A stretch of 64,000 nt of DNA. Origin: an uncultured Pelagibacteraceae bacterium. Lineage in GTDB: Bacteria; Pseudomonadota; Alphaproteobacteria; Pelagibacterales; Pelagibacteraceae. Position numbers and translations under genes: made by a program. The DNA is taken from the NCBI GenBank assembly GCA_902620525.1, contig CACNIK010000001.1:1-64000 (forward strand). Direction: 5' to 3'. The notes beneath the pieces are model-generated. The model saw only the letters and a list, made by a program, of their open reading frames with translations. It made no database searches and was not told the DNA's origin. The stretch's first letter is position 1, and each line of letters begins with the position of its first letter. Positions 1 to 64,000 of this stretch are shown in pieces.

Positions 1-785
1 ATTTTAAATTTTTTTTGTGCACTGCCATTTATTTGAAATTTCTCAAAATTCTTTTGTAATTTATCATTAAAAATATTGCTTAAATACAACTTATTTAAAT
101 TTATATCTGATTTTAAATTTCCCTCAACGTTGATTGATTTAGCATTATTAAATTTTACATAACCAGAATTAAACTGAAAACCATTTAAAAGACCCCTGAA
201 ATTATCTATTTCTCCTGAATTTTTTTTAAGCAAATATATAAAGCTTGATTCTTTAATATTAATATCTTCTACGCTAGCAAATAAATTTTTTACATAACCG
301 CTGACTTCAAAATTTTCAACCTCATTTTTTTTAAAGAATATGTCAATGTTAAATAATAATTTACCTTTCTCTATATCGTTTAAATAGAACTTTTTAAAAT
401 TAGATGGCTTAATATATTTTACAATATCTTTAGTCTTATTAATACTAATCTCATTAGATACTATATTAACTTTATTTATATTTGGTTTACCAGAAATTAA
501 GGAATTCAATTTAATAAAAGCATCTACTTTTTTAATGTCAATTTTATTTCCACGATATTTAATTACAGGTTTTGAGGTAGTAATGAAAAAATTTAAGTTT
601 TTTATATTAATTTTTACTTTAATCTTATCAATATCAACTGTTACGTTTAAAAAACTAGATTTAATTTTATTTTCAAGGAAAGAGTTAAATTTGTTTGTTT
701 CATAACCAAATAAGACTAAATAGCCTAACATCATAATACTCACCATAAAAAAGAAAATAATTGAAGAGAAAAAAATTTTTTTCAT
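1..785 (-). CDS. AsmA/YhdP-like envelope protein, N-terminal part (runs off window)
   Basis: The reading frame opens with ATG at 785-783, directly after the prfB stop (TAA then ATG, no spacer), and stays open to base 1, giving about 261 residues. It starts with a lysine pair and a hydrophobic segment (roughly residues 4-30), followed by a long stretch rich in short beta-like repeats with Asn/Lys/Ile (for example VKINIKNLNFFITTSKP). One N-terminal anchor followed by a large periplasmic beta-rich domain is the layout of AsmA/TamB/DUF3971-type proteins that span the periplasm and are implicated in lipid transport or outer-membrane homeostasis. The family call rests on overall character, not on a diagnostic motif. 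It is probably co-transcribed with ponA and prfB. Confidence 0.55.
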   Translation of the reverse strand, partial: MKKIFFSSIIFFFMVSIMMLGYLVLFGYETNKFNSFLENKIKSSFLNVTVDIDKIKVKINIKNLNFFITTSKPVIKYRGNKIDIKKVDAFIKLNSLISGKPNINKVNIVSNEISINKTKDIVKYIKPSNFKKFYLNDIEKGKLLFNIDIFFKKNEVENFEVSGYVKNLFASVEDINIKESSFIYLLKKNSGEIDNFRGLLNGFQFNSGYVKFNNAKSINVEGNLKSDINLNKLYLSNIFNDKLQKNFEKFQINGSAQKKFK

Positions 786-1875
786 TTATTTATTTAAAAC
801 TCCTGCTTCAATAAAGCTATCAATGTCCCCATCTAGAACTGCATCAGGGTTAGTGTTTTCTGTTTTATTTCTTAAATCTTTTACAAGTTGGTATGGTTGT
901 AAAACGTAGGAACGAATTTGGTGTCCCCATCCTATATCTGTTTTAAGATTAGATTCTTTTTGGTTTTCCTTTTCTCTCTTTTGTAATTCATATTCGTAAA
1001 GTCTAGCTTTTAACATTTTAAAACAAGTATCTTTATTTTTATGTTGTGATCTTTCGTTTTGGCATTGAACAACAATTTTCGTGGGAATATGTGTTATCCT
1101 CACAGCACTATCGGTTGTATTTACATGTTGGCCACCAGCTCCGCTCGACCTGTATGTGTCTACTCGTAAATCATTTTCATTTATTTCAATACTTATATCA
1201 TCATCTACTACTGGATAAACCCAAACACTAGCAAAACTAGTGTGTCTTCTGGCTCCACTATCAAAAGGAGAAATTCTTACTAACCTATGAACCCCTGACT
1301 CATTTTTCATTAATCCATATAAATTCAAACCCAAGACTTTCAAAGTTGATGACTTAATTCCTGCTTCCTCACCTCTATGTTCGCTAATTATTTCATAAGA
1401 AAAATTTTTTTTATCAAACCATTTTATATACATTCTTCTTAACATTTCAGCCCAGTCTTGGCTTTCAGTCCCTCCCGCTCCTGCATGGACCTCAAGATAA
1501 ATATTAAGAGCATCATTTTCCCCAGACAGAAAACAAGCTACTTCTAATTTTTTGATGTCTTTAAATAATTCATTAATTTTAAGCTCACAATCTTTTATAA
1601 TTTCTTCATCTTTTTCTTCATTTCCTAAAAAATATAAATCTTTAAGGTTTTTAAATTCCTTATCTATATTTTTGTAAGAAGAAATTAAATTAGAATAAAA
1701 ATTTTTCTCTTTAAGAATTTTTTTAACCTTTTTTTGGTCTTTCCAAAAACTTTTTTTTGACGTCTCTTTTGTAATTAATTCAAGCTTATTCTCAATTTTA
1801 TTACTTTCAAAGATACCCCCTAATATTTTCTAGTATCTTATTTATATTGTTAAAAGATGTTTCAAAAGATTGCAT
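786..1875 (-). CDS. prfB: Peptide chain release factor 2, made by programmed +1 frameshift
   Basis: RF2 ends translation at UGA and UAA. The gene is in two frames. A 22-codon zero frame starts with ATG at 1875-1873 and stops at TGA 1809-1807; the rest reads from GAA at 1808 to TAA at 788-786. The join is AGGGGG TAT CTT TGA, the classical autoregulatory slippery site with an internal Shine-Dalgarno three bases upstream of CTT. The fused product is about 362 residues, the normal RF2 length. Seen in the main frame: the peptidyl-hydrolysis loop GAGGQHVN, the stop-codon-reading SPF tripeptide in RISPFDSGARR, and the N-terminal helical domain. The start overlaps the ponA stop by one base (TAATG). 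A caller that ignores the frameshift would report only the C-terminal 219 residues from 1445. Confidence 0.95.
1807..1824 (-). promoter_or_regulatory. prfB +1 programmed frameshift site
   Basis: On the minus strand the sequence reads ATT AGG GGG TAT CTT TGA A. It carries the internal Shine-Dalgarno-like AGGGGG (1821-1816), the slippery CTT (1812-1810) and the UGA stop (1809-1807). By established knowledge from E. coli, slow UGA termination when RF2 is scarce lets the ribosome slip from CUU to UUU and continue in the +1 frame, so RF2 controls its own level. The core sequence here matches the E. coli one from AGG through TGA. Confidence 0.93.
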
Positions 1876-4226
1876 TAATAAAATTGTCTAAATTTAATTA
1901 GTTTATCATAATTATAGTTTGAAATTAATTGCTTATTATTTAGATTGTTAATATCTTTTTTCTTAAATGCCTCAAGTATAAAATTTTTATCATCAAAATC
2001 AGTTTGTTTTCCGGTATTATAATTTATTGGTGCAAAATAAATTCCATCAGGAACTTCAAATTCTTCAAAATCATCCAAATATAAAACTCCTTTTATAAAC
2101 TCTTTAAATATTGGAAGAGCTGCTTTTGATCCAGTTTCATATTTCCCTAAAGTTTTAGGATTATCATAACCAATATAAACTCCAACAACTAAGTTGGAAT
2201 TATAACCGATAAACCAGGCATCGAAATTATTATTTGTAGTTCCAGTTTTTCCAGCTATAGGAACTTTAAGATCTCTTAGTTTTTTTCCAGTTCCTCTTGT
2301 AACTACACCTTTAAGAATAGAGGTCATTTGATAAGCAGTTTGCTCGCTGATTATTTGTTTATTATTAAAGTCAATTTTAGGAAAACCTTCCTCTTTATTC
2401 TCCTCATTATATCGATCACACCCCTTGCAGTTTGCAAAATTTGAGGAAAATATTGTTTTTCCTCTTCTGTCTTGGATACGATTTATAAGTACAGGTTTAA
2501 TTTTTTTTCCTCCATTTACAAATGTTGCATATGCTGAGGATAAATTAAGTAAAGATGTTTCAACTGAACCTAAAGAAACCGACAGTAGCTCAGGTATTTC
2601 ATCATAAATTTCTAATTCTCTAGATAAGTCCAAAATTTTATTTACTCCAAGATTTTTAGCAATTCTCACTGTCATTAAGTTTCTAGAATATTCAATTCCT
2701 TTTCTTAAAGTTGAAGGTCCATAAAATTTTTTTCCATAATTTTCTGGCTTCCAATCTTTCAATCCAATTCCTTGCTCAGCTATAAAAGGAGCGTCTAAAA
2801 TTATTGAGTTAGGAGCTAAGCCGTTTTCTATAGCTGCTGCATAAACAAATGGCTTAAAAGCTGATCCAGGTTGTCTTTTCGCTTGAGTAGCTCTGTTAAA
2901 TTCACTAGATGCATAGCTAAATCCTCCAACCAAAGCTTTTACTTCACCAGTAAAGGGGTTTAAAGCTACAATTGCTCCATTAACAACTGGATACTGCTTT
3001 AAACTCCATTCTTTATTATTTTTTTTTATAAATACTAAATCACCTATTTCAAATATATCTTTTATATCCTTTCTTTTGATGACCCACTTTAAGTTAGATT
3101 TATAAATCCTTATATCTGAGTTCTTTTCTGATTTTAAAACTAAATAGTTTTCATTTATTTCTGTAATTTCAGCTTTTTTCCAATTTAAAGTTGGATCTAA
3201 ATTATAATTTTCTAATTTTTGTTTCCAATTATTGTCTTTAAATTTATTGGTGATTGGCCCTCTCCAACCGTGTCTCCTATCATAGGACTCTATACCATTT
3301 CTGAGCGCATTAATTGCTTCTATTTGAAAATCGATGTCTAATGGTGATTTAATGCTAAGTCCTTGAGTATACAACTTTTCAAAGCCGTATTTATCTTTAA
3401 TTATTCTTCTTACTTCTTCAGTATAAGAATTAGCTTCATTTACTATCTCAATTTTTCTTTTTTTTATTTTTATCTTTTTTTTCTTATATTCAAGGTATTG
3501 ACTGTCATTTATGAAACCATTTTGATTCAAATTTTTTAAGACTAAGTCTCTACGAAATTTAGCTTCATTAGGGTCTTTGACAGGGTTATAACGACTCGGA
3601 GCTTTTGGGAGGGCTGCAAGTAAAGCTGCTTCTTCATAGTTTAAATCTTTAATTGATTTATCAAAGTACTCTAAACTCGCTGCAGCAACTCCGTATGTGC
3701 CTTGACCGAGATATATTTGATTTAAATAAAGCTCTAAAATTCTTTTTTTGGAATAAGCATTTTCAATTCTAAAAGCTAAAATTGCTTCCTTGATTTTTCT
3801 TTTTAAGGAAACTTCATTGGTCAAAAGAAAGTTTTTTGCGACTTGTTGAGTAATTGTGGACGCACCCTCAAGTCTTTTATCACCTAAAATATTTTTTATA
3901 TTGTTTACAGTAGCTCTCAATATACCTTTGGCATCGACTCCAGGATGATTGAAAAAATTCTTATCTTCAGCTGAGAGAAACGAATTTATAACTTTATTAG
4001 GAATAGAGTCATAGGGCACGAACAACCTTTTTTCTAGGGCGTATTCTGCTATTAATTTTCCGTCTTTTGAATATACTCTACTTGATATTGGTGGCTGATA
4101 ATTAGATAGTTTTTTATAATCAGGTAATCCTGATGAAAAATAAAAAAATGCTGAAAAAATTAGTAAAAGCGATGAAATGAGTATTATAATTAAAGCTTTT
4201 AAAGAGAAATTAATAAGGTTAATCAT
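1875..4226 (-). CDS. ponA: Penicillin-binding protein 1A, bifunctional transglycosylase/transpeptidase
   Basis: A class A PBP that polymerises and cross-links peptidoglycan at the outer face of the inner membrane. At 783 aa it is family-sized. A single membrane anchor covers about residues 10-32. The GT51 domain shows SAEDKNFFNHPG (catalytic Glu87) and EGASTITQQVAKN. An OB-like insert follows (about 310-410). The transpeptidase domain carries the three active-site motifs: SAFK (Ser455, Lys458), the SRN motif in EYSRNLMT, and KTGT (Lys660). First gene of a probable ponA-prfB-AsmA-like operon; 136 bp separate it from the divergent RNase E gene, so promoters should lie there. PBP1A rather than 1B because of the long OB-type insert and the motif spacing. 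Confidence 0.95.
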   Translation of the reverse strand: MINLINFSLKALIIILISSLLLIFSAFFYFSSGLPDYKKLSNYQPPISSRVYSKDGKLIAEYALEKRLFVPYDSIPNKVINSFLSAEDKNFFNHPGVDAKGILRATVNNIKNILGDKRLEGASTITQQVAKNFLLTNEVSLKRKIKEAILAFRIENAYSKKRILELYLNQIYLGQGTYGVAAASLEYFDKSIKDLNYEEAALLAALPKAPSRYNPVKDPNEAKFRRDLVLKNLNQNGFINDSQYLEYKKKKIKIKKRKIEIVNEANSYTEEVRRIIKDKYGFEKLYTQGLSIKSPLDIDFQIEAINALRNGIESYDRRHGWRGPITNKFKDNNWKQKLENYNLDPTLNWKKAEITEINENYLVLKSEKNSDIRIYKSNLKWVIKRKDIKDIFEIGDLVFIKKNNKEWSLKQYPVVNGAIVALNPFTGEVKALVGGFSYASSEFNRATQAKRQPGSAFKPFVYAAAIENGLAPNSIILDAPFIAEQGIGLKDWKPENYGKKFYGPSTLRKGIEYSRNLMTVRIAKNLGVNKILDLSRELEIYDEIPELLSVSLGSVETSLLNLSSAYATFVNGGKKIKPVLINRIQDRRGKTIFSSNFANCKGCDRYNEENKEEGFPKIDFNNKQIISEQTAYQMTSILKGVVTRGTGKKLRDLKVPIAGKTGTTNNNFDAWFIGYNSNLVVGVYIGYDNPKTLGKYETGSKAALPIFKEFIKGVLYLDDFEEFEVPDGIYFAPINYNTGKQTDFDDKNFILEAFKKKDINNLNNKQLISNYNYDKLIKFRQFY

Positions 4227-4362
4227 TTATAATATCTTATAACTTTAATTCTGGCTATCTTAAGGCATTTAGATTATAAGTAACTAATATTATTGTATTA
4301 TTTTAAAAAAATAAATTTATGATTACAAACAAAATTAAAATCTCAAAAGGAATTCAAATTAC
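4227..4362. promoter_or_regulatory. Divergent intergenic region between ponA and the RNase E/G gene
   Basis: These 136 bp must hold promoters for both directions. The sequence is almost all A/T with several TATAAT-like hexamers, so no single promoter can be assigned by eye. AAAAGGA at about 4345-4351 is the likely, slightly distant ribosome binding site for the downstream + strand gene. No hairpin or small RNA is evident. Confidence 0.4.
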
Positions 4363-6195
4363 ATGGATAAAAATTTATACATTGATGCATCGCATCCAGA
4401 TGAAACTAGAATTGTTCTTAAGTCAAACATTTCAATCGAAGAATACGAATACGAAGATAAGAATAGGTTAAATTTTAAGAACAATATTTACTTAGGAACA
4501 ATCAGTAGAGTTGAGCCTTCTCTTCAAGCAGCTTTTGTAGATTTTGGAAGAATAAAACACGGATTTTTAGCTTTTAATGATATTCAGTCCGATTATTATC
4601 AAATCCCATCTGAGGACAAAGAGAAATTGAAAAGTGCCGAAGAAAAAATTCGTGAAGATTTAAAAAACACCACTATTGAAGAAATTAATAATCAAGATAC
4701 AACTTTGAATAATGAAAAAAATGAAAGTCCAGAGGAGCAAAATAAAAATTCAAGCTCTTCAGTCTCTGAAAACAAAAGTAATTATAGAGAAAAACTTAAA
4801 AATACTTACGGATTAAAAAAATATAGAATTCAAGAGGTTATTAAACCTGGACAAGTTATATTAATACAAGTTTTAAAAGAAGAAAGAGGTCAAAAAGGTG
4901 CGGCTTTAACAACTTTTATATCTCTTGCAGGAAAATATATGGTCTTGATGCCCAACACTGCGAAAGGTGGTGGAATCTCAAGAAAAATTTTTAATTCAAA
5001 TGACAGACAAAAAATTCGAGAAATTTTAAATAAAATAGAAATCCCGAAAAGTATGGGTGTAATAGTTAGAACAGCTGGTGCAAACAAAACCAAAAACGAA
5101 ATAGAAAAAGATTTTCAAAATACTTTAAAAACCTGGGAAGAAATCAAAGATAAGGCAGTTGTTTCTAACGCACCTTCACTAATTTACGAAGAAGGTGACA
5201 TTATTAAAAGGGCTTTAAGAGATATTTATGATAATGACACAAAATATATTTATGTAGATGGAAATGAAGGATATCAAAAAACAAAAAAATTCATGAAGGA
5301 ACTAATGCCAAAAAACGCAAAATATGTAAAGAAATATAGAGGCAAGATACCTTTATTTCATGATGCTTTAATTGAAAAAGAATTAAATAATATTTTTGAA
5401 CCAACTGTAAAACTAAAATCAGGAGGTTATTTAGTTATTAATCCAACTGAGGCTTTAGTTGCAATTGATATAAACTCCGGTCAATCAACAAAACAAATGA
5501 ATATTGAAAAGACAGCTTTAAATACAAACCTTGAAGCTGCTGAGGAAATTTGTAGACAAATAAAATTAAGGGATCTCTCTGGTTTAATAGTTATAGATTT
5601 TATTGATATGTTAAATTTTTATAACAAAAGAACAGTTGAAAAAAAAATGAGGGAATGTGTAAGAAAAGATAGGGCTAGAATACAAATAGGTAAAATAAGT
5701 AATTTTGGTTTGCTCGAAATGACTAGACAAAGATTAAGAGAAGGTTCAATTCAGTGGGAAACAAATTTATCTTTAGAGTCTTTTTCACAAAAAATCGTTA
5801 AAAAGATAGAAATGTTAGCATTTAACAATAAGATAAAAATTATAAAGGCTTATGTGCCTGATAAAGTAAAATTATACATTGAAAATAATTTATCTAAAGA
5901 ACTAATTTATTTTCAAAAAAAATACTCTTACAAAATAGAGATTATGGAAAAAGCTCAATTTATTATACCTGAATACAAAATAGAATTGCTGAACAAATCA
6001 AAAAAAATAATTAATAAAATAGAACATGTGAGTCATATAAAGTATTTAAGTTCCGAGAGAGAAAAATTTTCAAAAAATCTGATAAATGACAAAAAAAATC
6101 AAAAGTCACTAACAAAAAAAGTAAAAGTAAGAGAAGAATTAAAAAAAGAAAAAAAACCTAGAACTTTGTGGGTAAGAAAAAAAAAGGCTAGCTAA
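4363..6195 (+). CDS. rne: Ribonuclease E/G family endoribonuclease without zinc-link cysteines
   Basis: Endoribonuclease for mRNA decay and rRNA/tRNA processing. The N-terminal S1 RNA-binding domain (about residues 38-185) is split by a charged, low-complexity insert (about 80-145), as in alphaproteobacterial RNase [21 protein letters not shown] and GGGISRKI mark the 5'-sensor/S1 region. The two metal-binding catalytic aspartates are in [10 protein letters not shown] (Asp369) and VIDFIDM (Asp412). After [10 protein letters not shown] (454-462) the usual CPxCxG zinc-link is missing: the chain goes straight to [11 protein letters not shown]. The long C-terminal degradosome scaffold of E. coli RNase E is also absent; the protein ends in a short lysine-rich tail (610 aa). 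Its stop overlaps the convergent thiG stop by 8 bp. Whether it behaves as RNase E or RNase G cannot be settled from sequence alone. Confidence 0.88.
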
Positions 6196-6964
6196 TTAAA
6201 TCTTTTTCTGGAGAAGTAGCTCTAGCAAAATTACTTTTTTTCATTCGCCCTGATAAAAAAGATTTTCGTCCAGATATTACAGCATATTTAAAAGCTTCGG
6301 CCATTTGTATTGGTTTTTTTGCTAAAGCTATTGCTGAATTAATTAATACTCCATCACAACCCATCTCCATTGCAATTGTAGCATCTGAAGCGGTGCCAAT
6401 ACCTGCATCAATTATAACAGGCACCTTCGACTGCTTGATTATTAATGAAATATTAAGTTTATTATGAATTCCAAGTCCAGATCCAATAGGCGCAGCCAAA
6501 GGCATAATAGCTGAAGCTCCAATGTCTTCTAACTTTTTTGCATGTAAAGGATCATCAGTGCAATAAACTAAAACTTTAAATCCTTCTTTAACTAAAACTT
6601 TTGTAGTTTTTAATGTCTCAATCATATCAGGATATAAAGTTTTTTTATCTCCTAATATTTCTAGCTTTACCATTTTCCATCCACCAATTTCTCTTGCTAA
6701 TCTTAAAGTTCTTAGTGCATCACTAGAATTAAAACATCCAGCGGTATTTGGTAGATAAATAATTTTTTTTGGATTTACATAGTCCATTAGAAGTGGTTTT
6801 TTTTTATCAGATATATTTACTCTTCTTACTGCCACTGTAACCATATCAGCACCAGATGATTTAATAGCTTTTGCAGTCTCAATAAGATTTTTATATTTAC
6901 CTGTTCCAACTATTAGTCTAGATTTAAGTATTTTTTTATCAATTTTAAAAATATCTCTTTTCAT
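6188..6964 (-). CDS. thiG: Thiazole synthase
   Basis: ThiG builds the thiazole phosphate moiety of thiamine from deoxyxylulose 5-phosphate, ThiS-thiocarboxylate and dehydroglycine. The TIM-barrel markers are all visible: RLIVGTGKY near the start, the Schiff-base lysine in MVKLEILGD (Lys100 from the chosen start), APIGSGLGI and [13 protein letters not shown] phosphate-binding loops. I prefer the ATG at 6964 (MKRDIF), two bases after the thiS stop, over the in-frame start at 6979 that would overlap the essential ThiS C-terminus. Tail overlaps the RNase E gene by 8 bp. thiC is not in this window. Confidence 0.94.
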
Positions 6965-6965
6965 T

Positions 6966-7169
6966 TTAGCCCCCACCAATAAATTGAACTATTTCAATTT
7001 TGTCATTATTTTTTAATTTTTTTTTTTCGTATTTGTTTTGGGGTATTATTTTGCCATTAAGTTCTATAGCTACCTTTTTTCTACTTAATTTATATTTTTT
7101 TAATACTTCCAGTATTGAAAAATTTTGCTTTAAAGCTACTTTTTTTCCATTTATTTGAATTTTTGCCAT
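6966..7169 (-). CDS. thiS: Sulfur carrier protein ThiS
   Basis: A 67-residue beta-grasp protein ending in Gly-Gly-Gly, the tail that is adenylated and converted to a thiocarboxylate to deliver sulfur to thiazole synthase. Features seen: [10 protein letters not shown] at the N terminus (ThiS strand 1), the central [11 protein letters not shown] segment, and [10 protein letters not shown] at the C terminus. It lies directly upstream of thiG in the same operon. Only 32 bp separate it from the divergent aroQ. Confidence 0.93.
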
Positions 7170-7201
7170 AATTTAGTTATCTATATTAACTATATCAAAT
7201 T

Positions 7202-7648
7202 ATGTTAAATATTTTAATTATTAACGGACCCAATCTTAACCTATTAGGCGAAAGGGAAAAAGATAAATATGGTAACACTTCCTTTGAGGAAATTAAAAAA
7301 AATTGCCTATCTTTTTCAAAAGAGCATAATATTAACCTAACTTTTTTTCAATCTAATGTTGAAGGTGAAATAGTGAATGAAATTCAAAAAGCAAGGGAAA
7401 ATCAAAATTGTTTAATAATAAATGCTGGTGGATATACACATACATCTGTAGCCATTCATGATGCTTTGAAAATTTTAAAAATCCCAATAGTTGAGTTACA
7501 TATTACAAATATTTATAAAAGAGAGGATTTCAGGCATAAATCTTTGATTAGTAAAGTTGCAAACGGTATAATATGTGGATTGGGCGTGGAAGGCTATACT
7601 TTAGCCTTAAAAGCTTCTATAAATTTAATAAAAAATGAAAATAGATAA
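7202..7648 (+). CDS. aroQ: 3-dehydroquinate dehydratase, type II
   Basis: Third step of the shikimate pathway (3-dehydroquinate to 3-dehydroshikimate). At 148 aa it has the flavodoxin-like type II fold signature NGPNLNLLGERE at residues 8-19, the catalytic tyrosine in DKYG (Tyr23), NAGGYTHTSVAIHDAL (74-89) and the catalytic histidine in VELHITN (His100). First gene of aroQ-accB-accC, a common order in Alpha- and Gammaproteobacteria. Its end overlaps accB by 14 bases, suggesting translational coupling. Confidence 0.96.
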   Translation: MLNILIINGPNLNLLGEREKDKYGNTSFEEIKKNCLSFSKEHNINLTFFQSNVEGEIVNEIQKARENQNCLIINAGGYTHTSVAIHDALKILKIPIVELHITNIYKREDFRHKSLISKVANGIICGLGVEGYTLALKASINLIKNENR

Positions 7649-8063
7649 AAAATTAATTAAAGAATTAGTAGGCTGTTTAAGTGAATTTAATATAACTGAA
7701 ATAGAATATCAAGACGGAGATAAAAAGATTAAAGTCTCAAAAGCAACTAAAGCTTTATCAGATAAAGGAGTTACTAGCGCCGTAGTCTCACCTAATAAAA
7801 GTGTTTTATCCGATAAAAATGATCAAAAAGGTACAAGAGTAAAATCACCAATAATAGGTACAGCATATTTAGCTCCTGAGCCTGGTGCTAAAAATTTTAT
7901 AAAAGTTGGCGATAAAATAAAAAAAGGTCAGACGGTTATGATAGTAGAAGCAATGAAAACAATGAACCATGTTCCCTCATCAGCAGATGGAGTAGTTAAA
8001 AAAATTATGGTAAATGATGGCCAACCTGTCGAATTTGGTCAAACTCTTATAATTCTAGAATAA
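7635..8063 (+). CDS. accB: Biotin carboxyl carrier protein of acetyl-CoA carboxylase
   Basis: Carries the biotin that is carboxylated by AccC and then hands CO2 to acetyl-CoA, forming malonyl-CoA for fatty-acid synthesis. The C-terminal biotinyl domain (about 68-142) has the biotinylation motif VEAMKTMN with the acceptor lysine at position 108; the usual EAMKM is EAMKT here, a common variant. A linker rich in Ser/Lys (35-66) joins it to the N-terminal dimerisation segment. It overlaps aroQ by 14 bp and is 2 bp from accC. Confidence 0.96.
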   Translation: MKIDKKLIKELVGCLSEFNITEIEYQDGDKKIKVSKATKALSDKGVTSAVVSPNKSVLSDKNDQKGTRVKSPIIGTAYLAPEPGAKNFIKVGDKIKKGQTVMIVEAMKTMNHVPSSADGVVKKIMVNDGQPVEFGQTLIILE

Positions 8064-8065
8064 AA

Positions 8066-9403
8066 ATGTTTAAAAAAGTTTTGATCGCTAATAGAGGTGA
8101 AATAGCTGTTAGAATAATTAGAGCATGTAAGGAGTGGGGAATCAATACAGTCGCAGTGCATTCAGACGTGGACTCCGATGCAATGCACGTTAGATTAGCT
8201 GATGAAAGTGTTTGCATTGGATCGCATCAACCTCAAAATAGTTATTTAAATATATCCTCTTTAATGTCGGCTGTAGACCTAACTGGGGCTGAGGCCATTC
8301 ATCCTGGATATGGCTTTTTGTCCGAAAATGCCAAGTTTGCAGATGTTGTGTCAAAACATGGCATTAAATTTATAGGGCCTAGTTCTAAATTAATTGCAGA
8401 TATGGGGGATAAAATTCAAGCCAAAAAAATAGCAAAAAAAAATGGCCTACCAATTATAGAGGGTTCAGAAGGTTCAGTTAAATCTTTAGAGGAAGCAAAA
8501 AGCTTATGTAAAGAGATAGGTTATCCTGTTCTTATAAAAGCAGCAGCTGGAGGAGGTGGAAAGGGAATGAAAATAGTTGAAAATGAGTCCAATCTTTCAA
8601 ATTTATTTTCTTTAGCAAAAAATGAAGCGAAAAAGTATTTTGGTAATGATGATTTATATATTGAAAAATATTTTAAAAACCCAAGACATATTGAGGTTCA
8701 AATTATGTCGGGAAAGAATAGAACTGTTCAATTAGGAGAGAGAGATTGTACTGTACAAAGAAGACACCAAAAATTAATAGAAGAAACTCCAAGTCCAGTC
8801 CTGACTGCAGAACAAAGAGAGGACTTATTAAATAAAACTGTAAAAATGGTTGAAAATATTGGTTATGAGGGTGCAGGCACTGTAGAATTTATTTTTGAAA
8901 ATGGAAAATTTTACTTCCTTGAAATGAATACAAGAGTTCAAGTTGAACACCCGGTAACTGAAGTGCAAACAGGTATAGATATTGTAAAGGAACAACTTTG
9001 GATTGCTTTTACAGGAAACACAGCGTTAAAACAAAACGATATTAATCCAAGAGGTCACTCAATTGAATGTAGAATAAATGCGGAAGATCCCTCAAAAGAT
9101 TTTCAACCTAGTCCAGGAGTTATTTCTGTTTGTCATCAACCCTCAGGATTTAGAACAAGGGTAGATGGTTCAATTTTTCAAGGTTGTAAAATTACACCCT
9201 ATTATGACAGTCTTATAGCAAAAGTAATATGTAAAGGTAGAAATAGAACGGAAGCAATACAAAGAACATTGCGATCACTTGATGAATTTGTATTAGAGGG
9301 TATCACTACGACGATAGAATTACATAAAAAAATTCTTAATCATAAAAAATTTTTAGACTCTTCATTTGATACAAATTGGATGGGAAAAGAAAAATTTTTT
9401 TAA
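8066..9403 (+). CDS. accC: Acetyl-CoA carboxylase, biotin carboxylase subunit
   Basis: ATP-grasp enzyme that carboxylates biotin on AccB. Full length (445 aa). Visible signatures: MFKKVLIANRGEIAVRI N-terminal domain, the glycine-rich ATP loop AAAGGGGKGMK, HIEVQIM, RDCTVQRRHQKLIEE, and EMNTRVQVEHPVTE in the active site. The stop TAA shares the tetranucleotide TTAA (9400-9403) with the stop of the convergent DUF2155 gene. The leucyl/phenylalanyl-tRNA transferase gene (aat) often found after accC in alphaproteobacteria is absent here. Confidence 0.97.
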   Translation: MFKKVLIANRGEIAVRIIRACKEWGINTVAVHSDVDSDAMHVRLADESVCIGSHQPQNSYLNISSLMSAVDLTGAEAIHPGYGFLSENAKFADVVSKHGIKFIGPSSKLIADMGDKIQAKKIAKKNGLPIIEGSEGSVKSLEEAKSLCKEIGYPVLIKAAAGGGGKGMKIVENESNLSNLFSLAKNEAKKYFGNDDLYIEKYFKNPRHIEVQIMSGKNRTVQLGERDCTVQRRHQKLIEETPSPVLTAEQREDLLNKTVKMVENIGYEGAGTVEFIFENGKFYFLEMNTRVQVEHPVTEVQTGIDIVKEQLWIAFTGNTALKQNDINPRGHSIECRINAEDPSKDFQPSPGVISVCHQPSGFRTRVDGSIFQGCKITPYYDSLIAKVICKGRNRTEAIQRTLRSLDEFVLEGITTTIELHKKILNHKKFLDSSFDTNWMGKEKFF

Positions 9404-9915
9404 GCGTTATCACAACTTACCAACCAGATATCGTATATTGCGTGATCTATTGGAGTTAAAGATGGATTGGATGAAAAAGTCCATCCATTAAAAATAAATA
9501 CTTTTTCGTTTTGATTTTCAGATACATCTTTGACTTGAAGATAGGCTACTGAGTTATTTTTTTTTTCAGAAAAATCCGATATACCGCATTTTAAAGCTTT
9601 AATCTCTAACAATCCAAATTTAGCTGTCTCTCCCAATTTTATTTTAATTGGAAATGTTTTGGCAGTTATTTTGTCTAAACCAATTAAGTTTACAAATTTT
9701 ATATTATCTTTGTTTTTATTTTTTACATTTCTTTTTTTAATTGAAGTATTTGTTATTGAATTAATTTCTTTATCGTTTTCTAAATTTTCATAACTCGGCT
9801 CCAATTTTTCCAAATTTATAATTGGGGCTGACAAAATTTTATCTTCCGCTTTAAGACTTAATAATGAACTTAAAACAAAAAAATATAATAATAATTTAAT
9901 CTTTCCAAGTTTCAT
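9400..9915 (-). CDS. DUF2155 family exported protein
   Basis: Secreted protein of unknown function typical of alphaproteobacteria. From ATG 9915 the product starts MKLGKIKLLLYFFVLSS and has a clear signal peptide ending near LSLKAED. The conserved C-terminal domain reads LDKITAKTFPIKIKLGET, then KCGIS and FNGWTFSSNPSLTPIDHAIYDIWLVSC, matching the family pattern with two conserved cysteines. An upstream in-frame ATG at 10038 would bury the signal peptide 40 residues into the protein and lies inside the NDUFA12 gene, so 9915 is preferred. Overlaps the NDUFA12 gene by 20 bp, the usual alphaproteobacterial pairing. Confidence 0.8.
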   Translation of the reverse strand: MKLGKIKLLLYFFVLSSLLSLKAEDKILSAPIINLEKLEPSYENLENDKEINSITNTSIKKRNVKNKNKDNIKFVNLIGLDKITAKTFPIKIKLGETAKFGLLEIKALKCGISDFSEKKNNSVAYLQVKDVSENQNEKVFIFNGWTFSSNPSLTPIDHAIYDIWLVSCDNA

Positions 9916-10252
9916 ATTCTTTAAATTTATTCTTTTTAGATATTCTGTTTGGTTTATATGCTTTACTAGACCCAGACAAATTTTGAGTATGGTTTTTTTG
10001 CCAGCTATATTTTTTTTGTGAGCTAGATGGTATCTCATTTATAGTATGATGAATCCACAGAAACCAATCAGATGTAATTTTCGTTGCCTCTATATCATTT
10101 TTATAAATAACCCATCTTTCATCTTTTTTGTTTTTATAATATTTGTTTCCAAATTCATCTCTTCCTACGTATTTTCCTGAAAGCAAGGTTTTTAAAAATG
10201 TCCCGAAAGTATTTTTATTCCACCACGTGAAAATTTGTTTTAATCCTATCAT
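9896..10252 (-). CDS. NDUFA12-like accessory subunit of respiratory complex I
   Basis: Homologue of the mitochondrial 17.2-kDa subunit (B17.2), which is found in alphaproteobacterial complex I. The start MIGLKQIFTWWNKNTFGTF, the GRDEFGNKYYKN segment and RWVIYK...SDWFLWIHHTINEIP follow the family pattern. The C-terminal 40 residues are lysine/asparagine-rich and less conserved. I chose ATG 10252 rather than 10267 because the family begins at about this point. The nuo operon itself is not in the window. Confidence 0.85.
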   Translation of the reverse strand: MIGLKQIFTWWNKNTFGTFLKTLLSGKYVGRDEFGNKYYKNKKDERWVIYKNDIEATKITSDWFLWIHHTINEIPSSSQKKYSWQKNHTQNLSGSSKAYKPNRISKKNKFKEYETWKD

Positions 10253-10342
10253 ACTAAATCCACACAATTTCTAATTGTATCATTATATTATAGACACTTA
10301 CTATAATATATATATATGATCAATTATCAGATTCATCTTAAA

Positions 10343-11161
10343 ATGAAAAAATACTTAGTAGAGACCTATTATACTTGCACATTTAAAACTATTCATAGTT
10401 TAAATGAACTTAACGAAAAGGCTATGGCAGATATCGACAAAAGAGATGATGGAGTTGTTGAAGTAATAGAAGTTAAATTGAATAATCGTAAAACGAAAAA
10501 ATTAGGGGAAAAAAATCCAAAAGAAGTTAAAAAAGAGGAATCAGTAGAAATTATAGACAAAAAAATCGAGAAAAAAGTAAATAATTTAGTTCAGAACACA
10601 TCTGAAATTCATAACAAAATACAAACAAAATTAGGTAGTAGGTTCAAAATGCCTGATAGAAGAAAAGGTTACATACAAAAAGCCTCAATAGGTGAACACA
10701 AAATATATTTACATACAGGAGAATACGATGATGGAAAGATTGGTGAGATTTTTATAGACACTAACAAAGAAGGAGAGTTGGTTAAAGCATTAATGAATAA
10801 TTTTGCAATAGCAATTTCCTTAGGCTTGCAATATGGAGTGCCCCTAGATGAATTTGTTGATGCATTTATAGATACTAAATTTGAGCCGTCTGGTAAAGTT
10901 GAAGGAAATGATAGGATTTTAAGCGCTACATCAATACTAGATTACGTTTTTAGAGAATTAGCAATATCTTATTTGGGAAAAGAAGACTTAGCACATACCC
11001 CTTCGATTTCAAAAACACCAAATAATGAAGATTTTAATAATGATGATAAGTTCTTAAAAATTGTTAAAAATATCACCTCAAAAGGCTTTGTGAGAAGCAA
11101 TTATGAGGAAAAATTAGTTGATTTGAGTGACATACGTTTAAATTTAAAGACTAAAAATTAA
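10343..11161 (+). CDS. Stand-alone protein related to the C-terminal domain of B12-dependent ribonucleotide reductase (TSCPD-like)
   Basis: From ATG 10343 the product is 272 aa. Residues about 100-235 hold [53 protein letters not shown] and [18 protein letters not shown]. These blocks normally sit at the extreme C terminus of class II (NrdJ) ribonucleotide reductases. No radical-site or active-site cysteines of a reductase barrel are present, so this cannot reduce nucleotides alone. The N-terminal block ([14 protein letters not shown] to [12 protein letters not shown]) looks conserved and separate, joined by a charged linker (about 60-95). Possible roles are a NrdJb-like partner subunit, a substrate- or DNA-binding module, or a regulator; none is shown. 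Monocistronic, with its stop sharing TTAA with the convergent aspS stop. Confidence 0.75.
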
Positions 11162-12945
11162 TTTTTTTTAATATCTTTTTTAATGCTTAATTCTTTAAGT
11201 TGCTTATCATCTACATCGGATGGAGCTTTCATCATTAAATCTTGTGCATTCTGATTCATTGGAAACAATGTTACTTCTCTTATATTTTTTTCATCTGCTA
11301 ACAACATTACTATTCTGTCCACTCCTGGTGCTATTCCACCATGTGGAGGTGCGCCGTAACTTAATGCATTAATCATACCGCTGAATTTTTCATTCACCTC
11401 TTTTTTTTCATATCCAGCTATTGAAAAAAGTTTGTACATTAATTCTGGTATATGATTTCTTATTGCTCCAGAAGAAAGTTCTACACCATTACAAACAATA
11501 TCATACTGATATGCTTTAATTTTTAATGGTTCATTTATATTTAATTTTTCTATATCACCCTGTGGCATAGAAAAAGGATTATGACTGAATTTAACTTTTT
11601 TAGTCTGTTCATCTATTTCGAACATTGGATAGTCAACAATCCAACAAAAAGCATATTCATTTTCATCTATTAGATTTAAATCTTTTGCAATTTTATCTCT
11701 TGAAATTGATAAAATTTTTTCAACTTCATTTTCATCGCCGCAGGCCATAAATAAACTATCGCCAATGTCTATTTTACATATTCTCATTAGTTCTTTAAGT
11801 GAGTCTTCACTAAAAAATTTTCCAATTGGACCTTTGCCTGAAATCTTGTCTGTTTTTTCCAAAGTAAAGTAAGCTAGTCCCGAAGCTCCTTGTTCTTTAG
11901 CCCACTTATCGATATTTTCAAAAAAACTTCTAGGTTTATCCTTTGTTTTTCTTGCCACGATACACCTAACTTTTGAACCTTTAGAAACTAATTTTTTAAA
12001 TATATCAAACTTTACATCATCTCTACTAAACACTTTAGTAATATCATTAATTATTAAAGGATTTCTTAAGTCAGGTTTATCAGTTCCATATTTAAGCATA
12101 GCCTCAGCGTATGGAATTCTAGGAAACTTGGTATTTGTTATTTTTTTGGAAGAAAATTTTTTAAATAAACTTACCATTAGAATTTCTAAAACTTTGAAAA
12201 CATCCTCTTGTTCAACAAATGACATTTCAATATCTAATTGATAAAATTCACCTGGACTTCTATCGGCCCTAGCATCTTCATCTCTAAAACAAGGCGCTAT
12301 TTGAAAATATTTGTCAAATCCTGAAACCATTATTAATTGTTTAAATTGTTGAGGAGCTTGTGGTAAGGCATAAAACTTTCCTGGATTTAATCTGCTAGGT
12401 ACTAGAAAATCTCGAGCACCTTCTGGACTAGATGATGTTAAAATTGGAGTTTGAAACTCTAGAAAACCTAATTTCATCATTTCTGACCTTATGAAAGAAA
12501 TTACTTTTGATCTTAAAATAATATTTTTATGCATTGAATCTCTTCTTAAATCTAAAAATCTATATTTTAATCGTATATCTTCCGGATAATCTTGCTCACC
12601 AAATACAGGCATAGGTAAATCTTTTGCTTCAGCTAAAACTTTTATGACTTCAATACTCACTTCAATCTTTCCTGTTATTAATTCAAGATTTTCTGTGCCC
12701 TTCTCTCTTTTTATTACCTTACCAGTGACACTTATTACTGACTCGGGTTTTATTCTTTCGAGCGTTCTAAAATATTTATTATCGTTTTCAATTACGCATT
12801 GGGTCAATCCAAAATGATCTCTAAGATCAATGAACAGTAGATTTCCATGATCTCTTTTTCTATGCACCCATCCTGATAACGTAACAATCTTATTATTGTC
12901 ATTTTCTGTTAGTTCTGAACAATTATGGGTTCTATATTTATTCAT
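11158..12945 (-). CDS. aspS: Aspartyl-tRNA synthetase, probably non-discriminating
   Basis: Class II synthetase of 595 aa with the N-terminal OB anticodon-binding domain (1-110), catalytic core, bacterial GAD insert (about 290-415) and motif 3 [17 protein letters not shown]. The flipping-loop signature [10 protein letters not shown] is typical of bacterial AspRS. In the anticodon-binding domain it has RKRDHG with His33; a histidine at this point is a feature of non-discriminating AspRS such as that of Pseudomonas aeruginosa, while E. coli has Leu. It would then also load tRNA-Asn for GatCAB amidation (inference). Start overlaps hda by 8 bp. Confidence 0.95.
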
Positions 12946-13594
12946 TTATTAATACTTTTTTTATTAAATTAATATTTATCGATTTTCCAGTAGATAAAGA
13001 AATATTATCTATATCCTTAGTAAATTTTAATATTTTATCATAAGATCTCTCGATATTTTTAATTATAAACTCTAAATTCCTACTACTTAAATCTATTTGT
13101 TTATCGGAAAAAGTTTTTGAAATTATCACTCTAATTAAGTCATCAGTTGGTAAGTCAATTTGTATTTCTAAGAAACTGTTAAGCCTCGATTTAAGGTCAA
13201 CTAAGTTAATTTCAAAATTTTTTAGACTTTTGGATGAATTAATAACAATTACTTTATTGTATTGTTTAACATTGTTAATAAAAGAGTAAAGTAGTTTTTC
13301 ATTTATATTTTCATTATAATTTTCAATAACAATACAATCAAATTTTTCAACAATGTTATTTATTTTTTCGTCGAATTTTTTAGCGTTAATAGACAATAAT
13401 TTTAATTTTTTACTCAATATTTTTACTAAATGAGTTTTACCACAACCACTTGGTCCAAAAATATTTATTTGCTTACTTGACCATTTAGGCCAACTTTCTA
13501 TTAATTTATAAGCTTCGAAGTTATTTGCTGATACAAAAAAATCTTTTTCGAAATAAGTGGTTTTAAAAGGAAATTTAAAAATAAGTTGGCTCAA
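12938..13594 (-). CDS. hda: DnaA-related ATPase, Hda/HdaA type
   Basis: Small AAA+ protein (218 aa) that, with the DNA polymerase sliding clamp, stimulates ATP hydrolysis on DnaA and so prevents re-initiation. Seen: an N-terminal clamp-binding-like QLIFKF (3-8), Walker A GPSGCGKTHL (47-56), Walker B-like CIVIENY, and a DnaA-like domain III; the DnaA DNA-binding domain IV is missing. It sits between a DUF2066 gene and aspS. The DUF2066-hda link near purM-purN is also known in Gammaproteobacteria. Confidence 0.85.
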   Translation of the reverse strand: MSQLIFKFPFKTTYFEKDFFVSANNFEAYKLIESWPKWSSKQINIFGPSGCGKTHLVKILSKKLKLLSINAKKFDEKINNIVEKFDCIVIENYNENINEKLLYSFINNVKQYNKVIVINSSKSLKNFEINLVDLKSRLNSFLEIQIDLPTDDLIRVIISKTFSDKQIDLSSRNLEFIIKNIERSYDKILKFTKDIDNISLSTGKSININLIKKVLINE

Positions 13595-13595
13595 T

Positions 13596-14651
13596 TTATT
13601 TTAACCTCGCGCTCCATTGGTTATTTTTAAAGTTTATATCAATTCCTTTTTTAATTAATTTTTCTTTAATTTTATTTATTTTACCGTAATACTTTATGTT
13701 AATATAGGCAAATTTGTTATTAAATTCTTTAACGTTAAAATTCTCTATTAAATCAATTTCGTTTAAAATATTTTGGAATGAAAACAAGTCTTTTTGATTA
13801 TTTAAAGTTAAATTTATATTTAAAAAGGCAGGGGCACCAATGTCTATTATATTTTGTGATTTAACTAATTCGAGAATTTCTTTTTTTAAGAAGTTTAAAA
13901 TTTGAGTATATTCAATTTTTTTTTCAATTTTATCTTCCAATATAAAATTTTTTACTATCTTTTTCGATGAAATTATTCCTTTTAAAAAAATTTTAGTTTT
14001 TTGTTTTTCATAATCTATAATTATAAAAAGATTATCTTTTTCGTTATCTTTGTCAAAAAGATCTATTAAGTTAATTGCTTCCAAATTATTTTGGTTTTTT
14101 TTTATAATTTCTATTGTTTCCAAATTTTCTAGTGGAAAAATATATTCAATATTTTTACTTTGACTTTTTATTTCCTTTTCTGTAGTTAGCCAATTTTTAT
14201 AAAAGAAATTTTTATCGTAAATGAAAGTTTCATCGTCTACTATTAACACGGGTAATATCTTTACAATTTTACCACTTACATCGCTATATTTAATATTATT
14301 TTTACTATAAAAGTTATACATTTTGTCTCTTTTGAAATATAAATTTACTGATTTAAAGTTTTGTGCATTTTCATTATCATTATTTTTAACTATCTGATAG
14401 TGAGAGACTAAATTTTTAATAATTCTTAAACTAGTATTTTTTGTTTTTGTGAAATCTTTCTCTAATAATATTTTACTATTTAATTTTTCAAATCCTTTTT
14501 TAAAAGCTATATTGATTAATTCTTCTTTATTTTTAAAGGAATTTTTATTAACTTCTATATTATTAACAGTAAAAATGCTCTCAGCATATAAATTGTTTCC
14601 AGTTTTAAACAAAATGATTAATATGATTGTTATAATTTTAAAATATTTCAT
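13596..14651 (-). CDS. DUF2066 family exported protein
   Basis: A 351-aa protein with a signal peptide (MKYFKIITIILIILFKTG, cleavage near LYAES). The mature part begins FTVNNIEVNKNS and includes SLRIIKNLVSHYQIV and a second half rich in Lys/Asn with ILPVLIVDDETFIYD. Length, signal peptide and position between purM and hda fit DUF2066, whose function is not established. It is one base from hda and 25 bp from the divergent purM. Similarity is partial in this very Lys/Asn-rich version. Confidence 0.65.
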   Translation of the reverse strand: MKYFKIITIILIILFKTGNNLYAESIFTVNNIEVNKNSFKNKEELINIAFKKGFEKLNSKILLEKDFTKTKNTSLRIIKNLVSHYQIVKNNDNENAQNFKSVNLYFKRDKMYNFYSKNNIKYSDVSGKIVKILPVLIVDDETFIYDKNFFYKNWLTTEKEIKSQSKNIEYIFPLENLETIEIIKKNQNNLEAINLIDLFDKDNEKDNLFIIIDYEKQKTKIFLKGIISSKKIVKNFILEDKIEKKIEYTQILNFLKKEILELVKSQNIIDIGAPAFLNINLTLNNQKDLFSFQNILNEIDLIENFNVKEFNNKFAYINIKYYGKINKIKEKLIKKGIDINFKNNQWSARLK

Positions 14652-14676
14652 ATTTAATTAATTATCATTATTACTA

Positions 14677-15690
14677 ATGAAAAAAAAACTCTATAGTTAC
14701 AAAAATAGCGGCGTTAATATTTCTTTGGGGAATAAATTTGTAAATCATATCGGTAAATTAACAAAAAAAAATGTCAAAAAAGCGAATTCTAATATTGGCT
14801 CTTTTAGCTCAATATACGATATTAGCGCTTTAAAAATAAAAGATCCTATAATTGTCTCTTGCACTGATGGCGTGGGTACCAAATTAGAGTTGTCAAATAA
14901 ATACAATCGATTAAATACGATCGGAATAGATTTGGTAGCTATGTGTGTAAATGATTTAATAGTTCAAGGAGCAAAACCATTATTTTTTTTAGATTATATT
15001 GCAATTGATAAAATTAAACTCTCAAAGTTAAAAAAAATTTTAAGTGGTATTTTGGTAGGATGTAAGTTGGCAAAATGTGAACTTATTGGGGGAGAGACAG
15101 CGGAAATGCCAGGAATTTATAAAAAAAATAAATTTGATCTTGCGGGATTTTGTACAGGAATAATATCGAAAAAAAAGATTTTAAAAAAAGAGAGTGTAAA
15201 AAATGGAGATATAATTCTTGCTATTCCCTCAACGGGAATCCATTCTAATGGTTATTCATTAGTTAGAGAAATATTGAAAAAAAATAAATTACCTGTTGAA
15301 ATAAAAAAGATATTTCTAAAACCTACAAAAATTTATGTAGAAGAAATATTAAATTTATGTAAAAAAAATCTAATTCACTCAGCTGCAAATATTACTGGCG
15401 GGGGTATCGTTGAAAATGTTATTAGATCGATTCCTAATAATCTTACAGCAAATATTGATCTATCAAAAATTAAAGTAAAAAAAGTGTTTTCTTGGTTAAA
15501 ATCAAAAAATATTTCAGATAAAGAAATGCTCAGAACATTTAATTGTGGTGTTGGTTTTTGTCTTATTATTAAAAAAAATAATTATAAAAAAGTAAAAAAA
15601 TTTTTTACAAATAATTTTATGCCTTACGAGATAGGCTATATTTCGAAGGATAATGTTAGATTAAAATTATATAATAAATTAAAATGGTAA
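14677..15690 (+). CDS. purM: Phosphoribosylformylglycinamidine cyclo-ligase (AIR synthetase)
   Basis: Fifth step of purine synthesis: closes the imidazole ring to give AIR, using ATP. At 337 aa it is family-sized. Signatures: SCTDGVGTKLEL (ATP/substrate loop), GIDLVAMCVNDLIVQGA, GGETAEMPGIY, IPSTGIHSNGYSLVR and ITGGGIVENV. First gene of a two-gene purM-purN operon; the purN start overlaps by 7 bp. Confidence 0.97.
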   Translation: MKKKLYSYKNSGVNISLGNKFVNHIGKLTKKNVKKANSNIGSFSSIYDISALKIKDPIIVSCTDGVGTKLELSNKYNRLNTIGIDLVAMCVNDLIVQGAKPLFFLDYIAIDKIKLSKLKKILSGILVGCKLAKCELIGGETAEMPGIYKKNKFDLAGFCTGIISKKKILKKESVKNGDIILAIPSTGIHSNGYSLVREILKKNKLPVEIKKIFLKPTKIYVEEILNLCKKNLIHSAANITGGGIVENVIRSIPNNLTANIDLSKIKVKKVFSWLKSKNISDKEMLRTFNCGVGFCLIIKKNNYKKVKKFFTNNFMPYEIGYISKDNVRLKLYNKLKW

Positions 15691-16241
15691 AAATAAACAC
15701 TTGTGTTTTTATTTCTGGTAAAGGTTCAAATTTAAGAAGACTTATTTTAAATTCCAACAAATATAACTTTCCAATAAAAATAAAACTAGTTGTATGCAGT
15801 AATAAAAAAGCCGAAGGACTTAAACTTGCAAAAAAGTGGTCTATTCCTTGTCTAATTTTAAATAACAAACAAAGTTTTTCAGAGAATAAAGTATTAATTA
15901 AATTAAAGTTTCATAAAATAGATTTAATTTTATTAGCCGGATATATGAAAATTTTATCAAAAAGATTTATACGCTCATTTGGAAAATCTATAATCAATAT
16001 TCATCCCTCTCTTCTTCCAAAATTTAAGGGGTTAAATACTTTCGAGAGAGTATTAAAAAAAAAGGAGAAAAAAACTGGATGCACAGTTCATTTTGTAAAT
16101 GAAAAACTTGATGCTGGAAAAATAATTTTAAGAAAATTTTTTTTTATTGAAAAAGAGGACAACGTTTCTTCTCTCAAAAAAAAAACGCAAAATTTAGAAT
16201 ACAATGCATTTTCTGAAGCTATTATAAGAGTGGTAAAGTAA
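15684..16241 (+). CDS. purN: Phosphoribosylglycinamide formyltransferase
   Basis: Transfers a formyl group from 10-formyl-THF to GAR, the third step of purine synthesis. At 185 aa it shows VFISGKGSNL at the N terminus, LAGYMKIL, the catalytic NIHPSLLPKFKG loop (Asn/His pair) and TGCTVHFVNEKLDAGKII with the catalytic aspartate. The stop is one base from the stop of the convergent ndk. Confidence 0.96.
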   Translation: MVKINTCVFISGKGSNLRRLILNSNKYNFPIKIKLVVCSNKKAEGLKLAKKWSIPCLILNNKQSFSENKVLIKLKFHKIDLILLAGYMKILSKRFIRSFGKSIINIHPSLLPKFKGLNTFERVLKKKEKKTGCTVHFVNEKLDAGKIILRKFFFIEKEDNVSSLKKKTQNLEYNAFSEAIIRVVK

Positions 16242-16242
16242 T

Positions 16243-16653
16243 TTATTTATTAAAAAAAAAACTTATTTCAATTTTAGCATTTTCAGCAGAGTCAGAGCCG
16301 TGGACAGAGTTTTTATCAATAGAAATCCCATATAATTTCCTTATAGTCCCATCTTTTGCTTTTTTAGGGTCTGTAGCACCCATAATTTCTCTATTTTTTA
16401 AAATTGCATTCTCTCCCTCTAGTATCATTACTTCTATTGGTCCAGAAGATAAATAATTACAAAGTTGATCATAAAATGGCTTAGATTGATGAACTTTATA
16501 AAATTCAGCCGCCTCATCTTTTGAAATATGGAGTTTCTTAGAGTTCAAAATTGATAAATTATTCTTTAAAAAAATAGCTTTAATTTTATCAGACAAGTTT
16601 CTTTCATACGCGTCGGGTTTTATAATTGAAAGAGTTTGCTCAACGTCACTCAT
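16243..16653 (-). CDS. ndk: Nucleoside diphosphate kinase
   Basis: Equilibrates NTP and NDP pools through a phosphohistidine. At 136 aa: TLSIIKPDAYERN at the N terminus, REIMGATDPKKAKDGTIR, and the active-site histidine in NSVHGSDS (His118). Downstream partner of pepA, overlapping it by 8 bp. Confidence 0.97.
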   Translation of the reverse strand: MSDVEQTLSIIKPDAYERNLSDKIKAIFLKNNLSILNSKKLHISKDEAAEFYKVHQSKPFYDQLCNYLSSGPIEVMILEGENAILKNREIMGATDPKKAKDGTIRKLYGISIDKNSVHGSDSAENAKIEISFFFNK

Positions 16654-18100
16654 AGTTCTCTTCTACGAGTTGATTTAATAATCTTACCCCAAATCCAGTA
16701 GCTCCACTTGAATTTAAAGCTCCACCATATTTTGAGAAAGCCATACCAGCAATATCCAAATGAGCCCACGGAGTTTTGTTCAAAATAAATCTTTGTAAAA
16801 ATTGTGCAGCAGTTGTTGATCCTGCTCCACCAATATAATTTATATTTTGTACATCAGCGTTTTTAGAATTCATTAACTTATCATAGTTTTTATGCAAAGG
16901 CATTCTCCATACTTTTTCTTCAACTTTTTCTCCAGCCTCAAAAATCTGTTTGGATAGCTCATCGTCATTTGAGAACAATCCTGCATATTCTGATCCTAAA
17001 CAAACTATTATCGCACCAGTTAAAGTTGCTAAATCAATGATAAATTTTGGTTTAAATTTTTTTTCTGTAAAAGTAAGAGCATCTGCTAATACTAATCTTC
17101 CCTCTGCATCTGTGTTCAAAATTTCAATAGTTTTTCCGCTATAAGATTTTACAATATCGCCTGGTCTTTGAGCATTCCCACTAACCATATTTTCTACAAG
17201 ACCCACAACACCAACTGCATTAACTTTAGCTTTTCTTAATGCTAAACTTTTCATTAAACCAACTACAGTAGCTGAACCCGCCATATCATACGTCATGTCT
17301 TCCATAAACTTCGCGGGTTTTAAAGAGTATCCTCCTGTATCAAAACAAACTCCTTTTCCAACAAAAGCTAATGGTTGGGAATTATTTTTTGCACCATTCC
17401 ATTCCATAGTCACTAGATATGAGCCTCTAACACTTCCTTGACCAACTCCTAGTAAGGCGTGCATACCAAGTTTTTTTAATTTTTTTTCATCATATATATT
17501 TATTTTCAGACCGTCTTTTCTTAAAGAATTTAGTCTGTTGGCGTACTCATCGGGATGTAAAACATTTCCTGGCTCAGAAACTAAGTCTCTAGCATAAAAT
17601 GTCCCCGCCTCTAAAGCTTTAAACTTTAATTGATTTTTTTCAGAAGGTTTATTTTTACCAACTACATTGATTGAAATTAGTCTCGTCTCATTTTTTGACT
17701 TATATTTATTGAACTCATAAGATTTTAATTTAAGACCGTGAAGAAAATGACCTAAAAAATTGTTATGTTTAGTATTAATACTGTCAGAAATAATAAAATA
17801 CTCACTATTCTTTCCATGGTTAATGCAACCATAAAATTCTGCTCCTAAATTTTCTATATCTGAACTTTTAAGATTGTTCTTAATAGAAATTAAAACTATT
17901 TTTTTTTTTGAACTTAAATCAAAAATAAGTAGATTTTTTTTTAAGTCGTTAGTTTTTAATAAATCATTAATGTAAGAAAATTCTGAATTTTTGAGAAATT
18001 TTTTTAAATTATTAAGATTAAATTTATCGTTAGAAAATAAAACTAAATTGGACGAATTTTCATTGTAGGTATTTTTAGAATAGTTAATTTTTATCGTCAT
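16646..18100 (-). CDS. pepA: Leucyl aminopeptidase (M17)
   Basis: Two-metal aminopeptidase that removes N-terminal residues in cytoplasmic peptide turnover. The family signature NTDAEGRLVLADAL is intact, as are the metal ligands in VGKGVCFDTGGYSLKP and DMAGSATVVGLM. The N-terminal third is poorly conserved, which is normal. I chose ATG 18100 (MTIKINYSKN) rather than 18139 because the extra 13 residues look like untranslated leader. Overlaps ndk by 8 bp. In E. coli PepA also binds DNA; nothing here speaks to that. Confidence 0.94.
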   Translation of the reverse strand: MTIKINYSKNTYNENSSNLVLFSNDKFNLNNLKKFLKNSEFSYINDLLKTNDLKKNLLIFDLSSKKKIVLISIKNNLKSSDIENLGAEFYGCINHGKNSEYFIISDSINTKHNNFLGHFLHGLKLKSYEFNKYKSKNETRLISINVVGKNKPSEKNQLKFKALEAGTFYARDLVSEPGNVLHPDEYANRLNSLRKDGLKINIYDEKKLKKLGMHALLGVGQGSVRGSYLVTMEWNGAKNNSQPLAFVGKGVCFDTGGYSLKPAKFMEDMTYDMAGSATVVGLMKSLALRKAKVNAVGVVGLVENMVSGNAQRPGDIVKSYSGKTIEILNTDAEGRLVLADALTFTEKKFKPKFIIDLATLTGAIIVCLGSEYAGLFSNDDELSKQIFEAGEKVEEKVWRMPLHKNYDKLMNSKNADVQNINYIGGAGSTTAAQFLQRFILNKTPWAHLDIAGMAFSKYGGALNSSGATGFGVRLLNQLVEENYE

Positions 18101-18230
18101 AAATTTTAATAAGTTGATTAAAGTGGTATATATGTTCAAAAATATAATATTTCAACGGTATATTAGTCATAGTGTACTATCATAGGTTGAGTTTTAACTT
18201 AACTTGCATTATTTTATATATCAAATTCTC

Positions 18231-19373
18231 ATGTTTAAAAACAAAATTTATAACTACATATCCCTAGAATTAATAAAGTCTTTTATTCTTATATTATTCT
18301 CGCTATCTCTAATAGCTTGGACAGTAAGAGCTGTGAATTTTTTAGATCTTATAGTAGATAGTGGATATTCAACCTCAACTTATTTTATTTATTCTATTCT
18401 GAATTTAACGAACATTATGACAAAGTTTATTCCTTTGAGCTTTTTGTTAGCTTTGTTGCTAATCATAATTAAATTAGAACGACAAAATGAATTGTTAGTA
18501 CTTTGGACTTCAGGAGTAGCAAAATTTAAGATAACAAATTTATTTTTCTTACTTTCACTATTTATTTTTTTAATTCATATAATTTTTTCAACGATAATTA
18601 CTCCAACTGCACTTTATAAATCTAGAACTCTTGTAAAACAATCCGGAGTAGATACAGTAGCAAATCTTATTAAACCAAATACCTTTTCTGATACTTTTAA
18701 AGGGTTAACTTTTTATGTTGAAGAAAAAAATAAAAATGTTATCAAAAATATATTTATAAAAGACGAAAGCAATAACTTAAATAGTTTATTGCCAAAAAAT
18801 TCATCAGCAAAGAACAAAACGGTCATTGCAGAAAAGGGGGTGATCAGCAAAAGTAAATTGATTTTAGAAAATGGATTTATACAATCATTTCAAAATGATA
18901 ATACGGTTAAAATAATTCAGTTCAATAAAACTCTTTTAAATTTTGATAATTTGGATAATAGAGTTATAAAAGATGTAAAAATACAAGAAACTTCTACTTA
19001 CAAAATTTTAAATTGTTTAAAAAATTATTATTATAATCAAATTCCTGAGGGGTACATACAAAATTGCCCAAAAAATAATATAGCTATTGTTGTAGAAACT
19101 TTTTCTAGAAGAATAATTATGCCTTTGTATATACCATTAATATCTATTTTGATTTCTTTTATACTTATTTATACAAAAAATAAGAAAATGAAAGTGATAA
19201 ATAGGTATTTGTTTTTTACCTTAAGTTTTATGCTTTTGGTTTTATCTGAACTTTTAGTAAGATATTCTGGAATTTCAAACATTGGTTTTTATACTTATCT
19301 TTTAATTCCTTTTATATTATTACCAATTCTCTATCTGATTTTGTTAAATAGTTTCTGGAAAGAATTAAGATGA
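18231..19373 (+). CDS. lptF: LPS export ABC transporter permease LptF
   Basis: YjgP/YjgQ family membrane protein of the LptB2FG complex that extracts lipopolysaccharide from the inner membrane and feeds the Lpt bridge. From ATG 18231 (MFKNKIYNYISLE) it has 380 aa with three N-terminal and three C-terminal membrane segments around a periplasmic beta-jellyroll (about 130-270). An upstream in-frame ATG at 18204 is possible but less likely. First gene of an envelope operon; lptG overlaps by the ATGA motif. Confidence 0.9.
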   Translation: MFKNKIYNYISLELIKSFILILFSLSLIAWTVRAVNFLDLIVDSGYSTSTYFIYSILNLTNIMTKFIPLSFLLALLLIIIKLERQNELLVLWTSGVAKFKITNLFFLLSLFIFLIHIIFSTIITPTALYKSRTLVKQSGVDTVANLIKPNTFSDTFKGLTFYVEEKNKNVIKNIFIKDESNNLNSLLPKNSSAKNKTVIAEKGVISKSKLILENGFIQSFQNDNTVKIIQFNKTLLNFDNLDNRVIKDVKIQETSTYKILNCLKNYYYNQIPEGYIQNCPKNNIAIVVETFSRRIIMPLYIPLISILISFILIYTKNKKMKVINRYLFFTLSFMLLVLSELLVRYSGISNIGFYTYLLIPFILLPILYLILLNSFWKELR

Positions 19374-20461
19374 ATAATAAATTAAATAATTATTTAATTA
19401 TCAATTACACAAAAATTTTATTTAATGCAATTCTTCTTTCTTTTTGCCTTGGTTTAATTTTAAACTTATTTGAAGAAGTTGAATTTTTTAAAAATACTGA
19501 AGAAAGTTTGTTACTTCCGGTAATTTTAACAATTTCTTATATCCCAAATTTAATTTTCGTAAACTTAATGCCATTTATTATATTTTGTTCAGCTATGTGG
19601 TTTTTTATAACAATTAAACATAACAATGAGTTACTCACCTTAAAAGTTTTTGGATATTCAAATGCAAAAGTTATAACTTTAATTGCTTTAATTTCATTTA
19701 TTTGGGGATTGCTAATTTTAGTTGTCATAAACCCAGTTACCTCAGGTATGGTTAAGTTTTATGAAAAGACTAAATCTAATTATTCTAAAGATACAGATCA
19801 TTTAGTGACAATTAATAGAAATGGAGTTTGGATAAAAGAGAGAAAAAATAATGATTTATATATTATCAATGCAAACAGGTTGGAAAACAATTTTTTAATG
19901 GATGTTTCAATTAACATTATCTCTAAAGATAATATTATTAAAAAAAGAATAGAGTCAGAAAAAGCAAATATTTTATTAAATAATTGGGATATAAAAAATC
20001 TAAAAATATTTCATTTTGATAAAATAGGTAATGTTAAGATAGAAAACAAAGATAGTATTGAATTTACTTCATTTTATAATGTTGAAAAACTCAATAGTCT
20101 TTTTAAAAATTTAGATACTATTTCTTTTATTGAGTTATTAACTAAAAATGAAAATTTAATTATTAGAGGTTACGAAAAAACTACAATATCAGAAAAAATA
20201 AACTCTTTTTTTGCCTTGCCTTTTTTCCTCGCTTTAATGACAATATTAGCAGCAATTTTCACCATAAATAATAGGAATTCCAACAATATAAACTATCTGA
20301 TGATAGCAGTGTTAACTTGCGCAGTTATTTATTATATGAAAGATTTATCCGTCGCTTTGGGTAAGTCAGACAGAATTTCTCCTGAAATATCAGTTTGGAT
20401 ACCTATTATAATAATAAGTTTAATAAATAGTATAGGGTTACTTCAAATAAATGAAAAATAA
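19370..20461 (+). CDS. lptG: LPS export ABC transporter permease LptG
   Basis: Second YjgP/YjgQ permease of the LPS extractor. At 363 aa it has six predicted membrane segments and a periplasmic domain in the middle. Cytoplasmic segment NNELLTLKVFGYSNAKV is the coupling-helix region typical of LptF/G. Its start overlaps the lptF stop by 4 bp and its end overlaps lptD by 11 bp, so the three are almost surely translated together. Which permease is F and which is G is assigned from gene order and could be reversed. Confidence 0.9.
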   Translation: MNNKLNNYLIINYTKILFNAILLSFCLGLILNLFEEVEFFKNTEESLLLPVILTISYIPNLIFVNLMPFIIFCSAMWFFITIKHNNELLTLKVFGYSNAKVITLIALISFIWGLLILVVINPVTSGMVKFYEKTKSNYSKDTDHLVTINRNGVWIKERKNNDLYIINANRLENNFLMDVSINIISKDNIIKKRIESEKANILLNNWDIKNLKIFHFDKIGNVKIENKDSIEFTSFYNVEKLNSLFKNLDTISFIELLTKNENLIIRGYEKTTISEKINSFFALPFFLALMTILAAIFTINNRNSNNINYLMIAVLTCAVIYYMKDLSVALGKSDRISPEISVWIPIIIISLINSIGLLQINEK

Positions 20462-22787
20462 ATCATTATTATTTAAATTACTAATTGCTTTTTTTTTCAC
20501 CGTAAATCTGTACGCGGAAAATTTAGAAATATCTTCAACTGAAATAAAGTTAGATAAAAAGGAGTCCAAAATCGTTCTGAAAGGTAATATTAAAGCTAAG
20601 GATGATAATGACAACATTTTAAAGGCAGAGGAAGCCTTTTATTTAAAAAAACAAGATTTACTAAATAGTGTTGGCTTAACAACAATAGTTACTAGTGAAA
20701 ACTATCGTTTTGAAAGTAAAAATGTTGTTTTCGATAATAAAAAAAAAATTATAAAATCTGATTTTCCAACAAAAATTTCTGATCCAGATGGTAATATATT
20801 TTTTGTTACAATGTTCAATTACAATTCAATAAAAAATATACTCTTTTCCAAAGGAGAGATTAAATTAGAGGACATTAATAAGAATATATACAAATTTAAT
20901 CAAATTTATATAAATGAGAAAAAGAAAAAAGTTATAGGTTCTGACGCAAAAATATTTTTTAACGATAATAAGATGAAATCAGATATTAGAAATAATCCAA
21001 GAATTTTTGCTAATAGTGTTTCAATCGATGAAAGTACAGCCTCAATTCAAAAAGGTGTCCTTACTTATTGTAAGTTTAGAGAAAATGACAAGTGCCCTCC
21101 TTGGGAATTAAGAGCTAAAAAAATTAAACACAATAGTTCAAAAAAAACTGTGTATTATGATAGTGCAGTTTTAAAGATATATGATTTCCCAATCTTTTAT
21201 TTTCCAAAGTTTTCTCATCCTGACCCGACTGTAGATAGGAGATCTGGTTTTCTTATACCAACATTTGCTAATAGCACTAATATGGGAGTTGGTATTGATA
21301 TACCTTATTTCTGGAATATCTCTAAAGATAAAGACATTACTTTCACTCCAAGATTACAAGCTAGCAATGAGCCGTTATATCTTGCGGAATACAGACAAGA
21401 TTTCGCAAAGTCATCCCTAATAACTGATGTTGGTTATACCGAAGGATATAAAAAAAAGTCTAATTCAAAAACTTCAGGATCAAGATCACATTTTTTCTCT
21501 AGATTTTATACTTCTCTAATACAAGAAACAGATATTTCTAGTGACCTAGAAATTAATTTACAACATGTATCTAATAGTACTTACCCAAAAGTAAATAAGT
21601 TGCAAACTTCGTTGGTAGATTATTTGGATAATACAATTAAAAATACTATTGATTATGGATTTCAGAAAAAAGACCTTTTTTTTAATACAAAAATATCTGC
21701 ATTTGAAAATCTTTCAATAACAGGAAATGAGAGATTTGAATATATTTACCCTGAAGCTTCTCTTGAAAAAAATGTATTAATGAGTGAAAGTTTGGGAATA
21801 ATAGATTTAAAATCTGAATTATTAGTAAGAAATTTTGAAGTAGATAAACAGCTAGATATTATTTCAAATGAATTTAATTGGGTTTCAAATAGCTGGGTAA
21901 ATAAATTAGGATTTGAAAACGAATTTCTTGGATTATTTAAGAATATAAATTATAGAGCAAAAAATACAAAAAATTTTAAAACCGACAGCACTATTTCTGA
22001 ATTTTATGGTGCGCTTGGTTTCAAATCAGAATTGGGTTTGTTTAAATTTAGAGATGGGAATAAATTAAATATTTTTAAACCAAAAATGTTAGTCAGAATT
22101 TCTCCAAATGACTCGAGAAATATATCTGGAGACTCATCAACTTTAAATTACTCAGATTTATATAAATTAAACAAAGTTAAAGATATTCAAACAGTTGATA
22201 CTGGTTCAAGTATAAGCTTAGGATTTGATTTTAAAATTAACAACCTGGATGAAAACAATGAGGTAAAAAATGAGAAGTTTAGAATTGGTATTGGTCAAAT
22301 AATTAATGCAGAAGAAAATCGTGATATGCCGTCAAAAGCGACGCTAAATGAGAAAATGTCAGATATTATAGGAGAAGCATCGTTAAATTTAAATGAGAAT
22401 ATTAAAATTTCTCATAATTTTTTATTAGATCAGAACCTAGAAAACTTTAATAAAAACAGGATAGAACTTGGTGCTATATTTCCTTCAACAAATTTTAATT
22501 TAAGTTTTTTGGAGGAAAGTCAACATATAGGACACACAAAATATGTTGAAACAAAAGCGGGATTTAATTTTAATAATGGATTGGTTTCTTTAGGTGCTAA
22601 AAGAAATTTACTAACAAATTCCGCTGAGTTTTATGACTTAAGTTACGAGTATATTAATGATTGTCTCACAGCAGGTGTAGCTTTCAGAAGAGAATTTTAT
22701 AGAGACAGAGACGTTGAGCCAGAAGACTCTTTGATTTTTAAAGTTACGTTCAAACCTTTAGGAACAATTACAACTCCAGCCAATTAA
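20451..22787 (+). CDS. lptD: LPS-assembly outer-membrane protein LptD
   Basis: Outer-membrane translocon that inserts LPS in the outer leaflet. At 778 aa it has a signal peptide (ends near LYAEN), an OstA/LptA-like periplasmic beta-jellyroll domain (about 20-200) and a large beta-barrel with the LptD-family segments VLTYCKFRENDKCPPWELR, PIFYFPKFSHPDPTVDRRSG and C-terminal YINDCLTAGVAFRREFYRD. Cysteines are present on both sides of the barrel, compatible with the disulfides that mature LptD needs. LptE was not seen. Confidence 0.94.
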   Translation: MKNKSLLFKLLIAFFFTVNLYAENLEISSTEIKLDKKESKIVLKGNIKAKDDNDNILKAEEAFYLKKQDLLNSVGLTTIVTSENYRFESKNVVFDNKKKIIKSDFPTKISDPDGNIFFVTMFNYNSIKNILFSKGEIKLEDINKNIYKFNQIYINEKKKKVIGSDAKIFFNDNKMKSDIRNNPRIFANSVSIDESTASIQKGVLTYCKFRENDKCPPWELRAKKIKHNSSKKTVYYDSAVLKIYDFPIFYFPKFSHPDPTVDRRSGFLIPTFANSTNMGVGIDIPYFWNISKDKDITFTPRLQASNEPLYLAEYRQDFAKSSLITDVGYTEGYKKKSNSKTSGSRSHFFSRFYTSLIQETDISSDLEINLQHVSNSTYPKVNKLQTSLVDYLDNTIKNTIDYGFQKKDLFFNTKISAFENLSITGNERFEYIYPEASLEKNVLMSESLGIIDLKSELLVRNFEVDKQLDIISNEFNWVSNSWVNKLGFENEFLGLFKNINYRAKNTKNFKTDSTISEFYGALGFKSELGLFKFRDGNKLNIFKPKMLVRISPNDSRNISGDSSTLNYSDLYKLNKVKDIQTVDTGSSISLGFDFKINNLDENNEVKNEKFRIGIGQIINAEENRDMPSKATLNEKMSDIIGEASLNLNENIKISHNFLLDQNLENFNKNRIELGAIFPSTNFNLSFLEESQHIGHTKYVETKAGFNFNNGLVSLGAKRNLLTNSAEFYDLSYEYINDCLTAGVAFRREFYRDRDVEPEDSLIFKVTFKPLGTITTPAN

Positions 22788-22788
22788 A

Positions 22789-23721
22789 ATGAAAATAAAA
22801 TTAATTTTATTTTTTTTTATAATATTGAGTTTTTTTAAAAATACTTTTGCAAATATCGAAGATAAGATTATAGCAAAAGTGGGCAACGAAATTGTAACTA
22901 ATTATGATATTGTGAATGAAATTAATACGATTTTAGCATTAACAAACAAAACCGCAGATAAAAAAGATTTTACAAAATTACAAAATATTGCTTTTTCAAG
23001 TATTAAGAAACGTATTATTAAAGAAACAGAAATTGAAAGATATAAAATTACAAAATATAATAAGGTCGACGTAAATAACTATATTTTAGGGCTTGAAAAT
23101 AATTTGGGTCTTATTCAGCAAAACATTAGTTTGAAGGAACAATTTAAAAGGTTCGGTGCGAATTACGATGTTTATTTAGAGGGAGTGATCATTAATTTTA
23201 AATGGAACAGTCTAATTTACTCTCTTTATAGAAAACAATTAGATGTGGATGAAGATTTGATAAAATCAGAGTTAAAAAAGCAAATACAAAAAGAAAAAAA
23301 AATTGAAGAATTTAATTTATCTGAAATAGTTTTAGAAAACTGGGATCAAAACAAATTAAATGAAGTAAAAAAAAGTATTCGAGAAAACGGTTTCATAAAA
23401 ACTGCAAATTTATACAGCAACTCAGTTTCTGCCACAAAAGGAGGTTCTATTGGGTGGGTTGTGTCTAAATCAATTTCAAGTCAATATTTAAAAGAGATAT
23501 TAAAATTAAAAAAAACACAAATTTCTGAACCTATAAAAGTAAACAATAATATTGTTATTATTAGACTAAATGATAAAAGAATTTTTAATCAAGGTAATTT
23601 GGATGTTGTAGAAATTGAGAAAAAAATAATTAATCGAAAAAAAGAAGAAAAATTAAACATTTTTTCTAATTCACATTATTTAAATTTAGAAAAAAAAGCC
23701 TATATTGAGGTTAATGATTAG
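22789..23721 (+). CDS. surA: SurA-like periplasmic peptidyl-prolyl isomerase/chaperone
   Basis: Exported chaperone for outer-membrane proteins. At 310 aa, with a signal peptide (MKIKLILFFFIILSFFKN, cleavage near TFAN), the SurA N-domain start IEDKIIAKVGNEIVTNYDI, and one parvulin domain (about 180-280; ATKGGSIGWVVSKSI). E. coli SurA has 428 residues and two parvulin domains, so this is a reduced single-parvulin form. Its place between lptD and pdxA is the classical lptD-surA-pdxA-rsmA order. Confidence 0.9.
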   Translation: MKIKLILFFFIILSFFKNTFANIEDKIIAKVGNEIVTNYDIVNEINTILALTNKTADKKDFTKLQNIAFSSIKKRIIKETEIERYKITKYNKVDVNNYILGLENNLGLIQQNISLKEQFKRFGANYDVYLEGVIINFKWNSLIYSLYRKQLDVDEDLIKSELKKQIQKEKKIEEFNLSEIVLENWDQNKLNEVKKSIRENGFIKTANLYSNSVSATKGGSIGWVVSKSISSQYLKEILKLKKTQISEPIKVNNNIVIIRLNDKRIFNQGNLDVVEIEKKIINRKKEEKLNIFSNSHYLNLEKKAYIEVND

Positions 23722-24664
23722 TTTTGGAATAGTTTTAGGAGAACCTCGTAGTATAAATTCGGAGATACTAGCAAAATCAAATGCCCATAAAAGTAACGCG
23801 ATAATTATAGGTAATTATGAATTACTTAGATCACAACTCCAAATTTTAAAGTTAAAGAGAAAAATAAAGAAAATTAAAAAATTAGAGGGTATTAAAAAAA
23901 ATGATAAAATTTTAAATGTTTTAGATGTTCCTCTTAGATTTAAAAAACCTTTCAAAGTAAATCTCAAGGAAAGTTCAAATTATGTAAAAAAATGCTTATT
24001 GATAAGTCATAAGTTGTGTTTACAAAAGAAAATAAAAGGCATCATTAATCTACCAATAAACAAAAAGAATTTATTTAAAAATAAAAATTTGGGCGTGACT
24101 GAGTTTTTAGCTAAAAAAAATGGAGTTTTTAATTCAGAAGTCATGATTATTTATAATAAAAACTTATCTGTTGCGCCATTAACAACACATATTAAAGTTA
24201 AAGACGTTTCGAAATTCGTTAAAAAAGATCTTTTGACAAAAAAACTTATTACTTTAAAAAAGTTTTATTTAAAATATTTTAAAAAAAATCCTAAAATAGC
24301 AGTTTTAGGATTAAATCCACACAATCTTGAGCTTAAAAAAAACTCAGAGGAGCTTAAGGTGATTATTCCTACAATAAAGCATTTAAAAAAAATTACAAAA
24401 GTTTCAGGTCCATATCCCTCAGATACAATTTTTTTAAAAGATAATTTAAAAAAATTTGATATAATTGTTGGCATGTATCATGATCAAGTTCTATCTCCAT
24501 TTAAAGCTTTGTATGGATTTGATGCAGTCAATATAACGTTTGGTCTTCCTTATATAAGAATGTCTCCGGACCACGGTATAGCAGAAGATAAAATAAGATT
24601 AAATGTATCAAAACCACAAAGTCTAAACAGATGTATAGATATAATAACTAAATTGATTAAATGA
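23714..24664 (+). CDS. pdxA: 4-hydroxythreonine-4-phosphate dehydrogenase
   Basis: NAD-dependent step in deoxyxylulose-5-phosphate-dependent vitamin B6 synthesis. From ATG 23714 it reads ISFGIVLGEPRSINSEI, a variant of the usual MGEPAGIGPE opening; the metal-site motif MYHDQVLSPFKAL and SPDHGIAEDK are intact. An alternative TTG at 23705 gives three more residues. The start overlaps surA by 8 bp and the end overlaps rsmA by ATGA. The N-terminal departures (RSINSE for AGIGPE) are unusual but lie outside the metal site. Confidence 0.92.
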   Translation: MISFGIVLGEPRSINSEILAKSNAHKSNAIIIGNYELLRSQLQILKLKRKIKKIKKLEGIKKNDKILNVLDVPLRFKKPFKVNLKESSNYVKKCLLISHKLCLQKKIKGIINLPINKKNLFKNKNLGVTEFLAKKNGVFNSEVMIIYNKNLSVAPLTTHIKVKDVSKFVKKDLLTKKLITLKKFYLKYFKKNPKIAVLGLNPHNLELKKNSEELKVIIPTIKHLKKITKVSGPYPSDTIFLKDNLKKFDIIVGMYHDQVLSPFKALYGFDAVNITFGLPYIRMSPDHGIAEDKIRLNVSKPQSLNRCIDIITKLIK

Positions 24665-25455
24665 AATTTAAAAAATCACTTGGTCAAAATCTTTTAGTTG
24701 ATAAAAACATTTTAAGAAAAATTCTCTCTTTAACTAATTTTAAAAATAAAAATATTATTGAAATTGGAGCTGGCACCGGTAATTTGAGCGCTGAGATATT
24801 AAAGTTTATCCCTAACAAATTAATTTGTATTGAAAAAGATAAAATTTTTGCGAAAAATTTAAAGACTCTTTTTAAAAATAATAATAATTTATCAGTTCTC
24901 AATGGTGATATATTAAAATTGAGTTTAAAAAAAATAATTTCTGAAGGAACAATTATTGTTGGAAATTTACCATATAATATATCAACTCAAATACTAATAA
25001 AATTTATTAGATTTAACCCGTGGCCTCCAAAATTTAAAAGATTAATTTTTATGTTTCAAAAAGAGGTTGGTGAAAAAATTATTGCAAGTATGGGAAATTC
25101 TAATTATTCTAGATTATCAATTATAACGAAATCAAGATTAAAAATTTTAAATTTTTTTTACGTGTCCAAAAATTGTTTTTTTCCCAAACCTAAAGTTGAT
25201 TCAATCGTAATTGAATTTCAACCAATTCAAAGAAGAGATATTAATTTTAAATCAATTAAATCACTTGAGTATATAACAAATATTTTTTTTTCTAATAAAA
25301 GAAAAATGATAAATAAAACTTTTAAAAAACTTAAAATTAAAAATGATAAATTCATAAAAAGTGAAAAAATAGATTTAACTTTGAGACCTGAAAAATTAAG
25401 TGAAGGTTTATTTTATAAAATTACTGAATTTTATGAAAAATCAAGGTTCAAATAA
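24661..25455 (+). CDS. rsmA: 16S rRNA A1518/A1519 dimethyltransferase
   Basis: KsgA family methylase that dimethylates two adenosines near the 3' end of 16S rRNA, a late check in 30S assembly. At 264 aa: KSLGQNLLVDKNIL at the N terminus, SAM loop EIGAGTGNLS, catalytic NLPYNIS, and FFPKPKVDSIVIEF. Last gene of the lpt operon; its stop overlaps that of the convergent gmk by 8 bp. Confidence 0.96.
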   Translation: MKFKKSLGQNLLVDKNILRKILSLTNFKNKNIIEIGAGTGNLSAEILKFIPNKLICIEKDKIFAKNLKTLFKNNNNLSVLNGDILKLSLKKIISEGTIIVGNLPYNISTQILIKFIRFNPWPPKFKRLIFMFQKEVGEKIIASMGNSNYSRLSIITKSRLKILNFFYVSKNCFFPKPKVDSIVIEFQPIQRRDINFKSIKSLEYITNIFFSNKRKMINKTFKKLKIKNDKFIKSEKIDLTLRPEKLSEGLFYKITEFYEKSRFK

Positions 25456-26023
25456 AAGACATTTTTTCTTTTTTATGAGTTTTTATAATTTTTTCAATTT
25501 GACTAAAGCAGCTTTCTAAATCGTTATTAATAACAACATAATCGTAATCAAACCAATGCTGAATATCATTCTCATATTGTTTTAATCTTTTTTCAACTAT
25601 TTTATTATTGTCTTGATTTCTGTTAACTAATCTTTTTTTAAGTTCATCTTTATCAGGCGGTAAAATAAATATTTTTATTAAGTTCAATTCTTTAAATTCA
25701 GACAACTGTTTAGTGCCTTGCCAATCTATGTCAAATACAACATCATAACTATCTTTATGTAGTTTATTAACTGAATTTTTTGAAGTTCCATAATAGTTGT
25801 CAAATATCTTAGCATGTTCATAAAAATTATCTTTTTTTATTAGTTTTTCAAATTCTTCTTCACTTACAAAATGATAATCAACACCATCAATTTCATTTGG
25901 CCTTGGTTTTCGTGTGGTGTGAGAAATTGAAATTTTAATATTAGGATATTTCTGGCTTAATTTTTTTGTAATAGTGGTTTTACCTGCACCGGATGGTGAG
26001 GACAAAACAATGTTGAACCCCAA
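25448..26023 (-). CDS. gmk: Guanylate kinase
   Basis: Phosphorylates GMP to GDP. At 191 aa: P-loop SSPSGAGKTTI (about 8-18), the GMP-binding TTRKPRPNEIDGVDYHFVS, and DIDWQGTKQL. Located after acpP on the same strand, 21 bp away. In many alphaproteobacteria several genes (fabF, mltG, yicC) lie between acpP and gmk; here they are missing. Confidence 0.96.
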   Translation of the reverse strand: MGFNIVLSSPSGAGKTTITKKLSQKYPNIKISISHTTRKPRPNEIDGVDYHFVSEEEFEKLIKKDNFYEHAKIFDNYYGTSKNSVNKLHKDSYDVVFDIDWQGTKQLSEFKELNLIKIFILPPDKDELKKRLVNRNQDNNKIVEKRLKQYENDIQHWFDYDYVVINNDLESCFSQIEKIIKTHKKEKMSFI

Positions 26024-26044
26024 AACTATTCCTTTTTTAATTTA

Positions 26045-26284
26045 TTAAGCAGATTTACTTTCTATAAATTTTATTGCGTCACCTACAGTAAGAATTTTCT
26101 CTGCCTCACTATCTGAAATTTCAGAGCCAAATTCTTCCTCAAAGGCCATGACTAATTCCACGGTGTCCAGACTATCTGCTCCAAGATCGTCTATGAAGCT
26201 AGCTTCATCGACAACCTTTTCTTCCTCAACACCAAGATGATCTGCAACTATTTTTTTTACTTTTGAACTAATTTCTTTTGACAT
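26045..26284 (-). CDS. acpP: Acyl carrier protein
   Basis: Carrier for growing fatty acids. At 79 aa, strongly acidic, with the phosphopantetheine attachment motif [19 protein letters not shown] (Ser38). It has its own 54-bp upstream gap with promoter-like and palindromic sequence, as expected for a gene needed at high level, and is followed by gmk. Confidence 0.98.
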
Positions 26285-26307
26285 GAATATTCCTTATTTA
26301 AGTTATT

Positions 26308-26342
26308 ATAATCTTACTAAGATTATTAATACTAATTGTCAA
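26308..26342 (-). promoter_or_regulatory. acpP promoter candidate with overlapping 9+1+9 palindrome
   Basis: On the minus strand TTGACA (26342-26337, overlapping the fabG stop) is a perfect -35 match. With a 17-base spacer the -10 would be TAGTAA (26319-26314), a weak match. A perfect inverted repeat, ATAATCTTA-C-TAAGATTAT, covers 26308-26326, so it would overlap the -10 box and reach about the start point, about 24 bases before the acpP ATG. This is where a repressor would bind. A role as an mRNA hairpin is also possible; no U-run follows, so it is not a usual terminator. Confidence 0.4.
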
Positions 26343-27073
26343 GCCATATACATTCCACCGTTCACATGAATGGTTTCACCTGTTATATATGAGGCCTCAT
26401 CAGAACTTAAAAAAGCTACACAATTAGACACATCGTCTCCAGAACCCATTTTACCCATAGGGATCTTAGATAACAGTATATTTTTTATTTTTTCAGGGAT
26501 GTTATTTGTCATGTCTGACACTATAAATCCAGGAGAAACACAATTAATCGTAATATTTTTTTTTGCATATTCTATTGATAAACTTTTAGACATCCCAATT
26601 GTTCCGGATTTTGAGGCAGCATAATTGGATTGTCCAATATTACCTGTGTGTCCAACTATAGATGTTATATTTATAACCCTGCCTGAATTACTTTTCATCA
26701 TCTTTTTGATTGCGTATTTTGATAACAAAAAGGTAGATGTTAAATTTATATCAATTACTTTTTGCCACTCATCATCTTTCATTCTTAATGATAAATTGTC
26801 TCTGTTTATTCCAGCGTTATTGATAAGTATATCTAATCCACCTAATTCTTCTGATACATCATTTATAAATTTTTCTATATCTGAATGAGATGAAATATCA
26901 AATTTCATAACTTTAATTTTGCTGTATTCTTTTTTAAGTTTTTCTAATTTTTCTGTGTTTGTACCTGTTCCTAAAACTTCTGCATTCAATGACAAAAACT
27001 TTTTTACCAAAGATCCACCAATACCTCCGGTAGCACCTGTAATTAATACTTTTTTATTTTTAAAATTAATCAT
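26339..27073 (-). CDS. fabG: 3-oxoacyl-ACP reductase
   Basis: NADPH-dependent SDR enzyme that reduces 3-ketoacyl-ACP. At 244 aa: cofactor loop TGATGGIGGSLV, INNAGINRDN, catalytic Ser-Tyr-Lys set in ITSIVGHTGNIGQSNYAASK, and C-terminal GETIHVNGGMYMA. Between fabD (one-base overlap) and acpP, the standard fab cluster order. Confidence 0.97.
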   Translation of the reverse strand: MINFKNKKVLITGATGGIGGSLVKKFLSLNAEVLGTGTNTEKLEKLKKEYSKIKVMKFDISSHSDIEKFINDVSEELGGLDILINNAGINRDNLSLRMKDDEWQKVIDINLTSTFLLSKYAIKKMMKSNSGRVINITSIVGHTGNIGQSNYAASKSGTIGMSKSLSIEYAKKNITINCVSPGFIVSDMTNNIPEKIKNILLSKIPMGKMGSGDDVSNCVAFLSSDEASYITGETIHVNGGMYMA

Positions 27074-27993
27074 TATAAATTTTTTATATCATCAATTTTA
27101 GTTATACTCCTTGTAAGTACTTTATCATTAGTTCTTTTAACAAGTCCACTTAAAACCTTTCCAGGTCCAATTTCAATAAAGTCATCTATATTGTTGTTTA
27201 TCATAAAATTTACACTTTCTCTCCATCTTACTTGAGAAAATATTTGTTTATATAATAAGTCTTTTATGTTGCCATCGTTTTCAACTGGTAGAGCTGTAAC
27301 ATTACTAATTAATTGTATGTTTGGAGTCTTAAAATTAGTTTTTTCTAAAAACAACTTCATGCTTTCAGCAGCTGGTTTCATTAGGGTGCAATGAAACGGT
27401 GCGCTTACCGGTAAAAATATAGACCTTTTTTTTTCAACTTTGAGATCATTACTTAAAGCAACTAACGTTTGCTTATCGCCACTCAAAATTATTTGACCTG
27501 GAGAATTGTCATTAGCAATTTCACAAATGCCTTTATTAACAAATTTTTTTATTAGTGAATTTAACTCGTTTTTATCTATACCCATAACAGCTAGCATGGC
27601 TCCCTTTCCTTGTGGCACGGCAGCTTGCATCAATTTTCCTCTCTCATGAACCAATTTAAGGCCATCTTCTAAACTTAGAGATTCAGAGGCGACTAAAGCA
27701 CTATACTCTCCTAAGGAGTGACCTGCGATGTATTTAGTTTTACTAAAATCATAATTAAATTCTTTTTTTAATACACTAAATATTGCAAAACTTGTTATTA
27801 ATATTGCTGGTTGAGTAATTTCTGTTTTTTTTAAATCTTCATCTGAACCGTTTAAGATTATTTTGGACAAACTAAATTTAAGGGCTTCATCCCCTCTTTC
27901 AAAAATGTCCTTGACTGTCTTAAAATTGCCCTGGAATTCAGACGCCATACCTGCTTTTTGAGAACCTTGTCCCGGGAATATAATTGCTTTCAT
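27073..27993 (-). CDS. fabD: Malonyl-CoA:ACP transacylase
   Basis: Loads malonyl groups on acyl carrier protein. At 306 aa: FPGQGSQKAGM at the N terminus, the active-site serine in AGHSLGEYSAL, and the histidine in SAPFHCTLM. First gene of fabD-fabG-acpP-gmk. The 86-bp gap upstream is shared with the divergent rpsF operon. Confidence 0.97.
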   Translation of the reverse strand: MKAIIFPGQGSQKAGMASEFQGNFKTVKDIFERGDEALKFSLSKIILNGSDEDLKKTEITQPAILITSFAIFSVLKKEFNYDFSKTKYIAGHSLGEYSALVASESLSLEDGLKLVHERGKLMQAAVPQGKGAMLAVMGIDKNELNSLIKKFVNKGICEIANDNSPGQIILSGDKQTLVALSNDLKVEKKRSIFLPVSAPFHCTLMKPAAESMKLFLEKTNFKTPNIQLISNVTALPVENDGNIKDLLYKQIFSQVRWRESVNFMINNNIDDFIEIGPGKVLSGLVKRTNDKVLTRSITKIDDIKNL

Positions 27994-28023
27994 TTTAATT
28001 GATATACATGCTTATAATTAATG

Positions 28024-28052
28024 TTGAAATGACTTTTTTATAATAGTATAAA
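28024..28052 (+). promoter_or_regulatory. Sigma-70-type promoter for the rpsF operon
   Basis: TTGAAA at 28024-28029 (5/6 of the -35 consensus), a 17-base spacer, and TATAAA at 28047-28052 (5/6 of -10), ending 27 bases before the rpsF ATG. Right spacing and position make this one of the clearer promoters in the window. No S6:S18-binding leader structure was recognised in the short 5' leader. Confidence 0.55.
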
Positions 28053-28079
28053 ACGCGCTAAATATTAATACATTTTTAT

Positions 28080-28409
28080 ATGAATTTCTATGAACATACA
28101 GTAATTGCTAAGCAAAATCTTTCACAAAAGGATGTGGACGGGATAGAAAAAAAATACGAAGATTTAATTAACAGTAATTCAGGTGAAGTTTTAAAAATAG
28201 AAAAATGGGGTTTATTGAATTTTAAAAGAAAAATAAAAAATTATACAAAAGGCCATTTTTTACATTTTAAAATAAAGGGGGACCAAAAAACTTTAGCGGA
28301 GATAAAATTGAAGACTAAACTTGATGGTAATATAGTGAGATTTCTCATAGTGAAATATAAAAATTTAGACCTTAAAACTGAATACTTCTCAAAAAATAAA
28401 AGCCAATGA
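28080..28409 (+). CDS. rpsF: 30S ribosomal protein S6
   Basis: S6 pairs with S18 on the 30S platform. At 109 aa: start MNFYEHTVIAKQNLSQKDV, and the strand segment VLKIEKWGLLNFKRKIKNYTKGHF typical of S6. First gene of rpsF-rpsR-rplI-dnaB, an order widely conserved in Proteobacteria. Overlaps rpsR by ATGA. Confidence 0.97.
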   Translation: MNFYEHTVIAKQNLSQKDVDGIEKKYEDLINSNSGEVLKIEKWGLLNFKRKIKNYTKGHFLHFKIKGDQKTLAEIKLKTKLDGNIVRFLIVKYKNLDLKTEYFSKNKSQ

Positions 28410-28675
28410 AAAAAAGAAAAAACAATTTTAAAAATTCAAAAAACTCTTTAAATAAACTCAGTTTATTTCAAAAGAGTGATTCTAGATTTTCAAGAAAATG
28501 CCCTTTCTCTTTAAAAAATGCTCCTGTCATTGATTATAAAAATATTGCATTACTTCAGAAATATATTACTGAAACTAATAAAATTATTACTTCTAAAATA
28601 AGCAATGTTTCTTTAGGAAAACAAAAAAAATTAGCAAGAGAAATAAAAAAAGCAAAAATTTTAGGAATATTGTAA
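28406..28675 (+). CDS. rpsR: 30S ribosomal protein S18
   Basis: At 89 aa, lysine-rich, with the family core CPFSLKNAPVIDYKNIALLQKYI and ARE-type end KKLAREIKKAKILGIL. It begins in the S6 stop (ATGA) and lies 6 bp ahead of rplI. Confidence 0.97.
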   Translation: MKKRKNNFKNSKNSLNKLSLFQKSDSRFSRKCPFSLKNAPVIDYKNIALLQKYITETNKIITSKISNVSLGKQKKLAREIKKAKILGIL

Positions 28676-28681
28676 AATATT

Positions 28682-29146
28682 ATGCAAGTAATTTTATTAG
28701 AAAATATCGCAAAACTTGGAAAAATTGGCGAGCTAGTTAATGTAAAAAATGGTTTTGCCAGAAACTACTTATTAAAGAAAAATAAAGCTTTAAGGGCAAA
28801 TAAAGAAAATATTGAACTAGTAAATAAAAACAAATCTGAATTAACTAAGAAAAATGCGGAAATAAAAAATAAATTTTTTGAAAAAGCAAATAAAATTAAG
28901 AATAAAAATATTAAAGTTTACAAGGCAATAAAAGAAAACGGAGATTTATATGCATCAATTAAACCAAAAGAAATCTCAAAAATTATTTTTGATGAACTTA
29001 AAACTGAAATTGGACCTTCAGAAATTATAATAAAAAAAGAAATAAATAAAATCGGTCAATTTGATATTAATATAATTCTTCATTCTGAGGTTCAGACAAA
29101 GATTTCCCTTAAAGTAGAAAAATTAGATAAGCTTCAAGAAAAGTAA
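28682..29146 (+). CDS. rplI: 50S ribosomal protein L9
   Basis: At 154 aa: N-terminal domain MQVILLENIAKLGKIGEL with VKNGFARNYLL, then a long lysine-rich connecting helix (about 40-75) and a C-terminal rRNA-binding domain. L9 is the third gene of the ribosomal operon; dnaB follows after 74 bp. Confidence 0.97.
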   Translation: MQVILLENIAKLGKIGELVNVKNGFARNYLLKKNKALRANKENIELVNKNKSELTKKNAEIKNKFFEKANKIKNKNIKVYKAIKENGDLYASIKPKEISKIIFDELKTEIGPSEIIIKKEINKIGQFDINIILHSEVQTKISLKVEKLDKLQEK

Positions 29147-29220
29147 TTTTTTCCACAGGTTGAAAAAAAGGTGTGTAAGTTAAAGTTTAAAATACCTCAA
29201 TTTTTTATACTATCTAATTT
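29147..29220 (+). promoter_or_regulatory. Gap before dnaB with a DnaA-box-like sequence
   Basis: Directly after the rplI stop, TTTTCCACA (29149-29157) matches 8 of 9 bases of the bacterial DnaA box TTATCCACA. It is a single copy. The rest of the gap is A/T-rich with no clear promoter at standard spacing. A single near-match can arise by chance. Confidence 0.25.
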
Positions 29221-30645
29221 ATGGAAAAGCTAGATATTAAGAAAAATCATCAAAAAAATCAGGAAATTCCATCTAACGTTGAAGCAGAGCAGCATTTGTT
29301 AGGTTCTGTTTTAGTTAATAACGATATCATTGATGAAATAGCAAATATTATTAATTCTGAAAAGTTTTACGACCCTATACACATAAAAATTTATGAAGTT
29401 ATTGAAAATCTTAATAATAAGGGAATGATTGCTAACCCAATTACACTAAAAAATTATTTTGAAAAGAACCAGGGCTTAGATGATGTAGGAGGAGTAGAAT
29501 ACTTAGTTAGATTAACTAGATTTTCTTCTTCCGTAAAACAAGCTATAGATTATGCAAAAATTGTACACGAAAATTTCGTCAAGAGAGAACTTATCCAAAT
29601 TTCTAATCAAATTAAAGACGATTCCATAAACTCTGAGGATGACAAATCATCAGATTTAATAATAGAGGATGCAGAAAAACTATTATTTGATTTAGCTGAA
29701 AGAGGTTCTTTTTCTCAATCTTTTGTAAAATTTAATTTAGCTTTAGATCAATCAATAAATATGGCTGAACAAGCTATGAAGAATGATCAAGGTATTGTTG
29801 GTGTTCCTACAGGTCTGACAGATTTAGATGAAAAGTTGGGGGGATTACATAAATCTGATTTAGTAATTATAGCTGGACGTCCCTCTATGGGTAAAACCGC
29901 TTTAGCAACAAACATTGCTTATCATGCAGCTAAAAATATACAATTAAAAGGAACGAAATCTTCAGTTGCTTTTTTCTCGTTAGAAATGTCATCGGAACAA
30001 CTTTCCACAAGAATTTTGTCTGAACAATCTCGTATAAAATCAAATGATATTAGACGAGGAAAAGCTACAGAGGAGGAGCTTGGTAGATATATTGAAACAT
30101 CAAGAGATATTTATGACTTGCCATTATATATTGATGAAACTCCAGCGATTACAATATCTACTTTGAGTAATAGAGCAAGAAGAATAAAAAGATTATTTGG
30201 TCTTAATTTAATAGTGGTTGATTATATCCAATTAATGAGGACTAGCTCGAAGAGAAACGATGGAAGAGTTCAAGAAATATCTGAAATTACTCAGGGCTTA
30301 AAGGCTTTAGCAAAAGAGTTGAGTGTTCCTGTATTGGCTCTATCTCAATTATCAAGAGCTGTTGAACAAAGAGATGATAAAAAACCACAATTAGCAGACT
30401 TAAGAGAATCAGGTTCAATAGAGCAAGACGCTGACGTCGTATTATTTGTTTTTAGAGAGGAATATTATGAAGAAAAAAAACAGCCTAAACTTGGTTCTAT
30501 TGAACATGCTGAATGGCAGTCAAAAATGAGTGATATAGCAGGTTTAGCAGAAATATTAATTGGTAAACAAAGGCACGGACCCACTGGAAATATTCAAGTA
30601 GAATTTGAGGGAATGTACACAAAATTCAAAGATTTGAAATCTTAA
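29221..30645 (+). CDS. dnaB: Replicative DNA helicase DnaB
   Basis: Hexameric helicase of the replication fork. At 474 aa: N-terminal primase-interacting domain (IPSNVEAEQHLLGSVL at about 16-31), Walker A IAGRPSMGKTALATN, Walker B LIVVDYIQLM, and QLSRAVEQRDDKKPQLADLR. No intein. A likely A/T-rich terminator overlaps its stop codon. Confidence 0.97.
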   Translation: MEKLDIKKNHQKNQEIPSNVEAEQHLLGSVLVNNDIIDEIANIINSEKFYDPIHIKIYEVIENLNNKGMIANPITLKNYFEKNQGLDDVGGVEYLVRLTRFSSSVKQAIDYAKIVHENFVKRELIQISNQIKDDSINSEDDKSSDLIIEDAEKLLFDLAERGSFSQSFVKFNLALDQSINMAEQAMKNDQGIVGVPTGLTDLDEKLGGLHKSDLVIIAGRPSMGKTALATNIAYHAAKNIQLKGTKSSVAFFSLEMSSEQLSTRILSEQSRIKSNDIRRGKATEEELGRYIETSRDIYDLPLYIDETPAITISTLSNRARRIKRLFGLNLIVVDYIQLMRTSSKRNDGRVQEISEITQGLKALAKELSVPVLALSQLSRAVEQRDDKKPQLADLRESGSIEQDADVVLFVFREEYYEEKKQPKLGSIEHAEWQSKMSDIAGLAEILIGKQRHGPTGNIQVEFEGMYTKFKDLKS

Positions 30646-30671
30646 ATGAAATAATTTTTTTCATTTTTTTC
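30643..30671 (+). terminator. Possible A/T-rich terminator after dnaB
   Basis: AAATGAAA (30644-30651) and TTTCATTT (30659-30666) form an 8-bp hairpin with a 7-base loop, followed by more T residues. The left arm includes the last two bases of the dnaB stop codon. The stem is weak (two G:C-type pairs at most), so it may only attenuate read-through to the next gene. Confidence 0.35.
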
Positions 30672-30699
30672 AATTTTAAGATATATCATTTATTAGTCT

Positions 30700-33180
30700 A
30701 TGTTTTTAAAACTTTATAGTAAGTTGATTTCAGATTTCCATAAATTTACATTATTATTAATCGCAATTATTATTTTAATATCATTTTATTTTTCAAAAAA
30801 TTTCAATTTGGACGCTTCATCTGATGCTTTATTATTAGAAGGGGATAAAGATTTAAAGTATCTACGGGAAATTAACAACAGATATGGATCAAAGGATTTT
30901 CTTTTTTTAACCTACTCTCCAGTAACCAAATTTTCTGACGAAGACACAATAATAAATATTCAGCTACTTAAATCAAAAATAGAAAAACTATCTTGGGTTG
31001 ATAGTGTTATTTCTATTATAGACGTTCCATTGCTCAAAAGCAGTGATGAGCCTTTAATGGAAAGATTAAAAAATTACAAAACTCTTTCTTATCCTAATAT
31101 TGACAAAAATCGTGCATTCCAAGAGATACTCAACAGTCCAATATATAGAGATTATGTAGTAAGCAAGGACGGTAGAACCTCCGGAATTGTAATTTATTTA
31201 AAGAAAGATGAGAGACTCAACGAATTTATACAATTAAAGGAAAAATATTTTTTTGAGAAAAAAGAAAAAAAACAAAATGATTTAGAGAAAAAAAAATATA
31301 AAGAATTTTTAAATGAATATGAAAACTATAAAAACTTATATAATAAAAGAAATCATCAAAACATTTCAGAGATAAGGGAAATCATAAATAAATATGGTGA
31401 AAATGCTAAAATTTATTTAGGAGGCATTCCTATGATAGCTGATGATATGATGAGTTATATTAAAAGTGATATTTTAGTTTTTGGTACTGGAGTTTTTATT
31501 TTTATAATTTTTACTCTTTGGTTCATATTTAGAAATTTAAAATGGGTTATGATGCCTTTATTGGGTTGTGCAACTTCTGTAATTATAATGATAGGATTAT
31601 TAGGTTTGGTTGGATGGAAAGTAACAGTGATATCATCCAACTTTATTGCGCTAATGCTTATTTTAAATATGGCAATGAACATACATGTTACCGTAAGATT
31701 TTTACAATTAAAAAAAGAATACCCTAATTTATCAAAAACAGATGCCGTGCTTAAAGCTAGCTGTAAAATGATGTTGCCAATTCTTTACACTGTATTGACA
31801 ACTATTTGTGCCTTCCTTTCATTAATTTTTAGCGGAATAAAGCCCATCATCGATTTCGGGTGGATGATGACTTTAGGATTAATAGTTTCTTTATTTGTTA
31901 CCTTTCTTCTTTTACCTTGTTTACTAAATATTTTTTCTTCAGATAATGAAATAAGTGTTCAAAGCACAGAAAAATCTTTAATCACAAACATTCTCGGTTC
32001 TATAGCAAAACAAAATAATAATTTTATTTTTGGAACTACACTCATAATTATTTTTGTAAGTGTTTTTGGAATATTTAAATTGGAGGTGGAAAATAGTTTT
32101 ATTAATTATTTTAAAAAAGATACTGAAATTTACAAAGGTATGAAAAAAATTGACGAGGATTTAGGCGGAACTACTCCTTTAAATATAATTTTAAAATTTC
32201 CTACAAAACAAATTAAAGAAAAGGAGGATGATGAATTTTCTGAATGGGATGAGGATGTAGAGAATAAAGAAGATAAATCTAAATATTGGTTTACTAGAGA
32301 TAAAATGGATAAAATCCTAAAAGTCCATAATTATTTGGACTCTTTACCAGAAGTCGGAAAAGTTCTATCGTTTGGATCTATATTGCGAGTTGCTGAAGAT
32401 TTAAATAAGAAAGAACTACAAAGTTTAGAGATAGCGGTTTTATATAGTAAAATTCCAGAAGAAATTAAAAAAGAAATTATTTCTCCTTACATCTCAGTTG
32501 AGGATGATGAGGCAAGAATTAGTATCAGAATAAGAGACTCATTAGAAAATCTTAGAAGAGATGATTTAATCAACAAAATTAATAGTGAACTTAATACTAA
32601 ATTAGGATTCAAAAAAGAAGATTATAAACTAGCCGGCGTTCTAATTTTATTTAATAACTTACTACAAAGTTTGTTTAAATCTCAAATTCTTACGCTTGGT
32701 ATAGTAATGCTTGGTATTTTTACAATGTTTTTCATATTATTTAGAAATATAACTTTATCTTTGATCGGTGTAGTTCCAAACTTCATAGCAGCCTTTTTTA
32801 TATTAGGTATAATTGGTTTAATGAAAATTCCGTTGGATATGATGACAATTACAATTGCCGCAATAACTATTGGAATAGCGGTGGATAATAGTATTCATTA
32901 TATTTATAGATTTAAGGAAGAATTTAAAAAAATTAGAAACTACAAAAATACGCTAGATAGATGCCATAGCACAGTGGGTATTGCAATTTTAAATACTTCG
33001 ATAACGATAGTTTTTGGTTTTTCAATTTTAGTTTTATCTAATTTTATTCCCACAATTTATTTCGGTGTATTTACTGGAATAGCAATGTTATTTGCCATGA
33101 TTTCAGTTTTAACTTTGCTTCCTTCATTATTGTTAATTTACAAACCCTTTGGAGATGAAGCTGAAAATCTCAAAATATGA
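30700..33180 (+). CDS. MMPL/RND-family membrane transporter
   Basis: An 826-aa exporter with two repeats, each one membrane segment, a large extracytoplasmic domain and a block of five segments. First anchor about 17-32; membrane blocks about 255-405 and 655-815. GIAVDNSIHYIYRF in the second block matches the conserved acidic position of sterol-sensing/MMPL domains, and the first block has the SNFIALMLILNMAMNIHVTVRF equivalent. Highly charged inserts (about 180-215 and 505-530) are unusual. Related proteins move lipids or hydrophobic compounds; the substrate is unknown. It lies where alr and radA are often found in alphaproteobacteria, and cvpA overlaps its end by ATGA. Confidence 0.85.
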   Translation: MFLKLYSKLISDFHKFTLLLIAIIILISFYFSKNFNLDASSDALLLEGDKDLKYLREINNRYGSKDFLFLTYSPVTKFSDEDTIINIQLLKSKIEKLSWVDSVISIIDVPLLKSSDEPLMERLKNYKTLSYPNIDKNRAFQEILNSPIYRDYVVSKDGRTSGIVIYLKKDERLNEFIQLKEKYFFEKKEKKQNDLEKKKYKEFLNEYENYKNLYNKRNHQNISEIREIINKYGENAKIYLGGIPMIADDMMSYIKSDILVFGTGVFIFIIFTLWFIFRNLKWVMMPLLGCATSVIIMIGLLGLVGWKVTVISSNFIALMLILNMAMNIHVTVRFLQLKKEYPNLSKTDAVLKASCKMMLPILYTVLTTICAFLSLIFSGIKPIIDFGWMMTLGLIVSLFVTFLLLPCLLNIFSSDNEISVQSTEKSLITNILGSIAKQNNNFIFGTTLIIIFVSVFGIFKLEVENSFINYFKKDTEIYKGMKKIDEDLGGTTPLNIILKFPTKQIKEKEDDEFSEWDEDVENKEDKSKYWFTRDKMDKILKVHNYLDSLPEVGKVLSFGSILRVAEDLNKKELQSLEIAVLYSKIPEEIKKEIISPYISVEDDEARISIRIRDSLENLRRDDLINKINSELNTKLGFKKEDYKLAGVLILFNNLLQSLFKSQILTLGIVMLGIFTMFFILFRNITLSLIGVVPNFIAAFFILGIIGLMKIPLDMMTITIAAITIGIAVDNSIHYIYRFKEEFKKIRNYKNTLDRCHSTVGIAILNTSITIVFGFSILVLSNFIPTIYFGVFTGIAMLFAMISVLTLLPSLLLIYKPFGDEAENLKI

Positions 33181-33722
33181 GTAATTTTTTTGACAGTTTT
33201 ATTGATAGAGTAAATTTATTTGATGTTTTTGTTTTGTTAATTTTTATTTATTGCATTCTGCAATGTTTTGTAAAAGGTTTCTCTCTAAGTCTAATTTCTT
33301 TTATGAAATGGGTTATTTCTACTGTTGTGACTATTATTCTAGTACCAAAGTTTCAGCCTACCGTAAGTGAATATATAGAATCAGAATTTATTAACAACGT
33401 AGGATTAGGTATAGCAATTTTTATTATTACTCTTTTTTCAATAATTGTTATTGGAAAAACCTTAGGTAAAGCAGTAACTTGGACAGGAGTCGGATCTATA
33501 GATAAAACTTTTGGTATGTTATTTGGTGTTTTTAAAGGTTACGTAGTTTCGGTGTGTATATTTTCTATATTAAATTGGTTTTATCCCTTACAAAATTGGG
33601 GTATATCAGCTGAGGACGCTATTTCTTTTGATTTAATTAAAAAAGGAAGTGAAATTTTGATAGAAGAGTTTCCATCTAAAGAAGATTTCATAGATACAAA
33701 GGAAAAAATTGAAAAAATTTAA
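33177..33722 (+). CDS. cvpA: CvpA family membrane protein
   Basis: A 181-aa inner-membrane protein with four hydrophobic segments (about 15-37, 42-58, 74-98, 112-135) and the family start FIDRVNLFDVFVLLI. CvpA is named for colicin V production; it has been linked to envelope stress, but its activity is not known. It precedes purF as in E. coli and most Proteobacteria, with a 14-base overlap. Confidence 0.9.
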   Translation: MSNFFDSFIDRVNLFDVFVLLIFIYCILQCFVKGFSLSLISFMKWVISTVVTIILVPKFQPTVSEYIESEFINNVGLGIAIFIITLFSIIVIGKTLGKAVTWTGVGSIDKTFGMLFGVFKGYVVSVCIFSILNWFYPLQNWGISAEDAISFDLIKKGSEILIEEFPSKEDFIDTKEKIEKI

Positions 33723-35160
33723 ACCAGATAAATTGAGAGAAGAGTGTGGAGTTTTTGGTATCTCGAAACACGAGGATGCAGCTAGATTGGTTGCATTAGG
33801 ACTACATTCGTTACAGCATAGAGGGCAAGAAGGTTGTGGTATTGTATCTTTTGATGGTAAAAGTTTTCATTCTGAAAAACGTCAAGGTTTAGTTGGTGAT
33901 CATTTTACAAATATTGAAACAATAAAAAAATTACCAGGAAATTCAGCTATAGGCCATAATAGATATTCTACAACTGGTGAAACATCTTTAAGGAATATTC
34001 AACCCTTCTTTGCTGATTTATATCATGGAGGTTTAAGTATTGCACATAACGGAAACTTAACAAATGCTATTACTTTAAGAAACGATCTTGTTAAAAATGG
34101 ATCAATATTTAGAACTACAAGTGATACTGAAACAATTGTTCAATTAATTGCTCAATCAAATAGAGAAAAGATATTAGATAAGATTACTGAAACCTTATTT
34201 AAAATTCAAGGTGGTTATGCACTTGTTATACTTACAAATAAAAAGTTGATTGGTATAAGAGATCCTTTGGGAATAAGACCACTTGTAATTGGAAAATTAG
34301 GAAGTTCTTACATATTTGCATCTGAAACATGTGCATTAGATATTGTGGATGCTAAATTTATTAGGGAAGTTGAAAATGGAGAAATAGTAGTAATAGAAGA
34401 TAATGAAATTAAAAGTTTTAAACCTTTCAATAAAATTAAGTCTAGGCCATGTGTGTTTGAATATATTTATTTTGCCAGACCAGATAGTATACTTAGTGGT
34501 GAGTGTGCATATGAATATCGTAAAAGATTAGGCGAAGAATTAGCTAAGGAGACTGGAGTAGAAGCAGATATAATAGTTCCAGTTCCAGACTCCGGGGTTC
34601 CAGCGGCAATTGGATACTCTCAATCCTCTAAAATTAAATTTGAGTTAGGTCTCATACGAAATCATTATGTTGGTAGAACTTTCATCGAACCAACACAAAA
34701 TATAAGAAGTTTTGGGGTAAAACTTAAATTAAGTTCTACAAAAAGTATCTTGAAAAATAAAACTATAATTTTGATTGATGACTCTTTAGTTCGTGGCACA
34801 ACATGCAATAAAATAGTCAAAATGCTCTATAAAGCTGGAGCAAAAAAAGTTCATGTAAGAATTGCTTGTCCAGAGATTAAATATCCTGATTTTTATGGTG
34901 TAGATATGCCAACAAAAAAAGAGTTGCTATCTAGTAATAAAAATAAAAATGAGATCAGTGATTATTTAGGTGCTGCAAGCTGTAATTTTTTGAGTGTAGA
35001 TGGTTTGTATAAAGCTTTATTAAAAGAAAAAAGAAATAATAGCTATCCTCAATTCAGCGATCATTACTTTACTGGGGACTATCCTATAAAAGCTTTGGAC
35101 AAATTAGGAAATGAAAAAATTACTCAACTTTCACTTTTGAGTAATAAATCTAGCTCTTAG
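33709..35160 (+). CDS. purF: Amidophosphoribosyltransferase
   Basis: First committed step of purine synthesis: PRPP plus glutamine to phosphoribosylamine. At 483 aa: glutaminase nucleophile Cys13 in EECGVFGIS, HSLQHRGQEGCGI, IGHNRYSTTGE, and the PRPP loop IILIDDSLVRGTT. No ATG precedes the active-site cysteine; TTG at 33709 is the best start and implies a 12-residue propeptide removed to expose the cysteine, or TTG 33733 with a shorter one. Its stop TAG shares TTAG (35157-35160) with the bamB-like stop on the other strand. Confidence 0.95.
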   Translation: MKKFKPDKLREECGVFGISKHEDAARLVALGLHSLQHRGQEGCGIVSFDGKSFHSEKRQGLVGDHFTNIETIKKLPGNSAIGHNRYSTTGETSLRNIQPFFADLYHGGLSIAHNGNLTNAITLRNDLVKNGSIFRTTSDTETIVQLIAQSNREKILDKITETLFKIQGGYALVILTNKKLIGIRDPLGIRPLVIGKLGSSYIFASETCALDIVDAKFIREVENGEIVVIEDNEIKSFKPFNKIKSRPCVFEYIYFARPDSILSGECAYEYRKRLGEELAKETGVEADIIVPVPDSGVPAAIGYSQSSKIKFELGLIRNHYVGRTFIEPTQNIRSFGVKLKLSSTKSILKNKTIILIDDSLVRGTTCNKIVKMLYKAGAKKVHVRIACPEIKYPDFYGVDMPTKKELLSSNKNKNEISDYLGAASCNFLSVDGLYKALLKEKRNNSYPQFSDHYFTGDYPIKALDKLGNEKITQLSLLSNKSSS

Positions 35161-36485
35161 TTAACTTTATAAATTTTATTAGATTTGTTGATAAATATCA
35201 TTTCTTTCTCATAAAAAATTATGTCACTAAATATTTCGAATGGATTTTTTTTTATTGACTCAATTTTTATATTATTTTGTAAATTTATCTCAATAAAATA
35301 AGAATTTTCAGAAATTAGTAATAATTTATTCCCTGTAAGATAAATATGGTTGATTTTTTTTATTTTTCTTTTCAAATTTTTTTGAAATTCTTCTGTAATT
35401 AAAGAAAATATACTTTTAGAAAATTTAATTTGACCTGTGTCTTTATTTATAAATATTAAATAGTTGTCTTTGTTGACAGTAAAAATCGTATTTCCTGAAA
35501 TTATAGGGGACAAATTTGATTTTATATTTAAATCCCAGATTTTAGCACCGTTTAAATTAATTAGTGAAATATTATCTTTATTAGAAACTATTATTTTATC
35601 ATTCAAAACAGTAATTGGATTTCCTTTATAAATTATCTCACTTTCTTGTTTAAAATTTATTATCCAATTAATACTTTTATTATTAAAAAAATTTAAAGAA
35701 TACAATATCCCGCTTGTAGACATAAATAGTACATTATTATTATTATCTAATGCTAGGTTACTTTCAAATTTAGACACAGCTTGCGAGGGTTCTGTATAAA
35801 GTTCATCAATCTTATTTCCATTCATCATATTTATCATAATCACTTTATTTTTCTCGTCTGATAAAAATAATGTTTCATTAATAATTTTTAAATTTGATCT
35901 AAAAGGAATTAAAAAATTCTTTGCCCAAATTATTTTATTTTGCTTATAGTCTATCGAATAAATATAACCGAAATTATCAACTGCAATAATAATATTTTTT
36001 TTAACTATTAGATTAATTTCTTTTTTGAACTTTTTTAATTTTTTTTTATAAAAATTATACTTAAAAAGTAATTTATTTTCTTTTAAAGAAAAAACTCCTA
36101 TATTCCCCTTCGAATCTGAAAAAAATAAATTATTTTTATAAATTAAAATATTTTTATTTATTTTTGCATTAGAAATTTTTGCGAGTTTTTGATAATTTCC
36201 AGAGTTTAAAAATACAGCATTGTTAATACTATTTGACTTATTCTGAAATCTTTGACTCCACTCACTATAATTTTTTGGCTTATCTATTTTAATTTTTTGC
36301 TCAAGTAATAGATTTATTTCCTCAATTTTATTATTTTGTTTTTTAAAAATAAATTCTGTATTCTGTGTAGTAATATTTTCTTTTTTTGCAATCTGGTTAC
36401 TTCCAGTCCAAATTCCAGTCTTATTATCAAAAGAACAACTATTAATTAAAAAAAGAGAAATAATTAAATAATTAATTTTATTCAT
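35157..36485 (-). CDS. bamB: BamB-like outer-membrane lipoprotein with PQQ-type beta-propeller
   Basis: Lipobox LINSC with lipidated Cys17 after a short signal sequence, then repeated beta-propeller blades (for example NNLFFSDSKGNIGVFSLKENK and GNTIFTVNKDNYLIFINKDTG). At 442 aa and directly after a YfgM-like gene it fits BamB, the propeller subunit of the beta-barrel assembly machine. Sequence is very Lys/Asn/Ile-rich, so blade detection is approximate. The EngA/Der GTPase gene that follows bamB in many Proteobacteria is not here; the convergent purF end is. Confidence 0.78.
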   Translation of the reverse strand: MNKINYLIISLFLINSCSFDNKTGIWTGSNQIAKKENITTQNTEFIFKKQNNKIEEINLLLEQKIKIDKPKNYSEWSQRFQNKSNSINNAVFLNSGNYQKLAKISNAKINKNILIYKNNLFFSDSKGNIGVFSLKENKLLFKYNFYKKKLKKFKKEINLIVKKNIIIAVDNFGYIYSIDYKQNKIIWAKNFLIPFRSNLKIINETLFLSDEKNKVIMINMMNGNKIDELYTEPSQAVSKFESNLALDNNNNVLFMSTSGILYSLNFFNNKSINWIINFKQESEIIYKGNPITVLNDKIIVSNKDNISLINLNGAKIWDLNIKSNLSPIISGNTIFTVNKDNYLIFINKDTGQIKFSKSIFSLITEEFQKNLKRKIKKINHIYLTGNKLLLISENSYFIEINLQNNIKIESIKKNPFEIFSDIIFYEKEMIFINKSNKIYKVN

Positions 36486-37048
36486 TCGTTTATAATATTT
36501 TCGAATTCTTTAGCTTTATTAAATTCACCCTTTGATAAGTAATATTTTTTAATATAATCTGAAACAGTTTCTTTCCACAATGAGTTTGATTTTAAAATAG
36601 GTTTTAAATTATTCAAAAGTTCATTTTCTTTAATATTGTCTCCTATAAAAACTACTTTTTTAAAAATGAATAAATTTTTAGTTTCAGTGTCTAATTTATT
36701 ATTTGAAATAATTTCATCAAAGAAGGATAAGACTTTTTTCTTATCTTTAATTAATTCATTGTCAATAATTAGATTTAATGCTGATGGTGAATAAAATTTA
36801 TTCTTTTTTGAAATAAGATCCTCTAATATTTTTAATGCTTCATTCGGGTTATTCTTTTCTATATGAATTTTAGCACTATTATATTTTTCAGATATTATAA
36901 CAAGTTGTTTTTTTTTATATTCATTAAAAATGATTAAAGCAAAAATTATTAAAAGTAATGTGATAACAATTAAAATTAGTTTTTTTTTATTTTTATTGAA
37001 AAATTCATTAAAACTAAACTTAGATTTATTTACAGTTTCATAACTCAT
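36482..37048 (-). CDS. YfgM-like membrane-anchored TPR protein
   Basis: About 188 aa from ATG 37048 (MSYETVNKSKFSFNEFF). N-terminal cytoplasmic segment, one membrane helix (about 24-44) and a periplasmic helical repeat domain with NPNEALKILEDLISKKNKF as the clearest TPR-like unit. In E. coli YfgM lies before BamB and works with the SecYEG-associated chaperone PpiD; the same order is seen here. A TTG six bases upstream would overlap panB. Overlaps the bamB-like gene by ATGA. Confidence 0.75.
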   Translation of the reverse strand: MSYETVNKSKFSFNEFFNKNKKKLILIVITLLLIIFALIIFNEYKKKQLVIISEKYNSAKIHIEKNNPNEALKILEDLISKKNKFYSPSALNLIIDNELIKDKKKVLSFFDEIISNNKLDTETKNLFIFKKVVFIGDNIKENELLNNLKPILKSNSLWKETVSDYIKKYYLSKGEFNKAKEFENIINE

Positions 37049-37050
37049 AA

Positions 37051-37824
37051 TCAAAAGCTATTTTTTCCCTGTGGAAATTTATTTGATTTTACTTCCTTAT
37101 CAAATTGTTTTATCGCTTTATCAATAGTTTTTTGTAAGTTTGCATATTTTTTTACAAATTTAGGATAAAAGCCACTTAAACCCAACATATCATCGGTAAC
37201 TAAAATTTGCCCATCACACATTTTTGAAGAACCAATTCCTATTGTGGGAATTTTAAGAGATTTAGTGATTTTTTGAGCTGTTTTTTTTTCGATACATTCT
37301 AAAACTATAGAAAATGCACCAGCTTTCTCAATTTTCTTCGCATTCTTAATTAAATTATTTTGTTCAAATTTGTTTTTACCTTCAACCTTAAATTTTTTTT
37401 TATATTGTGGAGTAAAACCAATATGTCCCATTACATTTATTTTTGATTTTTTAAAAGCTTTTACAATATTTAAATTAAACGAGTTATTTTCAATTTTTAT
37501 TGCATCACATTTGGTCTCTTTTAATATTTTTCTCGCATTTTTGATAGCTTGTTTTGGTCTTGTGTAACTATCCTTAGGCATATCAACAACAACTAAAGAT
37601 TTTTTTGCCCCTAGTGCTACTGATTTTGCGTGATTAATCATAGTTTGTAGTTTTAATTCATGTGTTGTCTTATTTCCATACAATACATTTGCTAAAGAAT
37701 CTCCTACTAAGATTAAATCACAATATTTATCCAAAATTTTTGATATTGATTTTGAATAAGAGGTCAAACAAACAATTTTTCTTTTATTTTTTTTATTTAA
37801 AAATTTTTTTATTTTTACTTTCAT
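37051..37824 (-). CDS. panB: 3-methyl-2-oxobutanoate hydroxymethyltransferase
   Basis: First step of pantothenate synthesis: adds a hydroxymethyl group from methylene-THF to ketoisovalerate. At 257 aa: CLTSYSKSISKILDKYCDLILVGDSLANVLYG, VVDMPKDSYTRP, MGHIGFTPQ, and GIGSSKMCDGQILVTDDMLG. panC is not adjacent. Its start overlaps the guaA stop by one base. Confidence 0.94.
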   Translation of the reverse strand: MKVKIKKFLNKKNKRKIVCLTSYSKSISKILDKYCDLILVGDSLANVLYGNKTTHELKLQTMINHAKSVALGAKKSLVVVDMPKDSYTRPKQAIKNARKILKETKCDAIKIENNSFNLNIVKAFKKSKINVMGHIGFTPQYKKKFKVEGKNKFEQNNLIKNAKKIEKAGAFSIVLECIEKKTAQKITKSLKIPTIGIGSSKMCDGQILVTDDMLGLSGFYPKFVKKYANLQKTIDKAIKQFDKEVKSNKFPQGKNSF

Positions 37825-39395
37825 TATTCCAGTTCAATAGTACTTGGTGGCTTTGAAGTTATATCATAGACTACTCTGTTGATACCAGAAACTCCATTTA
37901 TAATTTTGTTTGAAATTTGGCTCAAATATTCGTTATTAAAATTATATTTAGCTGCGGTCATTCCATCTTCAGATGTTACAGCTCGTAAAACACACGTGTA
38001 TTCAAATGTTCGTGTGTCACCCATTACGCCAACAGTTTTGACTGGTAACAAAGCTGCATACGCTTGCCAAATGTTATTGTAAAGATTGTTTTGAATTAAA
38101 CTATTAATAAATATTTCATCAGCATTTTGCAAAATTTTTATTTTTTCTTCAGTGATTTTTCCTACAATCCTTATGGCCAAACCAGGTCCTGGGAAAGGAT
38201 GTTTTTTTAAAATTGAAGGATCTAAGTCTAAAGATTTTCCTAACTTTCTTACTTCATCTTTAAATAATTCATTTAACGGTTCTATTAGTTTTAACCTCAT
38301 TTTTTTTGGCAAACCGCCGACATTATGATGAGATTTTATTTTTGAAGATTTGCTTCCAGTTGATGATCTACTTTCAATAATATCTGGATAAAGAGTTCCT
38401 TGCGCAAGATATTTAACATTCTTAAATTTTTTGGCCTCCTTTTCAAAAATTTTGATAAATAAATTTCCAATTATTTTTCTTTTTTTTTCAGGATCAACTA
38501 CGTTTTTGAGCTTATTATAAAAAATTTTTTTTGAATTAATCAATTTAATGTTAAGTTTGTATTTATTTTTAAAAAGTTCATAAGTTTGTTTAAATTCATT
38601 TTTTCTTAAAAGCCCCGTATCAACCATTATACATTTTAGGTTTTTTTTAATTGCTTTGTTAACTAGAAGGGCAACTACACTACTATCTACGCCTCCTGAA
38701 AGGGCACAAATAACCCTGTCATTTTTAATCTTTTTTTTGAGATCAGAAATAATTCTATTTTTTTCAATTCCTATCATCCAATTTTTTTTAATTTTACAAA
38801 TATTTAAAACAAAATTTTTGATTACTATGAAACCATTTTTAGTGTGAGTCACCTCTGGATGAAATTGAATACCATAAATATTTTTATTTTTATTTTGAAT
38901 AGCTGTATACCTTGAGCTGTTAGTAGATGCTAAGTTTTCAAAACTTTTGGGAATCTTAATGACTGCATCTTGGTGACTCATCCAAACGCTAGTTTTTTTT
39001 TTATTAAAAAAATTTTTAAACAAAAGTGATTTGGACTTTTCAAATAAAATCGCTTCACCAAATTCCCTTTTTTTTGGAGATTTTTTTATTCTACCTCCAA
39101 ATACTTTTGCTATAAGTTGTAGGCCATAACAAATGCCTAATATCGGAATATTTTTTTCAAATATACTCTTCGATATTGAGGGATAAGTTTTTTTAGTTAC
39201 TGTAGATGGACCGCCAGATAAGATAATGCCTTTAACATCTTTAAAATTTGTAATTTTTTTAAAATTTTTAAGATTGATGATTTCACAGTAAATCTTTAAT
39301 TCTCTTATCCTTCTGGCTATAAGTTTGGTTACTTGAGAGCCAAAATCTATAATGATAATTTTTTTTTTTTGTTTTGAAAAATTCTTAGTTGACAT
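37824..39395 (-). CDS. guaA: GMP synthase (glutamine-hydrolysing)
   Basis: Converts XMP to GMP. At 523 aa: class I glutaminase domain with the catalytic triad in GICYGLQL (Cys) and IQFHPEVTH (His, Glu), then the ATP-pyrophosphatase P-loop [14 protein letters not shown], and the C-terminal dimerisation domain ending [12 protein letters not shown]. Clusters with guaB, the preceding enzyme in the pathway, with a small TPR gene between. Confidence 0.96.
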
Positions 39396-39818
39396 CTATT
39401 TTTTTAATAATGTATTTAATTTTTCTTCTAAATTAGATGTTTCTTTACAAAATTTTTTACAAACATTTTTTAAATCTTTGATTAAATTTTTTGTCTCTGA
39501 ATAATTTGATTTTCTTATTTTTAAAGAAGCTAAGTTTAAAATAGCTTCTTCATTTTTTGGGTTTAATAATATCACAGTATTTAAATTTTTCTCTTCTTGA
39601 CTGTCATCATTTTTAAATTTGTGTATTTTCGCTAAATATAAATATGAATTTTCATTTTTAGGATTAAAAACTATATCCTTTTCAAATTTAAATTTAGCTA
39701 AATCGTATTTTTTTTTGTCAAAAAGAGTTTTACCTTTTTCATAATTGCTAGTTTCAGCTTTTATATTTGTAAAAGTAAAAGTAAATATTAAAATAATAAT
39801 ATATTTAAAGTAACTCAT
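39396..39818 (-). CDS. Small exported TPR protein
   Basis: A 140-aa protein with a signal peptide ([18 protein letters not shown], cleavage near IKAET) followed by about three TPR-type helical repeats (ENSYLYLAKIHKFKNDDSQ; NEEAILNLASLKIRKSNYS). TPRs bind other proteins; the partner is unknown. It is squeezed between guaA and guaB with a 4-bp overlap on one side and no gap on the other, so it is probably co-translated. I cannot assign a function. Confidence 0.7.
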   Translation of the reverse strand: MSYFKYIIILIFTFTFTNIKAETSNYEKGKTLFDKKKYDLAKFKFEKDIVFNPKNENSYLYLAKIHKFKNDDSQEEKNLNTVILLNPKNEEAILNLASLKIRKSNYSETKNLIKDLKNVCKKFCKETSNLEEKLNTLLKK

Positions 39819-40894
39819 ATTTTAAAGTTTGTTGTGCTTTTTATTGTTTCGACACTATGAACCATACTCTCATAAAATCCAGCTTTAGTTATTTTAATAA
39901 ACTTCGATTTATTTTTCACATCTTCAATTTTTTGAGCTCCAATATAACCCATGGATGATCTTAATCCACCTTGCAACTGATAAATTATCTTGGAAACTTT
40001 TCCTTTGAATAAAACACGACTTTCGACTCCCTCTGGTACAAATTTAGATCTATCCTTAAAGTTTTTTTGAAAATATCTTTCTGAAGATCCGGATGACATA
40101 GCTCCAATTGAACCCATTCCTCTATATAATTTATACAATTTATTTTTTAGTTTGAATATTTTTCCTGGACTTTCTTCTGTTCCAGCAAATATTGACCCCA
40201 TCATAATTGCATCTGCTCCAGCTGCAATAGCTTTTATTATATCCCCTGAGAATTTTATTCCTCCGTCAGAAATGATTTTTATTTTTTTTTTTTTCATAGC
40301 TTTTTTAACATTTAAAAGCGCTGTAATTTGAGGCACTCCAATTCCAGCCACCATTCTTGTTGTGCAAATTGATCCTGGTCCAATACCGACCTTTAATACG
40401 TCTGCTCCAGAATTGTAAAGCATTTTTGCTGCGTTTCCGGTAGCAATATTTCCAACACAAAGTGTTACTTGTTTATCAAATTTTTTTATTTTATTTAACA
40501 TTTTTATTACATTGACACTGTGACCATGAGCAGTATCAACAACTATCATGTCTACGCCACAGTCAATTAATTTTTTTGCTCTAACTAATTCATTTTGGGA
40601 AGTTCCTATAGCTGCTCCAACTTGAAAATTCAGTTTTTTTACTTTTTTGATTTCCTTACATTGTTTTTTGATATCTAAATTTCTATGTATTACTCCAATT
40701 CCACCATTTTTTGCCATAGCTATTGCCATTTTTGACTCGGTGACAGTATCCATTGCTGATGATAAAAATGGGAGTTTTAAATTGATCGATTTTGATAATT
40801 TAACGTTTAAATTGGTATTTGATGGCACGACAGAGGAATATTGAGGTAGTAGTAAAACATCATCAAATGTAAGTGCCTCTTTTATTGGTTCCAT
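39815..40894 (-). CDS. guaB: IMP dehydrogenase lacking the CBS (Bateman) module
   Basis: NAD-dependent oxidation of IMP to XMP, the rate-limiting step to GMP. At only 359 aa it is about 125 residues shorter than the usual 485. The catalytic barrel is complete: [31 protein letters not shown], the catalytic loop [13 protein letters not shown] (Cys177), and the [16 protein letters not shown] flap. The join [18 protein letters not shown] (around residue 88-92) runs directly where the two CBS domains normally lie. The deletion is in frame and clean, so the gene looks functional but without nucleotide-sensing allostery. Confidence 0.93.
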
Positions 40895-40920
40895 ATAAAC
40901 TTATATACAATTTTATATAT

Positions 40921-41538
40921 TTATAAAGTCTTAATTCCTGCACAGTGTATATAAGTCTCTTTTGAATAATCTCTGCTGGAATCAGGTTTAAAAAAATTAA
41001 CTTCACGAAATTTACTTTTTGCCAAATTTTTAACATTTAAGAAATCTTGACCATTAAAAAGCTTTGAAATAACTACTCCACTCTCCTTTAAAACAAAACT
41101 GGAAAATTCAATTACTTCGGCGCATAAGGCATTTGTTCTAATACAATCTAGGTCCTTATTGCCGGTAGTGTCTGCGGCCATATCTGACACAAGTAAATCA
41201 GCCTTATTTTTAAGTTTTTTCAATATTTTGTCTTTTGATTCTTCCTTTTGGAAATCACAACACAAAAAATCTACACCTTCAATTTTCTCCATTTCTTTTA
41301 TGTCTACAGATAAAATTTTACAATTTTTTAAATTTTTTTTAAGCATCTGAGACCATCCTCCTGGATAGCTGCCTAGATCAATGACTATATGACAATTTGA
41401 AAATAGTTTAAATTTTTTATTTAATTCTAGAAGTTTATATGCTGACCTAGATCTTAAACCAGAACTTTTTGCTTGTTTAAAGTATTGGTCTCTGTGTTGT
41501 TCAATTATCCAATTTTTTGAACTTTTGTTTTTTCTCAT
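40921..41538 (-). CDS. rlmE: 23S rRNA U2552 2'-O-methyltransferase
   Basis: RrmJ/FtsJ enzyme that methylates the A-loop of 23S rRNA late in 50S assembly. At 205 aa: RSRSAYKLLELNKKF (with a catalytic lysine), SAM loop DLGSYPGGWSQML, SDMAADTTGNKDLD, and VVISKLFNGQD with the second lysine. The start overlaps pssA by one base. Confidence 0.94.
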   Translation of the reverse strand: MRKNKSSKNWIIEQHRDQYFKQAKSSGLRSRSAYKLLELNKKFKLFSNCHIVIDLGSYPGGWSQMLKKNLKNCKILSVDIKEMEKIEGVDFLCCDFQKEESKDKILKKLKNKADLLVSDMAADTTGNKDLDCIRTNALCAEVIEFSSFVLKESGVVISKLFNGQDFLNVKNLAKSKFREVNFFKPDSSRDYSKETYIHCAGIKTL

Positions 41539-42326
41539 TATAGAATATCTTCATGTTCATCTTCAGGATTATCCATTTGAATTGATTTCTTGTTATTTAG
41601 ATAAGTAACACAAGCTAATGGTATCGATAAAATATAAAATAAGCTAAAAACTAATAAAGTTTCAAAAGTAAAAAACATTAATGTAACTAAAGCAACTCCT
41701 ATTCCTAAAAGAATAAAAACTGTTAAGGCTGGTTTTATTTTAATATTCTTAAATGAGTATGTTGGTACTTTGCTGATCAATAATACTGCTATAAATAATG
41801 TAAACAAGGGTACAAAATAATTTTTATTTATTATAAAATTAGTTTCTGTAAGCTCTAAAACTAAGGGAGATAAAATTAATAAAGCTCCAATTGGAGAGGG
41901 TACGCCCTCAAAATAATTTTGTTTCCACGAATCCTCAGGTTTAAATTTTGTTAAATTAAATCTTGCTAATCTTAGTACACAACAAACAGAGTATATTAAA
42001 GTAATTGCCCATCCTATCTTCCCATATTTATTAAGTTCCCAAAAATAAATTATAAAAGCAGGTGCTATCCCAAAACTTACAAAATCAGTTAAAGAGTCTA
42101 GTTCTTTTCCGAAATCTGATGTACCTTTAATTAATCTTGCAATTCTTCCATCTAAAGCATCAAGAATCGCTGCTAAAGTAATAAATATAACTGCCATATT
42201 AAAATTAAGATCAAGAGAAAACTTTATTGAACTTATACCCAAACATACTCCAGCAATGGTTAAAATATTTGGTAATATATATCTTGTTTTTTTTGACTCA
42301 ACTATTTTAAATTTTTTTTCTTGCAT
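41538..42326 (-). CDS. pssA: CDP-diacylglycerol-serine O-phosphatidyltransferase
   Basis: Integral membrane enzyme making phosphatidylserine. At 262 aa: the CDP-alcohol phosphotransferase signature DALDGRIARLIKGTSDFGKE then DSLTDFVSFGIAP (the D-G-AR-G-D-D pattern), and about eight hydrophobic segments. Type II PSS as in most non-enteric bacteria. It overlaps the psd gene by one base; together they make phosphatidylethanolamine. Confidence 0.94.
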   Translation of the reverse strand: MQEKKFKIVESKKTRYILPNILTIAGVCLGISSIKFSLDLNFNMAVIFITLAAILDALDGRIARLIKGTSDFGKELDSLTDFVSFGIAPAFIIYFWELNKYGKIGWAITLIYSVCCVLRLARFNLTKFKPEDSWKQNYFEGVPSPIGALLILSPLVLELTETNFIINKNYFVPLFTLFIAVLLISKVPTYSFKNIKIKPALTVFILLGIGVALVTLMFFTFETLLVFSLFYILSIPLACVTYLNNKKSIQMDNPEDEHEDIL

Positions 42327-42970
42327 TATTCTTTTGCTAACAAACTTTCTCCAGCAACAACATTTTGTCCTGGTTTAGTCAATATTTTTTTATTTTTAAA
42401 GAAAATATCTACTCTGCTACCAAATCTGATCATTCCTATTCTATCACCTTGTTTTAAATTTTGATCTTTACTTACTTCACAAATAATTCTTCTCGCAATT
42501 AATCCAGCAATTTGAACTATGATAATCTCTTCTCCCTTTGTGGACAAAATTTTATAGTAGTTTCTTTCATTTTCTTTGCTTGCCTTATCTAATGAGGCAT
42601 TAAAAAATTTTCCCGGCTTATAAAAAATTTCTTCTACTTTTCCTTCAATCGGTGTTCTATTTACATGGCAATTAAATACATTCATAAATATACTTATTCT
42701 TGTGTATTTATTATTTTCTAATCCTAATTCTTCTGGACCATTAATTTCAGAAATGTCAGTGACCAGACCGTCAGCAGGACTAACCAAATAAGAATTATCG
42801 TTAATCGCTACTCGATCTGGGTCTCTAAAAAAATAATAAACCCATACCGTTATTAACAGCATTATGAATGTTAGAAAATTTGAGAAAAGCCAAACAATAA
42901 AGGTTATAATTATTGAAATGGCTAAAAATTTATAGCCCTCTTTATGTAATTTTGGAAAAATGTTGTCCAT
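42326..42970 (-). CDS. psd: Phosphatidylserine decarboxylase proenzyme, short form
   Basis: Makes phosphatidylethanolamine from phosphatidylserine. About 214 aa from ATG 42970 (MDNIFPKLHKEGYKFL). It is the short Psd type: two membrane segments near the N terminus (about 15-50), VSPADGLV, and the pyruvoyl-forming GS pair in RFGSRVDIFF, where self-cleavage between Gly and Ser is expected. A second possible start at 42982 adds four residues. Head of psd-pssA-rlmE. Confidence 0.93.
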   Translation of the reverse strand: MDNIFPKLHKEGYKFLAISIIITFIVWLFSNFLTFIMLLITVWVYYFFRDPDRVAINDNSYLVSPADGLVTDISEINGPEELGLENNKYTRISIFMNVFNCHVNRTPIEGKVEEIFYKPGKFFNASLDKASKENERNYYKILSTKGEEIIIVQIAGLIARRIICEVSKDQNLKQGDRIGMIRFGSRVDIFFKNKKILTKPGQNVVAGESLLAKE

Positions 42971-43040
42971 CATAATTGTCAATAAAGTTTGATAATTTCC
43001 ACTAATATGTATAAAAATCTCACATAATCAAATTATTTTT

Positions 43041-44255
43041 ATGGCAAAAATTAAGGTTAAAAATCCAATAGTTGAGCTAGATGGTGACGAAATGACTAGA
43101 ATAATATGGTCATTTATTAAAAAAAAACTTATTGAGCCATATCTTGAATTAGATATCAAATATTATGATTTAGGAATAGAAAAAAGAGATAAAACCTCTG
43201 ATCAAATAACTATTGATTGTGCAAATGCAATTAAAGAATTTGGGGTAGGTATTAAATGTGCGACTATCACTCCTGATGAGGCAAGAGTAGAAGAGTTTAA
43301 ATTAAAAAAAATGTGGAGATCACCCAATGGTACAATTCGAAACATACTTGGTGGTACCGTTTTTAGAGAACCAATTATTTGTAAAAATGTACCCAAGCTG
43401 GTTCCGGGATGGACTAATCCAATTATTATTGGTAGGCACGCTTTTGGAGATCAATATAAAGCAACAGATTTTCTTGTTCCAGGAAAAGGAAAATTAGAAA
43501 TGAAATGGACATCTGCTGACGGAAAACAAAAAAAAGAATTTGAAGTATTTAAGTTCCCTAGCTCAGGTGTTGCTTTATCAATGTATAATTTAGATGACTC
43601 AATAAGAGATTTTGCAAGAGCTTGTATGAATTACGGTCTTCAAAGAAATTACCCGGTTTACATGTCAACAAAAAATACAATTTTAAAAGGTTACGATGGA
43701 AGATTTAAGGACTTGTTTCAAGAAGTTTTTGATAAACAATTCAAAGACAAATTTCAAAAAGCAAAGTTAACTTACGAACACAGATTAATAGACGATATGG
43801 TAGCATGTGCAATGAAATGGAATGGTGGATACGTATGGGCTTGTAAAAATTATGATGGAGATGTTCAGTCTGACACTGTTGCGCAAGGGTTTGGTTCTTT
43901 AGGATTAATGACTAGTGTTTTAATGACACCTGATGGAAAGACAGTAGAATCAGAAGCAGCGCACGGCACAGTTACTAGGCATTATAGGATGCATCAACAA
44001 GGAAAAGAGACATCAACAAATCCAATTGCATCTATATTTGCTTGGACTAGAGGTTTAGCACATAGAGGAAAGCTTGATAATAATGATGAATTAATCAAAT
44101 TTTCTAAAAGTTTAGAAGAAGTCTGTATTAATACAGTCGAGAGTGGCTCAATGACAAAAGATTTAGCAATATTGATCGATAAAACTACAAAGTATTTGAC
44201 CACTAATCAGTTTTTAGAAGCTATAGATAGTAATCTAAAAAAAAAGCTTAACTAA
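43041..44255 (+). CDS. icd: Isocitrate dehydrogenase (NADP+), eukaryotic-like type
   Basis: TCA-cycle enzyme giving 2-oxoglutarate, CO2 and NADPH. At 404 aa it resembles the dimeric type II enzymes of alphaproteobacteria and mitochondria: [12 protein letters not shown], the substrate serine loop [36 protein letters not shown] (metal-binding Asp), and [11 protein letters not shown] for NADP. Monocistronic; its end overlaps alaS by 8 bp. Confidence 0.97.
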
Positions 44256-46923
44256 TTTTTTTTGATATCTCTTTAAAAGCTTTCTCAACTTTATCCTTGT
44301 CTACTCCTCCTGCTTGAGCAAAATCTTTTCGCCCTCCACCACCTTTTCCGCCTAGAGTCTCAGATGCGATTTTTACCAAGTTAACGGCGTCATACTTTGA
44401 GGTAAGATCTTTTGAAACACCTACGGCTACGCCAACTTTATTCTCAAAAGTTGAAATACAAATTATAATGCCAGACTCCATTTCTTTCTTACCTTGATCA
44501 ATTATTCCCCTTAGTTCTTTTGGTGGGAAGTCTTTTAAAAGTTGTTCTCTTATCTTTATTTGACCTATTTGTCTCTCTTTAATTATATTTTTACTTTTAT
44601 CTTTTTTGATATTTTCAATTTTAACCTGAGCTAATTGTTTACTTAAATTTTTCAAGTTTTCAGATAAATTTAATTGATCATTGTAATCTGGTTTTATTTT
44701 GAAAAATTTTAGTTCTTTTTTAATATTTTCAATTTCTTGATTTAAACTTTTTTCTTTAAGAGACTGGTTTTGTTTTAAAGAATTTTCATATCTCTCTAAT
44801 TGCTTATCTCTTAAAGCCTCCACTCTTCGCACTCCTGAAGCAATTGATGACTGACTTATAACTTTAAATTTTCCAACCTCTTTTGTATTTTTTACATGTG
44901 TACCACCACATAATTCAGTTGAGAAAAAACCATTATTTTCTTTTCCCATAAATACTACTCTTACTTCTTCTCCGTATTTTTCACCAAATAGGGCTAGGGC
45001 TCCCATTTTTACTGCTTCTTTTGGTGTCATAATTCTTGTTTGAACATCGCTGCCGCCGTCAACTATAGCATTTACTACTGCATTAATTTTTGTCATCTCA
45101 TCTTCTTTAATCGGTTTGTTGTGACTAAAATCAAATCTTAGTCTCTCGGGTGAAACTAAAGAGCCTTTTTGAGTAACGTGTTTTCCAAGAGTCCTTCGTA
45201 AAGACTCATGTAATAAATGTGTGGCTGAGTGGTTGGCTTTAGAATTATTTCTTTTAACAATATCTATTTCTAAATTTACACTTTCTCCTACTTTAATTTT
45301 TCCTTTTTTTATATCTCCTGAGTGAACAAAAAGATCACCCATTTTTTTTTGAGTGTCTTTAATATTTATTTCACACCCAGAGGTGTAAATAATGCCTTGA
45401 TCTCCTACTTGACCACCGGACTCACCATAAAAAGGTGTTTGATTTGTTATAATTTCGATTTTGTCTCCAGCGCCTGCATTATCAACAAATTTATTATCTT
45501 TTGATAATTTTAAAACTACGCCTTCGGCTTTATCAAATTCATACCCTAAAAATTCTGTTGGTTTTAATTCTTCTCTGATTTTAAACCACCTTTCCTCAAC
45601 AGATTTATCTCCAGATCCTTTCCAGTTTGCTCTAGCTAAAGCTTTGCTTTTTTCCATTTCTTTTTCAAATGAGGAGCTATCAACTTTAATATTTTTTGAT
45701 CGTAAAATATCAGCAGTTAAGTCCACTGGGAAACCATAGGTGTCGTATAATTTAAAAGCTACTGGGCCTGGTAGAGTATTATTTTTTACTTTGGACAAAT
45801 TATCATTAAGAATTTTCATTCCTCTTTCAAGAAGTGAAGAAAACTTTTCTTCCTCATTTTTTAGAGTTTCAATAATAAGATCTTTACCATTTAACAATTC
45901 TGGATAACTATTTTTCATTTCGTCTAACAAAACATCAAAAAGTTTGTGAAAAAGCGGTGATTTACTTCCAAGAGAATGAGCATGTCTCATGCCTCTCCGC
46001 ATTATTCTTCTTAAAACATAACCTCGACCTTCATTGGAAGGTAAAATTCCCTCAGCAATTAAAAAACTACTTGCTCTAAGATGATCAGCTATAACTCTGT
46101 GACTAGCTATAGTTTTCTCATTAATTGAAGTTTTGGTTATTTCTGATGATGATGCCATTATTTTTTTAAAATGATCTATCTCATAATTATCATGTGTACC
46201 CTGTAGCACAGCAGTCATTCTCTCTAGACCCATACCTGTATCTACAGAAGGTTTAGGAAGATTAATTCTTTTATCTTTAGTAATTTGTTCGTATTGCATA
46301 AAAACGAGATTCCATATTTCTATAAATCTGTCTCCATCTTGTTCTGGGCTTCCAGGTGGTCCTCCTTGTAATTTTTCTCCATGGTCATAAAAAATTTCAG
46401 AACATGGTCCACATGGTCCGGTATCACCCATCGACCAAAAGTTATCTGTTGTTGAAATTCTTATTATCTTATTTTCATTCAACCCAGCTATTTTTTTCCA
46501 TAAGTTAAAAGACTCTTCATCTTCATGAAAAACGGTTACAGAAAGTTTATCTTTGGGTAGTTTAAAATCTTTTGTTAATAAATTCCAAGCATGATGTATT
46601 GCTTGCTCTTTAAAGTAATCTCCAAATGAAAAATTGCCAAGCATCTCAAAAAAAGTATGATGTCTTGGTGTGTAACCCACGTTTTCAAGATCATTATGTT
46701 TTCCTCCTGCTCTTACACATTTTTGTGATGTTGTGGCTGTTTTATATGGTCTTTTTTCTAGTCCGGTGAAAACATTTTTAAATTGAACCATTCCAGAATT
46801 AGTAAACATTAAAGTCGGATCGTTATTAGGCACAAGATTACTTGAGTCTACTATTTGATGATTATTTTTCTTAAAATACTCTAAAAACTTTTTTCTAACA
46901 TCTGTAAGTAAAATTTGGCTCAT
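44248..46923 (-). CDS. alaS: Alanyl-tRNA synthetase
   Basis: Full-length AlaRS, 891 aa. Class II catalytic core (1-240) with [14 protein letters not shown] and [16 protein letters not shown], tRNA-recognition domain (about 240-450), editing domain with [16 protein letters not shown] and the zinc-site [15 protein letters not shown], and C-Ala domain ending [16 protein letters not shown]. Follows the aldehyde-dehydrogenase/DUF779 pair on the same strand. Confidence 0.98.
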
Positions 46924-46967
46924 GCTTTATTAAATACAGATATTTTTAAGGTTGTCTATAAAAGAGA

Positions 46968-47342
46968 TTAGCCTGTTTTTTGCTTTCCGTTGTCGACGAC
47001 TAAGCAAATTTCAGATTTTGTGAGAAATCTTTGACCAGTTCCATTATCTAATGAAAACATGCCGCCAATTCCGTTAACTGCATCTATTGTTAAGTCAGTG
47101 TGTTTCCATTTTTCATATTGATCTCCATTCATATAAAAAGGAACGCCGCCTATTTCACCCAATTTAACATCGTTATCTCCTAAAGGAAACTCTCCCTCTT
47201 TGAAGCACATTGGAGCGCTGCCATCACAACACCCACCTGACTGATGAAACATTAGTTTCTCACCGTATTTTTTTTGTAATTTAGATAGCAAACTTAATGC
47301 TGCATGTGTGGCTGATACTTTCATTTTTTGTGTACGGCCCAT
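46968..47342 (-). CDS. DUF779 family protein
   Basis: A 124-aa protein of unknown function that nearly always accompanies NAD-dependent acetaldehyde-type dehydrogenases. Conserved core: MFHQSGGCCDGSAPMCF (Cys pair), DVKLGEIGGVPFYM, and FSLDNGTGQRFLTKSEIC. The cysteines suggest metal binding or redox chemistry, but this is inference. In-frame ATG at 47324 (MKVSATHAAL) is an alternative start. 33 bp separate it from the dehydrogenase. Confidence 0.88.
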   Translation of the reverse strand: MGRTQKMKVSATHAALSLLSKLQKKYGEKLMFHQSGGCCDGSAPMCFKEGEFPLGDNDVKLGEIGGVPFYMNGDQYEKWKHTDLTIDAVNGIGGMFSLDNGTGQRFLTKSEICLVVDNGKQKTG

Positions 47343-47375
47343 GATATAGAATCATGGGCCAGTATATATTATTGG

Positions 47376-48929
47376 TTAAAAGAAGCCCAATTTTTTCTCA
47401 GCATAAGAAACGTGTAAGTTCTTGTTTTGTCTATAATGATTTAACATCATTTTATGAGTCTCTCTACCTACACCTGATTGTTTATAGCCACCAAATGGTG
47501 AATGAGCTGGATATGCATGATAACAGTTTGTCCACACTATACCTGCTTGAATTGCTCTTCCCATTCTATAAGCAATATTCCCATTTCGAGTCCAGACACC
47601 TGCGCCTAAACCGTAAAGAGTATCATTTGCTATTCTTAACGCATCTGCTTCATCTTTAAACTTAATTACAGAAACGACCGGTCCAAAAATTTCTTCTTGA
47701 GAAATTCTCATATTATTTTTAGCTTCAAAAATAGTTGGTTGAATGTAGTTTCCTTTTTCCAATCCACTATTTAATTTAGCCTGAGATCCCCCAGTAAGAA
47801 CCTTAGCACCCTCTTTTTTCCCAAGATCAAGGTATGATTTAATCTTCTCAACTTGCTCTACAGAAGCTTGTGCTCCGATCATAGTTTCCATTTTTAAAGG
47901 ATTGTCTTGAACAACTGCTTTAGTTCTTTTTATACATTTTTCCATGAATTTATCATATATAGATTCTTGAACTAATGCTCTACTTGGGCAGGTACAAACC
48001 TCGCCCTGATTTAAGTTGAACATTACAAAACCTTCAACACATTTATCTAAGAAATCATCATCTTTTTCCATAATGTCTTCAAAGAAAATGTTTGGAGATT
48101 TACCGCCTAATTCCAATGTTATTGGAATTATGTTTTGAGCAGCATATTGCATTATCAATCTACCGGTTGTCGTTTCTCCAGTAAAAGCAACTTTAGCTAC
48201 TCTTTTTGATGACGCTAAAGGTTTTCCTGCCTCTAATCCGAAACCACTTACGATGTTAACTACTCCAGGAGGTAATAAATCTCCAATAAGCTCCATCATA
48301 ACCATAATTGATGCTGGTGTTTGTTCAGCTGGTTTTAAAACCGAACAATTACCTGCTGCTAAAGCTGGTGCTAATTTCCATGTCGCCATTAATAATGGAA
48401 AGTTCCATGGAACTATTTGACCAACTACTCCTAAAGGTTCAGGTATATTATATGAATATTGAGAATTGCTTATTTCAGCCACAGAGCCTTCTTCTGCTCT
48501 GATTACTCCAGCAAAATATCTCCAGTGATCAATCACCAAAGGCAGATCTGCTGCCATACATTCCCTAATAGGTTTACCATTATCTAAACATTCAGCTGTT
48601 GCTAATAAATTTAGATTTTTTTCTAATACATCAGCTATTTTATACAAGATATTTGATCTCGTAGTGATGTCTGTTTTTCCCCACTCTTTAAAAGCTGCGT
48701 GAGCCGCATCCAATGCTGCTTCCACATCTTTTTCATTTGAACGTGCTACAGAACAGATTATCTCATTAGAAATCGGGCTAGGATTGTCAAAATATTTTCC
48801 CGACTTAGGTTCAACAAATTTACCATTTATATAGTTGCCGTACTTTGCTTTAAATGGAAATTTAACCTTTAAATGAGAGGTATCTAGAGCTGCTGACACT
48901 TTCGAGCTTTTTGCTTGTTGTGTGCTCAT
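47376..48929 (-). CDS. aldB: NAD-dependent aldehyde dehydrogenase (AldB/ExaC type)
   Basis: Oxidises short aldehydes to acids. At 517 aa: NAD-binding [30 protein letters not shown], catalytic Glu273 in [10 protein letters not shown], catalytic Cys312 in [11 protein letters not shown], and C-terminal [16 protein letters not shown]. The GEVCTCPSR form and the DUF779 neighbour point to acetaldehyde-dehydrogenase-type enzymes (AldB, AcoD, ExaC) linked to alcohol or acetoin use. A strong Shine-Dalgarno, AAGGAGGGG, precedes the ATG, rare in this window. The pair is inserted between recA and alaS. Confidence 0.93.
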
Positions 48930-49008
48930 TTCCCCTCCTTGTTAATTTATTAATTAAACCCAAAATTGACAACTTTGTACAGACTTAACTGATAATTATT
49001 TTCAAATA

Positions 49009-49037
49009 CAATTTTTAGTTGATTCAATTTTTAGTTG
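49009..49037 (-). repeat. Tandem 13-bp direct repeat upstream of the aldehyde dehydrogenase
   Basis: The + strand reads CAATTTTTAGTTG (49009-49021), ATT, CAATTTTTAGTTG (49025-49037): two identical 13-mers with a 16-base period, about 80-110 bases before the aldehyde-dehydrogenase ATG. Each unit has CAA/TTG ends, giving partial dyad symmetry. Placement in the only sizeable gap around this operon suggests operator sites, but chance duplication in A/T-rich DNA cannot be excluded. Confidence 0.5.
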
Positions 49038-49058
49038 TTTAAAATTTCATGGGAAACA

Positions 49059-49090
49059 AAAATTAGGGGGTCAATGACCCCCTTAATTTC
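49059..49090 (-). terminator. Rho-independent terminator of recA
   Basis: On the minus strand, downstream of the recA stop, AGGGGGTCA and TGACCCCCT form a GC-rich hairpin around a central T, extended on the outside by an A/T stem with one bulged base, and followed by TTTTTG TTT. It lies within 10-40 bases of the recA stop and ahead of the aldehyde-dehydrogenase promoter region, so it separates the two transcripts. Confidence 0.85.
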
Positions 49091-49098
49091 AAAGATGA

Positions 49099-50199
49099 CT
49101 ATTTTTCCTCGTCTTTGCTAATCTTTTCTTTAGGTGAAGGGTTGCCTTCAAGCTCTTTGGTTATTGCTCCAGCCTTCTCTCTTACGGCTTTTTCGATTTC
49201 TTCAGCAACATTAGGATTTTTTTCCAAATATAGTTTGGCATTTTCTTTTCCTTGTCCGATTTTTTCACCTTTGTATGCGTACCAAGCGCCTGACTTCTCA
49301 ATGATGTCTGCTTTTGCACCTAGGTCGATTAATTCGCCATTTTTGCTGATGCCTTTGCCATACATCAAATCGAATTCTACAACCTTAAAAGGAGGAGCTA
49401 CCTTATTTTTGATAACTTTCACTCTAGTCGTATTTCCGATAATTTGATCCTTGTCTTTTATTGCACCTATTCTTCTAATATCCATTCTAACAGAAGAATA
49501 AAATTTTAATGCATTTCCACCTGATGTAGTTTCTGGATTTCCAAACATGACTCCAATTTTCATTCTTATTTGGTTAATGAAAATTACCATCGTGTTTGAC
49601 TTTGCTACTGAACCAGTAATTTTTCTTAGCGCCTGGCTCATAAGTCTTGATTGCAAACCTACATGGTGATCTCCCATTTCACCTTCTAATTCTGCTTTCG
49701 GTGTTAAAGCTGCTACAGAGTCTACTACAAGCACTGAGACAGAACCTGATTTAATTAAGGTGTCAGTTATTTCTAAAGCTTGCTCACCTGTGTCAGGTTG
49801 AGAAATTAGTAATTCATCAGTTTTAACTCCTAGCTTTTTTGCATAAGCGGGATCCATTGCATGCTCAGCATCAACAAAAGCACATATTCCTCCGGCTTTT
49901 TGAGCCTCAGCTACTACCTGTAAAGCTAAGGTTGTTTTTCCGGAAGACTCTGGACCGTAAATTTCTATTATTCGTCCTTTTGGTAGTCCTCCGATGCCTA
50001 ATGCTAAATCTAGGCTTAAAGAACCAGTCGAGATTGCTTCTACGTCTAAAGCTTCTTGTTGGCCAAGTCTCATTACTGAACCTTTACCAAAATTTTGGTC
50101 AATTTGGCTTATTGCGGCTTCTAAAGACTTGTTTTTTTCCTTTATTTCTTGAGTTTTTTTGTTGTCTGATTTAACAACTTTCAAATTATTTTTTGTCAT
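49099..50199 (-). CDS. recA: Recombinase RecA
   Basis: Homologous recombination and SOS co-protease. From ATG 50199 ([15 protein letters not shown]) it has 366 aa, with Walker [50 protein letters not shown] (L2 loop) and an acidic C-terminal tail. The start is chosen for the AAAGGAT ribosome binding site just upstream; an in-frame ATG at 50244 would add 15 atypical residues. Followed by a strong terminator. Confidence 0.97.
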
Positions 50200-50238
50200 T
50201 TTATATCCTTTTTTGTTCATCGAATCGTTAATATAAAT

Positions 50239-50253
50239 GTACACATTTTGTTC
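50239..50253. promoter_or_regulatory. Candidate LexA (SOS) box upstream of recA
   Basis: GTAC-N7-GTTC at 50239-50253 differs by one base from GTTC-N7-GTTC, the LexA operator of alphaproteobacteria. It lies 40-54 bases before the recA start, just downstream of a TTGATA -35-like element (50263-50258, minus strand). Position and spacing are right; the single mismatch and the lack of a visible lexA gene keep this tentative. Confidence 0.4.
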
Positions 50254-50293
50254 TTTTTATCAAGTAAATAAAAATTATAGCTTTTCTCAAGTT

Positions 50294-51589
50294 TTAAGGA
50301 GTTCTGATGGCCCTTAGGTCAAGTCCCCCGATTTGGCTAAGTAATCTTAATTTAGAGATTATAAGGTTTTTTTTTGCTTCCGCGTTGGATATTCTTGCCT
50401 CTAAAAGTAAGCTTCTAGATTGAATAACGTCAAGAGTGGTTCTTGTGTTTCCTGAGTCATATTCTAAGGTTATACCTTCATTAGCAATCTCAGCAGCTTT
50501 TAATTGGGCCTCTGTAGAAATTAAAACACTTTCAGCAGATTGATAAAAAGACCAAGTGTTTGATGTTTGAGTTTTTACCTCATTTTCTTTATCAACTAGT
50601 AAAAGAGCATTTTGCTCTTTTTTGTGTTTAAATTTTTTAATTGATGAAAAATTTTTACCCCCTTGTATTATTGGCCAAGTAACAGTTGCTTTTACTGTTT
50701 CTTGCTCGTCCTCATCAACAGTGGCGCTTAGGTCTTTATTTTCAGTTTTTGAGTAGTTAAGAGTTGCAGAGGGTGAAAGCTTTGCTTTTTCCACACTTAA
50801 TTCTTTTTCTGAAATTGCAAGATTTATCCTTGCAATTGATAGGCTGGGATTATTTAAACTTGAAAGTTCTAAAGCGCTTTTTAAATTTTGAGGCATTAAA
50901 AAAGAGATTTCAAAATTATCATTAAAATTTTTAGGGGCCTTAATTCTATTAATTCTCTCAAACTCAGCTATTGCTGATGTGTACTCAGTATCAGCTTTAA
51001 TAAAATTAGCTTGAGCTCCAGCTAAAGAAGACTCAGACTGAGCTAAATCTGTCAAACTTATTTCTCCTTTTTGCAGCCTAGATTTATCAGATTCCACTTG
51101 ACGTTCAAATAAATCAACATTGGCTAAGTTAAAATCTTTACTTTTGCTTTTAAATATCAAATCATAGTAAGCTGATATTGAATTTTGGATCGTATCTTGT
51201 TCAACAATCTTATATTCGTTTTGAGCTTTCTCAAATTCCAATCTTGATTTTTTGAGGTTGTTGTAACCTTGAAAACCTTGAAAAATTTTTTGATCTACTG
51301 AAATTTTCTTAGTTTCAGTATTTCTTTTTGTGTTACCTGATGGAGATCCAGATTGATCTACGATATTTGAAGTTTCAGTACTTGTTTGAGAACCAGAAAT
51401 CGTTAGGCTAGGCAAAAACTCACTTATTGATATATTTTCGTTTTCTTTTATGGCTTTTAAGTTTTCTCTTTCGGCATTTAACTTTGGATTATTTTTTAAA
51501 GCATACTCAACATAAAAAAGTGCATTATTGTCTGCTAATAAATTATTAAATTGAAATATTGCAAAAAAAATTATTAATTTTTTATACAT
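50294..51589 (-). CDS. tolC: TolC-family outer-membrane efflux protein
   Basis: Outer-membrane channel of type I secretion or drug efflux systems. At 431 aa: signal peptide (MYKKLIIFFAIFQFNN, cleavage near LLADN), start of mature part YVEYALKNNPKLNAERENL, SLTISGSQTSTETSN, and the two internal repeats of long coiled-coil helices (for example LTDLAQSESSLAGAQANF and TRTTLDVIQSRSLLLEAR). No inner-membrane pump or adaptor gene lies beside it. The kinase gene upstream ends one base before its start. Confidence 0.92.
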   Translation of the reverse strand: MYKKLIIFFAIFQFNNLLADNNALFYVEYALKNNPKLNAERENLKAIKENENISISEFLPSLTISGSQTSTETSNIVDQSGSPSGNTKRNTETKKISVDQKIFQGFQGYNNLKKSRLEFEKAQNEYKIVEQDTIQNSISAYYDLIFKSKSKDFNLANVDLFERQVESDKSRLQKGEISLTDLAQSESSLAGAQANFIKADTEYTSAIAEFERINRIKAPKNFNDNFEISFLMPQNLKSALELSSLNNPSLSIARINLAISEKELSVEKAKLSPSATLNYSKTENKDLSATVDEDEQETVKATVTWPIIQGGKNFSSIKKFKHKKEQNALLLVDKENEVKTQTSNTWSFYQSAESVLISTEAQLKAAEIANEGITLEYDSGNTRTTLDVIQSRSLLLEARISNAEAKKNLIISKLRLLSQIGGLDLRAIRTP

Positions 51590-52480
51590 TTAAAATTTTA
51601 TTGATTTAATTTTATGTCTTTTATCTAAAAAAATAACAAAGTCATTATCTTGATAGCCCTTCAACATATTTTTTGTTAACCTCTCATAAAACATAATAAA
51701 TCTTTCTATCTGCTTTTTATTCATAGTTCTCTTTTTTTTTGACCTAAATCTCAACTTTTTTTCTTGAAGAAGCCTCCATTTAAGAACATACTTAAAGTTA
51801 GGAACTTTTAAATAGATCTTTTTGTCTATTAAATTAAAAATTTTATTATAACTTGTCATCAATTCATTATTTACTTTTTTCCTCCAAGTCAACTTAGTAT
51901 CCTCAAATTTTTCTAGAATATTTACTGGCTTATTTAAATCTTTTAACTTCTGAGGTTTTGCGCCCACACACCATCCCTCCAATATTATTATGTCAGGTTT
52001 TTTAAGAATTTTCTGCCAAAATTGCAATTTAAATCTATCATCTATTGATTTGTCAAATTTAGGTATTCTAACGCTTTTAAAATTTTTTTTTAAAAGTGCT
52101 CTCAAAACATTATAAAGCATTTTACAATCATGAGTTCCCGGAACACCACGAGTTAAAAATAAAGGATGTACAGATTTTGACATATTTCGTCTTTCTAAAG
52201 CAGTTTTATAAAAATCATCAATTGAGAATGAGGCTACATTTAAATTAAAATAATGATGAAATATTATTTTTAAAATTTGGGAAATTGTTGATTTACCAGA
52301 TCCTTGGCCCCCGGATAAACCTAAAACTAATGGTCTTTTTTTTACTTTATATAGTTTGAAAAGTTTTCTGCAAAAAGGAAAGTAGAAATATTTTAATTGT
52401 TTTTGTTTATCTTGAAATTTTTCACCAATTGACTCTTGTTTTTTTACAAATCTTAAATATTTTTTTTTAAAATCTGGCAT
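51590..52480 (-). CDS. P-loop kinase of the D-glycerate 3-kinase (GLYK) type
   Basis: A 296-aa soluble kinase. P-loop GLSGGQGSGKSTI (54-66), FSIDDFYKT and LTRGVPGTHD match plant/cyanobacterial-type D-glycerate 3-kinase and its bacterial relatives (YggC/UdkA-like); IILEGWCVGAKPQ is the Walker B region. If correct it makes 3-phosphoglycerate from glycerate, returning C2 (glycolate) carbon to central metabolism; that role is inference. It directly precedes the TolC-family gene and may share its transcript. Confidence 0.75.
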   Translation of the reverse strand: MPDFKKKYLRFVKKQESIGEKFQDKQKQLKYFYFPFCRKLFKLYKVKKRPLVLGLSGGQGSGKSTISQILKIIFHHYFNLNVASFSIDDFYKTALERRNMSKSVHPLFLTRGVPGTHDCKMLYNVLRALLKKNFKSVRIPKFDKSIDDRFKLQFWQKILKKPDIIILEGWCVGAKPQKLKDLNKPVNILEKFEDTKLTWRKKVNNELMTSYNKIFNLIDKKIYLKVPNFKYVLKWRLLQEKKLRFRSKKKRTMNKKQIERFIMFYERLTKNMLKGYQDNDFVIFLDKRHKIKSIKF

Positions 52481-52496
52481 AATTCAAGATTAAATA

Positions 52497-52862
52497 TTAT
52501 TTTTTTTTGTCTAAAGGATGATTGTTTCCGTCTGCAACACTTACGTTTTCTAATTTGAAAGTGTCAATTTCGTCAATGCATCCAACATTAAAACCAGTTA
52601 ATGCCGGATTTATTCTTGGATTATGATGTGTGTAAATTCCGCAATTAGAACAAAAAAAATGTTTAGCTGTTTTTGTGTGAAATTGGTACATTTTTAATTT
52701 CTCTTTTCCTTTAATTATTTTAAAATCTTCGTTTTTGACTATCGACATAATGGCGCCTTTTCTTTTACAAATAGAACAATTGCATCTAATTTTTTTTATT
52801 AATTGATCAGGTATGTTAATTTCTGCTTCAACTTCTCCACAATGACATGAAAGTTTTTTCAT
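52497..52862 (-). CDS. GFA/CENP-V family zinc protein
   Basis: A 121-aa protein with the zinc-binding cysteines of the glutathione-dependent formaldehyde-activating (Gfa) family: LSCHCGEVE (Cys6, Cys8), RCNCSICKRKG (Cys27, 29, 32) and FFCSNCGIYTHH. Gfa helps glutathione react with formaldehyde in methylotrophs, but most family members have no proven role, so I give no symbol. A perfect TATAAT sits so close to the ATG that the transcript may be leaderless. Confidence 0.85.
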   Translation of the reverse strand: MKKLSCHCGEVEAEINIPDQLIKKIRCNCSICKRKGAIMSIVKNEDFKIIKGKEKLKMYQFHTKTAKHFFCSNCGIYTHHNPRINPALTGFNVGCIDEIDTFKLENVSVADGNNHPLDKKK

Positions 52863-52867
52863 ATTGA

Positions 52868-52873
52868 ATTATA
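52868..52873 (-). promoter_or_regulatory. TATAAT -10 element next to the GFA-protein start (possibly leaderless)
   Basis: TATAAT on the minus strand (52873-52868) ends five bases before the ATG at 52862, so transcription would begin at or next to the A of the start codon. No Shine-Dalgarno is visible. A good -35 at 16-18 bases is lacking, and TATAAT is frequent in such A/T-rich DNA. Confidence 0.3.
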
Positions 52874-52984
52874 ACTCATTTTATTCAAGCAATGTAACAC
52901 TTATAAACATTGTAAATATTATGATTTAGAATGTTCTCGTTTTGATTCACTTTTGACTCTATTATAGACTCTTAATTCAACTTT

Positions 52985-53857
52985 TTAGTGTGTTAATTTC
53001 TCCGTGCCTTCCAACTCAAAGTCCATATTTTTTAGTATTTTTTCGCTCGATTTTGTAGAGATAATATAGATAAAAATATTAAACATTACGATAATCATTT
53101 GAAGTATTGGGGAAATCATCCCAATATAGGGTTTAAGATAAGAAAGTAAAACTAAAAATAGCGCAGATCTTATAAATACATTCATTTTAAATACAGCAAT
53201 AATTGAAAAAGAATGAATTATTAACCTAAACAATGACATTTTAGATGGACCAAAATATCTTTTTCCCCTTACACAATTTATATTACCAAGATTCGTGATT
53301 TTATTTTTAAGAGTGCTGGCAAAACAATAAATAATTGTAGGCTCTTTTATAATTGTTTCAGAGTCATTTTTAGTTATCAAGCTGTAATGCCCGAAATTCA
53401 TTAATTTTCCAGTAAATATTAATGTAAGTAATTTATGTAAAGAGTAAAAAAAAGTAAATATTGGACCCTCAGATCTTTTCACTCTTTTAGCTACTACTGA
53501 AACATTTTGTAGTTCCCTAGCTTTTTTTATCAAATCAGATATTTCTTCTGGTCTATCTTCTCCATCTGCGTCCATTAAAATTAAATTGTCAAATTGATAA
53601 TTTTTCAGAGCATATTTTATACCGTTTGCTATACAAATTGCATGTCCTTGATTTATCCTCATATTTAAAATTTCAATCGTCTTAAAATGATGAGGCACTG
53701 AAAATGAGGGGGCCTTTTCTTTAGAGCCATCATTTACTGCTATTAAGCTAAAAGAAATATCTTTGAACCCTGATATTACCCTATTGATTTCATTTATCAG
53801 TTTCATAAAAGACTCCCAATCATTATAAACTGGAGTTATAATAACAATATTTTTCAT
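52985..53857 (-). CDS. Family 2 glycosyltransferase
   Basis: About 290 aa from ATG 53857. GT-A fold start VIITPVYNDWESF, FSLIAVNDGS, and the nucleotide-sugar DXD-like LILMDADGEDRPEEI; two hydrophobic segments at the C terminus (about 225-280). DPM1/GtrB-like architecture suggests it moves a sugar to a polyprenyl phosphate, supplying the membrane glycosyltransferase encoded next to it. The start overlaps that gene by ATGA; an upstream ATG at 53914 would overlap it by 61 bases and is less likely. Confidence 0.88.
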   Translation of the reverse strand: MKNIVIITPVYNDWESFMKLINEINRVISGFKDISFSLIAVNDGSKEKAPSFSVPHHFKTIEILNMRINQGHAICIANGIKYALKNYQFDNLILMDADGEDRPEEISDLIKKARELQNVSVVAKRVKRSEGPIFTFFYSLHKLLTLIFTGKLMNFGHYSLITKNDSETIIKEPTIIYCFASTLKNKITNLGNINCVRGKRYFGPSKMSLFRLIIHSFSIIAVFKMNVFIRSALFLVLLSYLKPYIGMISPILQMIIVMFNIFIYIISTKSSEKILKNMDFELEGTEKLTH

Positions 53858-55227
53858 TTTGACCCTATCATGCAAATTCCAATAGGTTTTATAGTACCAT
53901 ATATACCTGGGCAAAATTTCTTTAGAATATTTGGATTTCCGGTATAAATAACTCCAGTATCAGAAGTTATTGATGATAAATCATTTTCTATTGTATTAAA
54001 CCAAGTTGGTCTAGAACTTAAATGGTAAGATAAGTTACCTGCATACCATTCATCTCCAACTACAATTGAAATATCATTTGAAAAATTTCTATCCCATCTT
54101 CTTTGAACTAAATCTGATATTTCTCTACCAGGATAATCTGTTCTTTTAAATTCGTTGGAAAAAGAAACGTAAAAATAACTGAGTGGAGATATTATAAAAA
54201 AAATAAGAAATACTGCTAAAAATTTTTTTATATTTTTTTCATTAAGAGAATTTTTAGAAATTTGAATCAGTAAAATTCCGATAAATAAATAAAAAGGTGT
54301 CATCCACATTGTTCTTATTTTTGCACCAGAAACCAAAGAGGTAAGGAAAATTAAAAAAATCGGAAGTAGATTGATTAACACCAAAAAATACTCATCTTTC
54401 TTCAAAATTTTAAAATTGATTTTTTTAAAATTTACAAACGTAAGCAACATAATAATTATTGGGACTAAAATTCCTATCTGTTTCAATAAAAATATAAGCG
54501 GGTTATAAATATGATTTATGAAACTGACTTCTTCTACTCCAGTTCTATTTAATGCATAAGTAATTGTTATAAATTCATTTTTAAATAGCCAAATAACATG
54601 TGGTATTAAAAATATCACAAATATTATACCAGGAATCAAGAATCTTGCTTTGAAATTTCTTTTTTCAATCATGTTTAAAAAAAAGATTATTTTAATTGAT
54701 AATAATAAATAAATAAAAAGGTATTTAGTCAAAAAACCTATAGACATAAAAATACCTAAAAGGATTAAATCTGAAATTTTTTCATATTTTATTGTTTTCC
54801 ATGAGTAATAAATTACAAGAGCCCAAAAAGGCAGTTGGCATACATTCACATTAAATTCAGGTGATGTGAAGTTATAAAAATATACTCCTTCTAAAAGAAA
54901 TACTGAGCATAAAGAATATAATTTATTTTTAAAAATTAAATTTGCAAATTTCCATACATAAATAAAAGCAGTAACAACAAATATTTGACTTAATAAATAA
55001 TAACCCCAATCCCGATTTCCAAATAAATTATAAGTAACTTCTGCAAAAAAAGCGCTTACGGGAGGATGCTTTGAGTATCCCCAAGACAAATTACTTCCCC
55101 ACGCCAAAGCTTCTATGGTGTCTAAAGGTAAATTAACATTTGATAAAGATGGAGCAATTGTCCAAATTAATAAATGGGCTAATAAAAATATATAAAATAA
55201 AGTTTTATAGTTATTTTTAATCAACAT
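53854..55227 (-). CDS. GT39/ArnT-like membrane glycosyltransferase
   Basis: A 457-aa polytopic protein (about ten membrane segments) with the typical first loop PLDTIEALAWGSNLSWGYSKHPP, which holds the acidic catalytic-type residues and the KHPP motif of dolichyl-phosphate-mannose/ArnT-like transferases. A periplasmic C-terminal region follows (about 350-457). Such enzymes transfer a sugar from a polyprenyl carrier to lipid A, protein or glycan outside the membrane. The pair with the GT2 gene looks like a two-step surface-modification unit; the target is unknown. Confidence 0.85.
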   Translation of the reverse strand: MLIKNNYKTLFYIFLLAHLLIWTIAPSLSNVNLPLDTIEALAWGSNLSWGYSKHPPVSAFFAEVTYNLFGNRDWGYYLLSQIFVVTAFIYVWKFANLIFKNKLYSLCSVFLLEGVYFYNFTSPEFNVNVCQLPFWALVIYYSWKTIKYEKISDLILLGIFMSIGFLTKYLFIYLLLSIKIIFFLNMIEKRNFKARFLIPGIIFVIFLIPHVIWLFKNEFITITYALNRTGVEEVSFINHIYNPLIFLLKQIGILVPIIIMLLTFVNFKKINFKILKKDEYFLVLINLLPIFLIFLTSLVSGAKIRTMWMTPFYLFIGILLIQISKNSLNEKNIKKFLAVFLIFFIISPLSYFYVSFSNEFKRTDYPGREISDLVQRRWDRNFSNDISIVVGDEWYAGNLSYHLSSRPTWFNTIENDLSSITSDTGVIYTGNPNILKKFCPGIYGTIKPIGICMIGSK

Positions 55228-55257
55228 TATTGTTAAATTAATACAATTTTAAGGCTA

Positions 55258-55285
55258 TTGACACGCTTAAATTCAAATCTATACT
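55258..55285 (+). promoter_or_regulatory. Sigma-70-type promoter of dksA
   Basis: TTGACA (55258-55263) is a perfect -35; after 16 bases comes TATACT (55280-55285, 5/6). The predicted start point is only about 8-10 bases before the dksA ATG at 55301, leaving almost no 5' leader. This is the best-matching promoter in the window. Confidence 0.65.
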
Positions 55286-55300
55286 CCCCAAAATTCACAA

Positions 55301-55723
55301 ATGCCAAAAAAAACTAGTAATAAAAAGTATACTCCAAGTCAAAAAGAAAAATACATGTGTGCAAAACACAAAAAATTTTTTACAGAAGAACTAATCAAAT
55401 GGAAAAAAGATATAATTAAAGCTAATAATCTCGGTAACTTACTTAATTCCTCTGATGACAGTATGTCTTCTGCTGATATGGTCGATCAAGCTTCTTCTTA
55501 CACGGATAAGTCGGTAGAAATGAAAGCTTTAAATCGTAGTAGAAAATTAATAGCAAAAATAGACATGGCGTTAAGACGTATAAAAGATGGAACTTATGGT
55601 TATTGTGAAGAATCTGGAGAGCCTATAGGCCTTAAAAGATTAATGGCAAGACCAATAGCAACTTTAACTATTGAAGCACAAGAAAAACACGAAAGAGATG
55701 AAAAAATTTTCGTTGACAATTAA
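55301..55723 (+). CDS. dksA: DksA/TraR-family RNA polymerase regulator, without the four-cysteine finger
   Basis: Binds RNA polymerase in the secondary channel and works with ppGpp to reset transcription. At 140 aa: N-terminal helix, coiled coil with the tip motif ADMVDQAS (the D-x-x-D-x-A pattern needed for activity), then the globular domain YGYCEESGEPIGLKRLMARP and LTIEAQEKHERDE. Of the four zinc cysteines of E. coli DksA only the first remains (YCEES; the EAQEK segment has none). Alphaproteobacteria often have such cysteine-poor forms. Its stop shares TTAA (55720-55723) with the convergent GST gene. Confidence 0.93.
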   Translation: MPKKTSNKKYTPSQKEKYMCAKHKKFFTEELIKWKKDIIKANNLGNLLNSSDDSMSSADMVDQASSYTDKSVEMKALNRSRKLIAKIDMALRRIKDGTYGYCEESGEPIGLKRLMARPIATLTIEAQEKHERDEKIFVDN

Positions 55724-56346
55724 ATTTTCGGAATTTCTTCACCTTTTTTAAGTAGATCATAACCTTTTTTTACTTTTTCACGAGAGGAAATAACAGAATA
55801 CCATCTCGATAAATTTTTAAATTTTTTAAGTCCAATATCATGCCATTCGTGCTTAGCTATCCAAGGAAAAGTAGCGATGTCAGCAATTGTATATTCATCA
55901 TAAGCTAAAAATTTTGAATTTTTAAGCCTCATGTCTAATTCAAAGTAAATTCTTTCACAAATTTTAAAATATCTTTCTTCACCAAATTTACTCTTTCCCG
56001 GATTGTAATGATGAAATTGATGGTGTTGACCTAGCATAGGTCCGACATAAGCCATTTGCCCTATGAGCCATTGGTTGATTAATGTTCTTTTATTTTGATC
56101 ATAAAATTTCCCACTTTTTTCTGCTAAATAGATTAATATAGCTCCTGACTCAAATAAATTTATTTTTTTATCATGATCAATTATTACAGGAATTTTTCGA
56201 AAAGGACTTATTTTTTGAAATTCAGGATTGAATTGTTCATCTTTATTTATATTTATTTTTGTAATTTTATATTCGTAACCAATCTCTTCAAGCATAATGG
56301 TTATTTTTTTTCCATTTGGAGTGTTTGAAGTTAAAACTTCAATCAT
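55720..56346 (-). CDS. Glutathione S-transferase family protein
   Basis: A 208-aa cytosolic GST. Thioredoxin-like N domain: MIEVLTSNTPNGKKITIMLEE, KISPFRKIPVI (cis-Pro) and FESGAILIYLAEKSG; helical C domain from about 90 with the DEYTIADIATFPWI motif. Resembles the YfcG/Ure2-like group (Asn/Thr at the N-terminal catalytic position). Third gene after ferredoxin and ferredoxin reductase; overlaps the reductase gene by 4 bp. Confidence 0.9.
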   Translation of the reverse strand: MIEVLTSNTPNGKKITIMLEEIGYEYKITKININKDEQFNPEFQKISPFRKIPVIIDHDKKINLFESGAILIYLAEKSGKFYDQNKRTLINQWLIGQMAYVGPMLGQHHQFHHYNPGKSKFGEERYFKICERIYFELDMRLKNSKFLAYDEYTIADIATFPWIAKHEWHDIGLKKFKNLSRWYSVISSREKVKKGYDLLKKGEEIPKI

Positions 56347-57359
56347 TTTTTTATACCAAGTCTGTCTTGAATTTCTTTTGATGATGTAGTGAACTGAAAT
56401 CTATAAGTTTCGTTGGGTCTTGCTCTTTTAAAGCACTCAACTGAAGCTAAAGCCGCCTCATGAAAACCAGAAAGAATTAATTTGAGTTTTCCTGGATAAC
56501 TACAAATATCCCCTATAGCAAATATACCAGGCTTATTTGTTTGAAAGTTTTCAGTGTTTACCTTAATTGTTTTTTTATCCATATTTAATCCCCATTCTGC
56601 AATTGGTCCAAGTTGCATGATCAAACCAAAAAATCCTAAAACAATATCCGTTTCAATTTTCTCTGTTTTTTCATCATCATTTTTTATCTTGATAAATTTT
56701 AATTCTTTTCCTTCATTGATAGAACTTATTTGAAATGGTGTTTTTATTATTATTTTTCCCTCTTTTTTTAATTTTTCTAACTCTTTTAAAGTATGAGGTG
56801 CACCTCTAAATTCATTCCTTCTATGAATAAGCGTGACTTTTGAAAACTTTGCAAATTCTAAAGCCCAATCCAATGCGGAGTCTCCACCTCCAAATATAGA
56901 GATTTTTTTATTTTTTAATAAAGTTTTATCAGTTACTGAGTAAAAAACTGATTTATTTTCAAATTTCGCAAGCTCTTTCAAAGGAAGTTTTCTTGGCTCA
57001 AAAGATCCTACGCCTCCAGCTATAATTATATTTGGTGTTGTGAAGGTTTTATTGTTGCTAGTTTTTAGAGTCCATAAACCTTTTTCTTCTTTTATTTCCT
57101 GAACTCTTTCATTTAAATGAATGTTTGAACCAAAAGGTTTTATCTGTTCTAATAAATTGTCTGTCAAAGACTTGCCACTGCATTTAGGAACAGCTGGAAT
57201 ATCATAAATTGGTTTATCGGGATAAAGCTCTATGCATTGACCGCCAGCCTTATCAAGATTGTCAATTACCTCTGATTTTAATCCTTTTATACCAAGCTGG
57301 TGCACTGCAAAAAGTCCTACGGGTCCAGCTCCTATTATCACAACATCTGTTTTAATCAT
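56343..57359 (-). CDS. Ferredoxin-NADP reductase, thioredoxin-reductase-like (type 2)
   Basis: A 338-aa FAD/NAD(P)H flavoenzyme: FAD loop IIGAGPVGLFAVHQLG, GGQCIELYPDKPIYDIPAVP, NADPH loop IFGGGDSALDWALEF, and C-terminal GIFAIGDICSYPGKLKLI. The redox-active CxxC of true thioredoxin reductase is absent, as in YumC/Adr-type ferredoxin reductases. One-base overlap with the 2Fe-2S ferredoxin gene upstream makes a ferredoxin-reductase pair, likely supplying electrons for Fe-S assembly or other reductions. Confidence 0.93.
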   Translation of the reverse strand: MIKTDVVIIGAGPVGLFAVHQLGIKGLKSEVIDNLDKAGGQCIELYPDKPIYDIPAVPKCSGKSLTDNLLEQIKPFGSNIHLNERVQEIKEEKGLWTLKTSNNKTFTTPNIIIAGGVGSFEPRKLPLKELAKFENKSVFYSVTDKTLLKNKKISIFGGGDSALDWALEFAKFSKVTLIHRRNEFRGAPHTLKELEKLKKEGKIIIKTPFQISSINEGKELKFIKIKNDDEKTEKIETDIVLGFFGLIMQLGPIAEWGLNMDKKTIKVNTENFQTNKPGIFAIGDICSYPGKLKLILSGFHEAALASVECFKRARPNETYRFQFTTSSKEIQDRLGIKK

Positions 57360-57682
57360 TAAGTTTGTTTTTCTGGTGTTGTTACTGTCAAACCATCAAT
57401 CTCATCTGAAACTACTATCTGACAACTTAATCTACTATTCTTATTTGGTTTATATGCCATATCAATCATATCTTGTTCAGCATCCTTAGCTTTTGGAAGT
57501 TTATTTAACCATGAATCTTCGACATAAACGTGGCAAGTTGCACATGCCATTCCTCCCCCACAATCTGCATCAATACCTGGAATATTGTTTTGAACCGCAC
57601 CTTCCATTACGGTCAGACCGTTATCAACTTCAATTGTCTTTGAGTTACCATTTTGCTCAATGTATGTAATTTTTGGCATCAA
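57359..57682 (-). CDS. fdx: 2Fe-2S ferredoxin, adrenodoxin/Isc type
   Basis: A 107-aa electron carrier with the cluster ligands [14 protein letters not shown] (C-x5-C-x2-C) and the fourth cysteine in RLSCQIVV. The spacing and the acidic segment [11 protein letters not shown] (partner-binding helix) mark the adrenodoxin-like group. Starts a fdx-fnr-gst operon. ATG 57682 is followed at once by a second ATG; either may be used. Confidence 0.95.
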
Positions 57683-57700
57683 TTTTAATATAAGTATATA

Positions 57701-57740
57701 AAAAAAAAGGGCAAGTACGTAAAACGTACCCGCCCTTTTA
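57701..57740 (-). terminator. Rho-independent terminator of the proteorhodopsin gene
   Basis: Arms AAAAGGGC (57705-57712) and GCCCTTTT (57732-57739), with an inner stem GTACGT/ACGTAC (57715-57720, 57724-57729) after a 2+2 mismatch, and on the minus strand a run of eight T residues. It lies 16 bases after the proteorhodopsin stop and before fdx, so proteorhodopsin is mostly its own transcript. Confidence 0.88.
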
Positions 57741-57755
57741 AAGTTTATGATCTAA

Positions 57756-58526
57756 TTATCTAGATGCTAATCTTGTATTTTGCATCGCTGCTGCCCAAAT
57801 CACAAGACCGAAAGCGATCTTATTGATAAAGTCAGCTAGGTTGTAAATAATGTTTAATGCATTAGCATCAACACCACCAGTTAAATAACCAAATACATAT
57901 CCTAAAGGATATATAGCCCAACCGATTGTTACGATAATTCTCATTGCGCTAAAAGCAGTTGACATAGCCTTGTTACCAGACTTTGCAGCTGCAGTTCCAG
58001 CTTCACCTGAGAATATTTCAAACAAGATGTAGATCCATCCAGCCATTCCAATTACGAAACCTACAAATGGTTGAATGTAACCAGCTTCACCTAAGTATCC
58101 ACCAATTAACATTACTAAAGAACCAATTAATAGTTTCCAGAAAATAGAAGTTGGCACCTTTCTTACAGCTGCCAAGATTAGATAGAATTCTACCATTTGA
58201 AGTGGCACAGTAATTAACCAGTCAATATATCTGTATACTGTTGGTGTATCACCAGTTGTCACCCAAACGTCTCGCATATACATATAATGGATAAACGCAA
58301 CACCAGTAACTAGTCCAGCTACTGAAATTGATGTTCTCCAAGATGCTGCTACCGTACCTCTTTCTGCGAAAAAGAATACTGTAGTTGCGATCATACCCAT
58401 TGATACAAGCCAGAAAGATATTCCTACGAAATCTCCTGTCTCAAGCATAGGCGTCGCAGCGTTAGCTGAACCAGTTATACCTAAAAAGGCAACTGCCGCT
58501 AAAGCTATTAGACTTAATTTTCTCAT
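57756..58526 (-). CDS. Proteorhodopsin, glutamine-type (blue-tuned), proton pump
   Basis: Light-driven outward proton pump with retinal. At 256 aa: signal peptide (about 1-23), seven membrane helices. Key residues, in this protein's numbers with the usual proteorhodopsin numbers in brackets: His80 (75), Asp102 proton acceptor (97), Gln110 spectral tuning (105), Glu113 proton donor (108), Lys236 retinal Schiff base (231). Gln at the tuning site is known to give blue (about 490 nm) absorption. Strong Shine-Dalgarno GAGGGAGG before ATG. The sequence is markedly less A/T-rich than neighbours. No retinal-synthesis genes lie in the window. Confidence 0.98.
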   Translation of the reverse strand: MRKLSLIALAAVAFLGITGSANAATPMLETGDFVGISFWLVSMGMIATTVFFFAERGTVAASWRTSISVAGLVTGVAFIHYMYMRDVWVTTGDTPTVYRYIDWLITVPLQMVEFYLILAAVRKVPTSIFWKLLIGSLVMLIGGYLGEAGYIQPFVGFVIGMAGWIYILFEIFSGEAGTAAAKSGNKAMSTAFSAMRIIVTIGWAIYPLGYVFGYLTGGVDANALNIIYNLADFINKIAFGLVIWAAAMQNTRLASR

Positions 58527-58753
58527 GAAAACCTCCCTCGTTAGTTAGTTTTCTATTTTAGTTTATTAATAAACTACCTAGTAAATGACAAATCAATCAT
58601 CACTAGATTAGCTGGACAGAACCATAATAAAAATCAGTGTTACAGTGAAGTCTTTTTTTTATAAAAAAAGCCCATTTTTCTAGGTTTTTTTAGTTTTTTT
58701 TGGGGATATTTCTGTTTAGTATGGTTTAAACACTAAAATTTTGGGGGAAAGAT
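58527..58753. promoter_or_regulatory. Divergent proteorhodopsin/prpE intergenic region
   Basis: At 227 bp this is the largest gap in the window. For proteorhodopsin (-), GAGGGAGG is the ribosome binding site and TTGTCA (about 58592-58587) is a possible -35, without a convincing -10 at 17 bases. For prpE (+), an inverted repeat TTTAGT...ACTAAA (58715-58720, 58732-58737) flanks the palindrome GTTTAAAC (58724-58731), then comes GGGGGAAAG as ribosome binding site. An A/T palindrome near 58651-58670 is probably chance. No small RNA was recognised. Confidence 0.5.
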
Positions 58754-60652
58754 TTGCAAAGCAAATATAAGGAAATATACGATTTTTCTATAGGCAAAAA
58801 AGAGAATTTTTGGAAGGAAGTCGCTGAAAACATATTTTGGTATAAAAAACCATCAAAAATACTAAATTCAAGCAACCCTCCTTTTTACAAATGGTATGAA
58901 GATGGAACAACAAACACTTGTTACAATGCTATAGACTTTCACATTGATAACGGTAGAGGTGAAAAGCTAGCAATAATTTACGACAGTCCTATAACAGGCT
59001 CAAAAAAAACATTTACATATAACCAGCTTAAAGAAAAAGTATCATTGTTTGCGGGTGCTTTAAAGAATCAGGGCATTAAAAAAGGTGATAGAGTGATTAT
59101 TTATATGCCGATGATACCTGAAGCAGTAATTGCAATGTTGGCATGTGGAAGAATAGGAGCAATTCATTCAGTTGTATTTGGTGGATTTGCAGCAAATGAA
59201 TTGGCTAGTAGAATTGATGACTCTAAAGCAAAAATAATTGTCTCAGCTTCATGCGGTTATGAACCAGGTCGAGTTGTTGAATATAAACCTCTGCTTAATA
59301 AAGCTTTGGAGATAGCTAAGCATAAGCCTAACAAATGTATAATTTTTCAGAGAGAGAAAAATAAAGCTGCATTAGACTCCAAAATGGACATTACTTGGGA
59401 AGACTCACTTAAAAATGTGAAACCTGAAAATTGTGTTGAAATGAATGCTAATGACTACGCATATATTTTATATACATCAGGTACAACAGGCTTACCTAAA
59501 GGTATTGTCAGAGATATTGGTGGTCACATTGTTGCGTTAAAATGGACTATGAAAAATATTTATAATATTGATCAAGACGATGTATGGTGGTCTGCTAGTG
59601 ATATTGGATGGATTGTTGGTCATTCATATATAGTTTATGCACCTTTATTTTACGGTTGTACAACAATACTTTTTGAGGGAAAACCTGTTGGGACACCTGA
59701 TGCTGGAGTTTTTTGGAGAGTAATTTCAGAACATAAAGTAAAATCGTTATTTACAGCTCCGACCGCTATTAGAGCAATTAAAAAAGAAGATCCCGACGGA
59801 AAATTCTTTAAAAAGTATGATTTAAGTAAATTCGATACATTATTTTTAGCTGGAGAAAGAGCTGATCCAGATACTATTAAATGGTTTGAAAATTTATCAA
59901 ACTCACCAGTAATTGATCATTGGTGGCAAACAGAAACAAGTTGGGCAATAACATCTAGTTGCACTGGTATTGAAAAGTTTCCAGTAAAGTATGGTTCTGC
60001 ATTTAAACCAGTTCCAGGATATGATTTGCAAGTTTTGAATTCAGAAGGAAAAGAAGTTGGCCCAGGTAAAATGGGAGACATAGTTGTAAAGCTTCCTCTT
60101 CCACCAGGAACTTTTCCCACTTTGTGGGGCGCTGATAAAAGATATAAAGAAAATTATATGACTAATTACCCAGGTTATTATCAAACATATGATGCAGGAC
60201 ACATAGATGAAGATGGTTATGTTTGGATAATGTCAAGGACTGACGACATAATAAATGTTGCTGGCCATCGACTTTCAACAGGTGCAATAGAGGAAGTTCT
60301 GGCTGAACATAAATCAGTTGCGGAATGTGCTGTAATTGGTATTGCAGACAAACTTAAAGGACAAATACCGATTGGGTTACTGGCTTTAAAAGCTGGAGTT
60401 AAACAAAAGAATGAAGAAATTATTAAAGAGTGTGTTTCAATGGTAAGGGACAAAGTTGGTCCTGTTGCAGCTTTCAAAATTGCTATAGTCGTTAAAAGAT
60501 TGCCAAAAACTAGATCTGGAAAAGTACTAAGGGGAACAGTAAGAAAAATTGCAGATAATGAACCTTATAAAATGCCGGCGACTATAGATGATCCAGCTAT
60601 TTTAGATGAAATTAAACAAGATCTTAAAGATAATAATATTCTAAAAGCTTAG
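58754..60652 (+). CDS. prpE: Propionyl-CoA/acyl-CoA synthetase (PrpE type)
   Basis: AMP-forming acyl-CoA synthetase. At 632 aa: N-terminal FWKEVAENIFWYKKPSKIL, SASCGYEPGRVVEYKPL (typical of the PrpE/ACSS3 branch rather than Acs), the AMP loop LYTSGTTGLPKGI (239-251), WWQTETSW, and the acetylation-controlled lysine in KTRSGKVLRG (Lys590). The start is TTG at 58754 behind a strong GGGGGAAAG site; no ATG is better placed. Likely substrates are propionate or related short acids. Its end overlaps the convergent amidohydrolase by 12 bp. Confidence 0.93.
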   Translation: MQSKYKEIYDFSIGKKENFWKEVAENIFWYKKPSKILNSSNPPFYKWYEDGTTNTCYNAIDFHIDNGRGEKLAIIYDSPITGSKKTFTYNQLKEKVSLFAGALKNQGIKKGDRVIIYMPMIPEAVIAMLACGRIGAIHSVVFGGFAANELASRIDDSKAKIIVSASCGYEPGRVVEYKPLLNKALEIAKHKPNKCIIFQREKNKAALDSKMDITWEDSLKNVKPENCVEMNANDYAYILYTSGTTGLPKGIVRDIGGHIVALKWTMKNIYNIDQDDVWWSASDIGWIVGHSYIVYAPLFYGCTTILFEGKPVGTPDAGVFWRVISEHKVKSLFTAPTAIRAIKKEDPDGKFFKKYDLSKFDTLFLAGERADPDTIKWFENLSNSPVIDHWWQTETSWAITSSCTGIEKFPVKYGSAFKPVPGYDLQVLNSEGKEVGPGKMGDIVVKLPLPPGTFPTLWGADKRYKENYMTNYPGYYQTYDAGHIDEDGYVWIMSRTDDIINVAGHRLSTGAIEEVLAEHKSVAECAVIGIADKLKGQIPIGLLALKAGVKQKNEEIIKECVSMVRDKVGPVAAFKIAIVVKRLPKTRSGKVLRGTVRKIADNEPYKMPATIDDPAILDEIKQDLKDNNILKA

Positions 60653-61954
60653 AGGTTTACCTTTTGATTCGACTAATATTTTTCCATCAGACATTACTAA
60701 TATTCCGTTTACAATAGTTCCGACTGGAAAACCTTTAACCTTATAATTATTAAAAGGTGTCCAACCACATTTACTCGCTATCATTTCATTTTTAATGATC
60801 ACCTCTTTCTTCATATCCACTATAGTCAAATCTGCATCAAAGCCCTCTTTTATAAACCCTTTGTTCTTAATTCCAAATATTTTACAAGGATTTTCGCACA
60901 TCAAATTAATAAGTTGATTTAATGTAAGTTTTCCATTGTTTACATGGTCGATCATAACTGGAAAAATAGTTTGAACTCCTGGCATTCCCGACGGAGAATC
61001 CGGATATTCCTTATCTTTATTCGCTTTTAAATGTGGAGCATGATCTGATCCTAAAACATCTACAATATTATTCTTTATTGCAGTCCACAGACGGTCATAA
61101 TGTTCTTTTCCCCTTAAAGGAGGATTCATTTGAGCATAAGTTCCTAACTTGTCATAACAATCAGGTGCATACAATGTTAAGTGCTGAGGAGTGGTTTCAA
61201 AAGTAACATTTTTTTTATGCATTGCTAAAAAATCTACTTCATCTTTTGTAGTTACGTGCAATACATGAATTTTCTTATTATATCTTTCAGCAATTTTTAC
61301 TACTCTTCGAGTAGAAGATATTGCACATTCAACATTTCTCCACTCGTGATGTGAATGAACATCCCCTTTCCTTATAAACTTTTTTCTCAATTTAATTATA
61401 TCTTCGTCCTCAGAATGAATAGAAACAACTCTATCGCTACTTGAAATTACTTTTTCTATATCTGCCTCTTTATCTACTAATAAATTTCCCGTTGAAGACC
61501 CAGCAAAAAGTTTTACACCACAGCATCCTTCAACATTTTTTAATTGTGCAAGTTGATCAGTATTTGATGGTGTGGCTCCAAAATAAAAAGCATAATTACT
61601 ATGCATCCTATTTTTGGCAGCTTTAAGTTTTTTTTCAAACTCAACTAAATTAGCTGTAGGTGGGTTAGTATTAGGCATTTCAAATAAAGATGTTACTCCG
61701 CCTAATACAGCTGCTCTACTTCCACTTTCTAAATCTTCTGCATCAGTTGAACCAGGCTCTCTAAAGTGAACTTGCGTATCTATTATACCAGGTAAAACAA
61801 TTTTATTTTCTGCATTATAAACTTTATGGTTATTTAAATCGGCTTTACCAATTGATTTTATTTTCCCTCCTGATACAGTAATATCAGTATTAGCTAGCTT
61901 ACCATCAATGTAGCAAGTTCCATTTTTTATGATGAGACTATTATTATCAGACAT
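60641..61954 (-). CDS. pyrC: Dihydroorotase-like cyclic amidohydrolase
   Basis: A 437-aa metal-dependent hydrolase of the dihydroorotase/allantoinase/hydantoinase group. Seen: VLPGIIDTQVHFREPGSTD, EMPNTNPPTA, GVKLFAGSSTGNLLVDK, SIHSEDED, HVLHVTT, and DVLGSDHAPH with the catalytic aspartate. The first metal-binding histidine of the HxH motif is Gln61 (QVH), as I recall from a dihydroorotase subfamily common in Bacteroidetes. It probably makes dihydroorotate for pyrimidines, but an allantoinase- or hydantoinase-like role is not excluded. Confidence 0.82.
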   Translation of the reverse strand: MSDNNSLIIKNGTCYIDGKLANTDITVSGGKIKSIGKADLNNHKVYNAENKIVLPGIIDTQVHFREPGSTDAEDLESGSRAAVLGGVTSLFEMPNTNPPTANLVEFEKKLKAAKNRMHSNYAFYFGATPSNTDQLAQLKNVEGCCGVKLFAGSSTGNLLVDKEADIEKVISSSDRVVSIHSEDEDIIKLRKKFIRKGDVHSHHEWRNVECAISSTRRVVKIAERYNKKIHVLHVTTKDEVDFLAMHKKNVTFETTPQHLTLYAPDCYDKLGTYAQMNPPLRGKEHYDRLWTAIKNNIVDVLGSDHAPHLKANKDKEYPDSPSGMPGVQTIFPVMIDHVNNGKLTLNQLINLMCENPCKIFGIKNKGFIKEGFDADLTIVDMKKEVIIKNEMIASKCGWTPFNNYKVKGFPVGTIVNGILVMSDGKILVESKGKPLSF

Positions 61955-61992
61955 AAATTTTAAGTATAATATACAATATTAAAATTATTAAA

Positions 61993-62865
61993 ATGAAAAA
62001 AGATCAAATTTATATTTTAAAAGACAGAGGTATAATCTCAGTTTTAGGTAAAGATTCTAAAGAATTTCTTCAAAACATAATTACGAATGACATTAATATT
62101 GTTAATAAAGATAATAGTATTTTTTCAGGAATTTTTACTCCTCAAGGAAAATATCTTTATGAATTTTTTGTAATAAAATCAGATGACGGATATTATTTAG
62201 ATAGTCCAGAAGAATATGTAGATGAATTAAAAATTTTTCTAGAAAAATATAAACTTAATTCGGATGTTAAAATTAATAGCGTTTCTAATAATTATGTTGT
62301 GGGTGTGATTTCAAATGAAAAATTTGAGGAAATAAAAAAACAAGAGAATAAGAATACTCAAACCCTAATATATAGAGATAGCCCTGTTTATAAGGACCCG
62401 CGATCAAAAAAATTGGGATCAAGAGTTTTATCAAATCTTGAAAAGTTATATCTAACCATAAAAAAATTAGCACTTAAAATTGAAGACAATAACAATTATT
62501 TTAGTGTGGCTCATGAGGCTGGGGTACCAATTAAAAACTTGAGGGAATTACAAAATAACTTATTTGGACTTGAGGCTAATTTTGAGGATCTTTCAGCAAT
62601 AGATTTTAAAAAAGGGTGTTATATAGGCCAAGAAAATACAGCAAGAATGAAATTAAAAAATAAAATAAGAAAGAAACTTTTGCCACTAATATCAGAAGAT
62701 AATTTAAAAATTGGAAGCGAGATTACATTAAATGGTGACTCAATTGGTAAACTTTTAATTGGCAATCCTTACCCTTTTGGATTAATTAATATTTTCAATA
62801 AAAATTTATCGGAATTAAAAAATAAAGAAATTTTAGTGGGTAAACAAAAAGCAAAAATAATTTAA
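61993..62865 (+). CDS. ygfZ: YgfZ/IbaG-like folate-dependent Fe-S maintenance protein
   Basis: A 290-aa GcvT-related protein (COG0354) that helps maintain certain Fe-S enzymes. The family motif KKGCYIGQENTARMK (K-G-C-Y-x-G-Q-E) is intact and the N-terminal half shows DRGIISVLGKDSKEFLQNIITNDI. Related to mitochondrial IBA57. Two bases before the racemase gene and probably co-transcribed with it. Confidence 0.92.
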   Translation: MKKDQIYILKDRGIISVLGKDSKEFLQNIITNDINIVNKDNSIFSGIFTPQGKYLYEFFVIKSDDGYYLDSPEEYVDELKIFLEKYKLNSDVKINSVSNNYVVGVISNEKFEEIKKQENKNTQTLIYRDSPVYKDPRSKKLGSRVLSNLEKLYLTIKKLALKIEDNNNYFSVAHEAGVPIKNLRELQNNLFGLEANFEDLSAIDFKKGCYIGQENTARMKLKNKIRKKLLPLISEDNLKIGSEITLNGDSIGKLLIGNPYPFGLINIFNKNLSELKNKEILVGKQKAKII

Positions 62866-62867
62866 TT

Positions 62868-63575
62868 ATGATAGGGATTTTAGGTGGCATGGGTACTCAA
62901 GCTGGTTTAGATTTTTCCACGAAGTTGGCAAAATTATATAGAGGGAAACTAGATCAAAAATACCCAATTTTTGTTTTATATAATAAGTCTGATGTACCTA
63001 AAAGATTGAGTGACAAAAAAGTTTATAAGAAAGTTTATAGAAGTTTATACCAAGGTTGTATTTTTTTACAAAAAAATAATTGTAAATTCATTACTATTCC
63101 ATGTAATACCGCACATCATTGGTTCGATGATTTAAAAAAAAACGTAAAGATTCCAATACTTAGTATGCCTAAAGAAGTATTTGCGTTTGCTAAAAAAAAT
63201 TGCGCTCGTGGATCTAAAGTTGGAATTCTGGCAACTGAAAGTACACTTAGTACTAAAATCTATCACAAATTTTTTGAAAAAAGATATAATTTAATTGAGC
63301 CAACACAAAACTTACAAAAAAGAAATGTAAATAAGTCTATTAACTTCGTTAAAAAAGGTAAGGTGAAAGAGGCAGAAAAAGTAATTAAGCCAGTTATAAA
63401 ATATCTTTTAAAAATGAAATGTAAAAAAATTATTCTTGCTTGCACTGAACTTCCTGTAGCAATATTTGCTTATAAGTCTTTTAAAAAAGTAAAATCATCA
63501 AAAACTTTTTTTGATCCTAATTTAATTTTAGCAAAAGCAGCGATGAAAAAATATAATTTAAAGAGCACTAAGTAG
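62868..63575 (+). CDS. Aspartate/glutamate racemase family protein
   Basis: A 235-aa cofactor-independent racemase. Both active-site cysteines are present: TIPCNTAHHW and LACTELPVA; the start MIGILGGMGTQAGLDF and VGILATESTLST are typical. Could make D-aspartate or D-glutamate, or use another amino acid (hydantoin-racemase relatives exist). Its end overlaps a short minus-strand ORF by 18 bp. Confidence 0.9.
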   Translation: MIGILGGMGTQAGLDFSTKLAKLYRGKLDQKYPIFVLYNKSDVPKRLSDKKVYKKVYRSLYQGCIFLQKNNCKFITIPCNTAHHWFDDLKKNVKIPILSMPKEVFAFAKKNCARGSKVGILATESTLSTKIYHKFFEKRYNLIEPTQNLQKRNVNKSINFVKKGKVKEAEKVIKPVIKYLLKMKCKKIILACTELPVAIFAYKSFKKVKSSKTFFDPNLILAKAAMKKYNLKSTK

Positions 63576-63677
63576 TCTCGATAGTGATGCCAAAATACCA
63601 TAACCACTTAACTCTATAAATAATACAATAAGGACAATAAGAATTATCTTTCTTCTTTTTCTAATAAACTCGACCAT
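63558..63677 (-). CDS. Putative 39-aa single-helix membrane protein
   Basis: ATG at 63677-63675, TAA at 63560-63558. The product has a basic start (MVEFIRKRRK), one hydrophobic helix (IILIVLIVLFIELSGYGIL) and a short tail. A positive N terminus followed by a clean 19-residue helix is typical of real small membrane proteins, and it fills most of an otherwise empty gap, with a 3' overlap of 18 bp as at other convergent junctions here. No recognised family; could also be chance in A/T-rich DNA. Confidence 0.42.
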   Translation of the reverse strand: MVEFIRKRRKIILIVLIVLFIELSGYGILASLSRLLSAL

Positions 63678-63766
63678 TTTGAACAATAACACATTTCTTA
63701 TAATGGCTAAATTGAAAAAATAATGATTTGTATACACAGGTTTAATTTTTATATATAGGAGTTCTA

Positions 63767-64000
63767 ATGGTTAAAATTAAGTCTGATATTGAAATTGCTA
63801 GAAAAGCAAAGATGCAGCCGATCGGTAATATTTTGAAAAAGTTTAAAATTCCTGACACTCCTTTTGCTTTTAGCCCAATGGGCCGCCATGTAGCAAAAAT
63901 AAATTTAAGATATATTAAAACACTTAAAGAAAAAGAAAAAAATCTAGTGCTGGTAACTGCAATTACACCAACTCCTGCTGGAGAAGGCAAAACGACTACC
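63767..64000 (+). CDS. fhs: Formate-tetrahydrofolate ligase, N-terminal part (runs off window)
   Basis: Makes 10-formyl-THF from formate, THF and ATP, feeding purine synthesis and C1 metabolism. The visible 78 residues (MVKIKSDIEIARKAKMQPIG...) end in VTAITPTPAGEGKTTT, the family's P-loop region. Start ATG 63767 with the ribosome binding site AGGAG at 63758-63762. In SAR11 this enzyme is linked to C1 oxidation. The rest lies beyond base 64000. Confidence 0.95.
   Translation, partial: MVKIKSDIEIARKAKMQPIGNILKKFKIPDTPFAFSPMGRHVAKINLRYIKTLKEKEKNLVLVTAITPTPAGEGKTTT

Follow-up and report, generated by a model that had tools for sequence, protein, structure and literature searches.

The zinc link is regarded as one of the features on which the working of RNase E depends, and the rne gene of the analysed stretch of DNA, 64,000 nucleotides in length and called here the window, raises the question of how this enzyme may be assembled and may function when the link is missing. 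SAR11, to which the window belongs, ranks with the most abundant marine bacteria. A clean loss of the motif in such a very abundant order, with the catalytic and small domains kept, represents a natural experiment on the purpose of the motif, and SAR11 RNase E offers a convenient way to learn whether the enzyme requires zinc or the tetramer at all. A 2025 paper (PMC12510024) presents the CxxC as a conserved feature of RNase E across the Alphaproteobacteria, and in the accessible portions of the open-licence literature on RNase E, SAR11/Pelagibacter and the zinc link we found no report of its deletion in SAR11.

The rne gene and its product

The gene and the features of its product used in our analysis are the following.

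4363..6195, plus strand: rne, RNase E/G family endoribonuclease with the zinc link deleted, 610 aa (profile matches)
4609..4812, plus strand: S1-domain insert of variable sequence, residues 83-150, with part of it disordered in the model (identity, pLDDT)
5068..5073, plus strand: 5'-sensor residues Arg236-Thr237 (invariant in the 44-row alignment)
5398..5733, plus strand: DNase I subdomain, residues 346-457 (6x2d match, invariant residues)
5467-5469, 5473-5475 and 5596-5598, plus strand: catalytic residues D369, N371 and D412, respectively (invariant in 44 rows)
5734..5772, plus strand: shortened linker, residues 458-470 (alignment)
5755..5757, plus strand: Trp465, the linker tryptophan (present in every SAR11 sequence read)
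about 5769/5770, plus strand: the 11-residue zinc-link gap (MAFFT placement, ambiguous by a few residues)
5773..6030, plus strand: small (thioredoxin-like) domain, residues 471-556 (PF20833 match, block pLDDT)
6157..6192, plus strand: conserved C-terminal tip, residues 599-610 (tip comparison across SAR11)

The rne product scores above the cut-offs of TIGR00757 (464.7 bits, cut-off 325.95) and PF10150 (334.9 bits, cut-off 25.5) and barely above that of the small-domain profile PF20833 (27.2 bits against 26.8, match 470-541). It falls below the cut-off of the RNase E equivalog NF008074 (PRK10811; 397.9 bits, cut-off 908), and likewise below each cut-off of the other three NCBIfam equivalogs compared. 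A search of the host genome (1.09 Mb, 96% complete) returned a single RNase E/G match, the rne gene itself, and a second copy carrying the zinc link is thereby ruled out. Judged by its sequence, rne is the single-copy RNase E/G orthologue of a SAR11 bacterium, and its product appears to be a variant of RNase E that lacks the zinc link and keeps the small domain. Residues D369, N371, D412, R236 and T237 are invariant in the 44-row alignment; the first-pass annotation of this locus had correctly described the two catalytic aspartates, D369 and D412, as intact, and the catalytic N371 is present as well. The role of Arg236-Thr237 as the 5' sensor is one that we assume by correspondence to R169/T170 of the E. 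coli enzyme.

The neighbours of rne, both named by eye, are a penicillin-binding protein 1A-like gene (1875-4226, minus strand) and, on the other side, a thiG-like gene (6188-6979, minus strand) that overlaps the 3' end of rne by 8 bases. Further along lies prfB, for release factor 2 (786-1875, minus strand, also named by eye), for which the list of open reading frames gives only the downstream 219 aa; an ATG at 1875 is followed by 22 codons and then by AGGGGGTATCTTTGA at 1807-1815, which resembles the classical RF2 programmed +1 frameshift site.

Absence of the zinc link

In the window protein RQRLR is followed by no CPxCxG, where other alphaproteobacteria have, for example, PSLIETSTRPCAHCNGLGFVRSTES. 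The alignment gap relative to alphaproteobacterial RNase E amounts to 11 residues and spans the CPxCxGxGxxR hairpin, so the motif is missing just as the earlier reading of the locus had it. The alternative of a CxxC shifted to another place is ruled out by the alignment and by the list of cysteines, of which the protein has just two, C397 and C432, with CxxC nowhere along the chain. That this enzyme must do without the zinc link appears, as far as sequence can tell, well supported.

Distribution in SAR11 and in other Alphaproteobacteria

No CxxC was found in any of 147 distinct SAR11 RNase E sequences, nor at any of the 177 loci from which they come, which cover two families (f1, with the window genus, and f2) and ten genera. 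By group, the counts of CxxC are 0/94 in the window genus, 0/2 in genus g6, 0/17 in g3, 0/7 in g2, g4 and g5 together and 0/13 in f2, with 0/14 among further distinct open reading frames of g3 and f2. The 94 open reading frames counted in the window genus, some of them truncated at contig ends, represent 123 loci, and this group (g1) includes loci L058-L137, which were put there by identity (73% or more). All sampled SAR11 RNase E thus lacks the motif, and the thought that the deletion might be limited to one assembly is contradicted by the 177 loci. The same sequences share a tryptophan in the linker, usually in the context RQRL[RK]-x3-[IVL]-x-W, which was present in 133/133 and 14/14 distinct SAR11 open reading frames and at 177/177 loci; among the other Alphaproteobacteria it was seen in one of 133 (L356), two places earlier and with the CxxC kept.

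For the comparison outside SAR11, 140 genomes of other Alphaproteobacteria were taken, of which 2 were without a match, 5 had matches that were left unread and 133 were read, starting from the 30 best-scoring rows, then 20 early-ending or short ones (3 of these being second paralogs) and then 86 more. The best match carries CxxC in 131 of the 133 genomes read (30/30 of the best-scoring, 86/86 of the later and 15/17 of the early-ending or short rows), with such variants as CPHC in L180 and CLYC in L193. Among the second paralogs, L230 and L231 are without CxxC and L232 has it. In a phylum-wide sample of 100 genomes all 28 new loci read (L245-L272, at least four of them alphaproteobacterial) carry the motif. 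Given 131/133 other Alphaproteobacteria and 28/28 phylum-wide loci with CxxC, its absence in SAR11 is not a matter of chance.

The two exceptions, both coming from the rows picked as early-ending or short, belong to small genomes of 1.2 and 0.8 Mb. L229 (genome G368) has a clean gap and a GGWW tip, with 28 residues left unread, and L235 (G274) retains the length of the hairpin with the cysteines gone. The zinc-link motif can therefore be lost by two routes, by a clean gap as in L229 or by loss of the cysteines as in L235.

The order-wide protein search gave no match in 17 of 197 genomes and the genus search none in 9 of 61. Five of the match-less f1 genomes are more than 90% complete, and TIGR00757 is blank in them too; we presume that the match-less SAR11 genomes are incomplete assemblies.

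History of the deletion

A maximum-likelihood tree was built from the catalytic region up to RQRL for 49 rows, with the linker, the small domain and the tail excluded, and it lacks three of the chosen rows (L193, L236 and L243). In this tree f1 and f2 form one clade with support 98/91. L237 (genome G259, family code f10, 1.4 Mb), the branch next to SAR11, carries CHTC together with a GWW tip. Outside SAR11, in an adjacent group supported at 87/82, stand L229 and L235, on long branches that leave their placement unsure; their shared ancestry with SAR11 was rejected on this position, with the same reservation. On the sequences at hand, the simplest history has a single deletion in the SAR11 stem, with the motif lost independently once or twice in other lineages. 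In the ancestor of both sampled SAR11 families some 11 codons would have been deleted in frame, taking away the CPxCxGxG hairpin that lay between the catalytic and small domains, and the remaining linker would have fixed a tryptophan, as the alignment and the tree together suggest. Such a deletion, if it happened once in the SAR11 stem, would be a rare genomic change by which the clade can be recognised, and if L237 corresponds to HIMB59/AEGEAN-169, the deletion would mark the disputed border of SAR11.

The C-terminal tip and PNPase

The first-pass annotation considered the C-terminal scaffold to be gone. As to length this holds, the small domain of the window protein being followed by about 54 residues, but a conserved C-terminal tip was overlooked. 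In C. crescentus the GWW tip binds PNPase, and replacement of either Trp by Ala severely disrupts the binding, according to the part of PMC3376730 consulted. GWW is present in 13/13 SAR11 f2 sequences and in 26/30 other Alphaproteobacteria. The window protein has no such PNPase-binding tip and ends in TLW instead; the window genus has a basic TLW tip in 93/94 sequences by pattern, the remaining one being TLWVK, and g6 has TLW or ILW (2/2). No Trp was found in the last 40 residues in g3 (17/17) or in g2, g4 and g5 (7/7, with L141 truncated by a contig end). Since f2 is without the zinc link yet has GWW, the loss of the link and that of the PNPase tip are distinct, and the f2/f1 split tells them apart. 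Family f2 has kept GWW; in the window genus and g6 [TI]LW stands in its place, as a replacement or an eroded form, and the remaining sampled genera of f1 have lost it, which may affect PNPase binding. Residues 599-610 of the window protein are possibly a derived PNPase- or RNA-binding tip.

The genome encodes its own PNPase (G000:C6:7382-9412, 1043.6 bits), and PNPase scored above the cut-off in 28 of the 30 genomes searched, this one included; there was no match in G021 (window genus, 94% complete) and none above the cut-off in G160 (54% complete). The suggestion that SAR11 RNase E works without a degradosome therefore stands in one part, the long scaffold being missing, and is weakened in another by the GWW kept throughout f2, the conserved TLW of the window genus and the encoded PNPase.

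In a comparison of 28 PNPases, f1 is set apart from f2 and three other Alphaproteobacteria by 26 of 690 columns, and 6 of these columns lie within residues 213-233, a clustering with scan p of 0.0098 under a uniform model and 0.0202 over eligible variable columns, where the 21-residue stretch was picked after seeing the data, for which the scan corrects only partly, and where the comparison rests on few rows (five from f2 and three from other Alphaproteobacteria). These residues may, with uncertainty, be assigned to the alpha5-alpha6 linker of the GWW pocket and the stretch ahead of it (PMC3376730, as far as the part consulted describes it); the assignment comes from predicted helices, and counting the short helix 167-171 would shift the numbering, upon which the argument fails. 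The alpha2-beta7 pocket loop, residues 103-110 by the same reading of helices, contains zero fixed-difference columns. Within this loop, 4 of 20 f1 rows retain Gly106, the PNPase of the window's own genome among them. C. crescentus PNPase has EPFAF where f2 and the three other Alphaproteobacteria have [DE]PW. Taken together, the columns suggest, though uncertainly, that the PNPase pocket of f1 may have changed along with the RNase E tip.

As a separate observation on the same protein, the FF aperture motif at PNPase residues 55-60 reads YF (DYFPLS) in g1, g3 and g6, including the host's own L212, and DFFPLT in f2, g2, g4, g5 and the three other Alphaproteobacteria.

Structure and conservation of the domains

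The AlphaFold2 model of the window protein (mean pLDDT 77.5, pTM 0.73) has good confidence for the greater part of the catalytic and small domains; its uncertain regions are the S1 insert, mostly at 104-146 (pLDDT below 50 at 104-142), and the tail 559-610. Its large domain superposes on E. coli RNase E (2bx2_L) with Z 32.5 and rmsd 3.5 over 384 residues, the DNase I domain matches V. cholerae RNase E (6x2d) with 66% identity, rmsd 1.3 and Z 20.5, and the S1/5'-sensor region of C. crescentus RNase E (4oxp) fits with rmsd 2.2 over 198 residues. The small-domain block has pLDDT of 83-93 up to residue 550 and a confident fold at 471-556. The best E. coli RNase E match covers model residues 1-474 only, and matched chains extending to residues 543-552 have rmsd 14.6-16.5. 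In the monomer model the small domain is placed unlike that of E. coli, at a whole-chain rmsd of about 15 or more; its orientation is flexible in E. coli too, as stated in the part of PMC2631609 consulted.

Between SAR11 and other Alphaproteobacteria the mean identity is 0.67 for the DNase I subdomain, which is among the most conserved, and 0.18 for the small domain. Within SAR11 it is 0.25 for the S1 insert and 0.36 for the small domain, the latter being the fastest-changing folded part of SAR11 RNase E.

Assembly without the zinc link

In E. coli RNase E, as described in the part of PMC2631609 consulted, self-contacts of the DNase I domain dominate the dimer interface, dimers are linked through the small domains, and the two isologous interfaces are hydrophobic; zinc sits at the homologous place in the structures, and mutation or deletion of the zinc motif leaves an enzyme of lower activity that forms no tetramer. 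We propose, with a probability of roughly 0.58, that the SAR11 enzyme went through one stem deletion after which the DNase I dimer was kept and the quaternary structure became independent of a shared zinc ion, the tip having changed separately. The catalytic residues, the 5' sensor and the S1 domain are kept, and the activity would be kept with them. The DNase I-DNase I dimer would most likely still form, with the small domains in place, and the quaternary structure would no longer depend on a shared zinc ion. As the weakest step of this scheme, Trp465 may pack where the hairpin sat. A zinc-free dimer or tetramer on the old surfaces is the likeliest arrangement because SAR11 RNase E retains both of these domains, DNase I and small; we infer from the sequences that a zinc-free dimer is the most likely state, and that the old non-zinc interfaces are likelier than a different dimer interface. 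The behaviour of the E. coli zinc-motif mutants, which lose the tetramer and activity (PMC2631609, same part), counts against a zinc-free assembly. Conservation of the DNase I subdomain may reflect the active site alone, the fast-changing small domain does not argue for a strengthened tetramer interface, and the deviating placement of that domain in the monomer model speaks against the proposal as well.

A serious, though on balance unlikely, alternative is that SAR11 RNase E is a monomer or a loose dimer, its higher-order assembly having been shed under genome streamlining, with a less active enzyme tolerated and RNase J perhaps helping. The same E. coli mutants without a tetramer speak for it, as do the fast evolution of the SAR11 small domain and a minimal E. 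coli RNase E peptide which, by the title of Caruthers 2006, retains core catalysis without the tetramer-forming domain. It may also draw on an RNase J-like match in the host genome, which is partial, cut by a contig end and under the cut-off (257.4 bits against 400). What weighs against a monomer is the high conservation of the DNase I subdomain, which provides the main dimer surface of the E. coli enzyme, though the active site could explain it, together with the retention of the small domain and the linker Trp of every SAR11 sequence, which argues for a structured linker. RNase Y was also considered as an alternative RNase and ruled out, with no match in the host's own genome.

The lost motif may not have been a zinc bridge at all, since C. 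crescentus RNase E keeps its CxxC and yet is reported to bind no zinc in vitro (PMC12510024, where the constructs named are residues 451-898), and its cysteines form disulfides with Cu2+. By extension, the alphaproteobacterial CxxC would be a redox or other-metal motif, acting mainly as a thiol switch, and assembly would never have been zinc-dependent. We consider this rather improbable in view of the zinc found at the homologous place in the E. coli structures (PMC2631609, part consulted) and of the same C. crescentus paper, whose consulted text terms the region a putative Zn-binding domain.

The first-pass annotation suggested that another dimer interface may be used, and one unlike that of E. 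coli, formed around the linker Trp, could have replaced the zinc link. The occurrence of this residue at all SAR11 loci against one of 133 other Alphaproteobacteria, where it stands elsewhere in the linker, fits the proposal, but the Trp may do no more than pack against its own chain, and we consider a new interface improbable. Continued use of a metal through other ligands (His/Asp) in the linker or the small domain is very hard to reconcile with residues 454-470, which contain neither His nor Cys in the window protein, and with the residues after the linker, which differ between SAR11 genera in the alignment. A sequencing, assembly or frame artefact can practically be set aside, the same gap occurring in 147 distinct sequences from many genomes, among them the one-contig G061, G063 and G067, which also rules out an artefact of a single assembly.

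Returning to the zinc-independent assembly on kept surfaces, its fullest version would be a zinc-free RNase E held by the old hydrophobic interfaces and a clade-specific Trp latch, in which the hairpin was removed once and the contact to PNPase was either rebuilt in f1, by way of the TLW tip and a changed PNPase pocket, or dropped there; taken with all its parts, we offer this as a tentative idea that may well not hold in full. As to the cause, a saving of zinc is possible. SAR11 is reported to have minimised the uptake of trace metals with the exception of high-affinity zinc uptake, znuA being found in half of the SAR11 genomes of that study (PMC4771312), and this exception gives no help to zinc thrift as a cause.

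Comparison with known systems

The catalytic half of E. coli RNase E (2bx2, 2c0b, 2vmk, 6g63) has the catalytic Asp and Asn residues in common with the window protein, and its large domain superposes on the model; it differs in having CPxCxGxG and a long C-terminal scaffold, whereas the window protein is without the link and has about 54 residues after the small domain. C. crescentus RNase E possesses both the CxxC (CEHC) and the GWW tip, according to the parts of PMC12510024 and PMC3376730 consulted, and the window protein has neither. A short RNase E is shared by Pelagibacterales, for which a length of 720 aa or less has already been published, and by Rickettsidae including Wolbachia, whose enzyme is without GWW (PMC5436854, part consulted); the words 'zinc' and 'Zn-link' have 0 occurrences in the main text of that paper. 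Another branch, that of cyanobacterial RNase E, is likewise without one of the two tetramer elements, but in the opposite sense: according to the part of PMC10989914 consulted, there the link is kept and the small domain is missing.
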